From an uncultured Alphaproteobacteria bacterium (GTDB taxonomy: Bacteria; Pseudomonadota; Alphaproteobacteria; RF32; CAG-239), in contig CALXPK010000031.1 of the NCBI GenBank assembly GCA_944390265.1, forward strand, positions 1 to 55,086: DNA of 55,086 bases. Direction: 5' to 3'. The notes beneath the pieces are model-generated. The model was not told where the DNA came from. It saw only the letters and a program-made list of their open reading frames with translations, and did not search any database. Made by a program: the position numbers and the translations under genes. Positions 1-55,086 of this stretch are shown here, in pieces; the stretch's first letter is position 1, and each line of letters opens with the position of its first letter.

Positions 1-20
1 GTCAATGAAATGTCACTCAT
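1..20 (-). CDS. Flagellin, 5' end only (runs off the left edge)
   Basis: The first 20 bases, read on the minus strand, are a start codon followed by codons for MSDISL and the first two bases of a Thr codon. They are identical to the start of the complete flagellin gene at 11807-13645, and the upstream region that follows is also duplicated (see 1-290). An AGGTG ribosome-binding site sits 6 bases before the ATG, as in the full copy. I infer a second flagellin paralogue whose body lies outside the window; nothing can be said about its central domain. Confidence 0.85.
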
Positions 21-215
21 TTTGCACCTCGCATGGGTTTAATAAATTGAATTTGCGTGAAAAATTAAAGGATATGACATAATAATTATAGGATATGACT
101 TGATAATAAGATTCGGATACGGCAAAACCTTCCGCAAATTTTGCGAAAAGGCTCAAATTGATATGTTTTCTTACTGAAGATAACATTCTGCCATATCCTC
201 AAAAAATTTTTTAGT
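21..215 (-). promoter_or_regulatory. Flagellin leader, copy 1, with four spaced repeats
   Basis: This region lies between a terminator and the partial flagellin start. Going right on the plus strand it holds GGATATGAC at 70-78 and 91-99, GGATACGGC at 115-123, and the inverted arm GCCATATCC at 190-198. The same layout, with the same 21 and 24 base spacings, occurs at 13695-13827 before the second flagellin gene, but with different core bases. Between the last two arms is a small hairpin (arms near 128-148). The flagellin promoter must be in here or just above it, but I cannot name its -35 and -10. The pairing arms suggest a structured mRNA leader or inverted protein sites. Confidence 0.6.
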
Positions 216-254
216 TCTAAAAAACCGTGCAGACTGTACATCTCCGCACGGTTT
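216..254 (-). terminator. Rho-independent terminator after the Nudix gene
   Basis: The arms AAACCGTGC (222-230) and GCACGGTTT (246-254) form a 9-bp stem. On the minus strand the stem is followed by a T run (complement of 216-226). It stands about 30 bases past the Nudix stop codon. The same terminator, with an 11-bp stem, follows dnaQ at 13843-13878, and both copies belong to the duplicated flagellin cassette. Confidence 0.75.
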
Positions 255-284
255 AAAATATAGCAAATGCAAGTAAAAATTTGG

Positions 285-773
285 TTAACGGAACAAATTT
301 TGTACCGCCAACCAATGTGTATAATTGATTTTGACTTTTTGGGAGAGAATATCTTCAACTTTCACCCATTCGGCTTTGCCGTTTTCGGGTGTGCGCCACA
401 GTTCTTGGTCAGTATCAAAACCATAAGATGCGGCATCATAAACAATAAACATTTGCTCATAAATACAATAAACCCCGTTGGGCTTGGCATCATCGGCAAA
501 ATAGTTTATGGTTTGCGAAAACTCTTTAGCGCCGTAATCCAGCATAAAATCCAAACCGGTTTCTTCATAAAGTTTGCGATACAAACAATCTCTGAAATCT
601 TCTCTGCGGCTGACCGAGCCCCCCGGAAATTCCGGCAAATCCACCTGCGGCGGATAAGTCAGCAAAACCTTATCATCTTTGAGCAAAATGGCAAAATAGC
701 CTTTTTGGTGCATGGGAATAACATCCTCACCATATTTTTGTTTGCCGTATCTGTCAAAATAGATATTATTCAT
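285..773 (-). CDS. Nudix hydrolase with altered Nudix box
   Basis: A 162-residue Nudix-fold protein, expected to hydrolyse a nucleoside diphosphate linked to another group; the substrate is not evident. The Nudix box begins at about residue 51 (GGSVSRREDF) and ends with RKLYEETGL. The consensus GX5EX7REUXEEXGU is met except that the Glu of the RE pair is Lys. In MutT the matching Glu takes part in catalysis, so activity may be reduced or changed. The ATG at 773 overlaps the end of gmk by 8 bases, so the two are probably translated together. A terminator follows at 216-254. Confidence 0.8.
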   Translation of the reverse strand: MNNIYFDRYGKQKYGEDVIPMHQKGYFAILLKDDKVLLTYPPQVDLPEFPGGSVSRREDFRDCLYRKLYEETGLDFMLDYGAKEFSQTINYFADDAKPNGVYCIYEQMFIVYDAASYGFDTDQELWRTPENGKAEWVKVEDILSQKVKINYTHWLAVQNLFR

Positions 774-1431
774 GAGCTGAGGCTTCTTTAATCAGTTCTT
801 TCACAAAATCGTCCAAACCGGTTTGACGCACGCGTTTCATACGTTCTCCGGATATAATTTTTTGCACCTTGGCAATGGTTTCTTCCACATCCACATTGAC
901 AATCACATAGTCAAACTCTTTCCAGTGGCTCATCTTGTCCAAAACCATGCCCATACGCTTGTCAATCTGCTCTTTGCTATCAGTGGCGCGATGTTCCAAA
1001 CGCTCGCGCAAATCATGAATGGAAGGCGGCAAAAGATAAATTGTCACCACATCATCGGGCGCTTTTTGGCGCATTTGGCGGGCACCGACCCAATCCATAT
1101 CAAAAAGCACATCCTCACCGATATTTAAGAAGCTATCCACTTCTGAGCGCAAAGTACCGTATCTGTTGCCATATTGAGAGTCAACGCATTCGTAAAAAGC
1201 ATCATCTTTCATATATTGATTATATTGCTCGTCGGTGATGAAATAATAATCCACGCCTTCAACCTCGCCTTCTCTTTTGGCGCGGGTGGTCACCGAAACC
1301 GAAAATTTGATATTCGGGTCGCGTTTCAAAACCTCTTTGACAATCGTCCCCTTACCCACACCGGACGGCCCCTCAACAATAAACATGGCCCCGCGGCGAA
1401 CTTGTCTCAATTTATCAATAATGGCATTCAT
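766..1431 (-). CDS. gmk: Guanylate kinase
   Basis: Phosphorylates GMP to GDP with ATP in the cytoplasm, an essential step of guanine nucleotide supply. The 221-residue length is usual. The P-loop GPSGVGKGT lies near residue 21, and the GMP-binding stretch with SVTTRAKREGE and VDYYF follows at about 46-63. The C-terminal tail (KRVRQTGLDDFVKELIKE) is a little longer than in E. coli. It sits 12 bases downstream of yicC and overlaps the Nudix gene, and the yicC-gmk pair is a common bacterial arrangement. AGAGAGACAAG just before the ATG can act as ribosome-binding site. Confidence 0.96.
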   Translation of the reverse strand: MNAIIDKLRQVRRGAMFIVEGPSGVGKGTIVKEVLKRDPNIKFSVSVTTRAKREGEVEGVDYYFITDEQYNQYMKDDAFYECVDSQYGNRYGTLRSEVDSFLNIGEDVLFDMDWVGARQMRQKAPDDVVTIYLLPPSIHDLRERLEHRATDSKEQIDKRMGMVLDKMSHWKEFDYVIVNVDVEETIAKVQKIISGERMKRVRQTGLDDFVKELIKEASAHE

Positions 1432-1443
1432 CTTGTCTCTCTC

Positions 1444-2352
1444 TTATTCAATATTTTGCACTTGCTCTCTGAATTGTTCTATGAGTGTTTTTAAATCCAT
1501 TCCATAATTTGTCAATTCAATATCGCAGGATTTTGAACAAGTTGTGTTGGCCTCGCGATTAAGCTCTTGGCACAAAAAGTCTAGCCGACGCCCGACCGGC
1601 TCATGCAAAGAAAGCAGATTTTTTCCGGTTTCAATATGGGCTTTAAGGCGGTCAACTTCTTCTTGAATATCGGCTCTGGCCACATAAAGAGCCACTTCTT
1701 GCGCCAACCTGTCTTCCGAAACCGGATTAGTCGGATCTAAGAGCAAATCGAGCTGCGCCTGCAAACGGCTTTTGAGCTTTTCCGGCTGGCTTTTGGCAAA
1801 AGTCTCAACTTTGCCCACAATCTCGGCAATATTTTGTAAAATATCGAGCAAAGCCAGCCGAATTTTCTCCCCTTCGGCCATGCGGTCATTTTTGAGTTTT
1901 TGGCAAACTTCCTCAAAACTTTTGAGCAAGGCATCTACCAGCGCTTGCGTTTCTTCCTCATTTAAGGAAACATCTTCGGTTTCGCACACACCTTTGATGG
2001 CCAACAGTTCGGAAGCCGAAGGTTTTTGCAAAACATCTTCATGAGCTTGATAAAGAGCAATTGCCTCAGAGGTCAAAGCGGCCAAAAAATCTTGATTAAT
2101 CTTCAGCTGTTGTTCGGCCAAATTAGAGGTCAAATCCAAATAAAGAGAAAAGCTGCCGCGCGCAAAATTCTGGGTCAACACGTTTTTGCAAGCCTGAGCC
2201 AAAGCACTATCAAGCCAAGCGGGAACTTTCATCTTAATATCGATAGATTTATTATTCACGCTTTTCACTTCCCAAAACCAGCTAAAATCCATTTTATCAA
2301 AATGGAACTCGCCGTTTTTGCGAGAAAAACCGGTCATACTGGCAATCGTCAA
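1444..2352 (-). CDS. yicC: YicC/YloC-family endoribonuclease
   Basis: A 302-residue member of the YicC family, whose members are reported to act as endoribonucleases on RNA. The family's N-terminal MTGFSR stretch (residues 6-11) and its conserved C-terminal block (FLCQELNREANT, then the SKSCDIELTNYG region near 280) are both present. The start is a TTG at 2352: a perfect AAGGAGG lies five bases upstream, while the in-frame ATG at residue 6 would be too far from it. It heads a run with gmk and the Nudix gene. Confidence 0.93.
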   Translation of the reverse strand: MTIASMTGFSRKNGEFHFDKMDFSWFWEVKSVNNKSIDIKMKVPAWLDSALAQACKNVLTQNFARGSFSLYLDLTSNLAEQQLKINQDFLAALTSEAIALYQAHEDVLQKPSASELLAIKGVCETEDVSLNEEETQALVDALLKSFEEVCQKLKNDRMAEGEKIRLALLDILQNIAEIVGKVETFAKSQPEKLKSRLQAQLDLLLDPTNPVSEDRLAQEVALYVARADIQEEVDRLKAHIETGKNLLSLHEPVGRRLDFLCQELNREANTTCSKSCDIELTNYGMDLKTLIEQFREQVQNIE

Positions 2353-2430
2353 CTTAACCTCCTTAAACTTTTTATTAGTATTTGCTTATTATACTCATCA
2401 ATCGTTAATAGTCATTTAAGGAAAAACAAA

Positions 2431-3321
2431 ATGCCAAACCGCAATTTAAATATATTAATTACCGGCGCTTCATCCGGTATTGGCGAGGCTTTGGCCCTGC
2501 ATTATGCCAAAACCACCGCCAAAAATTTATTTATCTGCGGAAGAAATCCCGACCGGCTCAAAATTGTAGAAAACAAATGCCGCAACTTAGGTACCGTTGT
2601 CTATAGCAAAATTGTTGATGTAACGGATAAAGAAACCATGTTTGCATGGATAAAAGACTGCAATAATACGGCCGAGTTAAACCTCGTCATTGCCAATGCC
2701 GGCATCGGCGTGGTTGATGAGACAAACGAGGCAATTTTTGACACGTTTAACACTAATGTTTTTGGTGTGTTGAACACGGTTTTACCCACGATTGATGTTT
2801 ATAAAAACAACATCATTAACAAGAAAAAAGAAACATCATCCTTAGACCGCTTCATCACCAACATGAAAAACAAAAAGCAAGCCTTTTATGTTCCCTTCTG
2901 GGCCAAAATCGGTTTAAGCAAAAAGGGCAACGAATATTTTCATCTCCACAACCATAGCATTGCCATCGTCAGCTCCATTGCCGGTTATCACGGCTTGGCC
3001 ACCTGTCCGGCTTATAGCGCCACCAAAGCCTGCGTCAAGGCTTGGGGTGAGGCTCTGCGTGTCAAACTCCGTCCGGACGGCATCAATGTCAGCGTCATCT
3101 GCCCCGGATTTGTCCGCTCACGCATCACCGATAAAAACACCTGCCCGATGCCCTTTTTCATGGAAGGAGAACAAGCCGCACAAATCATAGCCAAAGGCTT
3201 GGAGAAAAATAAAGGGATTATCGCTTTCCCCTGGCAACTTCGATTCGCCACCTGGCTGATTTCCATTCTGCCCAATTGGCTAAGTGATAAAATCTATGCC
3301 CGTTTACCAAAAAAAGCCTGA
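2431..3321 (+). CDS. Short-chain dehydrogenase/reductase with an unusual insertion
   Basis: An NAD(P)-dependent oxidoreductase of 296 residues. It has the cofactor motif TGASSGIG at 11-18, NAG at 89-91, the catalytic Ser at 181/182 and YSATK at 195-199. Between the NVFGVLNTVLPT helix (to about 120) and the serine strand (about 177) it carries roughly 50 extra residues rich in Lys and Asn that classical SDRs lack. The C-terminus is hydrophobic (WLISILPNWL). I take the ATG at 2431 because AAGGAAAAA lies just upstream; a longer reading from 2026 would overlap yicC on the other strand. The substrate is unknown. Confidence 0.85.
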   Translation: MPNRNLNILITGASSGIGEALALHYAKTTAKNLFICGRNPDRLKIVENKCRNLGTVVYSKIVDVTDKETMFAWIKDCNNTAELNLVIANAGIGVVDETNEAIFDTFNTNVFGVLNTVLPTIDVYKNNIINKKKETSSLDRFITNMKNKKQAFYVPFWAKIGLSKKGNEYFHLHNHSIAIVSSIAGYHGLATCPAYSATKACVKAWGEALRVKLRPDGINVSVICPGFVRSRITDKNTCPMPFFMEGEQAAQIIAKGLEKNKGIIAFPWQLRFATWLISILPNWLSDKIYARLPKKA

Positions 3322-3325
3322 GCAA

Positions 3326-4609
3326 TCAGGCTTTTTCTTTTTTGAGCTTTTTCTGGAGATAGAACAAAATCAACAGCCCCGGAAGCGCCATCAGGGTTGT
3401 GATAATAAAGAACATACTCCAACCCGTCACTTTGACCAGCGCACCGGAGGTAGAAGCCAGCAAATCTCGCGCTAAAGACATGAAAGAAGACAAAAGCGCA
3501 TATTGCGTTGCCGTATAGGCCGTGTTGCAGAGAGAAGAAATATAAGCCACAAACGCCGTCGTACTCATGCCACCGGCCAAATTGTCGAGAGAAACCGTCC
3601 CCATCAGCAAATATAAATCATTGCCCACATTGGCTTGCCAAACATACATCAACGTGGTCAGACCTTGGAGAACACTTCCCAAATACAAACTTTTAACAAT
3701 GCCGAAACGGTTAACAATCACCCCGCCCAAAATACCGCCGATGATGGTCGCCGCCATGCCGTAAAACTTGGTCACAAAAGCAATTTGCCCTTTGGTAAAG
3801 CCCATCGCATCATAAAAAGGCATCGTCATCGGCACCATATAAGCATCGCAAAGTTTATAAAGCATAATAAAGAGCAACACCACAAACCATGACGGACGAG
3901 TGATAAAATCGGCAATCGGGCTTTTGACTGCGGTTTGATAAAAGTTTTTAAGTCTTTGAACAAAACTTCCCTCAAATTTGAGTTTTTGTTCTTTGCTTTT
4001 TTGCGGCTCGCGTGAACACAAAATCGTCACCATACCCAAAACCGCACCCAAGGCCATACAAACATAAACCTCGTTCCAAGTTAAGATTGTGGCCAAAAGC
4101 AAAGCCACCGCACCGGAAAAGACCGACCCGATACGGTACCCCAAAATAAACATGGCCGTACCCGCCGCTTGGTCACGATTATCAAAACTCTCCACACGAT
4201 AAGCGTCCAAAACAATATCTTGCGTGGCGGAAGCAAACACGGTCAAAAGAGCCAAAAACATCAGCAAATAAACCGATTTCTCCGGCTCTACCGAAGCCAT
4301 GGCCAGAAGCGACAATAAAAGCAAAATTTGCGAGAACACCACCCAGCCGCGACGTCGCCCGAGTTTGGAAAACAGAGGAATATTAAACCTATCCACCAGA
4401 GGCGACCACAGCCATTTGAAGCTATATGGGGTTTTGACCAAAGAAAAAAGGCCAATCATCTCCAAGCCAATGCCGGAGTCTGTCAGCCACAGAGCCAACG
4501 TGCCGCTCACAAGAAGAAAAGGAAAACCGCTGGAAAAACCCAAGCCAATCATGGTCAGCATCCGCCAATCAAAATAAACCGCTAAAGCATTTTTCCAATT
4601 TTGAATCAT
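3326..4609 (-). CDS. ampG: AmpG-like muropeptide MFS permease
   Basis: A 427-residue major facilitator protein with about 12 membrane segments. It resembles AmpG, which imports GlcNAc-anhydro-muropeptides for cell-wall recycling. Typical AmpG features are the opening GFSSGFPFLLVSGTLALWL (about 24-42), the KTPYSFKWLWSPLVDR loop (59-74), and the ATQDIVLDAYR segment near 127-137. The lytic transglycosylase MltA encoded at 9503 would make its substrate. GAGGG before the ATG serves as ribosome-binding site. The gene converges on the SDR with only 4 bases between stop codons. AmpG identity rests on the sequence pattern only. Confidence 0.87.
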   Translation of the reverse strand: MIQNWKNALAVYFDWRMLTMIGLGFSSGFPFLLVSGTLALWLTDSGIGLEMIGLFSLVKTPYSFKWLWSPLVDRFNIPLFSKLGRRRGWVVFSQILLLLSLLAMASVEPEKSVYLLMFLALLTVFASATQDIVLDAYRVESFDNRDQAAGTAMFILGYRIGSVFSGAVALLLATILTWNEVYVCMALGAVLGMVTILCSREPQKSKEQKLKFEGSFVQRLKNFYQTAVKSPIADFITRPSWFVVLLFIMLYKLCDAYMVPMTMPFYDAMGFTKGQIAFVTKFYGMAATIIGGILGGVIVNRFGIVKSLYLGSVLQGLTTLMYVWQANVGNDLYLLMGTVSLDNLAGGMSTTAFVAYISSLCNTAYTATQYALLSSFMSLARDLLASTSGALVKVTGWSMFFIITTLMALPGLLILFYLQKKLKKEKA

Positions 4610-4721
4610 ATTTTTTCCCTCTCAAGATGAGTATATTAACTTAAATAAGTTAATAAATCATAATTTTGCACATGGCTTTTTTTGTTTTTTCAAACCGTTA
4701 TCAAAAAGCCTAAAAAGCATA

Positions 4722-4749
4722 TTTACAAGCCTTGCTGATACTATATATT
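4722..4749 (+). promoter_or_regulatory. Likely nrdAB promoter
   Basis: TTTACA (4722-4727) and TATATT (4744-4749) are separated by 16 bases, a plausible sigma-70 pair. The first NrdR-type box overlaps the -10, so repressor binding would block polymerase. No transcript start is known; this is read from sequence only. Confidence 0.5.
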
Positions 4750-4784
4750 GTGTCAGAAAGAAACAACAATACATAATATAGTTC
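4738..4784 (+). promoter_or_regulatory. Tandem NrdR-type boxes before nrdA
   Basis: Box 1 (4738-4753, ATACTATATATTGTGT) matches the NrdR consensus ACACWATATATWGTGT at 15 of 16 positions. Box 2 (4769-4784) matches at about 11 of 16. Their starts are 31 bases apart, three helical turns, which is the spacing usual for NrdR pairs. NrdR is the ATP/dATP-sensing repressor of ribonucleotide reductase genes. nrdR itself is not in the window. Confidence 0.75.
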
Positions 4785-4804
4785 AACAAAGCAAGGAAAA
4801 GATA

Positions 4805-7087
4805 ATGACGCAAAATCAAAAAATTACCAAACGCAATGGTCAAATTGCAGATTTTGACATAAACAAAATCATCCGCACGGTTGAGCGCGCCTTAGATGGT
4901 TTTGACTTAGATAAAAACAAGTTGCTGGAAACAATTCCGACTTTTTATACCGAAAATATGCCCACTGCCGAAATCAACGATGCTTTGATTTTAAGTGCTT
5001 TGAACCTAACCTCGGTTTTGGAGCCGGATTGGAAAAATTTTGCCGGCCGTCTGAAGATGTTTGACCTTTATAAGCAAGTCAAAAACTATAGAAAAATCGA
5101 CAAGGCTGTGCCGTATGATTATGAAAACTTTTTAGATTTTGCCATTAAAAACAATGTTTATTCTTCTGTAATTCAAGAAAAATATTCCAAAGAAGAGATT
5201 AAAGAAGCCGCTTCTTTCATCAAGCCGGAATTAGACATGGTTTATGACTATGCCGGCGCCAACCTGCTCATCAAAAGATATTTGTGCGAGTTTGATGACC
5301 ATATTGTCGAGCTCCCACAAGAAATGTTCTTAAGCATTGCTTTGTTAATTGAACAAAACGAAGACAAAGCCGTCCGCATGGCGCAAGTCAAAGATACTTA
5401 TCTGAAATTGGCCGACCGCAAAATCTCTTTGGGAACACCGTTATTGATGAATCTGCGTCGTCCGCACGGCAACTTGAGCTCTTGCTTTATTACGGTTATG
5501 GATGATAATCGTGATTCCATTTTTTATGTGATTGACCAAATCTCCAACATTTCCAAATTCGGCGGCGGCGTCGGTGTCAACATCTCACGCGTGCGTGCCA
5601 AAGGCGCCCGCATCAAAGGCATCAAAAATGCCTCCGGCGGTGTTATTCCTTGGATTCGCATCATCAACGACACCGCCATTGCCGTCAACCAACAAGGCAA
5701 ACGCAAAGGCGCTGTCACCGTTTCTTTGGATATGTGGCACTTGGATATTGAAAACTTTTTGGAACTCCGCACCGAAAACGGCGACCAACGCATGAAAGCC
5801 TATGACATCTTCCCGCAAGTGGTCATTCCCGACTTGTTTATGAAAAAAGTTGAGAACAATGAAAAATGGCTTTTGGTTGACCCGCAAGAAGTCCGCACCA
5901 AATATCATCAAGAAATTGCCGATTTGTGGGGTGAAGAGTTTGAAAAACTCTATAATCAACTTTATTTTGATGCCGAGTTCGGCAAGCTGGAAATGTTCAA
6001 GTTTGTGCCGGCCAAAGAGCTTTTGAAACGCCTGATGAAGTCACAAATTGAAACCGGTATGCCTTATATTGCTTTCAAAGACACATTAAACCGTTATAAC
6101 CCCAACAAACATGACGGTATTATCGTCGGCACCAACCTCTGCACGGAATCTCACAGTAACGTTCGCCCGTCCAAATTTGGTGAAAAGAGAATTGAAAACG
6201 GCAAAATCATTTCCGAAACTTATGACGGTTTGGTTCACGTTTGCAATTTGGTTTCCATCAACCTCGCCAATATTGACAGTGATGAAGAATTGGAAAGCAT
6301 TTGCCAAACTTCCGTCCGCATTTTGGACAATGCCATCGACTTTACCCAAGTGCCGATTTTGGAAGGCTCTCTGCACAACCAAAGATACCGCACCATCGGC
6401 ATTGGAGCCATGGGCTTGGCTGATTATCTGGCCAAAAACAACATTCCTTACATCAACTCGGCCGATGTGGTGGATGACTTGTTTGAAAAAATGGCCATTT
6501 ACAACATCAGAGCCAGCATCAATGTTGCCAAAAAGAAAGGTCCGTTCGGTGCATACCAAGGTTCTGACTGGCAAAAAGGCATTATTTTGGGCAAAACTCA
6601 AGTTTGGTTCAATGCCAATTCCAAATACAAAAAAGATTGGAATGAAATTTATGAAAACTTGCAAAAATACGGTATCCGCAATTCACAAATTTCAGCCATT
6701 GCACCCAACACCAGCTCTTCTTTGATTCAGGGTTGCACCGCTTCCGTTTTGCCGATATACAGCAAGTTTTTTGTTGAAACCCACGGCAAAGGCAGCATTC
6801 CGAATTGCCCGCCGTTTATTAAAGACAAATTCTGGTTCTATCAGGAAAACCGCAATATCGACCAAAGAAAAATCATTGAGATTATGTCGCGCATCAACAA
6901 ATGGATTGATACCGGTATCTCGATTGAGCTGATGTACAACCTCAATCGCGATATCCGAGCCAAAGACATTTATGAAACCATTATGTCGGCTTGGAAAAAA
7001 GACATTAAAACACTTTATTACACCCGCACCATTCAAAAAGACGGCTCATCGGCTGCCAAAGAAGAATGTGTCAGCTGCGCCGGATAA
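4805..7087 (+). CDS. nrdA: Class I ribonucleotide reductase, large subunit
   Basis: Reduces ribonucleoside diphosphates to deoxy forms together with NrdB. The 760-residue protein starts with an ATP-cone (KRNGQIADFDINKI, about 9-22) for allosteric control. It then carries the active-site SSC of NLSSCF, the NLCTES catalytic Asn/Cys/Glu cluster, the second redox Cys in VHVCNLVSINLAN, and the swinging-arm pair CVSC at 755-758. I chose the ATG at 4805 because AAGGAAAAG precedes it; an earlier in-frame ATG at 4748 lies in the NrdR box region. nrdB follows after 21 bases. Confidence 0.97.
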   Translation: MTQNQKITKRNGQIADFDINKIIRTVERALDGFDLDKNKLLETIPTFYTENMPTAEINDALILSALNLTSVLEPDWKNFAGRLKMFDLYKQVKNYRKIDKAVPYDYENFLDFAIKNNVYSSVIQEKYSKEEIKEAASFIKPELDMVYDYAGANLLIKRYLCEFDDHIVELPQEMFLSIALLIEQNEDKAVRMAQVKDTYLKLADRKISLGTPLLMNLRRPHGNLSSCFITVMDDNRDSIFYVIDQISNISKFGGGVGVNISRVRAKGARIKGIKNASGGVIPWIRIINDTAIAVNQQGKRKGAVTVSLDMWHLDIENFLELRTENGDQRMKAYDIFPQVVIPDLFMKKVENNEKWLLVDPQEVRTKYHQEIADLWGEEFEKLYNQLYFDAEFGKLEMFKFVPAKELLKRLMKSQIETGMPYIAFKDTLNRYNPNKHDGIIVGTNLCTESHSNVRPSKFGEKRIENGKIISETYDGLVHVCNLVSINLANIDSDEELESICQTSVRILDNAIDFTQVPILEGSLHNQRYRTIGIGAMGLADYLAKNNIPYINSADVVDDLFEKMAIYNIRASINVAKKKGPFGAYQGSDWQKGIILGKTQVWFNANSKYKKDWNEIYENLQKYGIRNSQISAIAPNTSSSLIQGCTASVLPIYSKFFVETHGKGSIPNCPPFIKDKFWFYQENRNIDQRKIIEIMSRINKWIDTGISIELMYNLNRDIRAKDIYETIMSAWKKDIKTLYYTRTIQKDGSSAAKEECVSCAG

Positions 7088-7108
7088 CCAAGACAAAGGA
7101 CAAACAAA

Positions 7109-8143
7109 ATGCAAAGAAAAAAACTTTTCAACATTGAAGGCAATGATGATGTTTTGCAACGCAAAATGATTGCCGGCAACGTCACCAACTTGTTCAACTT
7201 AAACAATGTGAAGTATCAATGGGCCAACAAGCTTTATCGTCTGATGATGGAAAACTTCTGGATTCCCGAAAAAGTTTCGCTCTATGATGACAAGCGTTGT
7301 TATGATGAGCTCACTCCTTTTGAGCAAAACGCCTATGACGGAATCTTGTCCTTTTTGGTTTTCTTGGACAGTATCCAAACCAACAACCTGCCCAACATTT
7401 CCGACTATATCACCGCACCGGAAGTTAACCTGATTTTGGCCATTCAGACCTATCAGGAAGCCGTTCACTCCCAAAGCTATGCTTATATTATCGAGAGTAT
7501 CATCCCGGCCGAAAAAAGAGCCACGATTTATGACCGCTGGCGTGAAGACAAGGTTTTGCTGGAGCGCAACAAATACATTGCCGATATTTATCAAAAGTTC
7601 ATTGATGACCGCAATGATGTCAACTTTGCCCGCGTTTTGGTGGCAAACTTTCTTCTGGAAGGCTTATATTTTTATAACGGTTTTAATTTCTTTTACAATC
7701 TGGCCGCTCGCTCTTTGATGATTGGCACGGCAGATGAAATCAAATACATCAACCGCGATGAACTCACCCACTGCGTCATTTTCTCCAACATCATCAAAGA
7801 AATTCGCAAAGAAAGACCGCAATTTTTCAATGATGACGAGATTTATGATATGTTCCGCAAAGCCACCGAGCAAGAAATTGCCTGGAGCAACCATATTATC
7901 GGCGACCAAATTTTGGGCATCACCCCGCAAACCATTGAGCAATATACCAAGTTCATGGCCAACAAGCGCTTAAAAGAAATCGGCCTCAACCCGATTTATG
8001 AGGGCTTTAACGAAACCCCGTATAAAAACTTGGAAAAAATTTCTGATACCAACGGCGAAGGCAACGTTAAGGGTAACTTCTTTGAAGCCAACGTTTCTTC
8101 CTACAATCAATCCACCGCGGTTGAAGGTTGGGACGAAATTTAA
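7109..8143 (+). CDS. nrdB: Class I ribonucleotide reductase, small (radical) subunit
   Basis: Forms the radical cofactor used by NrdA. The 344-residue protein has the full metal ligand set: Asp87 (LDSIQ), Glu117 and His120 (QEAVHSQSY), Glu184, Glu218 and His221 (RDELTH). The radical tyrosine is kept at Tyr124, seven residues after Glu117 as in the E. coli enzyme, so this is a tyrosyl-radical type rather than a Phe-bearing class Ic. GGACAAAC precedes the ATG. No nrdI or nrdH gene is adjacent. The C-terminal tail, ending EGWDEI, should dock on NrdA. Confidence 0.97.
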   Translation: MQRKKLFNIEGNDDVLQRKMIAGNVTNLFNLNNVKYQWANKLYRLMMENFWIPEKVSLYDDKRCYDELTPFEQNAYDGILSFLVFLDSIQTNNLPNISDYITAPEVNLILAIQTYQEAVHSQSYAYIIESIIPAEKRATIYDRWREDKVLLERNKYIADIYQKFIDDRNDVNFARVLVANFLLEGLYFYNGFNFFYNLAARSLMIGTADEIKYINRDELTHCVIFSNIIKEIRKERPQFFNDDEIYDMFRKATEQEIAWSNHIIGDQILGITPQTIEQYTKFMANKRLKEIGLNPIYEGFNETPYKNLEKISDTNGEGNVKGNFFEANVSSYNQSTAVEGWDEI

Positions 8144-8167
8144 GATTATCTGCAAACACGCAAAAAA

Positions 8168-8194
8168 GGGCTGATTTTTCAGCCCTTTTCTTTT
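8168..8194. terminator. Bidirectional terminator between nrdB and secB
   Basis: GGGCTGA (8168-8174) and TCAGCCC (8179-8185) make a 7-bp stem with a TTTT loop, followed by TTTTCTTTTG on the plus strand. An A run precedes it, so it can also end the converging secB transcript on the minus strand. Confidence 0.85.
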
Positions 8195-8200
8195 GTTTTG

Positions 8201-8215
8201 AACAGCGTATTTAAA
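8201..8215 (+). repeat. AACASYGTATTTAAA word, copy 1
   Basis: AACAGCGTATTTAAA, between nrdB and secB, just after the shared terminator. It is intergenic. Confidence 0.6.
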
Positions 8216-8216
8216 A

Positions 8217-8684
8217 CTAATTTTTGCCGTGAACAGATTGCTTTTTAGCCTGATAAAGCAAAGCAAAATCAATCGGGTTCAGCATAAACGGCGGCAAACC
8301 GGCTTCGGTCAAAGAAGTGGTAATCACCTGACGCGCAAACGGGAACAATAATCTCGGAATCTCAACCATCAAAACCGGCTCCACATGCTCTTGCGGCACA
8401 TTGAGTTGAACCACGGCCGAATAGGTCAATTCAATAATAAAAAACTTTTTATCTTTGGTATCGCCGTTAATGGTGAAAGACAAATCCACGTTATGATAAT
8501 TTTCTTCCAAAGCGCGGGTATTAACTTCCACATCCACATGCACATCGGGATTTTTCTTAATTTCCTTAAAAATCTCGGGAGCATAAGGAATTTCCAAAGA
8601 AAAATCTTTAATATATTGGCTATTCACAACAATCGCCGGCTGGTGTTGCTTATTGTCATTTTGCGGCTGATTATCTTGCGGCAT
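8217..8684 (-). CDS. secB: Protein-export chaperone SecB
   Basis: A tetrameric chaperone that keeps preproteins unfolded and hands them to SecA. The 155-residue product has the SecB core: IVVNSQYIKDFSLEIPYAPEIF, the DVHVDVEVNTRAL strand, and the C-terminal FPFARQVITTSLTEAGLPPFMLNPIDF block. I start it at 8684 because GAGGAG lies just upstream; a longer frame to 8753 adds an unlikely hydrophobic leader. It is divergent from the Tim44-like gene, and this secB/tim44 pairing is common in Alphaproteobacteria. Confidence 0.96.
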   Translation of the reverse strand: MPQDNQPQNDNKQHQPAIVVNSQYIKDFSLEIPYAPEIFKEIKKNPDVHVDVEVNTRALEENYHNVDLSFTINGDTKDKKFFIIELTYSAVVQLNVPQEHVEPVLMVEIPRLLFPFARQVITTSLTEAGLPPFMLNPIDFALLYQAKKQSVHGKN

Positions 8685-8787
8685 GATTTTCTCCTCAACA
8701 ACATTAAAACTGAAAATTATCATCAAAATACACTCAAAAAATGCGCAGGTCAATGACTTAGATATTTTTTAATAAAGATAATTTATA

Positions 8788-8816
8788 TTGCTAAGACAAG
8801 AAAAAATGCCTATATT
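8788..8816 (+). promoter_or_regulatory. Likely promoter of the Tim44-mltA-smr operon
   Basis: TTGCTA (8788-8793) and TATATT (8811-8816) are spaced by exactly 17 bases, 39 bases upstream of the Tim44-like gene. The following four genes are tightly packed, so this could drive all of them. Confidence 0.55.
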
Positions 8817-8854
8817 AAGTTAAGATAGATTTTTAAGAGGAAATATAAGGAAAA

Positions 8855-9499
8855 ATGGGACAATATTTAGACATCATCATTCTTTTGCTGGTTGTTTTGT
8901 TCATCTTGCAGCGGCTGTTTGCCGTTTTGGGCACGCGTCCGCAAGGAGAAAAATTATCTGATGAAAGCGCCGCCAAAATCTTTGACATCATCATGAAAGA
9001 GGCGGAAAAGCACAAAAAACAAGAAGAAAACAAAGAAGATATCAAAGATGTCAACTTAACCGAAACACAAAAGACCTTGGCTCAGATTCCCAATTTTGAA
9101 GAAACCAACTTTTTAACCGGTGCCAAACGTGCTTTTGAAATTGTCTTAACCGCCTTCAGCAAAGCCGATTTGGAAACTTTGGAAATGCTTGTCAGCAAAA
9201 GCATTTATAACAAGTTCAAAGACATTATTGAAAAAAGAAAAGCCGAAGGCATCACCGCCGAGCTGGACTTTATCGGTTTTGACAAAGCCGAGATTGTCGG
9301 TGCCAAAATCAGCAAAAACAACATTGCCAAAATCACGGTTGAGTTTGTTTCCGAACAAGTTAACCTTTTGAAAGATAAGGATGGCAACATCATCGAGGGA
9401 GATGAACAATACATTCAAACCATCACCGATAGATGGACATTTGAAAAGTCCGTCACCTCAACAAACCCCAACTGGATTCTCGTATCAACCAAGAAATAA
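8855..9499 (+). CDS. Tim44-like domain protein (TimA type)
   Basis: A 214-residue protein with one N-terminal membrane anchor (about residues 4-22, DIIILLLVVLFILQ), a charged linker, and a C-terminal Tim44-like domain (about 70-212, from FLTGAKRAFEIVLTAF to the closing WILVST). Mitochondrial Tim44 docks the import motor to the inner membrane; the bacterial relatives are membrane-bound and their role is less clear. Position beside secB fits a link to protein traffic, but that is inference. AAGGAAAA precedes the ATG. mltA starts three bases after the stop. Confidence 0.85.
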   Translation: MGQYLDIIILLLVVLFILQRLFAVLGTRPQGEKLSDESAAKIFDIIMKEAEKHKKQEENKEDIKDVNLTETQKTLAQIPNFEETNFLTGAKRAFEIVLTAFSKADLETLEMLVSKSIYNKFKDIIEKRKAEGITAELDFIGFDKAEIVGAKISKNNIAKITVEFVSEQVNLLKDKDGNIIEGDEQYIQTITDRWTFEKSVTSTNPNWILVSTKK

Positions 9500-9502
9500 G
9501 AC

Positions 9503-10660
9503 ATGAAAAAACTTGCCTTTATATTTGCCTTGTGCCTGTTTTCAAGCTCCTGCGGAGAAGAGAGCTCAACTCCGCCTGACATCCAAGATTTGAGTTTGAA
9601 AAAAAGCAGCTTTTCCGAACTTTTGGGTTGGCAGCAAGATGATGTTAAAGAGGCCGTCAAAGCCTTTAAAAAGTCTTGTCAAAAAATCAAAGACAATAAA
9701 AATGAATATATTGACAATTTGTCTGCCATCCAAATTTCCACCAAAGACTATCAAAAACTCTGCCGCAATTTGAACAATGTTCGCCCCGCCAAATATAAAG
9801 AATTTTTGGAACAAAATTTCACACCCTATTTGGTCGAATATCAAGGCTCCCCCGAGGGAAAATTCACCTCTTATTATGAAACCGAAATTTTTGCCTCTTA
9901 CCACAAATCAGATAAATACAAATATCCGGTTTACGGCCGCCCGTTTGATATGATAGAGCTCAATTTGCAAGACTTTGACAAGTCTTTGCCCAACAAAAGA
10001 TTGGTTGGCCGCGTCAAAGGCAACACCTTTATTCCTTATTACACCCGTGCCGAAATTCATGACAAAGGCTTAAACGCGCCGATAATCTTGTGGGGTGATA
10101 ATGAGGTGGATATTTATGTGATGCAGATTCAAGGTTCCGCGGTGGCCAAAATGGATGACGGTTCTTTCATCCGCATTGGCTATGCCGACAACAACGGCCG
10201 CGAGTTTAAGGGCATCGGCAGTATTTTGCTTGAAGAAAAGCTCATCAAACCGGGGCAAGCCTCCATGGGCAAAATCAAAAAATGGCTCAAAGAAAATCCG
10301 GACAAAGCTCTTGAACCGATGAACCAAAACAAGCGCTATGTTTTTCACCGTTTGGTCAATGCCGATGGTCCGATTGGCGCGCAAGGTGTTTCTTTAACCG
10401 CAGGCCGCAGTCTGGCCGTAGACCGTAAATTCATCCCTCTGGGAGCCTTACTCTGGCTGGAAACCACCGGTCCTGACAAAGAAAACATCCGCAAGCTGGT
10501 TGTGGCTCAAGATGTCGGCGGAGCCATTAAAGGCGCTGTCCGAGGCGACTATTTCTGGGGTTCCGGCGGGGATGACATTTTGGAAAAAGCCGGCCGCATG
10601 CACGCCAAAGGCCAATATTACATTCTCTTACCCAAGACAACCGAGGTCAAAATAAAATGA
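9503..10660 (+). CDS. mltA: Membrane-bound lytic murein transglycosylase A
   Basis: Cleaves peptidoglycan glycan strands to anhydro-muropeptides. The 385-residue protein starts with a short hydrophobic leader ending in SSSCG (Cys17), compatible with a lipoprotein although the lipobox is not ideal. The MltA domain spans about 100-290 (FTPYLVEYQGSPEGKFTSYY, later IQGSAVAKM), and the 3D domain has AQDVGGAIKG with Asp337 and RGDYFWG with Asp349, the expected catalytic region. Released products could be imported by the AmpG-like permease at 3326. Its stop codon overlaps the next start in ATGA. Confidence 0.95.
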   Translation: MKKLAFIFALCLFSSSCGEESSTPPDIQDLSLKKSSFSELLGWQQDDVKEAVKAFKKSCQKIKDNKNEYIDNLSAIQISTKDYQKLCRNLNNVRPAKYKEFLEQNFTPYLVEYQGSPEGKFTSYYETEIFASYHKSDKYKYPVYGRPFDMIELNLQDFDKSLPNKRLVGRVKGNTFIPYYTRAEIHDKGLNAPIILWGDNEVDIYVMQIQGSAVAKMDDGSFIRIGYADNNGREFKGIGSILLEEKLIKPGQASMGKIKKWLKENPDKALEPMNQNKRYVFHRLVNADGPIGAQGVSLTAGRSLAVDRKFIPLGALLWLETTGPDKENIRKLVVAQDVGGAIKGAVRGDYFWGSGGDDILEKAGRMHAKGQYYILLPKTTEVKIK

Positions 10661-11151
10661 TGAACAAAGCAGACAAAATGGTTTTCAAAGCCCTCAAAAC
10701 CGCGGTAGAAAAAGACCAACTCCGTTTGTATATGGACTATGGCAAAGTCAACCGCCCCGGCTCCCCGATATACAATCCGTGGGAATGTTTGCTCCCGATT
10801 TTGATTCCGGTTCTCATCGGTTTGGTATTGATAATTGTGGTCGGGGTCATTTTTGGCTTATTATTCATTGTGGCCATGATTATGGTTTACAGCACATATT
10901 TCAAGAAAAAGCTCTATCATAAGGTCATAGAGAGAGCCAAAGCCTATCTGATTTCATCTTATGAAAACTGCGAAAACTTGTGGAAATTCGGCGGCATAGT
11001 TTTGGTCAATGCCGAAAACAAAAAGCTGGGTTGCGTGGCCCCCGAAGGCGATTGGAAAGAATTTGTCATTTTGAATTTTTCCGATTATATGTTGGATAAA
11101 AAACCTGAAGAACCCAAAAAAGATGAAGAAAAACCAACCGAAAATAAGTGA
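10657..11151 (+). CDS. Hypothetical membrane protein
   Basis: I do not recognise this 164-residue protein. It has an N-terminal soluble stretch, one long or two short membrane segments at about 45-82 (rich in Ile, Leu and Val), a soluble region at about 85-150, and a Lys/Glu/Pro-rich tail. The start overlaps the mltA stop, and its 3' end overlaps smr by 29 bases, so it is a true member of the Tim44-mltA-smr operon. A second ATG directly after the first (10660) could be used instead. No function is assigned. Confidence 0.7.
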   Translation: MMNKADKMVFKALKTAVEKDQLRLYMDYGKVNRPGSPIYNPWECLLPILIPVLIGLVLIIVVGVIFGLLFIVAMIMVYSTYFKKKLYHKVIERAKAYLISSYENCENLWKFGGIVLVNAENKKLGCVAPEGDWKEFVILNFSDYMLDKKPEEPKKDEEKPTENK

Positions 11152-11665
11152 AGAAGATTTAAGCCTTTGGATAGAGACCACCAAAGACATTCAGGCCATT
11201 CCGCAAGCAGAAGAAATTGAGCGCCCGACAAAAGAATTGCCGCCGATAAGAAACAGCATCGACAACACAAGTGTATATCACGGCAACCCGCTCCAAGATT
11301 TGGCCATTGGCCAAGTGGCAGATATTGATAGAAACACGGCTACCAAATTCAAACGCGGCGAATTCAAAATTGAAAGAAGATTAGATTTGCACGGCTATAC
11401 CGAAGATGAAGCCTGGGAAGCCGTGATAAATTTTGTGAAAAATGCTTATCTTGACAGCTTGCGCTGTGTGTTGATTGTCACCGGCAAGGGCAAGCCTCAT
11501 CCGGAAGATGAAGAGATAATGCCTCGCCGCGGCATATTGAAAGAAAAAGTGCCGCAATGGCTCAATTCAAGAGAATTAAGGCCCTTAATTTTGAGTATCA
11601 GCTATTCTCAAATCAAAGACGGCGGTGAAGGCGCCTTGTACGTCTTGCTCCGAAGAAAAAGATAA
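11123..11665 (+). CDS. Smr/MutS2-type domain protein
   Basis: A 180-residue protein whose C-terminal half is a Smr domain: LDLHGYT near 87-93, the VTGKGKPHP loop near 115-123 and the closing YSQIKDGGEGALYVLLRR. Smr domains are nucleic-acid nicking or ribosome-linked endonuclease folds. The N-terminal opening (KISEEDLSLWIETTKDI) is the usual start of short alphaproteobacterial Smr proteins, and their role is not settled. The 29-base overlap with the previous gene implies coupled translation. No clear terminator follows; two palindromes lie downstream. Confidence 0.88.
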   Translation: MKKNQPKISEEDLSLWIETTKDIQAIPQAEEIERPTKELPPIRNSIDNTSVYHGNPLQDLAIGQVADIDRNTATKFKRGEFKIERRLDLHGYTEDEAWEAVINFVKNAYLDSLRCVLIVTGKGKPHPEDEEIMPRRGILKEKVPQWLNSRELRPLILSISYSQIKDGGEGALYVLLRRKR

Positions 11666-11750
11666 AACGACCCACACAAGGCACTTTAGCCAGCCCCAGA
11701 ACAAGGAGAGCGAAGATATACGCGCGGCACGGAGACAAAACTTTTGCCGT

Positions 11751-11791
11751 CAAACACGCCGTGTTTGCGTGGTCAAGCTGACGTCAGCTTG
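11751..11791. repeat. Two adjacent palindromes after the flagellin gene
   Basis: CAAACACGCCGTGTTTG (11751-11767) is a 17-base palindrome about one odd base, and CAAGCTGACGTCAGCTTG (11774-11791) is a perfect 18-base palindrome. They lie 16 to 56 bases past the flagellin stop codon (minus strand) and could act as its 3' structure, though no T run follows. The surrounding 90 bases resemble 32901-32993 after recR, at roughly 60 percent by eye, including a CAAAC...GTTTG stem in both. Confidence 0.6.
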
Positions 11792-11806
11792 GTAGGCTCC
11801 AGCCAT

Positions 11807-13645
11807 TTAGAATAAACGGAGGACGGCCTGTGCAGATTGTGAGGCTAAAGACAATGAGTTTATGGCCAGTTGCTGGCGGGTCTGGAGCGAGAGCATATTG
11901 GCCGATTCCTCGTTCATATCGGCCAGGGTGAGTTTATCGGCACCTTCTTCCAAAACATTAATCAGGTTTTCGGTGAACTCATCACGGGTGGTGATAATGG
12001 AATAATAGTTGCCGAGTTGGGTGGAAGCCGAGCGGAGCTTGTCTTGTGCGTTCAGCACCTGGTCAAGAGAAGTTTGCACCGCTTTGGATGAAGTCCAGTC
12101 CGCCGCGAGCAGGCCGATGCTTTCTGAAGTAACATCCACACCTTTGACCAATAAGTTAGCAGATTTATCCTCATTGAAATTAACTTTGAGATTATCTTCT
12201 TTTAAGAGATTGATACCTTTATAAATGCTATCGTTAATCAGCATATCATATTGCGACAAAGCCTCATTAAATTGCTTTTGATAGGCTTGGCGAGCAGCTT
12301 GTTCTTCCTCTGTACCATACTTTATTTTCGCCTCTTGCTCGGTAATGATATCCTTTGCCGTCTTCCAAGCAGAAGTTTGCGCCACTTTCAGTTTTGTTTC
12401 AACATTATCTGCCGTTATAGTGTTTGACGTCGAAGTTGAAGTATTTTCATCTCTATAATCTTTTTTCACTTCATACCACTTGGCTTGCCCATCTTTTTCA
12501 AATGCAATTTTAGCCCCTTGAGCAATTTCAAGAATATTAGCACCATTTCCTTGATGAAATAAATTATCAATAGAATTACCCATAGTTTCAAAATTTATTT
12601 GAGCTGAAGATAGTATGTTTACTTTATTATTACTTCTATCACTAGTTAACAAAATTCCTCTACTGTTATTTCCTATTGTTTTGATATTTAAATTTCCATC
12701 AATATTCATTGATGATTGATTATAAGCACATATACCATGTCCTGTCGTTAATATATTTATTAAGGAATCCTTTTTTATATTTATAATAGCTTCATTTACT
12801 CCCCAAAATCCATGTCCTAGCTGTCCAAACACTTCAATTTGAAGTTTTCCATCTATATTAACTGTTGCGCCATCCCAAGCAGAAATAGCTGCTCTTCCCT
12901 GGTTCATTGTATTTTCATCAGAAAATTTTGCCGAAATATATAAATTTTGTATTTCAGTAATCGTATCTTTACCATGTACTTCAATAACTAATGTACTTTC
13001 AGTTGTTATATTATTATCATAATTCAAACTCAAGTCACTGACCAAGCAGCCGGTCTTACGAATATCTATTAAAGAATGCCAAGCAACGCTATCAGTGGCG
13101 GAGATAGAAGAAAAACCTTCACCGTCGGCAAAGTTGCCAAAGTAGTTGACACCGACGAGCTTTTGGTTTTCTCGTAAGAAAATGCCATTAGACGTAGAGA
13201 TATCCCCGAGGTCGATTTGGCCATCAACGCAAATCGTTTCTTTGCCGGAAGTGACCGCCGCGCGGAGCTCATCAGCGGTGGAAACAACCGCACCATTCTC
13301 CCCGACCAGCTTTTCAAAATAGCTTTTTTCCGGCACTACGCTACCGCTACTCACCTGTTCGGCAATCGCTTTCATCTGTTTAATCAGCTCTTCGACAGTT
13401 TCTATACCCTCGGTTGCGGCCTTGATGGTCTGTATGCCTTGGCTCATCGCGTCAAGCAAAGCGCTCAAGTCATCGGCACGATTGGTCAGCGAGCTTGCGG
13501 TATAATACGAGCTCGGATTATCAATCGCCGAGTTGACTTTTAAGCCGGTGGAAAGCCTCAGTTGGGTTTGGTCTTGCAGTTTGGAAATTTGTTGCAAACT
13601 CAGCAAATTGCTCCGCATTGAGGCGGTCAATGAAATGTCACTCAT
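11807..13645 (-). CDS. Flagellin with beta-helix-like central insert
   Basis: The filament subunit of the flagellum, 612 residues. The N-terminal D0/D1 part (about 1-104) has LRLSTGLKVNSAIDNPSSYY, and the C-terminal part (about 405-612) ends in TRQQLAINSLSLASQSAQAV, both typical flagellin. The centre (about 105-400) instead shows repeated short strands of some 22-24 residues with turns such as GHGFWGVNEA, GHGICAYNQS and NNSRGILL, as in parallel beta-helix surface domains. DNA for this part (about 12440-13050) is clearly more AT-rich than its flanks. GCGAGGTG precedes the ATG. The start and leader are duplicated at 1-290. Confidence 0.93.
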   Translation of the reverse strand: MSDISLTASMRSNLLSLQQISKLQDQTQLRLSTGLKVNSAIDNPSSYYTASSLTNRADDLSALLDAMSQGIQTIKAATEGIETVEELIKQMKAIAEQVSSGSVVPEKSYFEKLVGENGAVVSTADELRAAVTSGKETICVDGQIDLGDISTSNGIFLRENQKLVGVNYFGNFADGEGFSSISATDSVAWHSLIDIRKTGCLVSDLSLNYDNNITTESTLVIEVHGKDTITEIQNLYISAKFSDENTMNQGRAAISAWDGATVNIDGKLQIEVFGQLGHGFWGVNEAIINIKKDSLINILTTGHGICAYNQSSMNIDGNLNIKTIGNNSRGILLTSDRSNNKVNILSSAQINFETMGNSIDNLFHQGNGANILEIAQGAKIAFEKDGQAKWYEVKKDYRDENTSTSTSNTITADNVETKLKVAQTSAWKTAKDIITEQEAKIKYGTEEEQAARQAYQKQFNEALSQYDMLINDSIYKGINLLKEDNLKVNFNEDKSANLLVKGVDVTSESIGLLAADWTSSKAVQTSLDQVLNAQDKLRSASTQLGNYYSIITTRDEFTENLINVLEEGADKLTLADMNEESANMLSLQTRQQLAINSLSLASQSAQAVLRLF

Positions 13646-13842
13646 TTTGCACCTCGCACGGGTTTAGCATATTGAATTTGCGTGAAAAATTAAAGGACAA
13701 AACATAATAATTGTAGGATACAACTTGATAATAAGATTTAGATACAACAAAACCTTTCACCACAGGGGTAAAAAGTGCAGAAATCGTCAGAAATTGTCTT
13801 CTTGGTTTCAACATTCTTGTTGTATCCTAAAAAATTTTTAGT
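13646..13842 (-). promoter_or_regulatory. Flagellin leader, copy 2, with four spaced repeats
   Basis: On the plus strand the repeats are GGACAAAAC (13695-13703), GGATACAAC (13716-13724), AGATACAAC (13740-13748) and the inverted arm GTTGTATCC (13819-13827). The first three keep the 21- and 24-base spacing of copy 1. The arm at 13819 can pair with the one at 13740 (11 bp) or 13716 in the transcript. A small hairpin between the arms (13756-13779) matches the position of the copy-1 hairpin with different bases. A 16-base perfect palindrome, TTTTTAGTACTAAAAA, stands at 13835-13850, where the terminator T run meets the leader. The promoter itself is not identified. Confidence 0.6.
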
Positions 13843-13878
13843 ACTAAAAACCGTGCGGCTGATCATTCCGCACGGTTT
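13843..13878 (-). terminator. Rho-independent terminator after dnaQ
   Basis: AAACCGTGCGG (13848-13858) and CCGCACGGTTT (13868-13878) form an 11-bp stem followed on the minus strand by TTTTT. It ends the coaE-dnaQ transcript and separates it from the flagellin leader. Confidence 0.8.
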
Positions 13879-13919
13879 AAAATATAGCAAATGCAAGTAA
13901 AAATTTGGTTAATATCAAA

Positions 13920-14639
13920 CTAAACGTTTTTCTCGCCGCTTTCCGGCTCAGCCAACCAAATGGCACCTTTAATTTTGTTTTGCAAAAACTCGTTATGCAG
14001 TTTTATTTCTTCTTCACTCAAAGGAAAATGGCGCGCTTCTCTGACAATTCCTTCTGAGCCAAATTGAACAACCGAGGCTAGGTTTGATGCTTTTTTCTTT
14101 TCATCAAACATCATCGCCGGCTCTTGTCCGCCGATGAGTTGCAGATAAACTTCGGCCAACAACTCAGCATCAAGCAAAGCGCCGTGTTTGGTACGGTTTG
14201 AGTTATCAATATTAAAGCGTTTGCAGAGGGCATCCAAATTGACGCGTGAGCCTGGAAACATATTGCGGGCAATTTCCAGCGTGTCAATCACTCTGTCCCA
14301 AGAAAACTCGGGCTTATTTAAGGCTTTTTGTTCAAAGTTGCAGAAGGTGATATCAAACTTGGCATTATGCGCCACCAAAATGCCGTCATCCCCGACAAAA
14401 TTGAGCCAATCATCCACAATTTGATCAAAGGTTGGAAAATCTTTCAAAAAATCATAAGACAAGCCATGGACTTTGAAGGCATCTTCCGGCACTTCGCGCT
14501 GCGGGTTAATATATTGATGATAAGTTTTTCCGGTCGGCATGTGGTTGACGAGTTCAACCGCGCCGATCTCGACCAATCTATCCCCCTTATCGGCATCAAA
14601 ACCGGTTGTTTCCGTATCAAAAACAATTTCTCTTACCAT
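13920..14639 (-). CDS. dnaQ: DNA polymerase III epsilon subunit (proofreading)
   Basis: The 3'-5' exonuclease of the replicative polymerase. The 239-residue protein has ExoI FDTETTG at 7-13, ExoII LVAHNAKFD near 89-97 and ExoIII HGALLDAEL near 150-158, with the acidic and His residues present. The C-terminal tail would bind the alpha subunit. It lies 6 bases after coaE, whose last codons supply the GGATAAAT ribosome-binding site. Both point away from the putative oriC. Confidence 0.95.
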   Translation of the reverse strand: MVREIVFDTETTGFDADKGDRLVEIGAVELVNHMPTGKTYHQYINPQREVPEDAFKVHGLSYDFLKDFPTFDQIVDDWLNFVGDDGILVAHNAKFDITFCNFEQKALNKPEFSWDRVIDTLEIARNMFPGSRVNLDALCKRFNIDNSNRTKHGALLDAELLAEVYLQLIGGQEPAMMFDEKKKASNLASVVQFGSEGIVREARHFPLSEEEIKLHNEFLQNKIKGAIWLAEPESGEKNV

Positions 14640-14645
14640 AAATAT

Positions 14646-15227
14646 TTATCCTTCCAACCCGTCCACAATTTCCAAAGCCGCCACTTTCAGCAAATTGAGC
14701 GGTACATCGGTTTCCACCACCCAATCGGCTTTGGCCACTTTTTCTTTTTGGCTCATTTGCTTTTCAATAATCTTGTCCACATGTTCGGCCGAAACCTTGT
14801 CACGCATCATCACTCGCTGTTTTTGTGTTTCTTCATCCACATTCACGGCAATGATAAAATCGCAATATTTATCCCAGCCCAACTCAAACAGCAAAGCCGC
14901 ATCCAAAAACAACAAATCATCGGTTTTGGCATTTTTCCGAATAACGGCTTTGAGCTGCTCTTTTAAGAAAGGATGTATCAAATTTTCCAATTTTTGCAAC
15001 TCTTTTGCATCATCAAAAACCAGCATTCGCAACTTTCTTTTATCAAAAACGCCGTTGGTTTGCTCCTCTGGAAAATTTTGCAAAATCACTTTAATAAATT
15101 CGGGCTTAAAATAGAGCCTTCTCACCCAAGCATCGGCATCAAAAACCGGATAGCCGAGTTTTTTGAAAACATTTGCCAAAGTGGTTTTTCCGCAACCGAT
15201 GGAACCGGTAATCCCCGCCAAAATCAT
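14646..15227 (-). CDS. coaE: Dephospho-CoA kinase
   Basis: Phosphorylates dephospho-CoA in the last step of coenzyme A synthesis. The 193-residue protein opens with the P-loop GITGSIGCGKTTLANVF (from about residue 5) and then VFDADAWVRRLY, which holds the Asp of the substrate site. The segment LIHPFLKEQL and the RQ/Q-rich lid region (about 130-160) follow the family pattern. It is the first gene left of the putative oriC and is probably cotranscribed with dnaQ. Confidence 0.95.
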   Translation of the reverse strand: MILAGITGSIGCGKTTLANVFKKLGYPVFDADAWVRRLYFKPEFIKVILQNFPEEQTNGVFDKRKLRMLVFDDAKELQKLENLIHPFLKEQLKAVIRKNAKTDDLLFLDAALLFELGWDKYCDFIIAVNVDEETQKQRVMMRDKVSAEHVDKIIEKQMSQKEKVAKADWVVETDVPLNLLKVAALEIVDGLEG

Positions 15228-15271
15228 GATAAAGACCTAACCTTTTGATATATAAAAACAAAACGAAGTTA

Positions 15272-15286
15272 TTAACAGAATGTTAA
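15272..15286. promoter_or_regulatory. CtrA-type box 1 in oriC
   Basis: TTAACAGAATGTTAA fits TTAA-N7-TTAA exactly and continues with C, giving the full TTAAC in both halves. In Caulobacter CtrA binds such sites in the origin to block replication. Next to the DnaA-type site at 15292. Confidence 0.6.
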
Positions 15287-15481
15287 CCTTTTGTGCATAA
15301 CTCACGCTTCTTAAAACCTTTATACAATTTAATCCGCACTTTGCAAAATCCAAACGCAGAGTTATATACAGGCCTTCAAAATCATCCACCCTTGTGGATA
15401 TTTAAAAAATCAAAAATTAATGTTTTGAATCCGTTAATAGTGTTTAGGCGGTTGAAAAAGAATCTAAAAAGTCAAAATTTG

Positions 15482-15496
15482 TTAACCCTTTGTTAA
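15482..15496. promoter_or_regulatory. CtrA-type box 2 in oriC
   Basis: TTAACCCTTTGTTAA, again followed by C, is an exact TTAA-N7-TTAA site 24 bases from the DnaA-like site at 15520. Confidence 0.6.
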
Positions 15497-15619
15497 CGAT
15501 TCGTTTTTCTCTCCCCAAATGTGGACAACTCTGTTTATGAAAACTTATCCACAAAACTCACAGGGATATACAAATAACTACTAAAATTTTTAAAATATAT
15601 TGATAGCCCTGCGGGGCTG

Positions 15620-15634
15620 TTAATAAAAAATTAA
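15620..15634. promoter_or_regulatory. CtrA-type box 3 in oriC
   Basis: TTAATAAAAAATTAA fits TTAA-N7-TTAA. Its composition is so AT-rich that chance is a real alternative. Confidence 0.4.
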
Positions 15635-15768
15635 CCTAAATCTTTAATATAATCTCGGCAGGTAAGACTATTTTCTCACATTCTTCCCCTTTGCCAAAAT
15701 CAATTGACAAAAAAGAAATAAAAGAATATATAAAAACTTACCTACCCAAACATATTTATTAAAAACAT

Positions 15769-15783
15769 TTAATAAAATCTTAA
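15769..15783. promoter_or_regulatory. CtrA-type box 4 near the rho start
   Basis: TTAATAAAATCTTAA fits the spacing, 37 bases before the rho ATG, where it could affect rho transcription or the origin. It lies in AT-rich sequence, so chance is possible. Confidence 0.35.
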
Positions 15784-15819
15784 ACTGCAGAAATTTATTC
15801 CCAAAAAAATAAGGTAAGC

Positions 15820-17073
15820 ATGAATTTACAAGACTTAAAGCAAAAATCCCCCAAAGAACTCTTAACAGAGGCTGAGGACCTTGGCATTGAAGACGCATCT
15901 TCCATGCGCAAACAAGATTTAATGTTTGCAATTTTGAAAAAAGTTGCCAGTGAGGACAATGTTATTTATGGCGAAGGTACAATCGAAGTTCTGCAAGACG
16001 GCTTCGGTTTTTTACGATCCAGCCAGTCAAACTACCTCGCCGGCCCGGATGACATTTATGTTTCTCCTTCCCAAGTCAAAAAATTTGGTTTGCGCACCGG
16101 CGATACGGTTGAAGGAGAAATCAGAGCGCCCAAAGATAACGAACGCTATTTTGCTTTAACCAAAGTCAACCGAATAAATTTTGCAGATCCCGAACTTTCC
16201 AAACTTAGAATAAATTTTGACAACCTCACCCCTTTATATCCAACCGAAAAACTCAATTTTGATATCATCTGCGGTGATAAAGACTATACCACCCGCGTGA
16301 TTGACCTGATTGCCCCGCAAGGCAAAGGCCAACGTGGCCTGATTGTGGCACCGCCGCGCACCGGTAAAACCGTGATGTTGCAAAATATTGCCCATGCCAT
16401 AGCCACCAATCACCCTGAAGTATACTTAATGGTGTTGCTGATTGATGAACGTCCGGAAGAAGTGACCGATATGACCCGCTCGGTTAAAGGCGAGGTCATC
16501 TCCTCCACCTTTGATGAACCGGCTTCGCGTCACGTTCAAGTGGCTGAAATGGTGATAGAAAAAGCCAAAAGATTGGTTGAAACCAAAAAAGACGTGGTCA
16601 TTTTGCTTGACTCCATCACCCGCTTGGGCCGCGCCTACAATACGGTTATTCCTTCATCCGGCAAGGTTTTGACCGGTGGTGTGGATGCCAATGCTTTGCA
16701 ACGCCCGAAACGCCTTCTCGGTGCTGCGCGCAATGTGGAAGAAGGCGGTTCCTTAACCATCATCGCCACCGCTTTGATTGATACCGGTTCACGTATGGAT
16801 GAAGTTATCTTTGAAGAGTTCAAAGGTACCGGTAACTCCGAAATCATTTTGGATAGAAAATTAACCGACAAACGCTTGTTCCCAACCATCGATATCACCC
16901 GTTCCGGCACCCGTAAGGAAGAATTGTTGGTTGACAAAGCGACCTTGTCCAAAATGTGGGTTTTGCGCCGTGTCTTGATGCAAATGGGCATGACCGACGG
17001 TATGGAATTCTTGCTTGATAAGCTCAAACAAAGCAAAAACAATCAAGATTTCTTCAATAATATGAATTCTTAA
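15820..17073 (+). CDS. rho: Transcription termination factor Rho
   Basis: A hexameric RNA-dependent ATPase that ends transcripts. The 417-residue protein has the N-terminal helical region ([13 protein letters not shown]), the RNA-binding cold-shock-like fold ([18 protein letters not shown], about 50-67), the Walker [12 protein letters not shown] near 185, Walker B region [16 protein letters not shown] near 250, and the Q- and R-loop residues of [20 protein letters not shown] precedes the ATG. It is the first gene right of oriC. Confidence 0.98.
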
Positions 17074-17081
17074 AAAAAATC

Positions 17082-17115
17082 AAAAGCTCCTTAAAATAAA
17101 GGAGCTTTTCTTTTA
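17082..17115. terminator. Bidirectional terminator between rho and the HAD gene
   Basis: AAAAGCTCCTT (17082-17092) and AAGGAGCTTTT (17099-17109) form an 11-bp stem followed by TTTTCTTTT. An A run before it lets it serve the converging minus-strand gene as well. Confidence 0.85.
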
Positions 17116-17784
17116 TCCGAAAATAAAGTTATAAACCTCATCCATGGTTTTGAATATGTATTTGATGCCCAAATCTTTAACCATGGAGATATATTCATCA
17201 TTGTTGTTCATCTGACTGCCGACAAAGGCAATGGTCGTCATCCGGGCGGAAAGTCCGGCCGTAAGTCCGGCCAATGAATCTTCAATCACAAGGCAGTTTT
17301 CGGGTTTTTCGCCCATTTTTTCAGCGGCTAGCAAAAACAAATCCGGCGCCGGCTTGCCGCGAGCCACCATTTCAGAAAGAAAAACCTTGTCCGGCGTGAA
17401 AATCTTATCAAGTTTGACCGCCTTGAGCTTGAGTTTGGTTTTTTCTTTGGTGCCGCCGGTAGCAATGCATTGTTTGATGTCTTGGCGCGCAAAAATTTTT
17501 TCAATATCGGGCGTCAGCGAGATTCCTTTGGACAAAACCTGATAGTCAAGTTCTGTCCCCTCGTCTTCAAATTTTTCATCTACGTTAAAACCCATTTGTT
17601 GCAAAGTGAGCAGACGGGTTTTCCAGTTCATGCCGCCGATGTGATGATTAGTGGTTTTTAAATCCCAATCAACATTAAAATATTTTTTGAGGAGTTGCCG
17701 TCGGTTTTCCATCCACAAACATTCGGTATCGGCAATCACGCCGTCAAAATCCCAAATTATCAAATTTTTAGAAATTTTATTCAT
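17113..17784 (-). CDS. HAD-family phosphatase (beta-phosphoglucomutase-like subgroup)
   Basis: A 223-residue haloacid-dehalogenase hydrolase. Motif I is WDFDGVIADTE (about 11-21), with the nucleophile and acid/base aspartates; motif II is IATGGTKEK near 108; motif III is the Lys of RGKPAPDLF near 143; motif IV is VIEDSLAG near 165. The helical cap follows motif I. Substrates for this subgroup are sugar phosphates or similar, and none can be named here. It is inserted in the rho-mnmE interval on the opposite strand. Confidence 0.85.
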   Translation of the reverse strand: MNKISKNLIIWDFDGVIADTECLWMENRRQLLKKYFNVDWDLKTTNHHIGGMNWKTRLLTLQQMGFNVDEKFEDEGTELDYQVLSKGISLTPDIEKIFARQDIKQCIATGGTKEKTKLKLKAVKLDKIFTPDKVFLSEMVARGKPAPDLFLLAAEKMGEKPENCLVIEDSLAGLTAGLSARMTTIAFVGSQMNNNDEYISMVKDLGIKYIFKTMDEVYNFIFG

Positions 17785-17930
17785 TTTACAACCATGTTTA
17801 GAAAAAATTGAGTCCGCCAGAAGCTCATAGAAACATTTTTCACAGATTCTATGATAGATTGATTAAAAAAATATAAACCCCCTCTCCACGGTCAAAAAAT
17901 CGGCTTTTTTTTAGAGTCGTTTTTTAAAAC

Positions 17931-17959
17931 TTGCTTTCAAGATTCAATCTCGCTATAAA
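17931..17959 (+). promoter_or_regulatory. Likely mnmE promoter
   Basis: TTGCTT (17931-17936) and TATAAA (17954-17959) are spaced by 17 bases. The strong AAGGAGAG ribosome-binding site follows before the ATG at 17981. Confidence 0.55.
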
Positions 17960-17980
17960 AACAGCATAAGGAGAGAAAAA

Positions 17981-19324
17981 ATGACCAACCAAACCATATA
18001 TGCCTTGTCCACCGTTTACGGAAAGTCCGGTGTGGCCGTGATTCGTGTTTCGGGTAATGAGGCTTTAAAAGTTGTTGAGCTGATGACTGATATTGACGTC
18101 AAGAGCATCAAGCCGCGCTATGCTTATTTTGCCAAGTTGCACAATTTGGATAAAACCGAGAGCTTGGACCAAAGTTTGGTTTTATATTTCAAAGCGCCGC
18201 ATTCTTTCACCGGAGAAGATATTGTTGAGTTTCAAACCCACGGCTCTAAAGCGGTGATTGCTTCGGTAATGAATTGCTTGAGCCAAATTGAGGGGTTTCG
18301 CATGGCCGAGCCGGGAGAATATTCTAAACGTGCTTTTTATAACGGCAAGATGGATTTGACCGAAGCTGAGGGTCTGGCTGACTTGATTGATTCCGAAACT
18401 TCCGAGCAACAAAAATACGCCATGCGCCAAATGGAAGGCGGATTAAAGAATTTATATGAAAGCTGGCGTGCCGAACTGGTAAAGATGTTGGCTCACTTGG
18501 AAGCCTTTATAGATTTTCCCGATGAGGAGATTCCAGCATCGGTTATTGATAATATGCAAAACACTGTATTTAAACTTGAAAAAGAGATAAAAAGCCACTT
18601 GAACGGTGATTCAATCGGCGAACGCCTGCGTGAAGGTTTTAGGGTAGCCATTGTTGGTGCCCCCAATGCCGGCAAGTCAAGTTTATTAAATGCCATTGTC
18701 AAAAGAAATGCCGTGATTGTCTCAGACATTGCCGGCACAACCCGCGATGCCATAGATGTTCATCTGGATTTGAACGGCTATCCGGTTATGTTTACCGATA
18801 CCGCCGGCCTGCGTGAAACCGAAGAAGAAATTGAGAAAAAAGGCATTGATATTGCTTATGGCAAAATTCACGATGCCGATTTGGTCATTTGTTTGTATGA
18901 TGCTTCGGTAGACACTGTTCATGTCTTTGATAAAATAAAAGATTCTTTAAAAAACAAAGCCTTGTTTGTTGCTAATAAATGTGATAAATTAACTTCTGAA
19001 CAATGTTCAGAGTTGGAAAAATCAGGTTGTCTGGTCATCTCTGCCAAGCAAAAACAAGGCGTAGACAAGCTCTTACAAGCCATATCAAAAAATATTCAAG
19101 AACGTTTTACCTCAAACTCCAATTTGTTGATTACGCGTAGTCGTTATCGTGAGGCTTTGCAAGATGTTTTGGAAAATCTGCAAAACTTTGGTTTTAATAA
19201 AGAAATTGAGCTGACCGCGGAAGATATTCGTCTTGCTGCCCGCGCTTTGGGTAAAATCACCGGCCGAATTGAGGTGGATGAAATTTTAGATAAAATCTTC
19301 GGCGATTTCTGTATCGGCAAATAG
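17981..19324 (+). CDS. mnmE: tRNA modification GTPase MnmE
   Basis: Works with MnmG to modify wobble U34 in certain tRNAs. The 447-residue protein has the folate-binding N-terminal domain (IYALSTVYGKSGVAVIRVSG), helical domain, and an embedded G domain: G1 GAPNAGKSSLLN near 225, G3 DTAGLRET near 268, and G4 NKCDK. The C-terminal FCIGK with the conserved Cys is intact. Two other tRNA/rRNA genes of the same cluster, mnmG and rsmG, are downstream but separated by accessory genes. Confidence 0.97.
   Translation: MTNQTIYALSTVYGKSGVAVIRVSGNEALKVVELMTDIDVKSIKPRYAYFAKLHNLDKTESLDQSLVLYFKAPHSFTGEDIVEFQTHGSKAVIASVMNCLSQIEGFRMAEPGEYSKRAFYNGKMDLTEAEGLADLIDSETSEQQKYAMRQMEGGLKNLYESWRAELVKMLAHLEAFIDFPDEEIPASVIDNMQNTVFKLEKEIKSHLNGDSIGERLREGFRVAIVGAPNAGKSSLLNAIVKRNAVIVSDIAGTTRDAIDVHLDLNGYPVMFTDTAGLRETEEEIEKKGIDIAYGKIHDADLVICLYDASVDTVHVFDKIKDSLKNKALFVANKCDKLTSEQCSELEKSGCLVISAKQKQGVDKLLQAISKNIQERFTSNSNLLITRSRYREALQDVLENLQNFGFNKEIELTAEDIRLAARALGKITGRIEVDEILDKIFGDFCIGK
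18560..18574 (+). repeat. AACASYGTATTTAAA word, copy 2 (mnmE)
   Basis: AACACTGTATTTAAA within mnmE, read as NTVFK. Confidence 0.65.
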
Positions 19325-19331
19325 AGATTGA

Positions 19332-19385
19332 CTCTAAATAGAGGTTAATATATATAAACTTTCAAAGATTTTATTATTAACCTCT
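19332..19385 (+). repeat. Inverted repeat before an unknown gene
   Basis: AGAGGTTAATA (19340-19350) and TATTAACCTCT (19375-19385) are exact 11-base inverted arms. A shorter overlapping hairpin, CTCT-aaat-AGAG (19332-19343), would compete for the first arm. The right arm ends 7 bases before the next gene's ATG, where no ribosome-binding site is seen. It may be an mRNA structure that controls that gene or the 3' end of the mnmE transcript. Confidence 0.5.
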
Positions 19386-19392
19386 AAAAATT

Positions 19393-19848
19393 ATGTATAT
19401 GGAAAGAAATTTTGAAAATTCGGTTTTTTTAGAATTAAGAAATTATAAGGGTTTTATTTTCAACACGATGCGGCTTTATGAAATTTTTTATGATGAAAAA
19501 TCAGAAAGAAGAACGGTTGCAATTATGAAGGTTCTTGTGAGTCCTCAGATGTTTTCATTCATAAGAAAATTAAAAACTTTCGTCAAAGGACCTTTTCAAT
19601 CCGATAGTTTCATATCTTATTATTGTTTGGATAAAGGTTTAGAAAGTTGTGTTCCTGAAATTCAAAAAACTTTTGACGGTGTTGTAAAAGAATTAATCAA
19701 AAAGCATAGCGAAAATTCCCCATATTATAGTTATGTTTATGCAACCGTAATTGTTTCCGTTATATTGGCCATGCCTGGATATTTTACTGAAGAAACAATT
19801 TATGACTTCATTTATTTCTGTCGGAATAAACATATTCTTAATATTTAA
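19393..19848 (+). CDS. Hypothetical protein, not recognised
   Basis: A 151-residue protein of unknown family. It is rich in Phe, Tyr, Ile and Lys, has no signal peptide, and one moderately hydrophobic stretch near 115-131 (YVYATVIVSVILAMPGYF). It could start at the ATG at 19393 or six bases later. No ribosome-binding site is visible, and an inverted repeat covers the expected place. Its codon and base use is more AT-rich than the flanking mnmE and mnmG, and it interrupts an otherwise conserved cluster, which suggests a later arrival. A strong terminator follows. Confidence 0.65.
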   Translation: MYMERNFENSVFLELRNYKGFIFNTMRLYEIFYDEKSERRTVAIMKVLVSPQMFSFIRKLKTFVKGPFQSDSFISYYCLDKGLESCVPEIQKTFDGVVKELIKKHSENSPYYSYVYATVIVSVILAMPGYFTEETIYDFIYFCRNKHILNI

Positions 19849-19873
19849 AAAAAAAGAATTAAAAAAATTAGAA

Positions 19874-19901
19874 AAGAGCGTTTCCGGCGCTCTTTTTTTT
19901 T
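19874..19901 (+). terminator. Terminator after the hypothetical gene
   Basis: AAGAGCG and CGCTCTT flank a seven-base loop (core stem 19876-19880 with 19888-19892), followed by nine T. It separates the hypothetical gene from mnmG. Confidence 0.85.
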
Positions 19902-19981
19902 ATGCCTTTTATTGATTTCTAAATTTTTTTGATTATAATGCCGGCAAGATTGAATAAAAATTTTTTAAGGCCTTATAAATA

Positions 19982-21829
19982 ATGAATAAAATTTACGATG
20001 TAATAGTGGTCGGCGGAGGACACGCCGGCTGTGAAGCCTGTGCCGCGGCGGCCAGAACCGGCGCCAAAACCGCTTTGGTGACGCACCATATTGACACCAT
20101 TGGCGCCATGTCATGCAATCCGGCCATTGGTGGTTTGGGAAAAGGACATTTGGTCAGGGAGGTTGATGCGCTTGACGGTTTAATGGGCCGCGTGATTGAT
20201 AAAGCCGGCATCCAGTTCCGCATGCTCAATGCTTCCAAAGGGCCGGCCGTGAGAGGTCCGCGCGCTCAGGCAGATAGAGAATTATATAAAAAATATATGC
20301 TTGAGGCTTTGCGCGAGCAAGAAAATTTGGATATTATTGAAGCCGCAGTCGAGGGTTTGATTATTAAAGATAATCAGGTTGAAGGCGTTATTTTGGCAAA
20401 CGGTGAAGAAATAAAAGCCAAAGCCACGGTTTTAACCTCCGGCACATTTTTGAACGGGGTCATGTTTGTTGGCCACCAAGCTACGGTTGGCGGCCGTATC
20501 GGTGAAGAAAGTTGCACCGGTATAACACCGTATTTAAAGCAATTGGGCTTAAAAGTCGGTCGTTTGAAAACCGGTACCCCTGCCCGCTTGAACGGCAAAA
20601 CCATCCACTGGGAAAAATTGGCCACCCAAGATGGTGACAATCCGCCTATTCCCTTTTCATATTTAACCGATAAAATCACCAATACGCAGATTCAGTGCTA
20701 TATCACCCACACCAACGAAAGAACCCATAAGATTATTCGTGATAATTTTGACAAATGCGCGTTGTTTTCGGGCTTGATTACCGGTATTGGCCCCAGATAT
20801 TGCCCGAGCATTGAAGATAAATTGGTCAAGTTTGCCGACCGAACCAGTCACCAAATTTTCTTGGAGCCGGAAGGTTTGAACACCGATGTTGTTTATCCGA
20901 ACGGCATTTCCACTTCTTTGCCGGCCGATGTGCAAGATGCTTTCATTCACACCATGGAAGGTTTGGAAGATGTGGAGATTTTGCGCTTTGCTTATGCCAT
21001 TGAGTATGACTATGTTGATCCGCAAGAGCTCGATGATAGGTTAGCTGTCAAAAAAGTTCCTGGATTATTCTTGGCCGGCCAAATCAACGGCACCACCGGC
21101 TATGAAGAAGCGGCTGCCCAAGGTTTGGTTGCCGGTGTCAATGCTGCTTTGTATGCTGAAGGCAAAGGCCGAGAATTTGTGGTTGACAGAAGCGAGGCCT
21201 ATATTGGTGTGATGATTGATGACTTAATCACCAAAGGCGTGGATGAGCCTTATCGTATGTTCACCTCGCGTTCAGAATATCGTTTGTTCTTGCGTGCTGA
21301 CAATGCCGACCGCCGTCTGACCGAAAAAGGCCATGATATCGGCTGTGTCGGAGAATATAGATACAGTGTATTTAAAGCTAAAAAAGCTCAAATTGAGCAT
21401 TACACCGAGCTTTGCAATACATTACAGACGACCTATAAAGAAATTGATTCTCTGGGGTTAAATGTTAAACATGACGGCACCAAGAGAACGCCGTTTAATC
21501 TGATGAGTTATGAAGAAGTTTCACGTGAAACAATCAACCAACTCTTCCCAGAGTTAAAAGATATGCCCTATGCAGTTTATGAAGCTATCGAGATTGAGGC
21601 GCGCTATTCGGGTTATATCAAACGCCAAATGGCTGATATTGAAGTTTTCAAAAAAGATGAAAACCTCAAATTGCGTGAAGATATAGATTATAGCAAAATC
21701 GGCGGCTTGTCGCGAGAGATGGTTACGAAGTTGAGCAAGGTCAAACCCTCAACCATCGGCGAGGCCTCACGCATCCCCGGCGTAACACCGGCGGCCATCA
21801 CCGCTATTCTGGGTTATGTGAAAAAATAA
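19982..21829 (+). CDS. mnmG: tRNA uridine-5-carboxymethylaminomethyl modification enzyme MnmG
   Basis: The FAD-dependent partner of MnmE in U34 modification. The 615-residue protein begins with the dinucleotide-binding [14 protein letters not shown] (about 7-20) and has the MnmG signature [24 protein letters not shown] (from about 43), TPARLNG, and later GYEEAAAQG. Position 21518-21531 of the gene encodes VSRET while forming a parS site. Two copies of the AACASYGTATTTAAA word lie inside it and one just after it. Confidence 0.97.
20524..20538 (+). repeat. AACASYGTATTTAAA word, copy 3 (mnmG)
   Basis: AACACCGTATTTAAA within mnmG, read in another frame as ITPYLK. Confidence 0.65.
21362..21376 (+). 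repeat. AACASYGTATTTAAA word, copy 4 (mnmG, variant)
   Basis: TACAGTGTATTTAAA, read as YSVFK. First base differs from the consensus. Confidence 0.5.
21517..21532. promoter_or_regulatory. parS: parS site within mnmG
   Basis: GTTTCACGTGAAAC (21518-21531) is a perfect 14-base palindrome matching the core of the universal ParB-binding parS; the outer pair is A/A instead of T/A. It is read in frame as VSRET. The parAB genes are 3.4 kb downstream, so ParB from 25708 is the expected ligand. Confidence 0.9.
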
Positions 21830-21831
21830 AT

Positions 21832-21846
21832 AACACCGTATTTAAA
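21832..21846 (+). repeat. AACASYGTATTTAAA word, copy 5 (after mnmG)
   Basis: AACACCGTATTTAAA, intergenic, between the mnmG stop and its terminator. Confidence 0.65.
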
Positions 21847-21849
21847 GAG

Positions 21850-21875
21850 GCGGAAGCAAAATTCCGCTTTTTTTC
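21850..21875 (+). terminator. Terminator after mnmG
   Basis: GCGGAA (21850-21855) and TTCCGC (21862-21867) make a 6-bp stem followed by TTTTTTTTC. One copy of the AACASYGTATTTAAA word (21832-21846) lies between the mnmG stop and this hairpin. Confidence 0.75.
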
Positions 21876-21944
21876 TTGCCTGAATTTACCAAAAATTAAA
21901 GAGCGGATTCTATAATAGAAAACATTCTGAATATGGAGTCTGTA

Positions 21945-23363
21945 ATGAGTGAAAATTTCTTTATTCCTGAGAGCTTGAAAATAAGCGGTGGAAATCCGGT
22001 TTCCGGAGATATCAAAATCAGCGGTGCCAAAAATTCCATTTTGGGTTTGATGGCCGCTTCTTTGTTGACGGACGATGTCGTCACCTTGCGCAATGTGCCC
22101 TATATTACCGATGTTTTGGAAATGGGACATATCATGCGCGATATCGGTGTTGATGTAAAATATGACCCGCAAAAGAGAATATTAAAATTACACGCGGCCA
22201 AAATCATCAAAAACGAAATCTCTCATCAAGCGGCGCATTTCCGAGCCAGTTATTATCTTTGGGGCTCGTTGTTGGCACGTTTTTGCCGAACCAAAGAGTT
22301 TGACAGCCTCAAAGTTTGCCTCCCCGGCGGCTGTTCTTTTGGTGGCAAAAGACCAACCGATTTTCATGAAGAATTGATAAAAACCGTTTTTGGTGCCACC
22401 ATTACTGTTGAAACCAAAGACAATGAAAAATATTCTTATCTGAAGTTTCAGCTTCCGCAAAAAGAAAATGCTGATTTGTGTCCGGTTTATACCACCTTTA
22501 AGGCCTCTCACGGCGCCACTTTTCACTGGCTTTTGTCGGTTGCCGGCTCTGATAATTGCAAAATGATGTACAATGCCTCATTAGAGCCGGAAGTCTCTAA
22601 CCTGATTTCCATGTTGCAAAAAATGGGCTTAGGTCTCATCGGCAACGAGAGAACCGGCATCATCTATGACGGCAAAAACCGTAGTCTGCTGAAAGGAGTG
22701 GATTTTGAAGTTATTCCGGATAGATTAGAGGCGGCAACCTATGCCCTGTTCACTTTGTCAACCAGAGGCGCGGTAGAATTAAACGGCATTAATTTTGATC
22801 ATTGCTCTCCATGGCTGGGGCAGTTGGAACGTATGTTCTCACGTGGCATATACTATTCAACCGACCGCAAAAAACTTTATCTCGATTTTAGAAAAGTCAA
22901 ACCCTATGACGGTTTTGTCATGCAGGTAACGCCTTTTCCAGGGTTTGAAACCGACTTGCAACAAATCTGGACGCCCATTTTGGCTCAAGCCAAAACAGAA
23001 TCTGTTATATCTGACTTAATCTGGCCCGGCCGTTCCGCCCATTTGGAACAAATGGCCAAATTTGGTTTGCAGAGCAAGTATTATCAATTTGATGTCAACA
23101 GCGGCCAGCAAGGCAGTATCAAGAATTTGTATATCAATATTGAGCCGTCAACTTTCCATGCGGCCGAAGCTGAAGGCACGGATTTGCGCGGCACCATGGC
23201 CACAATCATGCTGGCGGCAACAGTAAAGGGCGAAAGCACCATCAATAATCCGAGTTTTGCTTTGCGCGGCTATCCCAATTTGCTCAAAAATTTGCAAGAA
23301 TTGGGTGTTGATATATCAGCATCCGTAGAGGGAAGAGAAATTCAGGCCTTACCGGAGTTATAA
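21945..23363 (+). CDS. MurA-like enolpyruvyl transferase paralogue
   Basis: A 472-residue member of the EPSP synthase/MurA fold. MurA makes UDP-GlcNAc-enolpyruvate for peptidoglycan. Active-site features are present: Lys29 in ISGAKNSI, Cys130 in LPGGCSFGGKRPTD, the Asp in FETDLQQI, and ALRGYPNL near the end. It is longer than typical MurA (about 420) and diverged around the sites, so it may use another substrate. I start it at 21945, where TGGAG sits 6 bases upstream. A TATAAT at 21911 is a possible -10. The PHP gene begins at the very next base after its stop. The sequence does not show whether this is the cell's only MurA. Confidence 0.8.
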   Translation: MSENFFIPESLKISGGNPVSGDIKISGAKNSILGLMAASLLTDDVVTLRNVPYITDVLEMGHIMRDIGVDVKYDPQKRILKLHAAKIIKNEISHQAAHFRASYYLWGSLLARFCRTKEFDSLKVCLPGGCSFGGKRPTDFHEELIKTVFGATITVETKDNEKYSYLKFQLPQKENADLCPVYTTFKASHGATFHWLLSVAGSDNCKMMYNASLEPEVSNLISMLQKMGLGLIGNERTGIIYDGKNRSLLKGVDFEVIPDRLEAATYALFTLSTRGAVELNGINFDHCSPWLGQLERMFSRGIYYSTDRKKLYLDFRKVKPYDGFVMQVTPFPGFETDLQQIWTPILAQAKTESVISDLIWPGRSAHLEQMAKFGLQSKYYQFDVNSGQQGSIKNLYINIEPSTFHAAEAEGTDLRGTMATIMLAATVKGESTINNPSFALRGYPNLLKNLQELGVDISASVEGREIQALPEL

Positions 23364-24188
23364 ATGCAAAAATTCACCCTGCATAGCCACACTCATGCGC
23401 TGAATTGTTTTGACGGGCACAACAGCGCCGATGAAATGATATCTCAAGCTGAAAAACTGGGTTTTGAAGCCATCGGCATATCCAACCATTTTTGCTATCA
23501 TCCCAATGTTCAGCTGTGCAGTCCGATGTTTTATAATGATGAAAACAAAGCCCTTGATGCGCATTTGCGTATCATAGATGAAGTTCGCTCTGCCGCCGAA
23601 GGTCACAAAATCAAAGTCTATGTCGGGGCAGAAGTAGATTTTTTTCCCTCGGCAAGCTGGAGAAATGCTTTTGAACGGATGTTGAAAAAGCTGAGTTTTG
23701 ATTATCTGATTGGTTCCAACCATTTCATACGCACGGCTGACGAATCACAAATTTATAACATATATCATCTGGAGATTATGCCGGCCAATCTCACGGCGGA
23801 TGATTTTAAGGAACTGGTACAACAGCATTGGAACAATGTGGTTTATACGGTTGAGAGCGGCTATTTTGATTTTCTGGCTCATCCGGACTACTGTGTGATA
23901 AAAATTCCTGATGTTCCCGAGTTTGAAGAGAATCGTTGGAAGATAATTGAGGCTTTGGATAAAACCAAAATGCCGTTTGAGGTCAACACCAGCGGCTACA
24001 ATCGCATCAATATGCAACACCCGTGTGATTGGATGTTGCAAGAGCTTTGTGAACGCGAAGTCCCTACTCTGCTGAGCGACGATGCACATTCAACCGCCAT
24101 GCTGGGTCAACATTTTGAACGTGCTGAGAATCTGCTCCAAAAATTTGGTTGCAAAAAACGTTTGGGTTTAGATTTTCTTCAGAAATAG
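23364..24188 (+). CDS. PHP-domain phosphoesterase (HisJ-like)
   Basis: A 274-residue metal-dependent PHP hydrolase. Metal-binding motifs run in order: HSHTH at 7-11, SNH near 40, GAEVD near 92, GSNH near 116, AHPD near 173 and SDDAH near 240. Family members include histidinol-phosphate phosphatases, and automatic annotation would say that, but no other his gene is near. Its ATG follows the stop of the MurA-like gene with no gap, so the two are translationally coupled and probably share a pathway. The true substrate is open. Confidence 0.82.
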   Translation: MQKFTLHSHTHALNCFDGHNSADEMISQAEKLGFEAIGISNHFCYHPNVQLCSPMFYNDENKALDAHLRIIDEVRSAAEGHKIKVYVGAEVDFFPSASWRNAFERMLKKLSFDYLIGSNHFIRTADESQIYNIYHLEIMPANLTADDFKELVQQHWNNVVYTVESGYFDFLAHPDYCVIKIPDVPEFEENRWKIIEALDKTKMPFEVNTSGYNRINMQHPCDWMLQELCEREVPTLLSDDAHSTAMLGQHFERAENLLQKFGCKKRLGLDFLQK

Positions 24189-24307
24189 ATTCAAAAAATA
24201 TAGTTTAAGTCTTTGTTTTTAGATTCTTTTATTTTTATCTTAAAATAGGTGTTTATAAGTCTGCTTTTTATATTTTAAAAGTCAGAAAAAAAATCTATAA
24301 ATATTTT

Positions 24308-24934
24308 ATGCAAAATTTCATGGAAAAATACAATGTTTCACGTGAAACATTCGAACTCTTAAAAGCCTACGAAGCCAGCTTGGTCGAGTGGCAAAAGAAG
24401 TTCAATCTGGTCAGCAATTCTTCTCTTGAAGATTGCTGGAACCGCCATTTTGTTGACTCGGCACAGCTGTTTAAGTTTATTCCAAAAGAGGCTCAGACTT
24501 TGCTTGATTTTGGCTCTGGTGCTGGTTTTCCGGCAATGGTACTGGCTATTATGGCAAAAGAAAAAACACCGTATTTAAAAGTTAGCTTGGTTGAAAGCAT
24601 TGCCAAAAAAACACTGTATTTAAACGAAGTTAAAAAGATTTGCCGTTTAGATGTAGAAATTTTGAACCAAAGGATTGAATCTTTGCTGGCAAAGAAGGTT
24701 GATGTTATCACCTCTCGCGCCATGGCTTCGTTAAAAGAACTTTTAAAATACACGCAAGCCTTTTGTTCAGATAAAACGGTTTGCATATTTCCCAAAGGCA
24801 AAAAATATGCCGAGGAAATTGAGGAAGCAAAAAAAGACTGGAATTTTGATTGTCAAGTTTTTGACAGCGAAACCAGCGATGAAGGAAAAATTTTGGTCAT
24901 CAAACACATATTGAAGAAAAAAGGAGGAAAATAA
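24308..24934 (+). CDS. rsmG: 16S rRNA m7G527 methyltransferase RsmG
   Basis: Methylates G527 of 16S rRNA using SAM. The 208-residue protein has the GidB opening (NVSRETFELLKAYEASLVEWQKKFNLVS), the RHFVDS motif, SAM loop LDFGSGAGFPAMVLAI near 66-81, and TSRAMASLKEL. The codons for VSRET contain a parS. The start may be the ATG at 24308 or 24320; neither has a clear ribosome-binding site. Its stop directly abuts the parA ATG, and its last codons carry AAAGGAGG for parA. Two copies of AACASYGTATTTAAA lie inside it. Confidence 0.95.
   Translation: MQNFMEKYNVSRETFELLKAYEASLVEWQKKFNLVSNSSLEDCWNRHFVDSAQLFKFIPKEAQTLLDFGSGAGFPAMVLAIMAKEKTPYLKVSLVESIAKKTLYLNEVKKICRLDVEILNQRIESLLAKKVDVITSRAMASLKELLKYTQAFCSDKTVCIFPKGKKYAEEIEEAKKDWNFDCQVFDSETSDEGKILVIKHILKKKGGK
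24333..24350. promoter_or_regulatory. parS: parS site within rsmG
   Basis: ATGTTTCACGTGAAACAT is a perfect 18-base palindrome containing the full 16-base consensus parS TGTTTCACGTGAAACA (24334-24349). It sits in the first codons of rsmG, 600 bases before parA, a conserved place for parS. Confidence 0.97.
24565..24579 (+). repeat. AACASYGTATTTAAA word, copy 6 (rsmG)
   Basis: AACACCGTATTTAAA within rsmG, read as TPYLK. Confidence 0.65.
24610..24624 (+). repeat. AACASYGTATTTAAA word, copy 7 (rsmG)
   Basis: AACACTGTATTTAAA within rsmG, read as TLYLN, 45 bases after copy 6. Confidence 0.65.
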
Positions 24935-25714
24935 ATGCCAAGAGTTATTGCAATAGCCAATCGCAAAGGCGGCGTTGGAAAAACCACCACCACCGTTAAC
25001 GTTGCCACAGCCATGGCTGCCGCCGGTAAAAAAGTTTTGGTTATTGATTTGGATCCGCAAGGCAACGCTTCAACCTCAATGGGCGTAAACAAGCGCGGCC
25101 GTATGTCTTCTTCATATGAGGTTTTGATTGGTGAAGCCAAATTATCCGAAGCCATTGTCTGGACAGAGATTCCCAACTTTTCAATCGTCCCCTCCTCACC
25201 AGATTTGGCCGGTGCCGAAATTGAGCTGGTTGATGTGGAAAAAAGAGAGTTTCGCTTGAAAAATGCCATTGCCGACCAAGCCGTCAATTATGATTATATT
25301 TTGATTGATTGCCCGCCGTCATTGAGTTTGATAACCATCAACGCCCTAGTGGCCGCCAATGCTGTGATTGTTCCGTTACAATGCGAGTTTTTGGCCCTCG
25401 AAGGTATCACCGATTTGATTCGCAACATCAATCAAATCAAAAAGATTTTTAATCCCGATTTGGAATTGCAAGGTGTGGTTCTGACCATGTATGACAAGAG
25501 AAACAATCTCTCGCAACAAGTTGAAGATGATGTCAGACACTTCTTTGGCAAAAAGGTTTATCAAACCGTAATTCCGAGAAATGTCAGAGTCTCGGAAGCC
25601 CCCTCGCACGGCAAACCGGTTTTGATTTATGATTTTAAGTGCCCCGGCGCTCAGGCATATATCAGCTTGACCGGAGAAGTTTTGAAAAGAGAAAAGGAAT
25701 TATTGGCATGTTAG
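24935..25714 (+). CDS. parA: Chromosome partitioning ATPase ParA (Soj)
   Basis: A DNA-binding Walker ATPase that moves ParB-parS complexes. The 259-residue protein has the deviant Walker A KGGVGKTTT at 11-19, A' VLVIDLDPQGNAS near 34-46, and Walker B YILIDCPPSL near 116-125. There is no N-terminal HTH domain, so it is the short chromosomal type. GGAGGAAAATAA precedes the ATG. It overlaps parB by 7 bases. Confidence 0.98.
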   Translation: MPRVIAIANRKGGVGKTTTTVNVATAMAAAGKKVLVIDLDPQGNASTSMGVNKRGRMSSSYEVLIGEAKLSEAIVWTEIPNFSIVPSSPDLAGAEIELVDVEKREFRLKNAIADQAVNYDYILIDCPPSLSLITINALVAANAVIVPLQCEFLALEGITDLIRNINQIKKIFNPDLELQGVVLTMYDKRNNLSQQVEDDVRHFFGKKVYQTVIPRNVRVSEAPSHGKPVLIYDFKCPGAQAYISLTGEVLKREKELLAC

Positions 25715-26697
25715 AAGATAATAAGAAAAAAAATTTGGGTCGCGGCTTGGGTGCTTTGCTCGGCGGAGATGATATTGACTTGGATGTTTTAATGGAAACA
25801 CCGGTGGAAAAGCACCAAAGCGAAAATTCGCAAAATCGTAGTGTTAATACCGTGAAAATTGAAGATTTAAAAGCCGGAAAATATCAGCCGCGTACCGAGT
25901 TTGATAAAGAAGCCTTAGATGCCTTGGTTGAATCCGTCAAAGAAAAAGGCGTGTTGCAACCCCTGCTCGTCCGCAAGCAAGGTGATAAATATGAGATTAT
26001 TGCCGGTGAGCGTCGTTGGCGTGCCGCCAAAGAGGCAGGTTTAAAAGAAGTTCCGGTCATTGTTAAAGATTTTTCGGATCAAGAAGCACTGGAAGTGGCT
26101 TTGGTTGAAAACTTGCTGCGTGAAAATTTAAGCGCCATTGAAGAAGCCGAAGGTCTGCAAAGATTGATAACCGAGTTTGCCCACACGCAGGAAGCCTTGT
26201 CGCAAATTGTCGGCAAATCCAGAAGCCACATTGCCAACACCTTAAGACTTTTGAACTTGCCGCAAGAGGTTCAAAACCTGGTCAAAGAAGGCAAACTTTC
26301 TGCCGGCCACGCCAGAGCCTTGGTAGGTTTGGACAATGCGGTTGAACTGGCCAAACAAATCATCGCCAAAGATTTGAACGTTCGTCAGGTGGAAGAATTG
26401 GTTGCCAAACAAAAAGAGCCGAAAAAAGAAAAAGTCAAAGTTCAAAAAGACCAAGATATTGCAGATATTGAAAATGATTTGAACAAAGAATTGGGTTTGA
26501 GAATCAAAATCACACCGAGCAAGCAAGGTGGTGGCAAAGTCATTTTGCAATATGCTTCGCCTGCCGAGCTGGATATGATTATTGATATTTTGGATAAAAG
26601 CAAAAAAAATGTGAATAATCAACAACCGAACGCTGTATTTAAAGCGGAGCCGGCTCAGCAAAACAATGAAAAATTCACCATCAAAGTGGTTGACTGA
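25708..26697 (+). CDS. parB: Chromosome partitioning protein ParB (Spo0J)
   Basis: Binds parS and spreads as a CTP-dependent clamp. The 329-residue protein has the opening NLGRGLGALLGG, box I (KYQPR), GERRWRAAKEAG (box II, CTP pocket), the ENLLREN motif (where ENLQREN is more common), a helix-turn-helix (SQIVGKSRSHIANTLRLLNLP), and a C-terminal dimer domain after a Lys/Glu linker. The start at 25708 has AAGGAA upstream and overlaps the parA stop. The frame continues upstream within parA but that extension is not needed. Confidence 0.97.
   Translation: MLEDNKKKNLGRGLGALLGGDDIDLDVLMETPVEKHQSENSQNRSVNTVKIEDLKAGKYQPRTEFDKEALDALVESVKEKGVLQPLLVRKQGDKYEIIAGERRWRAAKEAGLKEVPVIVKDFSDQEALEVALVENLLRENLSAIEEAEGLQRLITEFAHTQEALSQIVGKSRSHIANTLRLLNLPQEVQNLVKEGKLSAGHARALVGLDNAVELAKQIIAKDLNVRQVEELVAKQKEPKKEKVKVQKDQDIADIENDLNKELGLRIKITPSKQGGGKVILQYASPAELDMIIDILDKSKKNVNNQQPNAVFKAEPAQQNNEKFTIKVVD
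26629..26643 (+). repeat. AACASYGTATTTAAA word, copy 8 (parB)
   Basis: AACGCTGTATTTAAA near the end of parB, read as NAVFK. Confidence 0.6.
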
Positions 26698-27008
26698 TGT
26701 TTTTGATTAAATATTTCATCATAGCTTTGATTATCATCGGCACTTTTGTTGCCGGTTCTTTGGGAATAGGGGGAGAAAACTGGTTGTCCAAAATCGGCTG
26801 GGCGCTGTTTTTCATAATCGGTTTTCTCATCTTAAATTTCATTGCCAAAATTGCTTGGAAAATATTATTTTTGGTTTTGAGCATATTTTTTGTGATATAT
26901 TTACTGAGTTATTTTGAAATAATTGAGTTCAGTCTCCCCGGCATACATCATGCCACCCAAGAGCTGGTAGATGATATCAACATCAAAAAAGGTCTTACAT
27001 CAAAGTAA
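26697..27008 (+). CDS. Small membrane protein related to the next gene's N-terminus
   Basis: A 103-residue protein with about three membrane segments (about 4-22, 34-54, 55-75). I do not know a family. Its middle (ALFFIIGFLILNFIAKIAW, then FFVIYLLSYF) resembles the N-terminal region of the neighbouring nuclease-like protein (FILFVIGLIVLYIFVKMAW, then FIIYAIGGF), so the two look like tandem relatives with and without the nuclease domain. The start overlaps the parB stop by one base (TGATG), so it is read with parAB. A terminator covers its last codons. Confidence 0.72.
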   Translation: MFLIKYFIIALIIIGTFVAGSLGIGGENWLSKIGWALFFIIGFLILNFIAKIAWKILFLVLSIFFVIYLLSYFEIIEFSLPGIHHATQELVDDINIKKGLTSK

Positions 27009-27018
27009 GGCCTTTTTT
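26985..27018 (+). terminator. Terminator of the rsmG-parAB run
   Basis: AAAAAAGGTCTTAC (26985-26998) pairs with GTAAGGCCTTTTTT (27005-27018) over 14 bp with one G-U, ending in T6. It overlaps the stop codon of the small membrane protein. Confidence 0.85.
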
Positions 27019-27102
27019 AATAAGATTCGGTAACCATATATTTACTAAAGGGGAATATAAAGATAATATTTAGAAACATCACAAATTGATAAAGGTGAAA
27101 AA

Positions 27103-28092
27103 ATGGGTTTTTTGAAAAAAATTTTAACGGCACTCGGTGCTTTTCTTCTCATCTTTTGGGGCGGAGCCGGAACCCAAAGCAAAAGTTTAATCATGCAAGG
27201 CGGCGGATTCATTTTGTTTGTCATTGGTTTGATTGTACTTTACATCTTTGTCAAAATGGCTTGGCGTGCCATGGGGTGCTTGCCGTCATTTTTGATTTTT
27301 GCCGGTATCATCACTTTTATCATCTATGCCATTGGCGGTTTCAACAACGGCATCACCGGCGTCATTCCGACCTTAAAATCTTTTTTGGGTCAGAGCGAAA
27401 AGCAAGCAGCACCTTCCATGATGGTTTTGAATGAAGAAGATATAGACGGTCTGGAAGCCGTAGATGAAGGGATAATAGACAGTGCCGATTTGCAAGATGT
27501 GCCGCAATTGAGGCAACCTGAACCGCATGCCCAAAGTGCCAAAACTTTTGAGCAGGTTTTGCAAAATTTAGGCAGCAAAAATCAACAAAATAAGCGTCCG
27601 GCCAACCCGCAGGATTATCCGTCAATAACCGGAACGGTGCGCGTAATCAATGGCGATACATTGATGATGGACGGACACTACATTCGCCTCTTTGCCATAG
27701 ATGCGCCGGAAGCCGACCAAACCTGCGCCAACAAAATGGGTCGAGCATATCATTGCGGACGCGTAGCGGCCACCTGGTTGCGTGATTGGTTGATGGATAA
27801 TCCGGTTGAATGCCACATCATGCAACAAGACAAAAAGGGCAATATGATGGGCGTTTGTTCTTTAGGCCCTTATGATATCGGCGCCGCTTTGGTCAATGCC
27901 GGCTGGGCTTTGGCCTATACCAAATATTCGGATGTTTATGTTCCCTATCAAGAACAAGCCATGACCAGAAGAGATGGCCTATGGCAAGGAAAATTTTATA
28001 GTCCGGAAGATTGGCGCAAAATGAAAGCAAGAAAACCCAACATCAAAATCACCAAGCCTAAAAAAGAACGTAAAAGCATGCTTAATTTTTAG
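27103..28092 (+). CDS. Membrane-anchored nuclease-like (SNase-fold) protein
   Basis: A 329-residue protein: two or three N-terminal membrane segments (about 5-80), an acidic/Gln linker (about 100-170), and a staphylococcal-nuclease-like domain (about 173-310). The domain keeps Asp185 (NGDTL), Arg195, Asp200 and Glu203 (RLFAIDAPE), which match metal and catalytic residues. The place of the second catalytic Arg (Arg87 of staphylococcal nuclease, usually YGR) reads KKGN, with Asn247. It may be a weak or inactive nuclease that binds nucleic acid. Two extra Cys pairs (CANKM, HCGR) suggest an extracytoplasmic domain. AAAGGTG precedes the ATG. Confidence 0.82.
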   Translation: MGFLKKILTALGAFLLIFWGGAGTQSKSLIMQGGGFILFVIGLIVLYIFVKMAWRAMGCLPSFLIFAGIITFIIYAIGGFNNGITGVIPTLKSFLGQSEKQAAPSMMVLNEEDIDGLEAVDEGIIDSADLQDVPQLRQPEPHAQSAKTFEQVLQNLGSKNQQNKRPANPQDYPSITGTVRVINGDTLMMDGHYIRLFAIDAPEADQTCANKMGRAYHCGRVAATWLRDWLMDNPVECHIMQQDKKGNMMGVCSLGPYDIGAALVNAGWALAYTKYSDVYVPYQEQAMTRRDGLWQGKFYSPEDWRKMKARKPNIKITKPKKERKSMLNF

Positions 28093-28100
28093 GAGAGAAG

Positions 28101-28565
28101 ATGGAAGCGGTTTACTCATATTTGTCACAAACCGAGGCAGACACGGCTGCCTTGGGGCAACGTGTGGCCAAAATAGCACAAAAAGGAGATATTTTTGCGC
28201 TTGAAGGCACTTTGGGTATGGGCAAAAGCGTGTTTTGCCGAGCCTTCATTCAAAGTTTGGTCGGCAATACGGAAGTTCCGAGCCCGACTTTTACGTTGTT
28301 GCAAACTTACGATGCGCCGAATTTTGAAATTTATCATTTTGACTTGTATCGCTTGAAAGATCCGGACGAGATTTTTGAGCTTGGGATGGAAGAAGCCATG
28401 TATCAGGGCGTTTGTCTGATTGAGTGGCCGGAAAAAATGGGCGGTTATTTGCCGCGCCGAGCCATCACGGTTAAAATATCGCCGCAAGAAAACGGACGTT
28501 TGTTTGAGTTTTTTGCCACCGAGCCGGAAAGAAAAAAACGTTTTGGATTGTTGAACGGTAAGTAG
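28101..28565 (+). CDS. tsaE: tRNA t6A37 synthesis ATPase TsaE
   Basis: The ATPase that supports TsaD in making N6-threonylcarbamoyl-adenosine in tRNA. The 154-residue protein has the Walker A ALEGTLGMGKSVFCRAF near 33-49, VPSPTFTLLQTY near 60, the HFDLYRL motif near 80 and LIEWPEK near 113. The Walker A position usually read GAGKT is GMGKS. AGGAGAG precedes the ATG, and it lies 8 bases after the nuclease-like gene and 2 bases before hprK. Confidence 0.95.
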   Translation: MEAVYSYLSQTEADTAALGQRVAKIAQKGDIFALEGTLGMGKSVFCRAFIQSLVGNTEVPSPTFTLLQTYDAPNFEIYHFDLYRLKDPDEIFELGMEEAMYQGVCLIEWPEKMGGYLPRRAITVKISPQENGRLFEFFATEPERKKRFGLLNGK

Positions 28566-28567
28566 AA

Positions 28568-28984
28568 ATGGCCAATATTCATGCATCTTGTGTTTCCTAT
28601 TTTGGAAAAGGAATTTTAATCAGAGGCAAATCCGGCTTGGGAAAATCAGATTTGGCCTTGCGTTTGATAATGGATAAAGGTTGTATGCTGATTGGCGACG
28701 ATAGGATAGATATTTTTGCCAAAAGAGGCAAACTGAAAGCCTATGGCATCAAAACCATTGCCAACATGCTGGAGGTGAGGGGTGTGGGGCTGGCACATTT
28801 TCCCTCCAAAAAATCGGCCGAAGTTCATCTGGTGGTCGACTTAGTTAAAGATTCGGCCGATATTGAGCGTCTGCCGGAGCCGGAATTTGAAGAATTGGAA
28901 GGCGTGCAAATTCCCAAAATCCAAATTTGTGCTTTTGAGGTTTCGGCAGTAAACAAAATCATTCTTGCTTTGTCCTTAAATTAG
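28568..28984 (+). CDS. hprK: Short HPr kinase/phosphorylase
   Basis: A 138-residue protein equal to the C-terminal catalytic domain of HPr kinase. It has the P-loop GKSGLGKSDLALRLI near 20-34, LIGDDRIDIFA near 43, and the K-signature LEVRGVGLAHF near 63. Short HprK of this kind is typical for Alphaproteobacteria, where it acts in nitrogen-type phosphotransfer and envelope signalling. The partner genes (ptsH, manX-type EIIA, histidine kinase) often found beside it are not here. Confidence 0.88.
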   Translation: MANIHASCVSYFGKGILIRGKSGLGKSDLALRLIMDKGCMLIGDDRIDIFAKRGKLKAYGIKTIANMLEVRGVGLAHFPSKKSAEVHLVVDLVKDSADIERLPEPEFEELEGVQIPKIQICAFEVSAVNKIILALSLN

Positions 28985-29084
28985 CTTTGATGGTTTGATA
29001 AGTTTGATAAGTTTGTTGATTTATCAAAGATGAAGTCATAATATATCATCAATCTGGATTAATCTGTTTGAAAGTATATGGAAG

Positions 29085-29864
29085 ATGATTCAAAAATTTT
29101 TACGCAAATTGGGAAAACCGCTGGTTAAATTTTTCTCAAGTCTGGGCGAGTTGTCCATATTTGTGATTCGTGCGGTTGCCAACTGTTTCATGCCGCCGTT
29201 TTATCTGCGCAACTTCATGCGTCAGGTTATGGATATCGGCTTTTATTCATTGCCGGTTGTGGGTTTGACCACCATTTTTGCCGGTATGGTTATTGCCATT
29301 CAAAGCTATTCCGGCTTTTCTCGCTTTGGTGCGGAAAGTGCGGTTGCTTCCGTGGTTTTGATTTCCGTAACTCGTGAGCTGGCACCGGTGTTGTCCGCGT
29401 TGATGGTTGCCGGTCGTATCGGCGCCGCCATGGCCGCTGAAATCGGTACCATGCGCGTGACCGAGCAAATTGATGCTTTGACCACCTTGTCCACCAACCC
29501 CTATAAATATTTAATCACCCCGCGTATTGTGGCGGCAGTCATCGTCTTGCCTTTGTTGGTTTTGATTGGTGACGTCATCGGCATTTACGGCGGCTATGTG
29601 GTCGGTGTTTATCAATTAGGCTTCAACCCTGCCAACTATATCAAATCCACCATTGACAACTTAGAGGCTTTGGACATCACCACCGGTGTGGTCAAGGCCG
29701 CAGTTTTCGGCTTTATCATTGCCGTCATGGGCTGCTACAACGGTTTCAAATCCAAGGGCGGCGCTCAAGGTGTGGGTGATGCCACCACCAATGCGGTTGT
29801 GTCTTCATCAATCTTGATTTTGATTTTCAACTACATCATTACCGGTATGTTCTTTTCAAAATAG
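29085..29864 (+). CDS. mlaE: MlaE-type phospholipid transporter permease
   Basis: The permease of an MCE-family ABC system that moves lipids between inner and outer membranes. The 259-residue protein has five to six membrane segments and the family motif ELAPVLSALMVAGRIGAAMAAEIGTM near 106. N-terminal FFSSLGELSIF matches the interface helix. GGAAG precedes the ATG. mlaF follows after 21 bases, but mlaD, mlaC and mlaB do not; radA comes next instead. Confidence 0.93.
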   Translation: MIQKFLRKLGKPLVKFFSSLGELSIFVIRAVANCFMPPFYLRNFMRQVMDIGFYSLPVVGLTTIFAGMVIAIQSYSGFSRFGAESAVASVVLISVTRELAPVLSALMVAGRIGAAMAAEIGTMRVTEQIDALTTLSTNPYKYLITPRIVAAVIVLPLLVLIGDVIGIYGGYVVGVYQLGFNPANYIKSTIDNLEALDITTGVVKAAVFGFIIAVMGCYNGFKSKGGAQGVGDATTNAVVSSSILILIFNYIITGMFFSK

Positions 29865-29885
29865 GCTTCAAGCGGAGAAAATAAA

Positions 29886-30650
29886 ATGAGTGATACAAAA
29901 ATAAAAATAACCAATCTTCATAAAGCCTTCGGCCGCAAAGTTGTTTTGGATGGTGTTGATTTGGAAATCAAAAAAGGTGAGTCTTTGGTTGTCATCGGCG
30001 GGTCTGGTACCGGAAAATCGGTTCTGATTAAGTGCATTCAAGGCATTTTGACGCCGGAGCAAGGCTCCATTTTGGTAGATGATGAAGAAGTTGTCGGTGT
30101 TTCTGAGAAAGAAAAAGAGAAACTTCACTCCAAAATGGGCATGTTGTTTCAGGGCGGCGCTTTGTTTGATAGCTTGAGCGTTTGGGAAAACGTGGCTTTC
30201 GGTCTGATTGAAAATCAGAAGATGGATAAGAAAAATGCCAAAATGGAAGCCATAAGAGTTTTGCGTCAGGTGGGTTTGGCGCCTGATGTGGCCGATTTGT
30301 CCCCGTCAGAATTGTCCGGCGGTATGCAAAAACGCGTCGGCTTGGCCAGGGCCATTGCCACAAGGCCTGAAATTATCTTTTTTGATGAACCGACCACGGG
30401 TTTGGACCCGATTATGTCCGACGTGATTAACGGTTTGATCATTGAGTCCGTCAAAGGCTTGGGCGCCACCGCTTTGACCATCACCCATGATATGGCTTCG
30501 GCGCGCAAAATTGCCGATAAAATCGCCATGTTATATAAGGGTAAAATCATCTGGCAAGGCACGGTCAAAGAGCTGGATAAAACCGATAACGAATATGTGC
30601 GCCAGTTCATTAACGGAAGTTCGGAAGGCCCGATAAAAGTGGAGGTTTAG
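29886..30650 (+). CDS. mlaF: MlaF-type ABC ATP-binding protein
   Basis: Powers the MlaE permease. The 254-residue protein has Walker A GGSGTGKSVL near 38, the Q-loop LFQGGALFDSLSV near 86, signature LSGGMQKRVGLARA near 140, Walker B IIFFDEPTTGLDP near 160 and the switch His in ITHDM near 197. The GGALFDSL and GLDPI features are the MlaF/Ttg2A subtype. GGAGAAAATAA precedes the ATG. Its stop lies 3 bases before the radA TTG. Confidence 0.95.
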   Translation: MSDTKIKITNLHKAFGRKVVLDGVDLEIKKGESLVVIGGSGTGKSVLIKCIQGILTPEQGSILVDDEEVVGVSEKEKEKLHSKMGMLFQGGALFDSLSVWENVAFGLIENQKMDKKNAKMEAIRVLRQVGLAPDVADLSPSELSGGMQKRVGLARAIATRPEIIFFDEPTTGLDPIMSDVINGLIIESVKGLGATALTITHDMASARKIADKIAMLYKGKIIWQGTVKELDKTDNEYVRQFINGSSEGPIKVEV

Positions 30651-30653
30651 GCT

Positions 30654-32027
30654 TTGGCAAAAAGAGGAACGGATTTTGTCTGCCAAAATTGCGGTGCCGT
30701 ATATCCCAAATGGCAAGGCAAATGTGATGCTTGCGGCGAATGGAACACCATTGTTGAAGAACAAGTGGGCGGCGAAGGTTTTTCTAACTTAACCCCCAAG
30801 CACAAAGGCAAAATAATAGACTTTGTTCCCTTGACCGGCGCAGAAGAAAATCTGGAAAGAATGTCAACCGGCATCAAAGAGCTTGACCGCGTTTGCGGCG
30901 GCGGTTTGGTGGCCGGTTCGGTCATTTTGGTGGGAGGCGACCCCGGAATAGGCAAGTCCACCTTATTGTTGCAAGCCTGCGCCAAAATTGCCGAATTGCC
31001 GATAAAACCGGAAGTTTTTTACATCTCCGGTGAAGAGGCCATCGACCAAGTGAGAATAAGAGCCAAAAGATTGGGCTTGGAAAAAGCACCGGTACATTTG
31101 GCTTCCGCCACCGATATCAGAGACATTGTTGCCACCTTGGAAAGAGCCAACGCCAATGTGGTGATTATTGACTCCATTCAAACCATGTATTTGGAAGATG
31201 TTGAGTCCACCCCCGGTAGTGTAACGCAGGTGAGGGCTTGTTCTTATGAATTGATAAAACTGGCCAAAAGAAAAGGCTTTACCTTGTTTGTTGTTGGTCA
31301 TGTGACCAAGCAAGGCTCAATTGCCGGCCCGAGAGTCTTGGAGCATATGGTAGATACCGTGCTTTATTTTGAGGGTGAGAGAGGGCACCATTTCCGCATT
31401 TTGCGTGCGGTCAAAAACCGTTTTGGTGCCACCGATGAGATTGGCGTTTTTGAAATGCAGGACCAAGGCTTGGTAGAGGTTGAAAACCCCTCGGCTTTGT
31501 TCTTGGCGGAAAGGCAAGGCAATATCTCCGGTTCATGCGTCTTTGCCGGCATTGAAGGTTCCAGACCGGTTTTGGTTGAGATTCAAGCCCTTGTCAGCCC
31601 CACGGGCTATGCCAGCCCCAAGCGCGCCGTTGTTGGTTGGGATTCCAACCGCTTAGCCATGGTTTTGGCGGTGTTGGAAGCAAGATGCGGCATGAACTTG
31701 AGTTCGCAAGATGTATATTTGAACATTGCCGGCGGCTTGAGAATAACCGAACCGGCCGCCGATTTGGCCGTGGCCATGGCGGTGATTTCTTCCATGACCA
31801 ATAAGCCGATGCCGCCGGATATGGTCATTTTTGGCGAGATAGGCTTGTCCGGAGAAATAAGAGCGGTCAGCCAGCCCTCCTTGCGCTTGAAAGAGGCACA
31901 AAAGCTGGGATTCGCAAGCTGTATCATTCCGCCGACGCATAGCAAAGACAAAAAATCCGGTCTGCATACCGATATGAACGTGTATGAAATCGGCAATGTT
32001 CAACGCCTGATAAATTGGTTTAATTAA
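30654..32027 (+). CDS. radA: DNA repair ATPase RadA (Sms)
   Basis: A branch-migration helicase in homologous recombination. The 457-residue protein opens with a four-Cys zinc finger (Cys10, 13, 24, 27), then Walker A GGDPGIGKSTLL near 92, the RadA-specific KNRFG near 255, and a C-terminal Lon-protease-like domain (GLRITEPAADLAVAMAVISS). I use a TTG start at 30654: GGAGG lies seven bases upstream and the protein begins where the family does. Confidence 0.96.
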   Translation: MAKRGTDFVCQNCGAVYPKWQGKCDACGEWNTIVEEQVGGEGFSNLTPKHKGKIIDFVPLTGAEENLERMSTGIKELDRVCGGGLVAGSVILVGGDPGIGKSTLLLQACAKIAELPIKPEVFYISGEEAIDQVRIRAKRLGLEKAPVHLASATDIRDIVATLERANANVVIIDSIQTMYLEDVESTPGSVTQVRACSYELIKLAKRKGFTLFVVGHVTKQGSIAGPRVLEHMVDTVLYFEGERGHHFRILRAVKNRFGATDEIGVFEMQDQGLVEVENPSALFLAERQGNISGSCVFAGIEGSRPVLVEIQALVSPTGYASPKRAVVGWDSNRLAMVLAVLEARCGMNLSSQDVYLNIAGGLRITEPAADLAVAMAVISSMTNKPMPPDMVIFGEIGLSGEIRAVSQPSLRLKEAQKLGFASCIIPPTHSKDKKSGLHTDMNVYEIGNVQRLINWFN

Positions 32028-32039
32028 AGGAAAAAATCC

Positions 32040-32804
32040 ATGAATAGTCTGGATATCGCAATTTTAATCATTGTTGCCATTTCTGCCTTAATTGCCTTGG
32101 GTAGGGGGCTGATTAAAGAGGTTTTATCAATCATCGGCTGGGTTTTAGCGATTATTGCCGTGATATATCTCATGCCGATTTTAACGCCTTTTGCCGAAAA
32201 ATATATAGATAATGGTTCAGCGGCGGCTGTGGCCACTGCCTCGGGCATTATCATCTTGTTTTTCATCATCTGGATTATTCTCACCTCAAAAATCATCGGC
32301 TCGATTCGCAAGAGCAAATTGAGTGGTTTGGATAGGGTTTTGGGGCTGTTTTTCGGCATATTCAGAGCCTTTTTGCTGGTGGTTTTGGTCTATATTTTGA
32401 TCAACTGGATGGTTCCCAAAGAAAACCAAGCCAAAGTGATGCAAGAGTCAAAATACTTCAACATTGCCGGCTCTTTTGCCAAACCGATTGAAGATTTGAT
32501 TCCGGAATCCACTCTGGCCAAAATCAGAGACAAAACCAGAGCCGTGAGTGGAACGGATGAAGAGAGCGATGAAAAGGTTGAATATGATGAAAAGAGCAAA
32601 ACCGATATAGATGTTTTGTTTGAGATGTTGGCTCAGCCGAAAGTTGCCAAGAAAAAAGAGCCGATAAAGGTCATAGACAACAGCAAAGCCAATCAAAAGA
32701 TTGAGGCCGAAAAGAAAAAGAAAGAAGAGGCCGCCAAAGCCAAAAGCTATAATGACAGCGAACGCGGCAATCTGGACAGGCTGATAGAAAACACGGTAGA
32801 ATAA
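32040..32804 (+). CDS. cvpA: CvpA family membrane protein
   Basis: A 254-residue protein with four membrane segments in the first 125 residues (NSLDIAILIIVAISALIALGR, VLSIIGWVLAIIAVIYL, IIILFFIIWIIL, FFGIFRAFLLVVLVYILI) and a long charged, partly coiled C-terminal tail rich in Lys and Glu. CvpA homologues affect colicin V export and envelope stress. The usual radA-cvpA order is kept, but the purF that commonly follows is absent. AAGGAAAAAA precedes the ATG. Confidence 0.9.
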   Translation: MNSLDIAILIIVAISALIALGRGLIKEVLSIIGWVLAIIAVIYLMPILTPFAEKYIDNGSAAAVATASGIIILFFIIWIILTSKIIGSIRKSKLSGLDRVLGLFFGIFRAFLLVVLVYILINWMVPKENQAKVMQESKYFNIAGSFAKPIEDLIPESTLAKIRDKTRAVSGTDEESDEKVEYDEKSKTDIDVLFEMLAQPKVAKKKEPIKVIDNSKANQKIEAEKKKKEEAAKAKSYNDSERGNLDRLIENTVE

Positions 32805-32805
32805 G

Positions 32806-32833
32806 AAAAAGCTCCCAAACGGGAGCTTTTTTT
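32806..32833 (+). terminator. Terminator after cvpA
   Basis: AAAAAGCTCCC (32806-32816) pairs with GGGAGCTTTTT (32821-32831) with an AAAC loop and a seven-T tail. Confidence 0.88.
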
Positions 32834-32837
32834 GTGT

Positions 32838-32939
32838 TTATTGCGCATCCAAGGAAAGGTCAATTTTCATGTCAAACGCGCGGGCAATTTGGTTGAGGTT
32901 GCACGAGGTACTTTCTTTACCCAAAAAAAGTGAGAGCAT
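32838..32939 (-). pseudogene. Possible remnant of a helix-turn-helix protein
   Basis: Read on the minus strand, these 34 codons give a short peptide ending NLNQIARAFDMKIDLSLDAQ, which looks like the C-terminus of an XRE or HigA-type antitoxin (a last helix, then a beta strand). No ribosome-binding site or full-length frame is present. It falls in the stretch that resembles 11670-11767. It may be a fragment of a mobile or toxin-antitoxin gene, or chance. Confidence 0.25.
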
Positions 32940-32993
32940 CGCGGGACGCGGGGCACCGCAGCTAAACTGAAGCGATCAAACGTGCTACGTTTG
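32901..32993. repeat. Repeat-like element after recR (relative of 11670-11767)
   Basis: This stretch, ending in the hairpin CAAACGT-GCT-ACGTTTG (32977-32993), lines up almost without gaps with the region following the flagellin gene. Shared words include ACTTT, AGAGC, ACGCG-GGCAC and TCAAAC. I estimate roughly 60 percent identity by eye over about 93 bases. Both elements follow the stop codon of a minus-strand gene. It may be a dispersed palindromic element. Confidence 0.4.
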
Positions 32994-33587
32994 TTAGAGG
33001 AGTTTGCGTGAGTTGAGGGCGAGCTGAATCGTACCTTCGTCCATATAATCAAGCTCAGCCCCCATCGGGATTCCTTGCGCTAAGGTGGTTATTTTGACCG
33101 GAGAGTCCTTGAGTCGAGAAACCAGGTAGTGGGAAGTGATTTGCCCATCCACCGTTGCCGGCAAGGCTAAAATCACCTCTGTAATGCCCTCGGAGTTGAT
33201 TCGCTCAATCAAAGATTCAATATTCAGGTCTTCCGGCGCCACACCGTCGAGAGCCGACAAAACCCCGCCCAAAACATGATATTTGCCTTTGAAGAAAGAA
33301 ACGCGCTCCATTGCCCAAAGGTCTGCCACGTCTTGCACCACACAAAGCAGATGCGCATCGCGAAGGGCAGAAGAGCAAATTGAGCAAGGCGATGTGGTAT
33401 CATAATTGCCGCAAATTTCGCAGGTTTTGATGTTGTCCGCCACTTGTGTCATGGCCTCAATCAAAGGCAAAAGCAAGGATTCGCGCTTCTTGATGAGTTG
33501 CAAAACAATACGGCGCGCCGAACGTGTACCCAAAGACGGCAGTTTGGACACCAGTTTTATGAGTTTTTCAATATCCTGACCGGCCAT
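32994..33587 (-). CDS. recR: Recombination mediator RecR
   Basis: Helps RecO load RecA at gaps. The 197-residue protein has the N-terminal helix-hairpin-helix (LPSLGTRSARRIVLQLI), a four-Cys zinc finger (CEICGNYDTTSPCSIC, near 57-72), and a Toprim domain (LCVVQDVADLWAMER, then GGVLSALDG). It closes the ffs-dnaX-ybaB-recR run that is conserved in many bacteria. AAGGCAC before the ATG serves as ribosome-binding site. A 17-base palindrome directly follows its stop codon. Confidence 0.97.
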   Translation of the reverse strand: MAGQDIEKLIKLVSKLPSLGTRSARRIVLQLIKKRESLLLPLIEAMTQVADNIKTCEICGNYDTTSPCSICSSALRDAHLLCVVQDVADLWAMERVSFFKGKYHVLGGVLSALDGVAPEDLNIESLIERINSEGITEVILALPATVDGQITSHYLVSRLKDSPVKITTLAQGIPMGAELDYMDEGTIQLALNSRKLL

Positions 33588-33596
33588 GGTTGTGCC

Positions 33597-33917
33597 TTAA
33601 AACGGAAGTTTCAAACCCGGAATATTCAAACCGCCGGTAACCGAAGAAATGGTTTTGTTCAAATTTTCATCAACTTTATTTTTGGCATCGTTATAAGCGG
33701 CCATAATCAAATCTTCCAAAATATCCACTTCATCGGCATTGATAAGGGACTTATCCAGAGAGATTTTTTTCATTTCAAACTTGCCGTTAAGGGTGACGTT
33801 GACCATACCGCCGCCGCTGGTGCCGTTAACTTCTTCCTGAGCGGCTTTTTCTTGGGCTTCTTCCATTTTCTTTTGCATCATTTGTGCTTGTTTCATAATA
33901 CCTTGAATATTCATCAT
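33597..33917 (-). CDS. ybaB: YbaB/EbfC nucleoid-associated protein
   Basis: A small DNA-binding dimer (106 residues). The N-terminal helix IMKQAQMMQKKMEEAQEKAA is the typical tweezer arm, followed by VNGTSGGGMVNVTLNGKFEMKKI and the DLIMAAYNDAKNKV helix. It lies between dnaX (2 bases away) and recR (9 bases away). The first two codons are both ATG, and either may be used. Confidence 0.95.
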   Translation of the reverse strand: MMNIQGIMKQAQMMQKKMEEAQEKAAQEEVNGTSGGGMVNVTLNGKFEMKKISLDKSLINADEVDILEDLIMAAYNDAKNKVDENLNKTISSVTGGLNIPGLKLPF

Positions 33918-33919
33918 GA

Positions 33920-35638
33920 TTAAAGTTCCTCATCAAAATAGGTTTCGGATTCGTCAGAAAGCTGAGCGCCTTCTTCTTCATCAAGTTGTTTAATACGGGT
34001 CAAAAGGTCGATTTTAGAGCCTTTGAACTCAGCTAAAATAGCTTTTACTAAAGGATATTCCGCCACGCTTTTTTTGTTTTCTTCTTCTTTGGCATGCTCT
34101 TTGGCGGCCATGGTTTGCCCCATTTGTCCGCGCAGTGTTTCAATTTTCCAAGCCTTGCCGGTGGCATTTTCCAGTTCTTTGTGCAGGTTCAAGATAAAGT
34201 CATTGGTGATTTTTTCCGAGATGGTCATTTTGATAAAACCATCACCAAATTCTTGAATGGCAATATCGTTTTTAATCGCATAGGTCAGCAAAACTTTTTT
34301 GTGTTGCTCAAAATAAGCGGCCATTTCTTCGGGAGATTTGAAAGAGACTTTTTCTTGTGCCTCGTGTTTCTCGTTTTCATTTTTGGCCAGAGCCGCAGCA
34401 TGAGAAGCCATCAGGACCGAAGGGGCAGATTCAGTTTTTTTTTCAGCCGAGAAGTTTAAGCTAGAGTTTTTTTTTACGTCGTTCAATATCTCAAACGGCG
34501 TCGGCAAAGAGGCCGAATAAGCCACGCGAATAAGAATCATCTCCAAAGCATCAATTTGCACCGGCGCAATCGCCAATTCGGAAATGCCTTTGAGCAACAT
34601 TTGCCAAATTTTGGAAAGAATGGCAATCGAAACGGAACCGGAGATTTTGCGGCAAAGTTCTTTTTCTGTTTCGGCCAAATTATCATCATCCACGGAAGAA
34701 GGCACAATTTTGGCCTTGGCCACCATATGGGTGATGTTAACCAAATCTTGCAACAAGGTGGTGGGGTTGGCCCCGTTTTTATATTGCTCTTTGAGGTTTT
34801 GCAAAACCTCGTCTACTTTGCCGGCCACAAGCGATTCAAAAAGCTCAAAAGTTTGGTTGCGGTCTGCCAAACCAATCATATTTTTCACGGTTTCGGTTTT
34901 AATTACCCCGTCGCTCAAAGAAATGGCTTGGTCGAGCAGGGACAAACCGTCGCGGCAAGAACCGTCGGCAGCTTTGGCAATAATTTGCAAAGCCTCATCT
35001 TCAGCTTGCAGGCCTTCTTTGCCGATAATGTTTTTGAAATGGTTGAAAAGCGTGTCCACGGTCAAGCGTTGCAAATCAAAGCGCTGGCAACGCGAAAGCA
35101 CCGTCACCGGCACTTTTCTGATTTCAGTGGTAGCAAAAATAAACTTCACGTGAGAAGGGGGCTCTTCCAAAGTTTTGAGCAAAGCGTTGAATGCGCTTTT
35201 GGAGAGCATGTGAACTTCGTCGATGATATAAACTTTATAGCGCGCATTGGTCGGCTTGTAGCGTACGCCGTCCAAAATCTCGCGGATATCATCCACACCG
35301 GTGCGCGATGCGGCATCGAGCTCCAAAACATCAATATGTCTTCCTTCGGCAATGGCCTTGCAGTTTTCGCAAACGCCGCAGGGATGAATGGTCGGCGCGT
35401 CATGCGCATCGGGACCGATACAGTTGAGCGCCTTGGCAATAATGCGGGCCGTGGTAGTTTTACCCACACCGCGGATTCCGGTGAGAATATAGGCATGATG
35501 AAGACGATTATGTTTAATGGCATTGGTCAGAGTTTGCACCAAAGCATCTTGCCCGAGCAAATCTTCAAAAGTTTGCGGGCGATACTTTCTGGCAAGCACC
35601 ACATATTGATTATCAGAATTTTCTTCAGCCATGTTCAA
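33920..35638 (-). CDS. dnaX: DNA polymerase III tau/gamma subunits
   Basis: The clamp-loader ATPase. The 572-residue tau form has Walker A GIRGVGKTT at 54-62, zinc Cys at 73, 87, 90 and 93, DEVHML near 130 and SRC near 173, then the collar domain to about 375 and a tau-specific tail. Between collar and tail, the mRNA has two A9 tracts (complement of 34467-34475 and 34435-34443) in the codons of DVKKNSS and AEKKTES. Slippage at either one gives a stop within a few codons, which would make a gamma form of about 392 or 404 residues. Confidence 0.96.
   Translation of the reverse strand: MNMAEENSDNQYVVLARKYRPQTFEDLLGQDALVQTLTNAIKHNRLHHAYILTGIRGVGKTTTARIIAKALNCIGPDAHDAPTIHPCGVCENCKAIAEGRHIDVLELDAASRTGVDDIREILDGVRYKPTNARYKVYIIDEVHMLSKSAFNALLKTLEEPPSHVKFIFATTEIRKVPVTVLSRCQRFDLQRLTVDTLFNHFKNIIGKEGLQAEDEALQIIAKAADGSCRDGLSLLDQAISLSDGVIKTETVKNMIGLADRNQTFELFESLVAGKVDEVLQNLKEQYKNGANPTTLLQDLVNITHMVAKAKIVPSSVDDDNLAETEKELCRKISGSVSIAILSKIWQMLLKGISELAIAPVQIDALEMILIRVAYSASLPTPFEILNDVKKNSSLNFSAEKKTESAPSVLMASHAAALAKNENEKHEAQEKVSFKSPEEMAAYFEQHKKVLLTYAIKNDIAIQEFGDGFIKMTISEKITNDFILNLHKELENATGKAWKIETLRGQMGQTMAAKEHAKEEENKKSVAEYPLVKAILAEFKGSKIDLLTRIKQLDEEEGAQLSDESETYFDEEL
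34435..34475 (-). promoter_or_regulatory. Two A9 slippage tracts in dnaX (candidate gamma switch)
   Basis: The coding strand reads GTA AAA AAA AAC TCT AGC at the first tract; one extra A, or a -1 frameshift on A-AAA-AAC, gives AAA CTC TAG. At the second, GAA AAA AAA ACT GAA becomes AAA AAC TGA. Thermus makes gamma by transcriptional slippage on an A9, and E. coli by ribosomal frameshift on A-AAA-AAG, at the same place in the protein. Confidence 0.6.
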
Positions 35639-35665
35639 TTATCGTTTCATTCAAAAAAAACTGGT

Positions 35666-35752
35666 GGAGGACATATAGCCTTGATTAAAATCGTTACGGC
35701 TGCTTCCTTCCGGACCTGACCGGGTTGGCGACAAATCAACCCAACGTCCTCC
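35666..35752 (-). ncRNA. ffs: Signal recognition particle RNA, 4.5S type
   Basis: On the minus strand the RNA begins GGAGGAC and ends GTCCTCC, which close the helix. The apical part carries the hallmark GGTCAGGTCCGGAAGGAAGC (near 35702-35721), with the GGAA tetraloop and the symmetric and asymmetric loops that bind Ffh. It is followed by CACCAG and eight T, a terminator-like tail. Location upstream of dnaX on the same strand is the usual one. The ends may extend one to three bases further. Confidence 0.93.
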
Positions 35753-35817
35753 TTTGGCTAATATTGCCGAAAACGGAAGAGATTTCAAGCAATATTTATC
35801 TTTTCAGACAAGAATTT

Positions 35818-37284
35818 TTAGTTTCCGACCATAATGTTCATTTTTTGCAAACTGCGACGGATGCTGTCGCGTTCTTCGGCCTCGTACAAATCTTCCTGAT
35901 TTTCCAAATTGAGCTTGTGTCCATAGATGAGGGATTCGGCCAAAGTTTTGTCCTTGCCGAAAATGAGCGGCGCGCGATAGGTTTCAATCACATCCGTTTC
36001 TTGCGTATAAACATCAATATCGGCGGCATCAAAGCGGGACGGGGCTTCATCAATCACCACATCTTGGGTTTTTTGCACTTCCACAATATCCATGCTGTGT
36101 TGGTTGCGGCCGTTTTCAAACAAGCGGAACATGCCGTTGATACCGACATAACCGTCAGGGTTGGTAATCATTTGAGTATAGTTATTGCCGCCTTGTCTAG
36201 CAATGGCGTTAGAGAGAGCCACGGCATCATAGCCCAAGGCATAGAGCGCTTGCGGACGCTCCCCGAAAACATAGGCATATTTGTTCACAAAATAGTTGCT
36301 GTGGCTGCGAGATATGGCCGGATACCAGCTGCCGATAAGGGTGGATTCGTTGTTGAGTTTGGAGTTTTCCCAAAGCGAGGTTCCCAAAAACTTAACATCC
36401 GGGGCAAAAACGTCATAATAGCCGAACATCGCCACTGCAGATTTGAGCTTGGCGCCTTTTTCGGGGATGAGCACCATATCAAAGTCAATCTCGCCCAAAG
36501 TATCATGGGTGGAGACACGGCGTAAGGCTTTTGCAGATTCGGCATCACCGGCGCCGGCTTTGGCTTTGAGTGAGGCTTTGAGTTTTTCCATACGGGCATG
36601 ACGGGTGTTATAATCGGTCATCTCGCGCAAAATGTTGGAAAAATCGGAGGTATTTGGCGGATAGAAAGCAATTCGGGTGACCACAATGCTGTTTTTTTGC
36701 GCGGCTTTAACGGCGGCTTTGGCCACGGCAATACCGGTGGCATTATCCGGCACCAAGAGAGCCAAGCGTGAGCGCCCTTGTTTAACCGCATAAGATATAA
36801 TGCGGTTGACTTGCTCATCTACGAGCAAACCCAAAGTATAAACACTGGGTTGCAACACATCTTCGGTGGTGGAAAAAGCAATCACGGGAATATTGCGGCG
36901 AGTAGTTTCATCGGAAATGGCGCGGACCGAAGAGCTTTTGAGTGGACCGATAATCATTTGCACATTTTGGTTGATGGCATTTTGCACCGCCGTGCGCGCG
37001 CCTTCGGCCGAGCTTTTGGTATCATAATATTGCAAGATGAGGTTTGGATTCTTCACATCTTCCAAAGCCAGCATGGTAGCATTTTTCAAGCCATTGCCGT
37101 AACGCGCGGCATCACCGCTCAAAGGCAGCAAAACGCCCACTCTGAAACTGGAATCTTCAGAAAGGGTGATTTCCGAAAAATCGGTAGAAGAAGCATCAGC
37201 CCCGCCCAAATGGTCAACTTTGGAAGAAGTTGAGCAACTGGCAAGAACCAAACCGAGAAATAACGCAGAAATTTGTTTTAACAC
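35818..37284 (-). CDS. Periplasmic-binding lipoprotein, LpoA-like
   Basis: A 488-residue exported protein with a signal peptide ending LVLASCSTS (lipobox, Cys17). The rest is a type I periplasmic-binding fold from VGVLLPLSGDAARYGNGLKNA (about 49-69). The same fold in E. coli LpoA activates PBP1A. Such an activator commonly lies beside rsmI and yraN, as here, and the PBP1A gene is at 49808. An insertion rich in Lys and Ala (about 228-250) splits the second lobe. The start is a GTG at 37284. The PBP-activator role is inferred from context and fold. Confidence 0.8.
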   Translation of the reverse strand: MLKQISALFLGLVLASCSTSSKVDHLGGADASSTDFSEITLSEDSSFRVGVLLPLSGDAARYGNGLKNATMLALEDVKNPNLILQYYDTKSSAEGARTAVQNAINQNVQMIIGPLKSSSVRAISDETTRRNIPVIAFSTTEDVLQPSVYTLGLLVDEQVNRIISYAVKQGRSRLALLVPDNATGIAVAKAAVKAAQKNSIVVTRIAFYPPNTSDFSNILREMTDYNTRHARMEKLKASLKAKAGAGDAESAKALRRVSTHDTLGEIDFDMVLIPEKGAKLKSAVAMFGYYDVFAPDVKFLGTSLWENSKLNNESTLIGSWYPAISRSHSNYFVNKYAYVFGERPQALYALGYDAVALSNAIARQGGNNYTQMITNPDGYVGINGMFRLFENGRNQHSMDIVEVQKTQDVVIDEAPSRFDAADIDVYTQETDVIETYRAPLIFGKDKTLAESLIYGHKLNLENQEDLYEAEERDSIRRSLQKMNIMVGN

Positions 37285-37377
37285 TTGCTTTTTATCCCAA
37301 AATATATTGTTCTGTAAATAAACGATAATACATTATAAAAACTAGTTTAAAAAAAAACTAATGTAAAGAGAGAGTTT

Positions 37378-38211
37378 ATGAAAAACGGTTTATACATTGT
37401 GGCCACGCCGATTGGCAATTTGCAAGATATGTCGCAAAGAGCCATAGAAGTTTTGCAAGAGGCGGATACAATTGCTTGTGAAGACACGCGTGTGACCAAA
37501 AAACTTTTTTCTTTGCTGGGCATAAGTCTGCACAAAAACTTCATAACCCTGCATGACCATAATGAAGACGAGCAAGCTCAAAAGATTATAGATTGCGTTT
37601 TGTCCGGCCAAAGCGTGGCACAAGTCAGCGATGCCGGCTCTCCGCTCATTTCTGACCCCGGATATAAGTTGATAAAACAGTGCAAACAAGCCGGCATTTA
37701 CATTACCGCCATACCGGGCTGTTGCGCTTTTGTAACGGCTTTGCAGCTTTCCGGCTTGCCGACCAACCGCTTTATGTTTGTTGGTTTCATTCCCAACAAA
37801 GACAAAGCCCGAGCCGATTTGTTCAAAAAATATAAAAATTTGGATGCCACGCTGATTTTTTATGAAACGGCGCCGCGCTTGCTCAAAACCCTGACCGTGG
37901 CCAAAGATGTTTTCGGCAATCGGGAAATGTCGGTCGCGCGCGAACTCACCAAAGTTTATGAAGAATGCCAAACCGCACCGGCAGAGGATTTGATAGCATA
38001 TTATACCGAGAACCCACCCAAAGGAGAAATGGTTTTCATGGTTTCTCCGGCGACTGAAGAAGAAAAAGAAGAAATTGATGTTGAGGAACTGTTAAAAGAA
38101 AAGCTCCAAACCATCAGTCTGAAAACCGCCGTCAAAGAAATTGTCGAAGCCTATGGTTTGAACAAAAATGATGTTTATGAACAAGCCTTGAGGATAAAAA
38201 ATGCCAAATAA
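37378..38211 (+). CDS. rsmI: 16S rRNA 2'-O-methyltransferase RsmI (C1402)
   Basis: Methylates the ribose of C1402 with SAM. The 277-residue protein has the family opening LYIVATPIGNLQDMSQRAIE, CEDTRVTKKLF near 35, VSDAGSPLISDPGY near 83 and VGFIPNK near 136. AGAGAGAGTTT precedes the ATG. It overlaps yraN by 11 bases and is divergent from the LpoA-like gene. Confidence 0.97.
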   Translation: MKNGLYIVATPIGNLQDMSQRAIEVLQEADTIACEDTRVTKKLFSLLGISLHKNFITLHDHNEDEQAQKIIDCVLSGQSVAQVSDAGSPLISDPGYKLIKQCKQAGIYITAIPGCCAFVTALQLSGLPTNRFMFVGFIPNKDKARADLFKKYKNLDATLIFYETAPRLLKTLTVAKDVFGNREMSVARELTKVYEECQTAPAEDLIAYYTENPPKGEMVFMVSPATEEEKEEIDVEELLKEKLQTISLKTAVKEIVEAYGLNKNDVYEQALRIKNAK

Positions 38212-38572
38212 CTACCATAACGGCAAACTGGCCGAATATATTGCTTTATTTTATTTGCTTTTTCATGGCTACTTTCCGGTTGCCAAAAACTATGTCACCG
38301 GCAAAGGCACCCACGCCGGCGAGGTAGATTTGATTGTCCGTAAGGGCAAAACCCTCATTTTTGTAGAGGTCAAAGAGCGCCGCAGTTTTGAAAAAGCCGC
38401 TTATGCCATTTCCGAACAGCAAAAACAACGCATCATCCGCGGCGCGGAAGTTTTTTTGGCCAAACACAAAAAATATGATGCTTATGACATTCGCTTTGAT
38501 GCCATTTTGGTAGAATATCCGTTCAAAATCAAACACTTGCCAAATGCTTGGGTCGTTTCTAGGCTATTTTGA
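38201..38572 (+). CDS. yraN: YraN (UPF0102) nuclease-fold protein
   Basis: A 123-residue protein of the UPF0102 family, with a restriction-endonuclease-like core: GEVDLIVRKGKTLIFVEVKER (about 41-61) shows the E-VDL...VEVK residues. The biological substrate is not established. The rsmI-yraN overlap is a widespread arrangement. Its 3' end overlaps that of cca on the other strand by 14 bases. Confidence 0.93.
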   Translation: MPNNYHNGKLAEYIALFYLLFHGYFPVAKNYVTGKGTHAGEVDLIVRKGKTLIFVEVKERRSFEKAAYAISEQQKQRIIRGAEVFLAKHKKYDAYDIRFDAILVEYPFKIKHLPNAWVVSRLF

Positions 38573-39797
38573 GCTGTTGCAGGCGTTCTAACAAATCTTG
38601 CTTGGAGAGTGTGAACCCGCTTTCAATCCACATATCTTCCAAATTATGCAAAATCTGGCCGATGTGGAGATTATCCTGAATGCCGGCATTGATAAGATCT
38701 TGCCCGCGCAGCGGAAAAATCGGTTTTTCAAAAGCCAAAATATATTGCAAAATCTGCTCAAAATCGGGCAAAATTTGTTTTTGCAAGGCTTGCGCAATCA
38801 TCAGTTTGTTGCGGGCAAAGTCTTTGCCATAGGTGTAGATAATGCGGTTCAAAGAACGTTCGTCGGCAAAATCGCGCAGAGGCACCGTAACGCGAGCCAA
38901 ATCAACAAAATCTTGTTTTTGTTTTTTGCTGAACTTCATACGCACGGCAATGTTGTTAGCAAAAGCCTCGTCGGGGTTGAATAAGATGAACAAACGCGCC
39001 AGCGGATTCTTTGGTAAATTTCCCTGATTGATTTGCTTGTCCAAAAATTCCAAACAATCAATATTTTCTTGGTGCGGCACCGGCAGAATATAGCTCAAAA
39101 TCTCATTATCTGCCATAATTTTGATGGTTTCGGCCGCACGCGGTGTGACCAAAATTTTGAAGAGCTCATCGCGGATTCGCTCCATCGAAAGCTCTTGCAA
39201 ACCCTCGGAGTTTTCTTTGCAAGCCTCTAGGGCTTTTTTATCAATCGGGGTTTTGGCAAAAATGGAATAAAAACGGAAAAAACGCAAGATTCGAAGATAA
39301 TCTTCTTTAATGCGCTGGGAAGGATTGCCGATAAAACGAACCACGCCTTTTTCCAGGTCATCAATGCCGTTATAATAGTCAAAAACATTGCCTCTTTCAT
39401 CGGCATAAACCGCATTGATGGTCAAGTCACGGCGGCCGGCATCGGTTTCCCAATCAGTGGTGAACTCCACTTCGGCATGGCGTCCGTCGGTTTTAATATC
39501 TTTGCGCAAGGAAGTCACTTCCAAGACCTTATCATCAATCATCACGCCGACCGTGCCGTATTTGATGCCCAAGGGAATGGTTTTGATACCGTTGTCTTCA
39601 CAGGCTTCCACCAGCTCATCGGGGTTCAAATCAGTGGCTAAATCGAGGTCAAAACCTTCCAAACCGGCCAAAGTGTCACGGACGGCACCACCGACAAAGC
39701 GCAAAGCCCCGCCGTGTTCTTCCACGATATTGAAAAGTTTGAACACATTTTTGCTTTTAATCAGTTTATGAATATCAATATAGTTGTCGCGCATCAT
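38559..39797 (-). CDS. cca: CCA-adding tRNA nucleotidyltransferase / poly(A) polymerase family
   Basis: A class II nucleotidyltransferase of 412 residues. RFVGGAVRDTLAGLEGFDLDLAT (about 33-55) holds the GG and DxD catalytic motif, RRDLTINAVYAD (near 123) the second, and RILRFFRFYS the RNA-binding region; the C-terminal half is helical. In Alphaproteobacteria this type usually adds CCA to tRNA. The family also includes poly(A) polymerases. The first two codons are both ATG. It is convergent with yraN. Confidence 0.9.
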   Translation of the reverse strand: MMRDNYIDIHKLIKSKNVFKLFNIVEEHGGALRFVGGAVRDTLAGLEGFDLDLATDLNPDELVEACEDNGIKTIPLGIKYGTVGVMIDDKVLEVTSLRKDIKTDGRHAEVEFTTDWETDAGRRDLTINAVYADERGNVFDYYNGIDDLEKGVVRFIGNPSQRIKEDYLRILRFFRFYSIFAKTPIDKKALEACKENSEGLQELSMERIRDELFKILVTPRAAETIKIMADNEILSYILPVPHQENIDCLEFLDKQINQGNLPKNPLARLFILFNPDEAFANNIAVRMKFSKKQKQDFVDLARVTVPLRDFADERSLNRIIYTYGKDFARNKLMIAQALQKQILPDFEQILQYILAFEKPIFPLRGQDLINAGIQDNLHIGQILHNLEDMWIESGFTLSKQDLLERLQQLKIA

Positions 39798-39901
39798 GAT
39801 TTGTTAATCCGTAAAATTTTTCTAGAAATTAACAGTTTTTAGATATATTTCAAATATTATTATCAAATAATAAAATAAATTTTAACAAAGCGAGAATGTA
39901 A

Positions 39902-40420
39902 ATGAAAAAAATCTTATCCGTTCTTTGTGTAAGTGCCTTTTTTGCAAGCAGTGTTCAAGCGGCACAAACCATAAAGCCAAAACAAATCGGCGAATATGAT
40001 GATTGGGTGGCCTACTATTATCAAGATGCTTCGGGCTTAACCTGTTATATGGCTTCCACCCCCAAGAGAGATGAGGGCAAATATACCAAACGCGGCAATA
40101 TTTATACCGTCATCACCCATCGTCCGGCTGACAAAAGCTATGATGTGGTCAACATCACGGCCGGCTATACCTATAAACCGGAGTCCAAAGTGGAAATCAA
40201 AATCGGTAACAAGACTTTTGATAAGTTGTTTGTCAGCGGAGATAAGGCTTGGGCCACCAGCGATAAAACCGATAAAGAGATTGTTGAGGCCATGAAAAGA
40301 GGCTCAAGAATGATTGTTCACGGTGTTTCAAGCAAAGGTACCGCCACCAAAGATACTTATTCTTTGGCCGGTTTTTCACAAGCCTATAAAGCCATCAGTG
40401 CCAAATGCAAAAAGAGATAA
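39902..40420 (+). CDS. IalB-family periplasmic protein
   Basis: A 172-residue secreted protein with a clear signal peptide (to about Ala21, SVQAAQ). The mature part has WVAYYYQ, CYMASTPKR, RGNIYTVITHRPA, VEIKIG, AWATSDKTDKEIVEAMKRG and GTATKDTYSLAGFSQAY, matching the invasion-associated locus B family, named from Bartonella but widespread in Alphaproteobacteria. Two cysteines (near 42 and 168) may pair. Function is not known in this setting. rlmN begins two bases after its stop. Confidence 0.9.
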   Translation: MKKILSVLCVSAFFASSVQAAQTIKPKQIGEYDDWVAYYYQDASGLTCYMASTPKRDEGKYTKRGNIYTVITHRPADKSYDVVNITAGYTYKPESKVEIKIGNKTFDKLFVSGDKAWATSDKTDKEIVEAMKRGSRMIVHGVSSKGTATKDTYSLAGFSQAYKAISAKCKKR

Positions 40421-40422
40421 TC

Positions 40423-41496
40423 ATGACGGATAAAATTGAGTTAATCGGCTTAAGCAAAGAAGAGTTGGCAGAGGCTATTGCCGAGATTGGTGAAAAACCT
40501 TTCCGCGTCAAGCAAGTTTGGCAGTGGTTGTATCACCATGGTGTGACCGATTTTGAAAAAATGAGCAATTTGAGCAAAGATTTGCGCGCTAAGCTGGCCG
40601 AGAAATTTACCATCACCCGCCCCAAAATCGTGGCTGAGCAAATCTCTGCCGACAAAACCCACAAATGGTTGCTGGAGTTTGCCGATGGGCAGCGCATTGA
40701 AACCGTTTACATTCCGGAAGAGGATAGGGGCACGGTCTGCATTTCCACCCAAGTCGGCTGTGCCGTCGGGTGCACTTTTTGCCATACCGGCTCGCAAAAA
40801 ATCACCCGCAATCTGACCGCAGGTGAAATTGTTTCGCAGTTTTTGGTGGCCAGAGATGCTTATAACGAATGGCCGACCCCAACCGATGAGGTCAGACATT
40901 TATCCAATATTGTGGTCATGGGTATGGGAGAGCCGTTGCATAACAAAGAAAATACCTTTAAAGCGCTGAAAATTTTGTCAGACGGCGACGGCGTGGCCAT
41001 TTCGCGCCGCAAAATCACTTTGTCGACATCAGGCATTGTGCCGCATATTGCCGAAGTGGCAAGCGAGCTTGGCTGCCGTTTGGCCGTGAGTTTGCACGCT
41101 TCTAATAATGAACTTCGCACCCGTATTATGCCGATTAACAAAAAATATCCGATAGAAGATATTTTAACCGCTTGCCAAGAGTTTCAAAGACGAGCCGGAA
41201 GTTGCAAATATATCACCTTTGAATATTTGTTGTTGAATGGCTTGAATGATTCGCTGGAAAACGCGCATGAACTGGTCGATTTGATGAAAAAATATAAAAT
41301 TGATGCCAAGTTCAACTTGATTCCCTTCAACCCATGGCCGGGGTGCGATTATCAACCCTCTTCCAAAAACCGAGCCATGGCTTTTTCCAAAGAGCTGGGC
41401 AAGTTTGGCTATGCCGCGCCGATTCGCGTGGCAAGGGGGCAAGATATTTTGGCCGCCTGCGGACAGCTTAAATCTAAAAAAGAGCAAGAAAAGTAA
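40423..41496 (+). CDS. rlmN: 23S rRNA A2503 / tRNA A37 methyltransferase RlmN
   Basis: A radical-SAM methyltransferase of 357 residues. The cluster motif CAVGCTFCHTG is near 111-121; the substrate Cys pair is kept in TVCIS (near 104) and ILAACGQL (near 346). GMGEPLHNKEN and SGIVPHI are also typical. I take the ATG at 40423, with AAAGAGATAATC before it, not the earlier in-frame ATG that overlaps the IalB-like gene. Confidence 0.97.
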   Translation: MTDKIELIGLSKEELAEAIAEIGEKPFRVKQVWQWLYHHGVTDFEKMSNLSKDLRAKLAEKFTITRPKIVAEQISADKTHKWLLEFADGQRIETVYIPEEDRGTVCISTQVGCAVGCTFCHTGSQKITRNLTAGEIVSQFLVARDAYNEWPTPTDEVRHLSNIVVMGMGEPLHNKENTFKALKILSDGDGVAISRRKITLSTSGIVPHIAEVASELGCRLAVSLHASNNELRTRIMPINKKYPIEDILTACQEFQRRAGSCKYITFEYLLLNGLNDSLENAHELVDLMKKYKIDAKFNLIPFNPWPGCDYQPSSKNRAMAFSKELGKFGYAAPIRVARGQDILAACGQLKSKKEQEK

Positions 41497-41503
41497 AAAT
41501 AAA

Positions 41504-41534
41504 AAATCCCTTTGATAAGAAAAGGGATTTTTTT
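41504..41534. terminator. Bidirectional terminator after rlmN
   Basis: AAATCCCTTT (41504-41513) pairs with AAAGGGATTT (41521-41530), with T runs on both sides. It also ends the converging gene at 41533. Confidence 0.88.
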
Positions 41535-42117
41535 AATGTCTTTCTCGACTTCCACGTTCCAATTCAAGAAAACGCATATTCTGCAACTGTCTTTGTTTTT
41601 CATAATCTTTGATGCGTTGCTGACGTTTGCGCTCTTCTTCCGGTGTTTCGCGGTGGTTGGCGTTGATTTCCTTCAATGCCGTGATTCTCTGAATAACCTC
41701 TTGCGCGCTCAAGCCATCTGCCAAAGTGCGGATTTGCCCGATGATGTTTTTTGGGGTCAAACTTTGTTGAATGAGCTCCATGTTTAAGAACTGCTCATTG
41801 GCAATAACGCGGTTGATTTCCACATCCAAATTTTCATCATAAAAATCTTCATCTTCATAAGGATTGTGGTTGGGCATATTTTTAACCGAGCCATGAATGA
41901 TTTTGACAATATATTTTTTGAACTGTTTGGTTACCAGCTTCATAAAGTTTGGCTTGGTCACGGTAGGGTTTTTAGAAGCACGCATGAGAGAAAACAGCAA
42001 AAGATTTTTCAAATATCTTTTCTGTGTCTTTTTCATTGGGATATTGGTTTGAATGCCGTTTCTGACCATAGCCAAAATCTCGCGGCGTTCTTCTTCAAAT
42101 TTGTTTACATCATCCAT
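41533..42117 (-). CDS. Hypothetical basic/charged protein
   Basis: I do not recognise this 194-residue protein. It has no signal or membrane segment. The N-terminal half is basic (MKKTQKRYLKNLLLFSLMRAS, then KQFKKYIVKIIHG), the middle acidic (NPYEDEDFYDENLDVEI), and the C-terminus a long charged helix, probably coiled coil (EEERKRQQRIKDYEKQRQL). GAGGAAAAAAC precedes the ATG. It is divergent from the next unknown gene with 156 bases between starts, so shared control is possible. Confidence 0.7.
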   Translation of the reverse strand: MDDVNKFEEERREILAMVRNGIQTNIPMKKTQKRYLKNLLLFSLMRASKNPTVTKPNFMKLVTKQFKKYIVKIIHGSVKNMPNHNPYEDEDFYDENLDVEINRVIANEQFLNMELIQQSLTPKNIIGQIRTLADGLSAQEVIQRITALKEINANHRETPEEERKRQQRIKDYEKQRQLQNMRFLELERGSRERH

Positions 42118-42190
42118 GTTTTTTCCTCAAAAGCAAAAAACACTATATCACAAAAAGTGGCTATCATCAATCGACTTTTGAAAAAAAATC

Positions 42191-42218
42191 TTGCAAAAAG
42201 AATCAAAAAGGATAAAAT
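42191..42218 (+). promoter_or_regulatory. Possible promoter of the 42274 gene
   Basis: TTGCAA (42191-42196) and TAAAAT (42213-42218) are 16 bases apart. The rest of the leader is AT-rich, holds TTATTATTAACCT (42232-42244), a 13-base word also found before the 19393 gene, and lacks a ribosome-binding site. Confidence 0.35.
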
Positions 42219-42273
42219 CCGACATACTAATTTATTATTAACCTTATTACTAACCCCAAAAATTTTTTTAAGT

Positions 42274-43740
42274 ATGGAAAAGATTTTATCAAAAGCACTA
42301 TTGTTGCAGAATGTACACAGTACGGATTCATTTGTTGCTGAATATTGTTTGAAAGAAGTTTTTGAAGAGCTTTTGAAAGGCAGACAAGGTCTTGTTTCAA
42401 TGCAAGATCTCATTTTTTCTCCGCAAGGACTGACCGCAAAAGAATTTTTCAAAAAATTCGGAATATATTTTTTGGAAAAAGAAGCCAAAAACATGCAAGA
42501 TTGGGACAATTTTTTCAACATTTTGGAAGATCGTCCCGAATATATGGAAAACTTTCGGCAAATGGTTTTAAAGATGTATTTACATCAAAATATATCTCGT
42601 GAAGCCAAGCGCCGTTGTTATCTGTGGCTGAATTATCGTTGCCAATACGGTGATCATAACAACTTTATTTTGAAGTTGCTGTCTCATCCCGAAGACGGCA
42701 AATTGTTGCTTTTGGCCAACAAATATTGTTGCCAAAGCATATATCCGAGCCAAGCAGTTTTGGAAGCGGTTTGCAGCCTTTCGATTCGTGTATCACGCAA
42801 GCTGGATGCCTATTCATTCTTTTTAAAGTTCAACGACAAAGAGTTTGACACCGTCATTCTGAAAAATTTGCTCAAAGAGATAACATCTCCGGCCGGCAAC
42901 ATCACCTGGGCGGAAAAGAAACAAATCTGGGCCATGATTGTCAAACTTTTGCCTCGAACGGATTTGGTTGAGTGTCAAATAGATATAAACTTGTTTTCAG
43001 ACTTGTTCCAAAAAAATAGGATAGACAGTGCCACCTATTTAGATGTCTTGGATGCATATGCCAAACAAAAATCGGTTGCAAAAAACATCTCGGCAATGCT
43101 CAATGGATATGCACATGTTGTTGTTTTCAAACAACAAAAAGAATATCTATCCCGCGTCAACAGTGTTGTCTTTGCCTTAATGGATTCCAAGCCGGAATAT
43201 TGCGAAGAAGCGCTGGCCTTGCTTTTGGACATTGCTTATCATTGGAAAGATGAAAACTGGTTCAAGTTTGAATATCTTTCAAACATCAAAGCCAATATTT
43301 ACAGACATTTATTGTCGGTCAAAGAAGTAAATATTTCGGTTTTGAGCCGGAGCATCGCCATTGATGACAATTTGTTTTTGTCTTTGGTCAACAAAGTCAA
43401 CAAAAAAGAAATCAAACCGCTGGTTGAAATGGTTGCCTTAAAATATCCGCAAATGTGGACATCGGTATGGAGCCGGCTGACATCTTTGCCAAACTTAAAT
43501 TTGGATGAGCTTTTATCAACTCTGGCCGCATTGTACAAACAAAGCATCAATGAGCAAATAAGCCAAAACATTTTAGCTTCGTTGCAAATGGTACTTTACA
43601 ATTTGCCGGCCAAAGAAAATGTTGCCTCTGAGCTCAAAACCAAATTTGCCTATTTGCAAGATGGCGGAAAATTACAAGCCATTTCCGATTCGTATTTGGC
43701 AAATTCGGAAAAATCGATAGTCAACCATATGGTTGGATAA
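42274..43740 (+). CDS. Large hypothetical helical protein
   Basis: A 488-residue protein I cannot assign. It is soluble, rich in Leu, Lys and Asn, and looks all-helical with HEAT- or TPR-like short helices (for example ADKYCCQ-like turns, ALALLLDIAYHWKDENWFK, LDELLSTLAALYKQS). No catalytic motif is seen. I begin at the ATG at 42274; the frame is open upstream into the neighbouring minus-strand gene but that part is less plausible. No ribosome-binding site is visible. A terminator follows. Confidence 0.68.
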   Translation: MEKILSKALLLQNVHSTDSFVAEYCLKEVFEELLKGRQGLVSMQDLIFSPQGLTAKEFFKKFGIYFLEKEAKNMQDWDNFFNILEDRPEYMENFRQMVLKMYLHQNISREAKRRCYLWLNYRCQYGDHNNFILKLLSHPEDGKLLLLANKYCCQSIYPSQAVLEAVCSLSIRVSRKLDAYSFFLKFNDKEFDTVILKNLLKEITSPAGNITWAEKKQIWAMIVKLLPRTDLVECQIDINLFSDLFQKNRIDSATYLDVLDAYAKQKSVAKNISAMLNGYAHVVVFKQQKEYLSRVNSVVFALMDSKPEYCEEALALLLDIAYHWKDENWFKFEYLSNIKANIYRHLLSVKEVNISVLSRSIAIDDNLFLSLVNKVNKKEIKPLVEMVALKYPQMWTSVWSRLTSLPNLNLDELLSTLAALYKQSINEQISQNILASLQMVLYNLPAKENVASELKTKFAYLQDGGKLQAISDSYLANSEKSIVNHMVG

Positions 43741-43756
43741 AATCTGCAAAAAAAAC

Positions 43757-43792
43757 AAAAAGCAAAGTTCATTTAAGAGCTTTGCTTTTTTT
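43757..43792. terminator. Bidirectional terminator between the 42274 gene and rppH
   Basis: AAAAAGCAAAG (43757-43767) pairs with CTTTGCTTTTT (43780-43790), followed by T. The stem overlaps the last codons of rppH. Confidence 0.8.
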
Positions 43793-44273
43793 GTTGCTCA
43801 ACAAAGGGCTTAAAATAAGCGCAAATTTTTTCATACACTTCGTGCTTAAACTCAATCACCTTATCGGGGGCTTGCATAATATCAATCCAGTCAAAAGCGA
43901 TGAACTCAATTTCTTGCGGATTGGTTTCAAAATTGATGGCATCATCAGAGCCGGTGTATAAAAACAAAAACCAATATTGCTCCTGCCCCACATTTTGCCG
44001 CCCGAGTTTTTTAAATTTTTCAATCACGTTGGCCGAAAATTTATAGCGCAAGGGTTGAGGATATTCTGCCAAGAGCGTAACCTGCGTCAGGCCGGTTTCT
44101 TCTTTTAGTTCGCGCAAAGCCGCCGCAATGGGCGATTCGCCTTCTTCCACGCCGCCTTGCGGAAATTGCCACGATTTTTCTTTGTCGGCACTGTCCCTTC
44201 TTTGGCAAGAAAGCACTTTGCCCTGGCTGTTGCAAACCACAACGGCGGCATTTTTCCGATATAACTCAACCAT
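43773..44273 (-). CDS. rppH: RNA pyrophosphohydrolase
   Basis: Removes pyrophosphate from mRNA 5' ends, starting decay. The 166-residue protein has the Nudix box GGVEEGESPIAAALRELKEETGL (about 40-62), with all consensus residues, and the RppH marks WQFPQGG (35-41), ADKEKSW and EQYWFLF. The ATG overlaps the previous stop in TAATG. It closes the gpmI-envC-ctpA-YibQ-rppH run. Confidence 0.95.
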   Translation of the reverse strand: MVELYRKNAAVVVCNSQGKVLSCQRRDSADKEKSWQFPQGGVEEGESPIAAALRELKEETGLTQVTLLAEYPQPLRYKFSANVIEKFKKLGRQNVGQEQYWFLFLYTGSDDAINFETNPQEIEFIAFDWIDIMQAPDKVIEFKHEVYEKICAYFKPFVEQQKKQSS

Positions 44274-45424
44274 TATTCCACCACCAAATTAGACACCGGC
44301 ACCAGCGCAAACGGACGTTCGATGGTGGTGATGTTTTGTTCTTTCATTTGTTCATAAGAAAGTTGCGGCGAGAAAGATTCAACCCAGTTTTTCACTGCCG
44401 TAATCACAATCGGTTTAGGCGTGGCCACAATCAAGACCTGACCTTTGTCTTGAGCAATTTTTTCGGCCAAAGAGAGTTTGTTTTGCACATTTTCATTGGT
44501 AAAATTATCACTAATGACAATATCGGCTTTTTGGCGCGGCAGTTTTTCCACCGCAATTTTGCTGATTTCGTCTCCTTCGGTTGCATCAACCATCAACAAA
44601 CCACGACGATTAAGTTCGTTCAAACCGTGATTAAGCAAATTTTTGGTCGTGTCATCAATCATGCCGTCAACCACAATCATTCCGCCGATGGGGGCATTAA
44701 CCGACAAAGCGGTATAAAAGCGGCGCAAATTTTCATCTTGAGAAACGGTCAAGCCCATGGCCAAGGGGCCGTTATCGGCCTTGAGCACATTTTTGGAGGC
44801 AAGCAACAAGTCCATATAAGTTTCGTGCCCGAGTTTTCTGGCTTCGGCAATCAGCTCATTGGCTTTAATGGTATAAGGCGAAAAAGAAAAAGAAATTTCA
44901 GACGGCAAAACCTTATTCATAACCTCAAAAGTCTTAACATCGATTCCGGTATTTTTGAAAACCACCGAAACCTTATAAAAGTTTGGCGCCACTGAAATCT
45001 GATGCCCGTATTGCATCCAGGGTTTTTTGCCCTGAGCCGAAATTTTCGGCAAAACAAAATCTCCGTTTTTTTCGCTCAACTCGGGCAAAATTTCAATATC
45101 ATCCAGCGTATAATGATTTTTGCTTTCTTTGAGCTTGAGGACAAGCGGTGCGGCATTGACAAAGTCTTCCAAAGTTTCCAGCTTTTTGGGCTGAGGCAAA
45201 CTTTCGGCCGGTTTTGTTTTGGCAGAAGGCTGATCATCTTTTTCCGGCAAAGTCAAAATATATTTCGGCGACTTATTGTCTTTTTCAAACATAATGCGCT
45301 CGATTTTAGTTCTAAACTCGGGCTGGCTTTTTTGTTTGGCAAAGAAATAACCGGACATCGTCACAGCTGCAATGACAAACAAAATCACAAGAATCAGTTT
45401 AGATTTCTGACGATGCCCGCTCAT
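44273..45424 (-). CDS. Divergent polysaccharide deacetylase (YibQ type)
   Basis: A 383-residue protein with one N-terminal membrane anchor (about 9-28), a low-complexity periplasmic linker, and a YibQ-like domain from about residue 145 (VSVVFKNTGIDVKTFEVMNKVLPSEISFSFSPY). Next to EnvC and CtpA it probably acts on the envelope, but catalytic activity of this family is doubtful. GGAGGAAAAG precedes the ATG. Confidence 0.85.
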   Translation of the reverse strand: MSGHRQKSKLILVILFVIAAVTMSGYFFAKQKSQPEFRTKIERIMFEKDNKSPKYILTLPEKDDQPSAKTKPAESLPQPKKLETLEDFVNAAPLVLKLKESKNHYTLDDIEILPELSEKNGDFVLPKISAQGKKPWMQYGHQISVAPNFYKVSVVFKNTGIDVKTFEVMNKVLPSEISFSFSPYTIKANELIAEARKLGHETYMDLLLASKNVLKADNGPLAMGLTVSQDENLRRFYTALSVNAPIGGMIVVDGMIDDTTKNLLNHGLNELNRRGLLMVDATEGDEISKIAVEKLPRQKADIVISDNFTNENVQNKLSLAEKIAQDKGQVLIVATPKPIVITAVKNWVESFSPQLSYEQMKEQNITTIERPFALVPVSNLVVE

Positions 45425-45436
45425 CTTTTCCTCCGT

Positions 45437-46735
45437 TTATTTTTGAGATTCGGAACCTGATTTATAAATATTCAAAGCCTTCACCAAATCCACGGCGCGA
45501 GAAAGTTGATAATCTTTTTTCAAAGAATCATCTTGTTTGGTAGATTTTTTCTTGGTCACATCCTGAGCATCGTTTTTCAAAGCATTGCCAAATTCGGCCT
45601 CGCTGAAGTTCATGCCTTTGTCAATTTCTTCCACCTTAGCCGGTTTCACCTCAACATCGGGCACAATACCCGTGGCTTGGATAGAACGACCGGAAGGGGT
45701 ATAATAGCGGGCGGTTGTCAAGCGCATGGCGCCGTATTTTCCAAGCGGAATAACGGTTTGCACCGAGCCTTTACCAAAGGTTTTTTCACCCAAAATAACG
45801 GCGCGTTTGTGGTCTTGCAAAGCACCGGCCACAATTTCGGAAGCGGAGGCCGAACCATCGTTGACCAACACCACCATCGGCAAACCTTTGGCAATATCAC
45901 CTTCGGTTGCGGTATATTTCACGGTATCATCGGGGTTTTTAGAGCGAGTGGAAACAATTTCCCCTTGGTCGAGGAACAGGTCGGAAACATTAACGGCCTG
46001 GTCAAGCAAACCGCCGGGGTTGTTGCGCACATCCAAAACAATGCCGGCCGGCTCGCCTTTAAGCTCTTTTTTAATTTTGTTATAGTCTTTTTCAATCATC
46101 TTATCGGTATCTTCGGAAAAAGAGGTAATGCGGATATAAGCCACATCATCAGCCTTGATTTCCGATTTAACCGATTGGATTTTAATTTCTTCACGTTTCA
46201 ATGTCACGTCAAAAGGTTTTTCATTACCGCGGCGGATGGTGAGTTTCACCTTGGTGCCGATTTTGCCGCGCATTTTATCAACGGCATCATTGAGGCTCAT
46301 GCCGACCACTTGTTCCCCGTCAATATGGGTGATATAATCACCGGGTTTAAGACCGGCTTTGGAAGCCGGAGTATCATCAATCGGAGACACCACTTTAACC
46401 ACGCTGTTTTCCATGGTCACTTCGATTCCCAAACCGCCGAATTTGCCTTTGGTTTGTTCGTTCATATACTTAAAACTTTGTTCGTCCAAATAGCTGGAAT
46501 GCGGGTCAAGAGAAACGAGCATACCGTTTAAGGCAGATTCGATAAGCTGTTTATCGGTCACATCTTCCACATAAGAGGTTTTGGTTCTTTCCAACACCTC
46601 ACCGAAAAGGTTGAGCATTTCATAAGTATCGGCAGGGTTCTCTTTTTCTTGCTTATCATCAGCGGCATAAGCCGGCGCAAAGAACACGGCGGCAGAAATG
46701 AGAGAAGCGGTAAAAATTGACCATTTATTTTTCAT
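45437..46735 (-). CDS. ctpA: Carboxy-terminal processing peptidase (S41)
   Basis: A periplasmic serine protease of 432 residues: signal peptide to PAYAAD (about 25), PDZ domain (about 90-170: GGLGIEVTMENSVVKVVSPIDDTP, LKPGDYITHIDG), and the S41 catalytic region with Ser in NDGSASASEI and Lys in GEKTFGKGSVQ. I use the ATG at 46735, which has GGA 7 bases before it, not a TTG two codons earlier. It lies between EnvC and YibQ, a usual cell-wall maintenance group. Confidence 0.94.
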   Translation of the reverse strand: MKNKWSIFTASLISAAVFFAPAYAADDKQEKENPADTYEMLNLFGEVLERTKTSYVEDVTDKQLIESALNGMLVSLDPHSSYLDEQSFKYMNEQTKGKFGGLGIEVTMENSVVKVVSPIDDTPASKAGLKPGDYITHIDGEQVVGMSLNDAVDKMRGKIGTKVKLTIRRGNEKPFDVTLKREEIKIQSVKSEIKADDVAYIRITSFSEDTDKMIEKDYNKIKKELKGEPAGIVLDVRNNPGGLLDQAVNVSDLFLDQGEIVSTRSKNPDDTVKYTATEGDIAKGLPMVVLVNDGSASASEIVAGALQDHKRAVILGEKTFGKGSVQTVIPLGKYGAMRLTTARYYTPSGRSIQATGIVPDVEVKPAKVEEIDKGMNFSEAEFGNALKNDAQDVTKKKSTKQDDSLKKDYQLSRAVDLVKALNIYKSGSESQK

Positions 46736-46747
46736 TTTCAATTCCAG

Positions 46748-48013
46748 TTATGAGTTATTATACCAAAGCATCGGGTCAATCGGCTGATTATTCCGACGCA
46801 ATTCCACATAAAGTTTGGCGCTTCGGCTATCAGGCATTTGACCGATAGGTTCTCCGGCCAGGAGCATTTGTCCGAGTTCGCAGTCAATATCTTGCAGACC
46901 GGCCAGCAAGGTCAGATATCCTTCGCCATGTTCAATAATAATCATATTTCCGTATCCGCGGAAAGGACCGGCAAATATGACCGAACCGTCAAAAGGCGAA
47001 ATCACCTGAGCCATATTGCGTGTTTTAATAATAATACCCTTATTAACCACGCCTTTGCTTTTTTCCTCGCCAAAAGTGGCCACAATCGAGCCTCTGGCCG
47101 GCAGCGGCAATTTTCCTTTAGCTTTGACAAAAGCCTTTCCTACATCTTTTATAATATCGGAAGAATATTTAATCAAGTCAGCACTTTGGGCTTGTTCACG
47201 TTTTTTCTGTTCGGCCAATTTTTTTTCTTCCTCGGCGCGGAGCTGGGCCAAACGTCTGCGTTCTTCGGCCTCTTTTTTGGCTTTGAGTTGTCTTTCTTTT
47301 TCGAGCTTGTTTAAGAGGTCGCGCAAATCGTTGGCTTGGGAGGCCAGTTTTTCCACTTTCTTTTTGGCCTGAGCGGTCTGAATCTCAATTTTGTTTCTGA
47401 GTTTAGACTTTTTCTGCACCAAGACTTTCATGTTTTCGTGTTCAAGCTCAAGCTGGTGTTTTTGGGAGGTGATTTTGGCCACTTGTTTTTCAATTTGGCT
47501 TTTTTTAAGGGTAATTTCGGCCAGCTTTTGACGAATGCTGGCGGCATTATCTTCCAGATAAGGTACGGATTCTCTAAGCAAAATGGCGCTGCGTATGGTT
47601 TCAACCGGCGTCAAGGGTTGCACAAAAAGAGCCTCGGTCGGCTTCAAGGCCAAGTTTTGCAAAGCCGAAAGGGTTTTGATAAGGTGCTGGTCTTGGGATA
47701 AAAAACCTTCTTCGGCTTCTTTCAGCTCTTGTTGCAAATCTTTGAGCTGTTTTTCCATTGAAGAAATTTTATCTTCGTTATTTTGAATTTTTTTTGCGGT
47801 TTGAATCATTTCTGAGCTGACTTCGGAGAGTTCTTTATTGATTTGTGAAGCCTGCTCTTGAAGTTTTTGATGTTCTTTGTTCTGGAGCTCAACTTGTTTT
47901 TCCATGCGCTCCAGCTCTTGTTTGGAAACTTTGGCGGCCATAACATCACTGTTTGTGTTTGCAAGGGCAAACAACAAAGCAAATGCAAAAGTAATGACCG
48001 CCTTTGTTTTCAA
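46748..48013 (-). CDS. envC: EnvC-like murein hydrolase activator
   Basis: A 421-residue periplasmic protein: signal peptide (to about Ala27), a long coiled coil (about 29-275), and a LytM (M23) domain (about 300-420, GSIVATFGEEKSKGVVNKGI). The metal-binding residues of active M23 peptidases are not kept (NKGI instead of HxGxD-type, LYVEL instead of HxH), as in EnvC, which activates amidases rather than cutting. The start is a TTG at 48013, with AAGGAAAAATC before it. Confidence 0.9.
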   Translation of the reverse strand: MKTKAVITFAFALLFALANTNSDVMAAKVSKQELERMEKQVELQNKEHQKLQEQASQINKELSEVSSEMIQTAKKIQNNEDKISSMEKQLKDLQQELKEAEEGFLSQDQHLIKTLSALQNLALKPTEALFVQPLTPVETIRSAILLRESVPYLEDNAASIRQKLAEITLKKSQIEKQVAKITSQKHQLELEHENMKVLVQKKSKLRNKIEIQTAQAKKKVEKLASQANDLRDLLNKLEKERQLKAKKEAEERRRLAQLRAEEEKKLAEQKKREQAQSADLIKYSSDIIKDVGKAFVKAKGKLPLPARGSIVATFGEEKSKGVVNKGIIIKTRNMAQVISPFDGSVIFAGPFRGYGNMIIIEHGEGYLTLLAGLQDIDCELGQMLLAGEPIGQMPDSRSAKLYVELRRNNQPIDPMLWYNNS

Positions 48014-48027
48014 GATTTTTCCTTTGC

Positions 48028-49560
48028 TTATTTTTCAATCAAAGACTGACCGTTCATTTCAGCCGGTTTTTCAATATGAAGAAGTTCAAGCAAAGTCGGT
48101 GCGATATCGGCGAGTTTGCCGTCATGCAAGCCCTTAATCGGGGTTTGGCAGTTGACCAAAACGCCTTGAACCTTGCCGACGGTGTGAGCGGTGTAAGGGG
48201 CACCGGTTTTTTCATCAACCATTTTTTCCACGTTGCCATGGTCTGCGGTCACAAAGAGCACACCGCCCACTTTCTTGATGGCGGCAACCACTTTGCCCAA
48301 GCAGTCATCAACGGCGGCAACAGCCTTGAGAGCCGCTTCCATAATGCCGGTATGACCGACCATATCACCATTGGCAAAGTTGCAGATAATGGCATCAAAG
48401 CGTTGGTTTTCAATCGCATCAACCAATTTTTCGGTCACTTCATAAACGCTCATCTCCGGTTTGAGGTCATAAGTGGCCACTTTGGGCGAAGGAACAAGGA
48501 TTCGCTCTTCGCCTTTGAACTCGCGCTCTTCACCACCGTTAAAGAAGAAGGTAACGTGAGCATATTTTTCGGTCTCGGCAATGCGGAGCTGAGTCAAGCC
48601 ATGGTCGGCCACCACTTCGCCGAAAATATTTTTCAGAGCCTCGGGACCAAACATGGTTTTCATAAAGCGCTGGTGGTCAACCGAATATTCGGTCAAACCG
48701 ACGTTGATGGAGGTTTTAATTTCTTTCTTGCGGGCAAAACCGTTGAAATCTTTATCAGCCAAAGCATAGAGAATTTCACGTGCGCGGTCGGCTCTAAAGT
48801 TCATCATCAAAACGGCATCGCCGTCTTCCATGCCTTTATAATCGCCGATAACGCAAGGAACAACAAATTCATCATTCACGCCGGCGGCATAAGAAGCCTT
48901 AATGGCTTCATCGGAAGAAGCATATTTTTTGCCTTCGGCCAAAGCAATATTGTTGTAAGCAAGCTCGATTCTATCCCAGCGTTTATCTCTGTCCATAGCA
49001 TAGAAACGACCTTCAATTGTGGCCAGTTTAACATGCTTCATGTCGGCGATGGATTTTTCAAATTCGGCCAAAAAATCAACGGCAGATTGCGGCGGAGTGT
49101 CACGACCGTCCAAAAAAGCATGAACATAGGTTTTGATTCCGTTTTCGTTCAAAACCTGGCAAGCGGCCACAATATGGTCTTGAGAGGAGTGAACGCCGCC
49201 GGGGCTCATCAAGCCCATCACATGGCAGGCTTTGCCATTGGCTTTGAGGGTGTTGATAAGTTCCAGCAAAACCGGATTCTTGGCAAAAGAGCCGTCTTTA
49301 ATGGCTTGGTCAATACGCGGCAAGTCTTGCATCACCACGCGGCCGGCACCCAAGTTCATATGGCCGACTTCAGAGTTTCCCATTTGACCTTCGGGCAGGC
49401 CGACGGCCAAGCCGGAAGTTTCCACAAAGCAATGCGGATAAGTTTTCAACAAATTGTGCCAGTTTGGGGTGTTTCCTTCTTCAATGGCATTGTCTTTGGT
49501 AATTTTTTCACGATAACCCCATCCGTCGAGGACGAGTAACATAACAGGTTTTTGTGTCAT
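48028..49560 (-). CDS. gpmI: Phosphoglycerate mutase, 2,3-bisphosphoglycerate-independent
   Basis: Interconverts 3- and 2-phosphoglycerate with two Mn ions. The 510-residue protein has LLVLDGWGYRE near 8-18, the catalytic Ser in GNSEVGHMNLGAG near 61-73, HAFLDGRDTPP near 125, and metal residues in FANGDMVGHTG and TADHGNVEKM. AAGGAAAAACC precedes the ATG. Confidence 0.97.
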   Translation of the reverse strand: MTQKPVMLLVLDGWGYREKITKDNAIEEGNTPNWHNLLKTYPHCFVETSGLAVGLPEGQMGNSEVGHMNLGAGRVVMQDLPRIDQAIKDGSFAKNPVLLELINTLKANGKACHVMGLMSPGGVHSSQDHIVAACQVLNENGIKTYVHAFLDGRDTPPQSAVDFLAEFEKSIADMKHVKLATIEGRFYAMDRDKRWDRIELAYNNIALAEGKKYASSDEAIKASYAAGVNDEFVVPCVIGDYKGMEDGDAVLMMNFRADRAREILYALADKDFNGFARKKEIKTSINVGLTEYSVDHQRFMKTMFGPEALKNIFGEVVADHGLTQLRIAETEKYAHVTFFFNGGEEREFKGEERILVPSPKVATYDLKPEMSVYEVTEKLVDAIENQRFDAIICNFANGDMVGHTGIMEAALKAVAAVDDCLGKVVAAIKKVGGVLFVTADHGNVEKMVDEKTGAPYTAHTVGKVQGVLVNCQTPIKGLHDGKLADIAPTLLELLHIEKPAEMNGQSLIEK

Positions 49561-49639
49561 GGTTTTTCCTTAAATCTATTTTAAATCAATCTTCTGCGTA
49601 TTATATATAAATATTTTGAACAAAAAAGCACTATCTTTT

Positions 49640-49798
49640 TTACAATTTATAAAAGTTTTTTAAGATGGAAATTTTGACGGGGCTACTTTGCAAAGAGTTC
49701 AGTGTTTCGGCCTGTTCTTTGTCTTGAAAAATGCCGATAAGAAAGAGCACGCCCAAGCACAAAAAGATAATAGCCAGTAAGGTAAGAATTTTTTTCAT
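49640..49798 (-). CDS. Small membrane or exported peptide (52 residues)
   Basis: A 52-codon gene, 9 bases after the PBP1A stop codon. It begins MKKILTLLAIIFLCLGVLFL, a positively charged N-terminus and a long hydrophobic segment, followed by a short polar tail (QDKEQAETLNSLQSSPVKI). AGGA lies 9 bases before its ATG. I know no family. Position suggests a possible small partner of PBP1A or an envelope peptide, but this is inference. Confidence 0.6.
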   Translation of the reverse strand: MKKILTLLAIIFLCLGVLFLIGIFQDKEQAETLNSLQSSPVKISILKNFYKL

Positions 49799-49807
49799 AA
49801 CTTTGTC

Positions 49808-51610
49808 CTAATTGAGTTTTGAAGCCGTTGTCATAATTTTTTGCCAAATTTCGGCCGGCAGGTTGGAACCGGAAACATTTTTCATCGGTGAGTTGTCATC
49901 ATTGCCGAGCCAAACCGCGGCAATGAGATTATCGGAAAAGCCCACAAACCAAGCGTCGCGGTTGTCTTGGCTGGTACCGGTTTTTCCGGCCGCAAATCCG
50001 CTGATTCGCGCCCGTTTGCCCGTGCCGCTTGAAATAACTTCTTGCAACATTTGGGTCAGTTGCGCCACATCGCGTTCATCCAAAATTTGGTTTTGGTCAT
50101 CAATTTGACGTTGATAGAGTTGATATCCGTCTTTGCTGTAAATTTCCTTAATTGCATAAGGAATGACCGCATAACCGCCGTTGGCAATGGAAGTATATGC
50201 CGTTGCCATATCAATCACTTTCACCTCCGAGGTGCCGAGCGCCAAGGCCGGTGAATTTTCAATCTCGGTAGAGATACCCATGCGCTGGGCGTTTTTGATG
50301 ATGTCACTGCGATTAAGCATTTCCGAAAGATGAATGGTGGCCAAGTTGTAAGAATGCGCCAAAGCCTGTGTAAGCGTCACTTCACCATGATATTTGCGGT
50401 CGGCATTTTCCGGCTTCCAGTTGCCGATGGAAAGCGGAGAGTCCATAATCTTGTCATCGGGAGAAAATCCTTCCTGCAAAGCGGTCAGATAAACAAAAGT
50501 TTTGAAAGATGACCCCGGTTGGCGCAAAGCCTGTGTGGCACGGTTGAATTGGCTTTTGGCATAATCCACGCCGCCGACCATGGCTTTAACCCCGCCGCTC
50601 TTGTCCATCACTACAATCGCTCCTTGATGCACATTGCGAGAAGAGGCATATTTTTTGATGGTGGTTTCCAAAATGTCCGATGCCGCTTGTTGCAAATCTT
50701 GGTCAAGCGTGGTCAACACATAAATATCATTGGTGCGTTCGCCGATATATGAGTTAACGTCATTATAAACCCAATCGGCAAAATGCATGGCATCTTTCAC
50801 ATTATATTTCTTTTCCGGTCCAAGGCGCATTTTCAGGGCATTATCAGCCTGAAGCTGGGTAATTTTGTCATTATCGACCATATTTTTGAGCACCACCTTG
50901 GCGCGCTCCACCGCGCGTTTTTCCGAGGCAATCGGGTTGTAGCGGGACGGAGCTTTAAGCATGCCGGCAATCACCGCCGCTTCTTTAAGGTTGAGGTCGC
51001 GGGAAGATTTTTGAAAATATTTCTGGCTGGCCGCCTCAATACCGTATGTTCCCGAACCCAAATAAACTCGGTTCAGATAAAGGGCCAAAATCTGGTCTTT
51101 GGTGAATTTTGATTCGAGCCAAAAGGCCAAGAGCAGTTCTTGGGTTTTGCGTTTGATATTTTTGTTTGGCGTCAAAAAGAGGTTTTTGGCCACCTGTTGC
51201 GTGATGGTGCTTCCGCCTTGAGCATAGCGCCCGAGAAACATATTGGTCAGCATGGCGCGGGTAAAGGAAATCACGTCAAAACCAAAGTGCGAATAAAAGC
51301 GCCGGTCTTCGGTAGAGAGAATGGCATCCACCACATAAGGCGGCAGCTCGTCTACCGTAATCACTTCGGAATAAACACTGCCGAAAGTGGTGACCTCATT
51401 GCCGTTTTCAGCGGCAATCGTGGTGGAAGGCTGGCGTGTGCGATTAACCGCCTCGTCAATATCCGGAAGCGTGATGATACAATAGCCGATATAAGCCAAA
51501 AAAGTTATCACCAAGACGGCAAAAATTTTTAAGAGAACATGCCGATTCTTAACCTTCTGTTTTGACTCTCTTTTTTTCTTTTTAGTTGTCTTTTTCTTAG
51601 CTTTTGCCAC
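49808..51610 (-). CDS. mrcA: Penicillin-binding protein 1A (bifunctional)
   Basis: Polymerises and cross-links peptidoglycan. About 600 residues: basic cytoplasmic tail, membrane anchor (VLLKIFAVLVITFLAYIGY), glycosyltransferase 51 domain with STEDRRFYSHFGFD and QGGSTITQQVAKN, then the transpeptidase with SxxK in PGSSFK, SYN, and GKTGTSQ. I start it at a GTG (51610), where AAGGGG lies six bases upstream; a TTG 12 codons earlier is also possible. The OB-like insert between the domains is short, so it is smaller than E. coli PBP1A. Confidence 0.95.
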   Translation of the reverse strand: MAKAKKKTTKKKKRESKQKVKNRHVLLKIFAVLVITFLAYIGYCIITLPDIDEAVNRTRQPSTTIAAENGNEVTTFGSVYSEVITVDELPPYVVDAILSTEDRRFYSHFGFDVISFTRAMLTNMFLGRYAQGGSTITQQVAKNLFLTPNKNIKRKTQELLLAFWLESKFTKDQILALYLNRVYLGSGTYGIEAASQKYFQKSSRDLNLKEAAVIAGMLKAPSRYNPIASEKRAVERAKVVLKNMVDNDKITQLQADNALKMRLGPEKKYNVKDAMHFADWVYNDVNSYIGERTNDIYVLTTLDQDLQQAASDILETTIKKYASSRNVHQGAIVVMDKSGGVKAMVGGVDYAKSQFNRATQALRQPGSSFKTFVYLTALQEGFSPDDKIMDSPLSIGNWKPENADRKYHGEVTLTQALAHSYNLATIHLSEMLNRSDIIKNAQRMGISTEIENSPALALGTSEVKVIDMATAYTSIANGGYAVIPYAIKEIYSKDGYQLYQRQIDDQNQILDERDVAQLTQMLQEVISSGTGKRARISGFAAGKTGTSQDNRDAWFVGFSDNLIAAVWLGNDDNSPMKNVSGSNLPAEIWQKIMTTASKLN

Positions 51611-51711
51611 GATTCGCCCCTTTTTTATCCTTGCGCCGATTCGCAAAATATTTTAAAACATTGTTCATAGATAAGATAAAGTTTTAACATCAAAAGATTA
51701 AGGAACGTTTT

Positions 51712-51912
51712 ATGACTGACATTTCTCTTAATATTAATGCAGATTTGTTGCAAAAACTGGCAAAAATCGCCGAGAAAAGCGGTCAAAGCATAAATGATGT
51801 TGCCTTATCCGCCCTTTCAGCATATGTTGAAGATTATGAAGATGTATATAAAACCGATTTATGCTCGGTAGACAATTTGGAACGCTCATTCTTTTTATCC
51901 ATTGGTGAATAA
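51712..51912 (+). CDS. Ribbon-helix-helix (CopG-like) protein
   Basis: A 66-residue protein starting with a beta strand and two helices (ISLNINADLLQKLAKIAEKSGQSINDVALSALSAYVEDY), the RHH DNA-binding pattern of antitoxins such as CopG or RelB. The tail is acidic. No toxin gene is adjacent: polA follows 34 bases later. It may be an orphan antitoxin or a stand-alone regulator. AAGGAACG precedes the ATG. Confidence 0.72.
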   Translation: MTDISLNINADLLQKLAKIAEKSGQSINDVALSALSAYVEDYEDVYKTDLCSVDNLERSFFLSIGE

Positions 51913-51946
51913 GTTTTAAATCCTACTGGCACAAGCAGGAGGAAAA

Positions 51947-54703
51947 ATGACAAAAACGGTCTGTTTGGTTGATGGCTCAGGCTATATTTTCAGAGCTTTT
52001 TACGGGATTCCCAATTTAACCGCACCGGATGGCACGCCGGTCAATGCCGTTTATGGTTTCACCAATATGTTTTTGCGTTTAACGCAGAATATCCCTTGTG
52101 ATTATTCTTTGGTGCTGTTTGATGCCAAAAGAAAAAATTTTCGTAACGAGTTTTTTCCTGACTATAAAGGCACCCGAAAAGAGATTCCCGAAGAGCTGAT
52201 TCCCCAATTTCCGATAATAAGAGAAGCCGTCAAGGTTTTGAATTTGAACCAACTTGAGATGGAAGGCTATGAGGCCGATGACCTGATTGCCACCTATGCC
52301 GACCAAGCCTTGAACAAAGGCTATGAAGTGGTTGTTGTTTCGGCTGATAAAGACTTAATGCAGCTGATTCGCCCCGGCGTCCGTTTTTATGACCCAATGA
52401 AAGATAAGTTCTTCACGCCCGAAGACGTGAAAGAAAAATTCGGTGTTTATCCGGACAAGGTGGTTGATGTTCAGGCTTTGGCCGGAGATAGCATTGATAA
52501 TGTCCCCGGCGTCCCCGGCATTGGTTTGAAAACCGCGGCACAGCTCGTAAACGAGTTTGGCTCTTTGCAAGAAGTGTTGGACCGCGCCGGAGAAATCAAG
52601 CAAAACAAAAGACGCGAAACCTTGTTGGCAAACAAAGAAAATGCGCTTGTTTCTTTACAACTCGTCACCTTGAAAAAAGATGTTCCGGTCGAAAAACAAA
52701 TTGAGGCTTATGCCTGCCACAAACCTGTGTTTGATGAGATTGAAAAGTTTGTCGATTTATATGGCTTTGTGAGCTTAAAACCTCGTTTGCAACGCTGGGC
52801 AGAGGTCAGATGCAACAGTCTGCCCGATGAAGAAAATCAAGACCTGAACACCGTATTTAAAGAAGTGGAAAAGCACTATGAACTGGTGCAAGATGAGCAA
52901 GGCTTAAAGCGCTGGGCAGATTTGATAAAAAACAAAGGCGCTTTTGCTTTTGATACCGAAACCACCGGCGTTAATCCCACTTTTGATAAAATCGTCGGTT
53001 TTTCCATGGCGGTGGAAGAGGGGGTGGCTTGCTATGTGCCTTTGAAGCATAAATCTCAAAATCGTGATTTGTTTGCTTTGGAAAGCGATGAGGTTAAGCA
53101 ACTTGATTTTGCCACCGTTGCCAAATATTTGAGCCCGATTATGACCGATAAGAGCATTTTGAAAATCGGCCATAACATCAAGTTTGATATGCACTTCTTT
53201 GCCCAAGTGATTGGTGAAGACAAAGAAATTTTCCCAATAGAAGATACGGCTGTGTTGTCCTATGATTTAGATAGCTCCGAGCACGGACATGGCATGGATG
53301 AACTGGCCGAAAAGTTTTTGTCTTATAAAACCATTCATTATGAAGATGTTTGCGGCATCGGCAAAGATAAAATCACTTTTGACGATGTGCCTTTGGACAA
53401 GGCTCTGGACTATGCCGCCGAAGATGCCGACATCACCTTGCGTTTGTACAATGTTTTGAAGCCAAGATTAATCAAAGAGAAAAAAATTGCCGTTTATGAA
53501 AACTATGACCGCCCCTTGATTGCCATTTTGCAAAAAATGGAAAAACAAGGCGTGATGGTTGATAAACAAAAACTCATGAACTTGAGCCAAGAGTTTGATA
53601 AAAAGCTGAAAGAATATGAGCAAGAAATTTATCAGCTTGCCGGAGAAGAGTTTAACATTGGCTCACCCAAACAAATTGGCGAAATTTTGTTTGGCAAACT
53701 CGGGGCTAAGGGTAAGAAAACCGCAACCGGCGCTTGGCAAACCGGAGCCGATGTTTTGGAAAATCTGGCTGCCGAGGGCAATTTGCTTGCCGCCAAAATT
53801 TTAGATTGGCGCGGCTTTAGCAAACTCAAATCCACTTATACCGATGCTTTGATTAACTTGCTGGATAAAGACAGCCGCCTGCATACCACCTTTAGCCAAA
53901 CCGTGGTCAATACCGGCCGCTTGGCTTCGTCCAACCCCAATTTGCAAAATATTCCGATTAGGAGTGAAGAAGGCAAAAAAATCCGTGAATGCTTTATCGC
54001 CAAAGAGGGTTGCAAGATAATTGCTTCTGACTATTCGCAGGTTGAGCTCCGCTTGCTCGCTTCGGTTGCCGATGTTAAGGGCTTAAAACACGCTTTTGAG
54101 CAGGGTATAGATATTCACGCCGCCACCGCCGCAAAAGTTTTCGGTGTGCCTTATGATGAGGTGGATGCCAATATGCGCCGCCATGCCAAAGCCATCAATT
54201 TTGGCATTGTTTATGGCATTTCACAATATGGCTTGGCCAAACAAATTGATGTCAGCAATGAAGAAGCGAAGCGTTATATTGATGCATATTTTGCCCAAAT
54301 GCCCGAGATTAAAAAATACATGGAACAAACCACCATGTTTGCCCATCAATACGGCTATGTGCTGACGCCTTTCGGGCGCAAATGCTCGATTATGGGGATT
54401 AATGATAAAAACAAACGCATTGTTGCCAATGCTGAAAGAGCCGCCATCAATGCGCCGATTCAAGGCGGTGCGGCCGATATCATCAAACGCGCGATGATTG
54501 CCGTGCAAAGAGAGCTGGAAGAGGGCGGATATAAAACCAAAATGCTCCTGCAAGTGCATGATGAGTTGGTTTTTGAAGCGCCGCTTGATGAGGTGGAAAA
54601 AGCCGCCACCATGATAAAAAAGACCATGGAGAGCGTGGTGGATTTAGCCGTGCCTTTTGTTGCCGAAGTCGGTATCGGTGATGACTGGACCCAAGCCCAC
54701 TAA
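51947..54703 (+). CDS. polA: DNA polymerase I
   Basis: Gap-filling and primer-removal polymerase of 918 residues. The 5'-nuclease domain has LVDGSGYIFRAFYG and GYEADDLIATYAD; the 3'-5' exonuclease has FDTETTGVNP near 329 and KIGHNIKFDMHF, so proofreading is probably kept; the polymerase has DYSQVELRLLAS (motif A), RRHAKAINFGIVYG (B), and VHDELVFEA (C). AGGAGGAAAA precedes the ATG. One copy of AACASYGTATTTAAA (52847) lies within it. Confidence 0.98.
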   Translation: MTKTVCLVDGSGYIFRAFYGIPNLTAPDGTPVNAVYGFTNMFLRLTQNIPCDYSLVLFDAKRKNFRNEFFPDYKGTRKEIPEELIPQFPIIREAVKVLNLNQLEMEGYEADDLIATYADQALNKGYEVVVVSADKDLMQLIRPGVRFYDPMKDKFFTPEDVKEKFGVYPDKVVDVQALAGDSIDNVPGVPGIGLKTAAQLVNEFGSLQEVLDRAGEIKQNKRRETLLANKENALVSLQLVTLKKDVPVEKQIEAYACHKPVFDEIEKFVDLYGFVSLKPRLQRWAEVRCNSLPDEENQDLNTVFKEVEKHYELVQDEQGLKRWADLIKNKGAFAFDTETTGVNPTFDKIVGFSMAVEEGVACYVPLKHKSQNRDLFALESDEVKQLDFATVAKYLSPIMTDKSILKIGHNIKFDMHFFAQVIGEDKEIFPIEDTAVLSYDLDSSEHGHGMDELAEKFLSYKTIHYEDVCGIGKDKITFDDVPLDKALDYAAEDADITLRLYNVLKPRLIKEKKIAVYENYDRPLIAILQKMEKQGVMVDKQKLMNLSQEFDKKLKEYEQEIYQLAGEEFNIGSPKQIGEILFGKLGAKGKKTATGAWQTGADVLENLAAEGNLLAAKILDWRGFSKLKSTYTDALINLLDKDSRLHTTFSQTVVNTGRLASSNPNLQNIPIRSEEGKKIRECFIAKEGCKIIASDYSQVELRLLASVADVKGLKHAFEQGIDIHAATAAKVFGVPYDEVDANMRRHAKAINFGIVYGISQYGLAKQIDVSNEEAKRYIDAYFAQMPEIKKYMEQTTMFAHQYGYVLTPFGRKCSIMGINDKNKRIVANAERAAINAPIQGGAADIIKRAMIAVQRELEEGGYKTKMLLQVHDELVFEAPLDEVEKAATMIKKTMESVVDLAVPFVAEVGIGDDWTQAH
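52847..52861 (+). repeat. AACASYGTATTTAAA word, copy 9 (polA)
   Basis: AACACCGTATTTAAA within polA, read as NTVFK, in the linker between nuclease and exonuclease domains. Confidence 0.65.
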
Positions 54704-54712
54704 AAACAAACC

Positions 54713-55086
54713 CTAGCGTCCGCCTCTGTCCATGCTTTGACGCGGCAGTGTCGAATGAATGCTTTGTTGTTGAGATGAAGCTCTGTTTTTCATAACCAGC
54801 AACACCTCTCTGAGCTTTTCATCTTGAATGCTTTGCAAAAACTCAGCGTTGAGCTCGGGTGCGCCAATCATTTGCATGGCAGGTTTGGCGTGCATGCAAG
54901 CATACATCAAGCGCGCTTTGAAATCGGGCGATTTGATATCGCCAAACTCAATCACCGAGCCTTGTTTTTGAGCCAGCGCCACAATATCGTAAAAACGCTG
55001 CATATTGGGCATTCTGGGCTTGCCGTCTTTATCTTGGGAAGAAAGGCTGATGTTGTTGGCGCTCTTGGCCACAATCTTGTCAACAC
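54713..55086 (-). CDS. Hypothetical protein, 5' end cut by the window edge
   Basis: The frame is open to the right edge without a clear start, although a GTG at 55072 is in frame. At least 124 residues are seen. I do not recognise it. The visible part has no membrane segment; it includes a helical middle (MQRFYDIVALAQKQGSVIEF, then FKARLMYACMHAKPAMQM) and a Gln/Ser-rich tail ending in RGGR. It is convergent with polA, only 9 bases between stops. No terminator is seen between them. Confidence 0.65.
   Translation of the reverse strand, partial: VDKIVAKSANNISLSSQDKDGKPRMPNMQRFYDIVALAQKQGSVIEFGDIKSPDFKARLMYACMHAKPAMQMIGAPELNAEFLQSIQDEKLREVLLVMKNRASSQQQSIHSTLPRQSMDRGGR

Follow-up and report, generated by a model that had tools for sequence, protein, structure and literature searches.

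Two flagellin leaders and their copies in the genome

The window (the whole stretch of 55,086 nucleotides analyzed here) is contig C31 of a fragmented 1.47-Mb genome. It carries two flagellin genes on the minus strand, each with a leader at its 5′ side, referred to here as copy 1 and copy 2 (Table 1). A preliminary description of this DNA had reported three direct repeats and one inverted partner in both leaders, with identical spacing of the repeats. Both observations hold, with repeat steps of 24 and 21 bases in both copies, although repeat 3 of copy 2 is degenerate and carries one mismatch with the inverted partner, the upstream arm.

The leader is not a two-copy oddity, since searches of the same genome with either leader recovered at least 13 dispersed loci with distinct upstream flanks, the matches lying at flagellin 5′ ends or at contig ends. 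The genome has nine Flagellin_N matches. Integron attC sites and mobile-element ends were considered and set aside; the repeated unit comprises leader and flagellin, with unique 5′ flanks and variable 3′ flanks. None of the Rfam covariance models matched the leader at its gathering score, and the best permissive matches fell far below the cut-offs; the leader is an RNA leader family absent from Rfam. The core flagellin of the genome, which adjoins flbT, has a different, short leader without a leader ORF. There is one flbT gene in this genome, and among 14 control genomes flbT was found only in Caulobacter, on which basis the genome is probably that of an alphaproteobacterium. Two core flagellins (L046 in G000 and L054 in G004) have TGTGGATAA, a DnaA-box-like 9-mer, upstream, and a downstream TTATCC that could pair with TGTGGATAA.

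Table 1. Features of the two flagellin leaders in the window
Feature	Position	Strand	Basis
Flagellin gene, 612 aa (copy 2)	11807..13645	-	Pfam Flagellin_N + Flagellin_C
Promoter-like element, copy 2: TTAACC (CtrA-like half site) + extended -10 TGCTATATT	13881..13912	-	sequence, pattern count
Promoter-like element, copy 1: TTAACC ... TGCTATATT	257..288	-	sequence, pattern count
Hairpin H1, copy 2: loop AATGATCAG with 6-nt palindrome TGATCA, then T-run	13849..13877	-	fold
Hairpin H1, copy 1: loop GATGTACAG with palindrome TGTACA	222..254	-	fold
H2, copy 2: perfect 16-nt palindrome TTTTTAGTACTAAAAA	13835..13850	-	palindrome count
H2, copy 1: palindrome AAAAAATTTTTT	201..212	-	palindrome count
SD of leader ORF, copy 2: AGGA	13825..13828	-	sequence
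SD of leader ORF, copy 1: GAGGA	196-200	-	sequence
P1 5′ strand, copy 2: GGATACAACAAGAA (upstream arm GGATACAAC, 13827-13819)	13814..13827	-	fold + pairing counts
P1 5′ strand, copy 1: GGATATGGCAGAA (upstream arm GGATATGGC, 198-190)	186..198	-	fold + pairing counts
Leader ORF, copy 2: MLKPRRQFLTISALFTPVVKGFVVSKSYYQVVSYNYYVLSFNFSRKFNMLNPCEVQNE, then stop, which overlaps the flagellin start (ATGAGTGA)	13638..13814	-	reading frame
Leader ORF, copy 1: MLSSVRKHINLSLFAKFAEGFAVSESYYQVISYNYYVISFNFSRKFNLLNPCEVQNE, then stop	13..186	-	reading frame
P3 hairpin, copy 2: CTTTTTACC-CCTGT-GGTGAAAGG	13753..13775	-	fold + pairing counts
P3 hairpin, copy 1	128..151	-	fold + pairing counts
P1 3′ strand, copy 2: TTTTGTTGTATCT (includes repeat 1 GTTGTATCT, 13748-13740)	13740..13752	-	pairing counts
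P1 3′ strand, copy 1: TTTTGCCGTATCC (repeat 1 GCCGTATCC, 123-115)	115..127	-	fold + repeat comparison
Repeat 2, copy 2: GTTGTATCC, read 13724-13716, alternative partner of SD arm	13716..13724	-	pairing counts
Repeat 2, copy 1: GTCATATCC, read 99-91	91..99	-	repeat comparison
Repeat 3, copy 2: GTTTTGTCC, read 13703-13695, degenerate, one mismatch with arm	13695..13703	-	repeat comparison
Repeat 3, copy 1: GTCATATCC, read 78-70	70..78	-	repeat comparison
Predicted hairpin locking flagellin ribosome site, copy 2: GAGGTG with CGCCTC of early flagellin codons, AUG inside	13620..13655	-	predicted fold

The upstream arm is the ribosome site of a hidden ORF

The upstream arm proved to be the Shine-Dalgarno (SD) region of a short ORF of 41 to 58 codons in this genome; the GGATA of the arm lies within GAGGATA or AGGATA, a ribosome site 8 to 10 bases before an ATG. 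Because the steps of 24 and 21 bases are multiples of three, the repeats fall in the frame of this leader ORF, where the three direct repeats are codons for a peptide repeat, V-V/I-S-x-N-Y-Y. The ORF is open in all 10 distinct leaders of the genome, an outcome expected by chance in 1.6 to 3.4% of cases for each of the five leaders tested by dinucleotide shuffling. Substitutions between the window copies are far more conservative in the leader-ORF frame than in column-shuffled controls (0/4000), and the other frames resemble the null in the same test. A six-base deletion in C53 and C7 preserves the frame, and in relatives ATG, GTG and TTG interchange at the start position, with ACG in one copy. 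Outside its N terminus the peptide is only modestly conserved, and a Pfam search with it returned no family.

The stop codon of the leader ORF lies on the flagellin start, as ATGAGTGA in a long form and ATGA in a short form. This overlap is found in 37 of 41 leaders, the exceptions being three copies with a poly-C tract (see below) and one early stop; in G103:C20b, the ORF stops at codon 7. Since ATGA and ATGAGTGA starts give out-of-frame stops anyway, the overlap is weaker evidence than it appears. A conserved open ORF with its own SD and start codon is nevertheless what lies upstream of the flagellins, and its stop overlaps the start of the target gene, the arrangement expected of a translationally coupled leader ORF.

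RNA pairing between the arm and the repeats

In the minimum-energy fold of both window copies, the SD arm plus AGAA pairs over approximately 13 bp with TTTTGnnGTATCC. This helix, P1, encloses a variable hairpin, P2, and the small hairpin P3, which differs between the copies on both sides, as first noticed. In a MAFFT alignment of nine leaders from this genome, 99% of the P1/P3 cells are paired. A larger alignment of 49 distinct sequences from ten genomes, which was fitted to the structure and is thus biased towards pairing but gave the same answer as the nine-sequence alignment, has 99.2% of the P1 and P3 cells paired, with 10 of the 22 pairs changed on both sides. When the structure is slid by 1 to 3 columns, only 42 to 55% of the cells are paired, and the cells changed on both sides, 90 as observed, number 24.9 in shuffles and 0 to 17 in the slid structures. 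These counts support an RNA pairing kept by compensatory change, in keeping with the original suggestion that the arms stay able to pair as they diverge. The suggestion that one upstream arm has mutually exclusive partners is likewise borne out: the arm pairs with repeat 1 in seven of the nine distinct leaders of this genome (the other two have one A-C mismatch) and with repeat 2 in every cell.

Since the repeats lie in coding sequence, we asked whether coding alone gives the arm pairing. When the leader-ORF codons were redrawn synonymously, only 1 to 7 of 300 versions equaled the observed pairing, whereas the total folding energy of the ORF is ordinary against the synonymous controls in most copies. 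In three relatives (G103, G107, and G111), the bases of the P1 3′ strand are unchanged although the ORF reads that strand in another frame, so it is the RNA, not the peptide, that is conserved there. Full-leader folds of the relatives pair the arm with the repeat 1 region with a median probability of 0.97; in G180 and one G117 copy, P1 with repeat 1 does not dominate. An alternative local hairpin, CAAC/GTTG, which would free the SD, pairs in 94.7% of cells, with covariation not above that of shuffles.

A predicted second lock on the flagellin ribosome site

The flagellin ribosome site is itself predicted to be held in a hairpin, in this case with early flagellin codons (Table 1). In copy 2, the probability that the flagellin SD is unpaired is 0.001, and the fold is stronger than that of all 200 of 200 synonymous versions of the flagellin codons. 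The corresponding probability is 0.001 to 0.002 in all eight copies tested from this genome, and six of these copies have a lock stronger than at least 92% of the synonymous versions, for four of them at least 98%. At the core flagellin, which has no leader ORF, the value is 0.42, i.e., the site is open. Masking is predicted in relatives too, with a median unpaired probability of 0.07 in full-leader folds; in G125, G111, and G180, it is not much stronger than in synonymous controls. Judged from these predicted folds, a ribosome finishing the leader ORF would open the hairpin that masks the flagellin SD.

Promoter-like element, hairpin H1, and palindrome H2

A TTAAC/T motif followed after 16 to 23 bases by an extended -10 is present in 37 of 51 leaders, against 1.1 expected, and stands 79 to 89 bases before the leader-ORF SD; it also occurs in C73, whose sequence there differs from that of the other copies. 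As this promoter-like element is upstream of all the repeats, the arms are probably in the mRNA. A TATAAT hexamer after repeat 2 was considered as a promoter within the repeats and rejected, since it decays to TGCAAT in C65.

A hairpin, H1, and a palindrome, H2, lie between this element and the leader-ORF SD. The loop of H1 has about nine bases, often with a central 6-nt palindrome (TGATCA, TGTACA, GTGCAC, TAGCTA, TAATTA, or AAGCTT) that is commonly flanked by purines, a layout as in retroviral dimerization loops. H2 is a perfect palindrome of 10 to 16 nt just before the leader-ORF SD in 41 of 51 leaders, against 4.1 expected. Leaders with H2 include those of G103, G117, G125, and G131 (loci L260 to L298), and its sequence is different in nearly every G103 copy. 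It is conceivable, if doubtful, that the leader is also a self-recognition device, in which mRNAs with the same palindrome would dimerize to shut or open each other, with on/off phase variation through a poly-C tract of the leader ORF added in some relatives.

Distribution in the family

When 151 other genomes of the family were searched by DNA identity, the leader had only short matches at the level of chance, and pattern and protein scans of the genome contigs for it gave nothing. A profile of the leader peptide had a weak match in genus g12 (G125), directly before flagellins. A covariance model of P1 to P3 found 45 copies (E < 0.001) in nine further genomes, namely, G103, G107, G111, G115, G117, G125, G129, and G131 (g12) and G180 (g16), and a second covariance model added G005. 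The leader therefore occurs in ten other genomes of the family, in three genera, which rules out that it is unique to this species, and it stands before flagellins wherever the context is readable, with few exceptions. In G005 and in G002, of the same genus, a P3-like hairpin accompanies a leader ORF that overlaps the flagellin start, with P1 weak or absent. In a sample of 385 genomes across the class, the second covariance model found no further convincing member. Weak matches in G013 and G123 were discarded; these are terminator-like hairpins, and no adjacent flagellin is visible.

Most g12 leaders lack repeats 2 and 3. In G180, of another genus, the arm, AAAGGCAC, is unrelated in sequence, and its exact complement, GTGCCTTT, lies in the tail of the ORF, with two occurrences spaced by 21 nt in one copy and a single one in the other; pairing of this arm and complement is reached by synonymous controls in 4 to 10% of draws. 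Given this analogue built from a different sequence, repeats 2 and 3 are probably real spare partners of the SD arm.

A C10 tract follows repeat 1 in two leaders of G115 (L280 and L281) and in one of G129 (L297). A change of one C (+1 in G115, -1 in G129) would convert an ORF ending 22 to 27 bases short of the flagellin start into one overlapping it. All three of these copies are nonoverlapping as assembled, a count that homopolymer consensus errors may affect. Tracts of 9 to 10 C's in or after the leader ORF are also present in L271 (G131) and L296 (G103). The length of the G115 and G129 tracts is thus a candidate phase-variation switch acting on the leader ORF.

Several further observations concern the flagellins of these genomes. 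In two G117 loci (L276 in G117:C24 and L279 in G117:C42), the flagellin after the leader lacks most of the N-terminal region or has lost its start; these genes are apparently decayed or recombined copies. Large dispersed repertoires of flagellins of 600 to 700 aa with variable central regions are found in G000, G006, G027, G046, G103, G112, and G122; the flagellin-rich genomes measure 1.4 to 1.7 Mb, and the number of flagellin N-terminal matches reaches 32 in G006. In G027 (g9; L135, L136, and L138), an unrelated ORF of 30 codons overlaps the start of dispersed flagellins whose ribosome site is masked. In G006 (L124, L126, L127, L130, and L131), repeats with GTCAAGCCGGAGAATGACAAG or similar sequences lie between the promoter and the start of several dispersed flagellins.

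A probable translational relay and its alternatives

From the ORF, the conserved pairing, the stop overlap and the predicted flagellin hairpin, the reading that we consider likely is that the mRNA leader acts in cis through two successive locks. P1 would gate a translational relay, for which repeats 2 and 3 would be alternative locks; reading the hidden ORF would then, most likely, open the flagellin message. Direct initiation on the flagellin would be poor, its SD and start codon being folded with early flagellin codons. A ribosome on the leader ORF, ending at the flagellin start codon, would open this hairpin and, on terminating, hand over or admit a new ribosome (translational coupling). 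The leader ORF in turn would have its SD and start region held in the 13-bp P1 by its own codons (repeat 1). Its SD would be free until repeat 1 is transcribed, and every translating ribosome would break P1; on idle full-length RNA, P1 would form and the relay would be shut. In this genome, repeats 2 and 3 may serve as spare partners, catching the SD when a ribosome covers repeat 1. The trigger might be growth state, temperature, or an RNA-binding protein such as FlbT, the last a candidate because in Caulobacter it acts through the 5′ UTR to repress flagellin mRNA, as reviewed (PMC3930126).

The alternating RNA switch first proposed is thus retained as regards RNA pairing and exclusive partners; it had missed the ORF, the identity of the arm as an SD and the lock on the flagellin. 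The further proposal that the switch selects which flagellin is made finds no support, as the same device is present in all copies. The other original proposal, that the arms are paralogue-specific DNA operators, we regard as very improbable, together with the variant in which they were homogenized by replication template switching and have no RNA function. A set of direct repeats with 21- and 24-bp spacing and an inverted partner may represent protein sites, and template switching during replication, which can make arms match, could account for their agreement. However, inverted operators would have the same site sequence in paralogues, and here the arms differ and stay pairable, often by wobble. 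The pairing is kept through G-U wobbles and in three genera, and its position coincides with a ribosome site and lies inside an ORF, with the promoter-like element upstream.

A transcription attenuator, in which H1 with its T-run or P3 with TTTT is an intrinsic terminator and leader-ORF ribosomes or alternative pairing set the read-through, seems unlikely. H1 has a GC-rich stem with a trailing T5-6 and, in most copies, sits between the promoter-like element and the ORF, and P3 of copy 2 scores as terminator-like, but the T-run after P3 has just four bases, and these pair within P1. H1 could simply end transcription from the upstream gene, although two loci whose nearest long upstream ORF runs the opposite way, C53 and C60, retain it. 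In copy 2, no terminator-like site was found between the end of the leader ORF and the flagellin, where a leader-peptide attenuator has its terminator, H1 lying before the ORF and P3 inside it. Attenuation also leaves the lock on the flagellin ribosome site unexplained. We give still less credence to P1 to P3 being primarily the binding site of a trans-acting RNA-binding protein such as FlbT, with the ORF secondary. FlbT binds flagellin 5′ UTRs in Caulobacter, according to the same review (PMC3930126), and in the present genome the single flbT adjoins the core flagellin; flbT is, however, also found in genomes where the leader was not. Such binding would be compatible with the translational relay, as its trigger.

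Among described systems, the mgtQ-mgtB intergenic region of Salmonella (PMC8092293) similarly combines a small ORF with alternative stem-loops that overlap it; one of the stem-loops occludes the ribosome site of the gene that follows. mgtQ works via ribosome-destabilizing acidic residues in low Mg2+ (PMC8092293), whereas in the flagellin leader the SD of the ORF is held by its own codons, the stop overlaps the start of the target, which belongs to a dispersed flagellin family. Control by FlbT resembles the leader in being posttranscriptional, through the 5′ UTR of flagellin mRNA and in an alphaproteobacterium, but it is exerted by a trans-acting protein, and the accessible text of the review makes no mention of an overlapping leader ORF (PMC3930126). 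In the metA SAM-II riboswitch of Sinorhizobium (PMC9373788), a sequestered SD in a structured leader likewise controls translation that starts further downstream, but there is a ligand-binding aptamer and the start is an in-frame AUG rather than a separate overlapping ORF. A literature search on flagellin leader ORFs and translational coupling, with subscription journals mostly outside its scope, found nothing alike.

Conclusions

The leader unites a hidden ORF, a helix that would lock the ribosome site of that ORF with its own codons, and a predicted second lock on the flagellin. On the translational-relay reading, this leader family would gate the dispersed flagellins of a family of alphaproteobacterium-like bacteria with small genomes. 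It offers a testable explanation of how most of the dozen or more similar flagellins of one bacterium could be kept silent or poised. Some relatives suggest phase variation on the leader ORF and not on the flagellin gene itself. Self-recognition through H1 and H2, if true, would provide paralogue-specific feedback across the flagellin repertoire.
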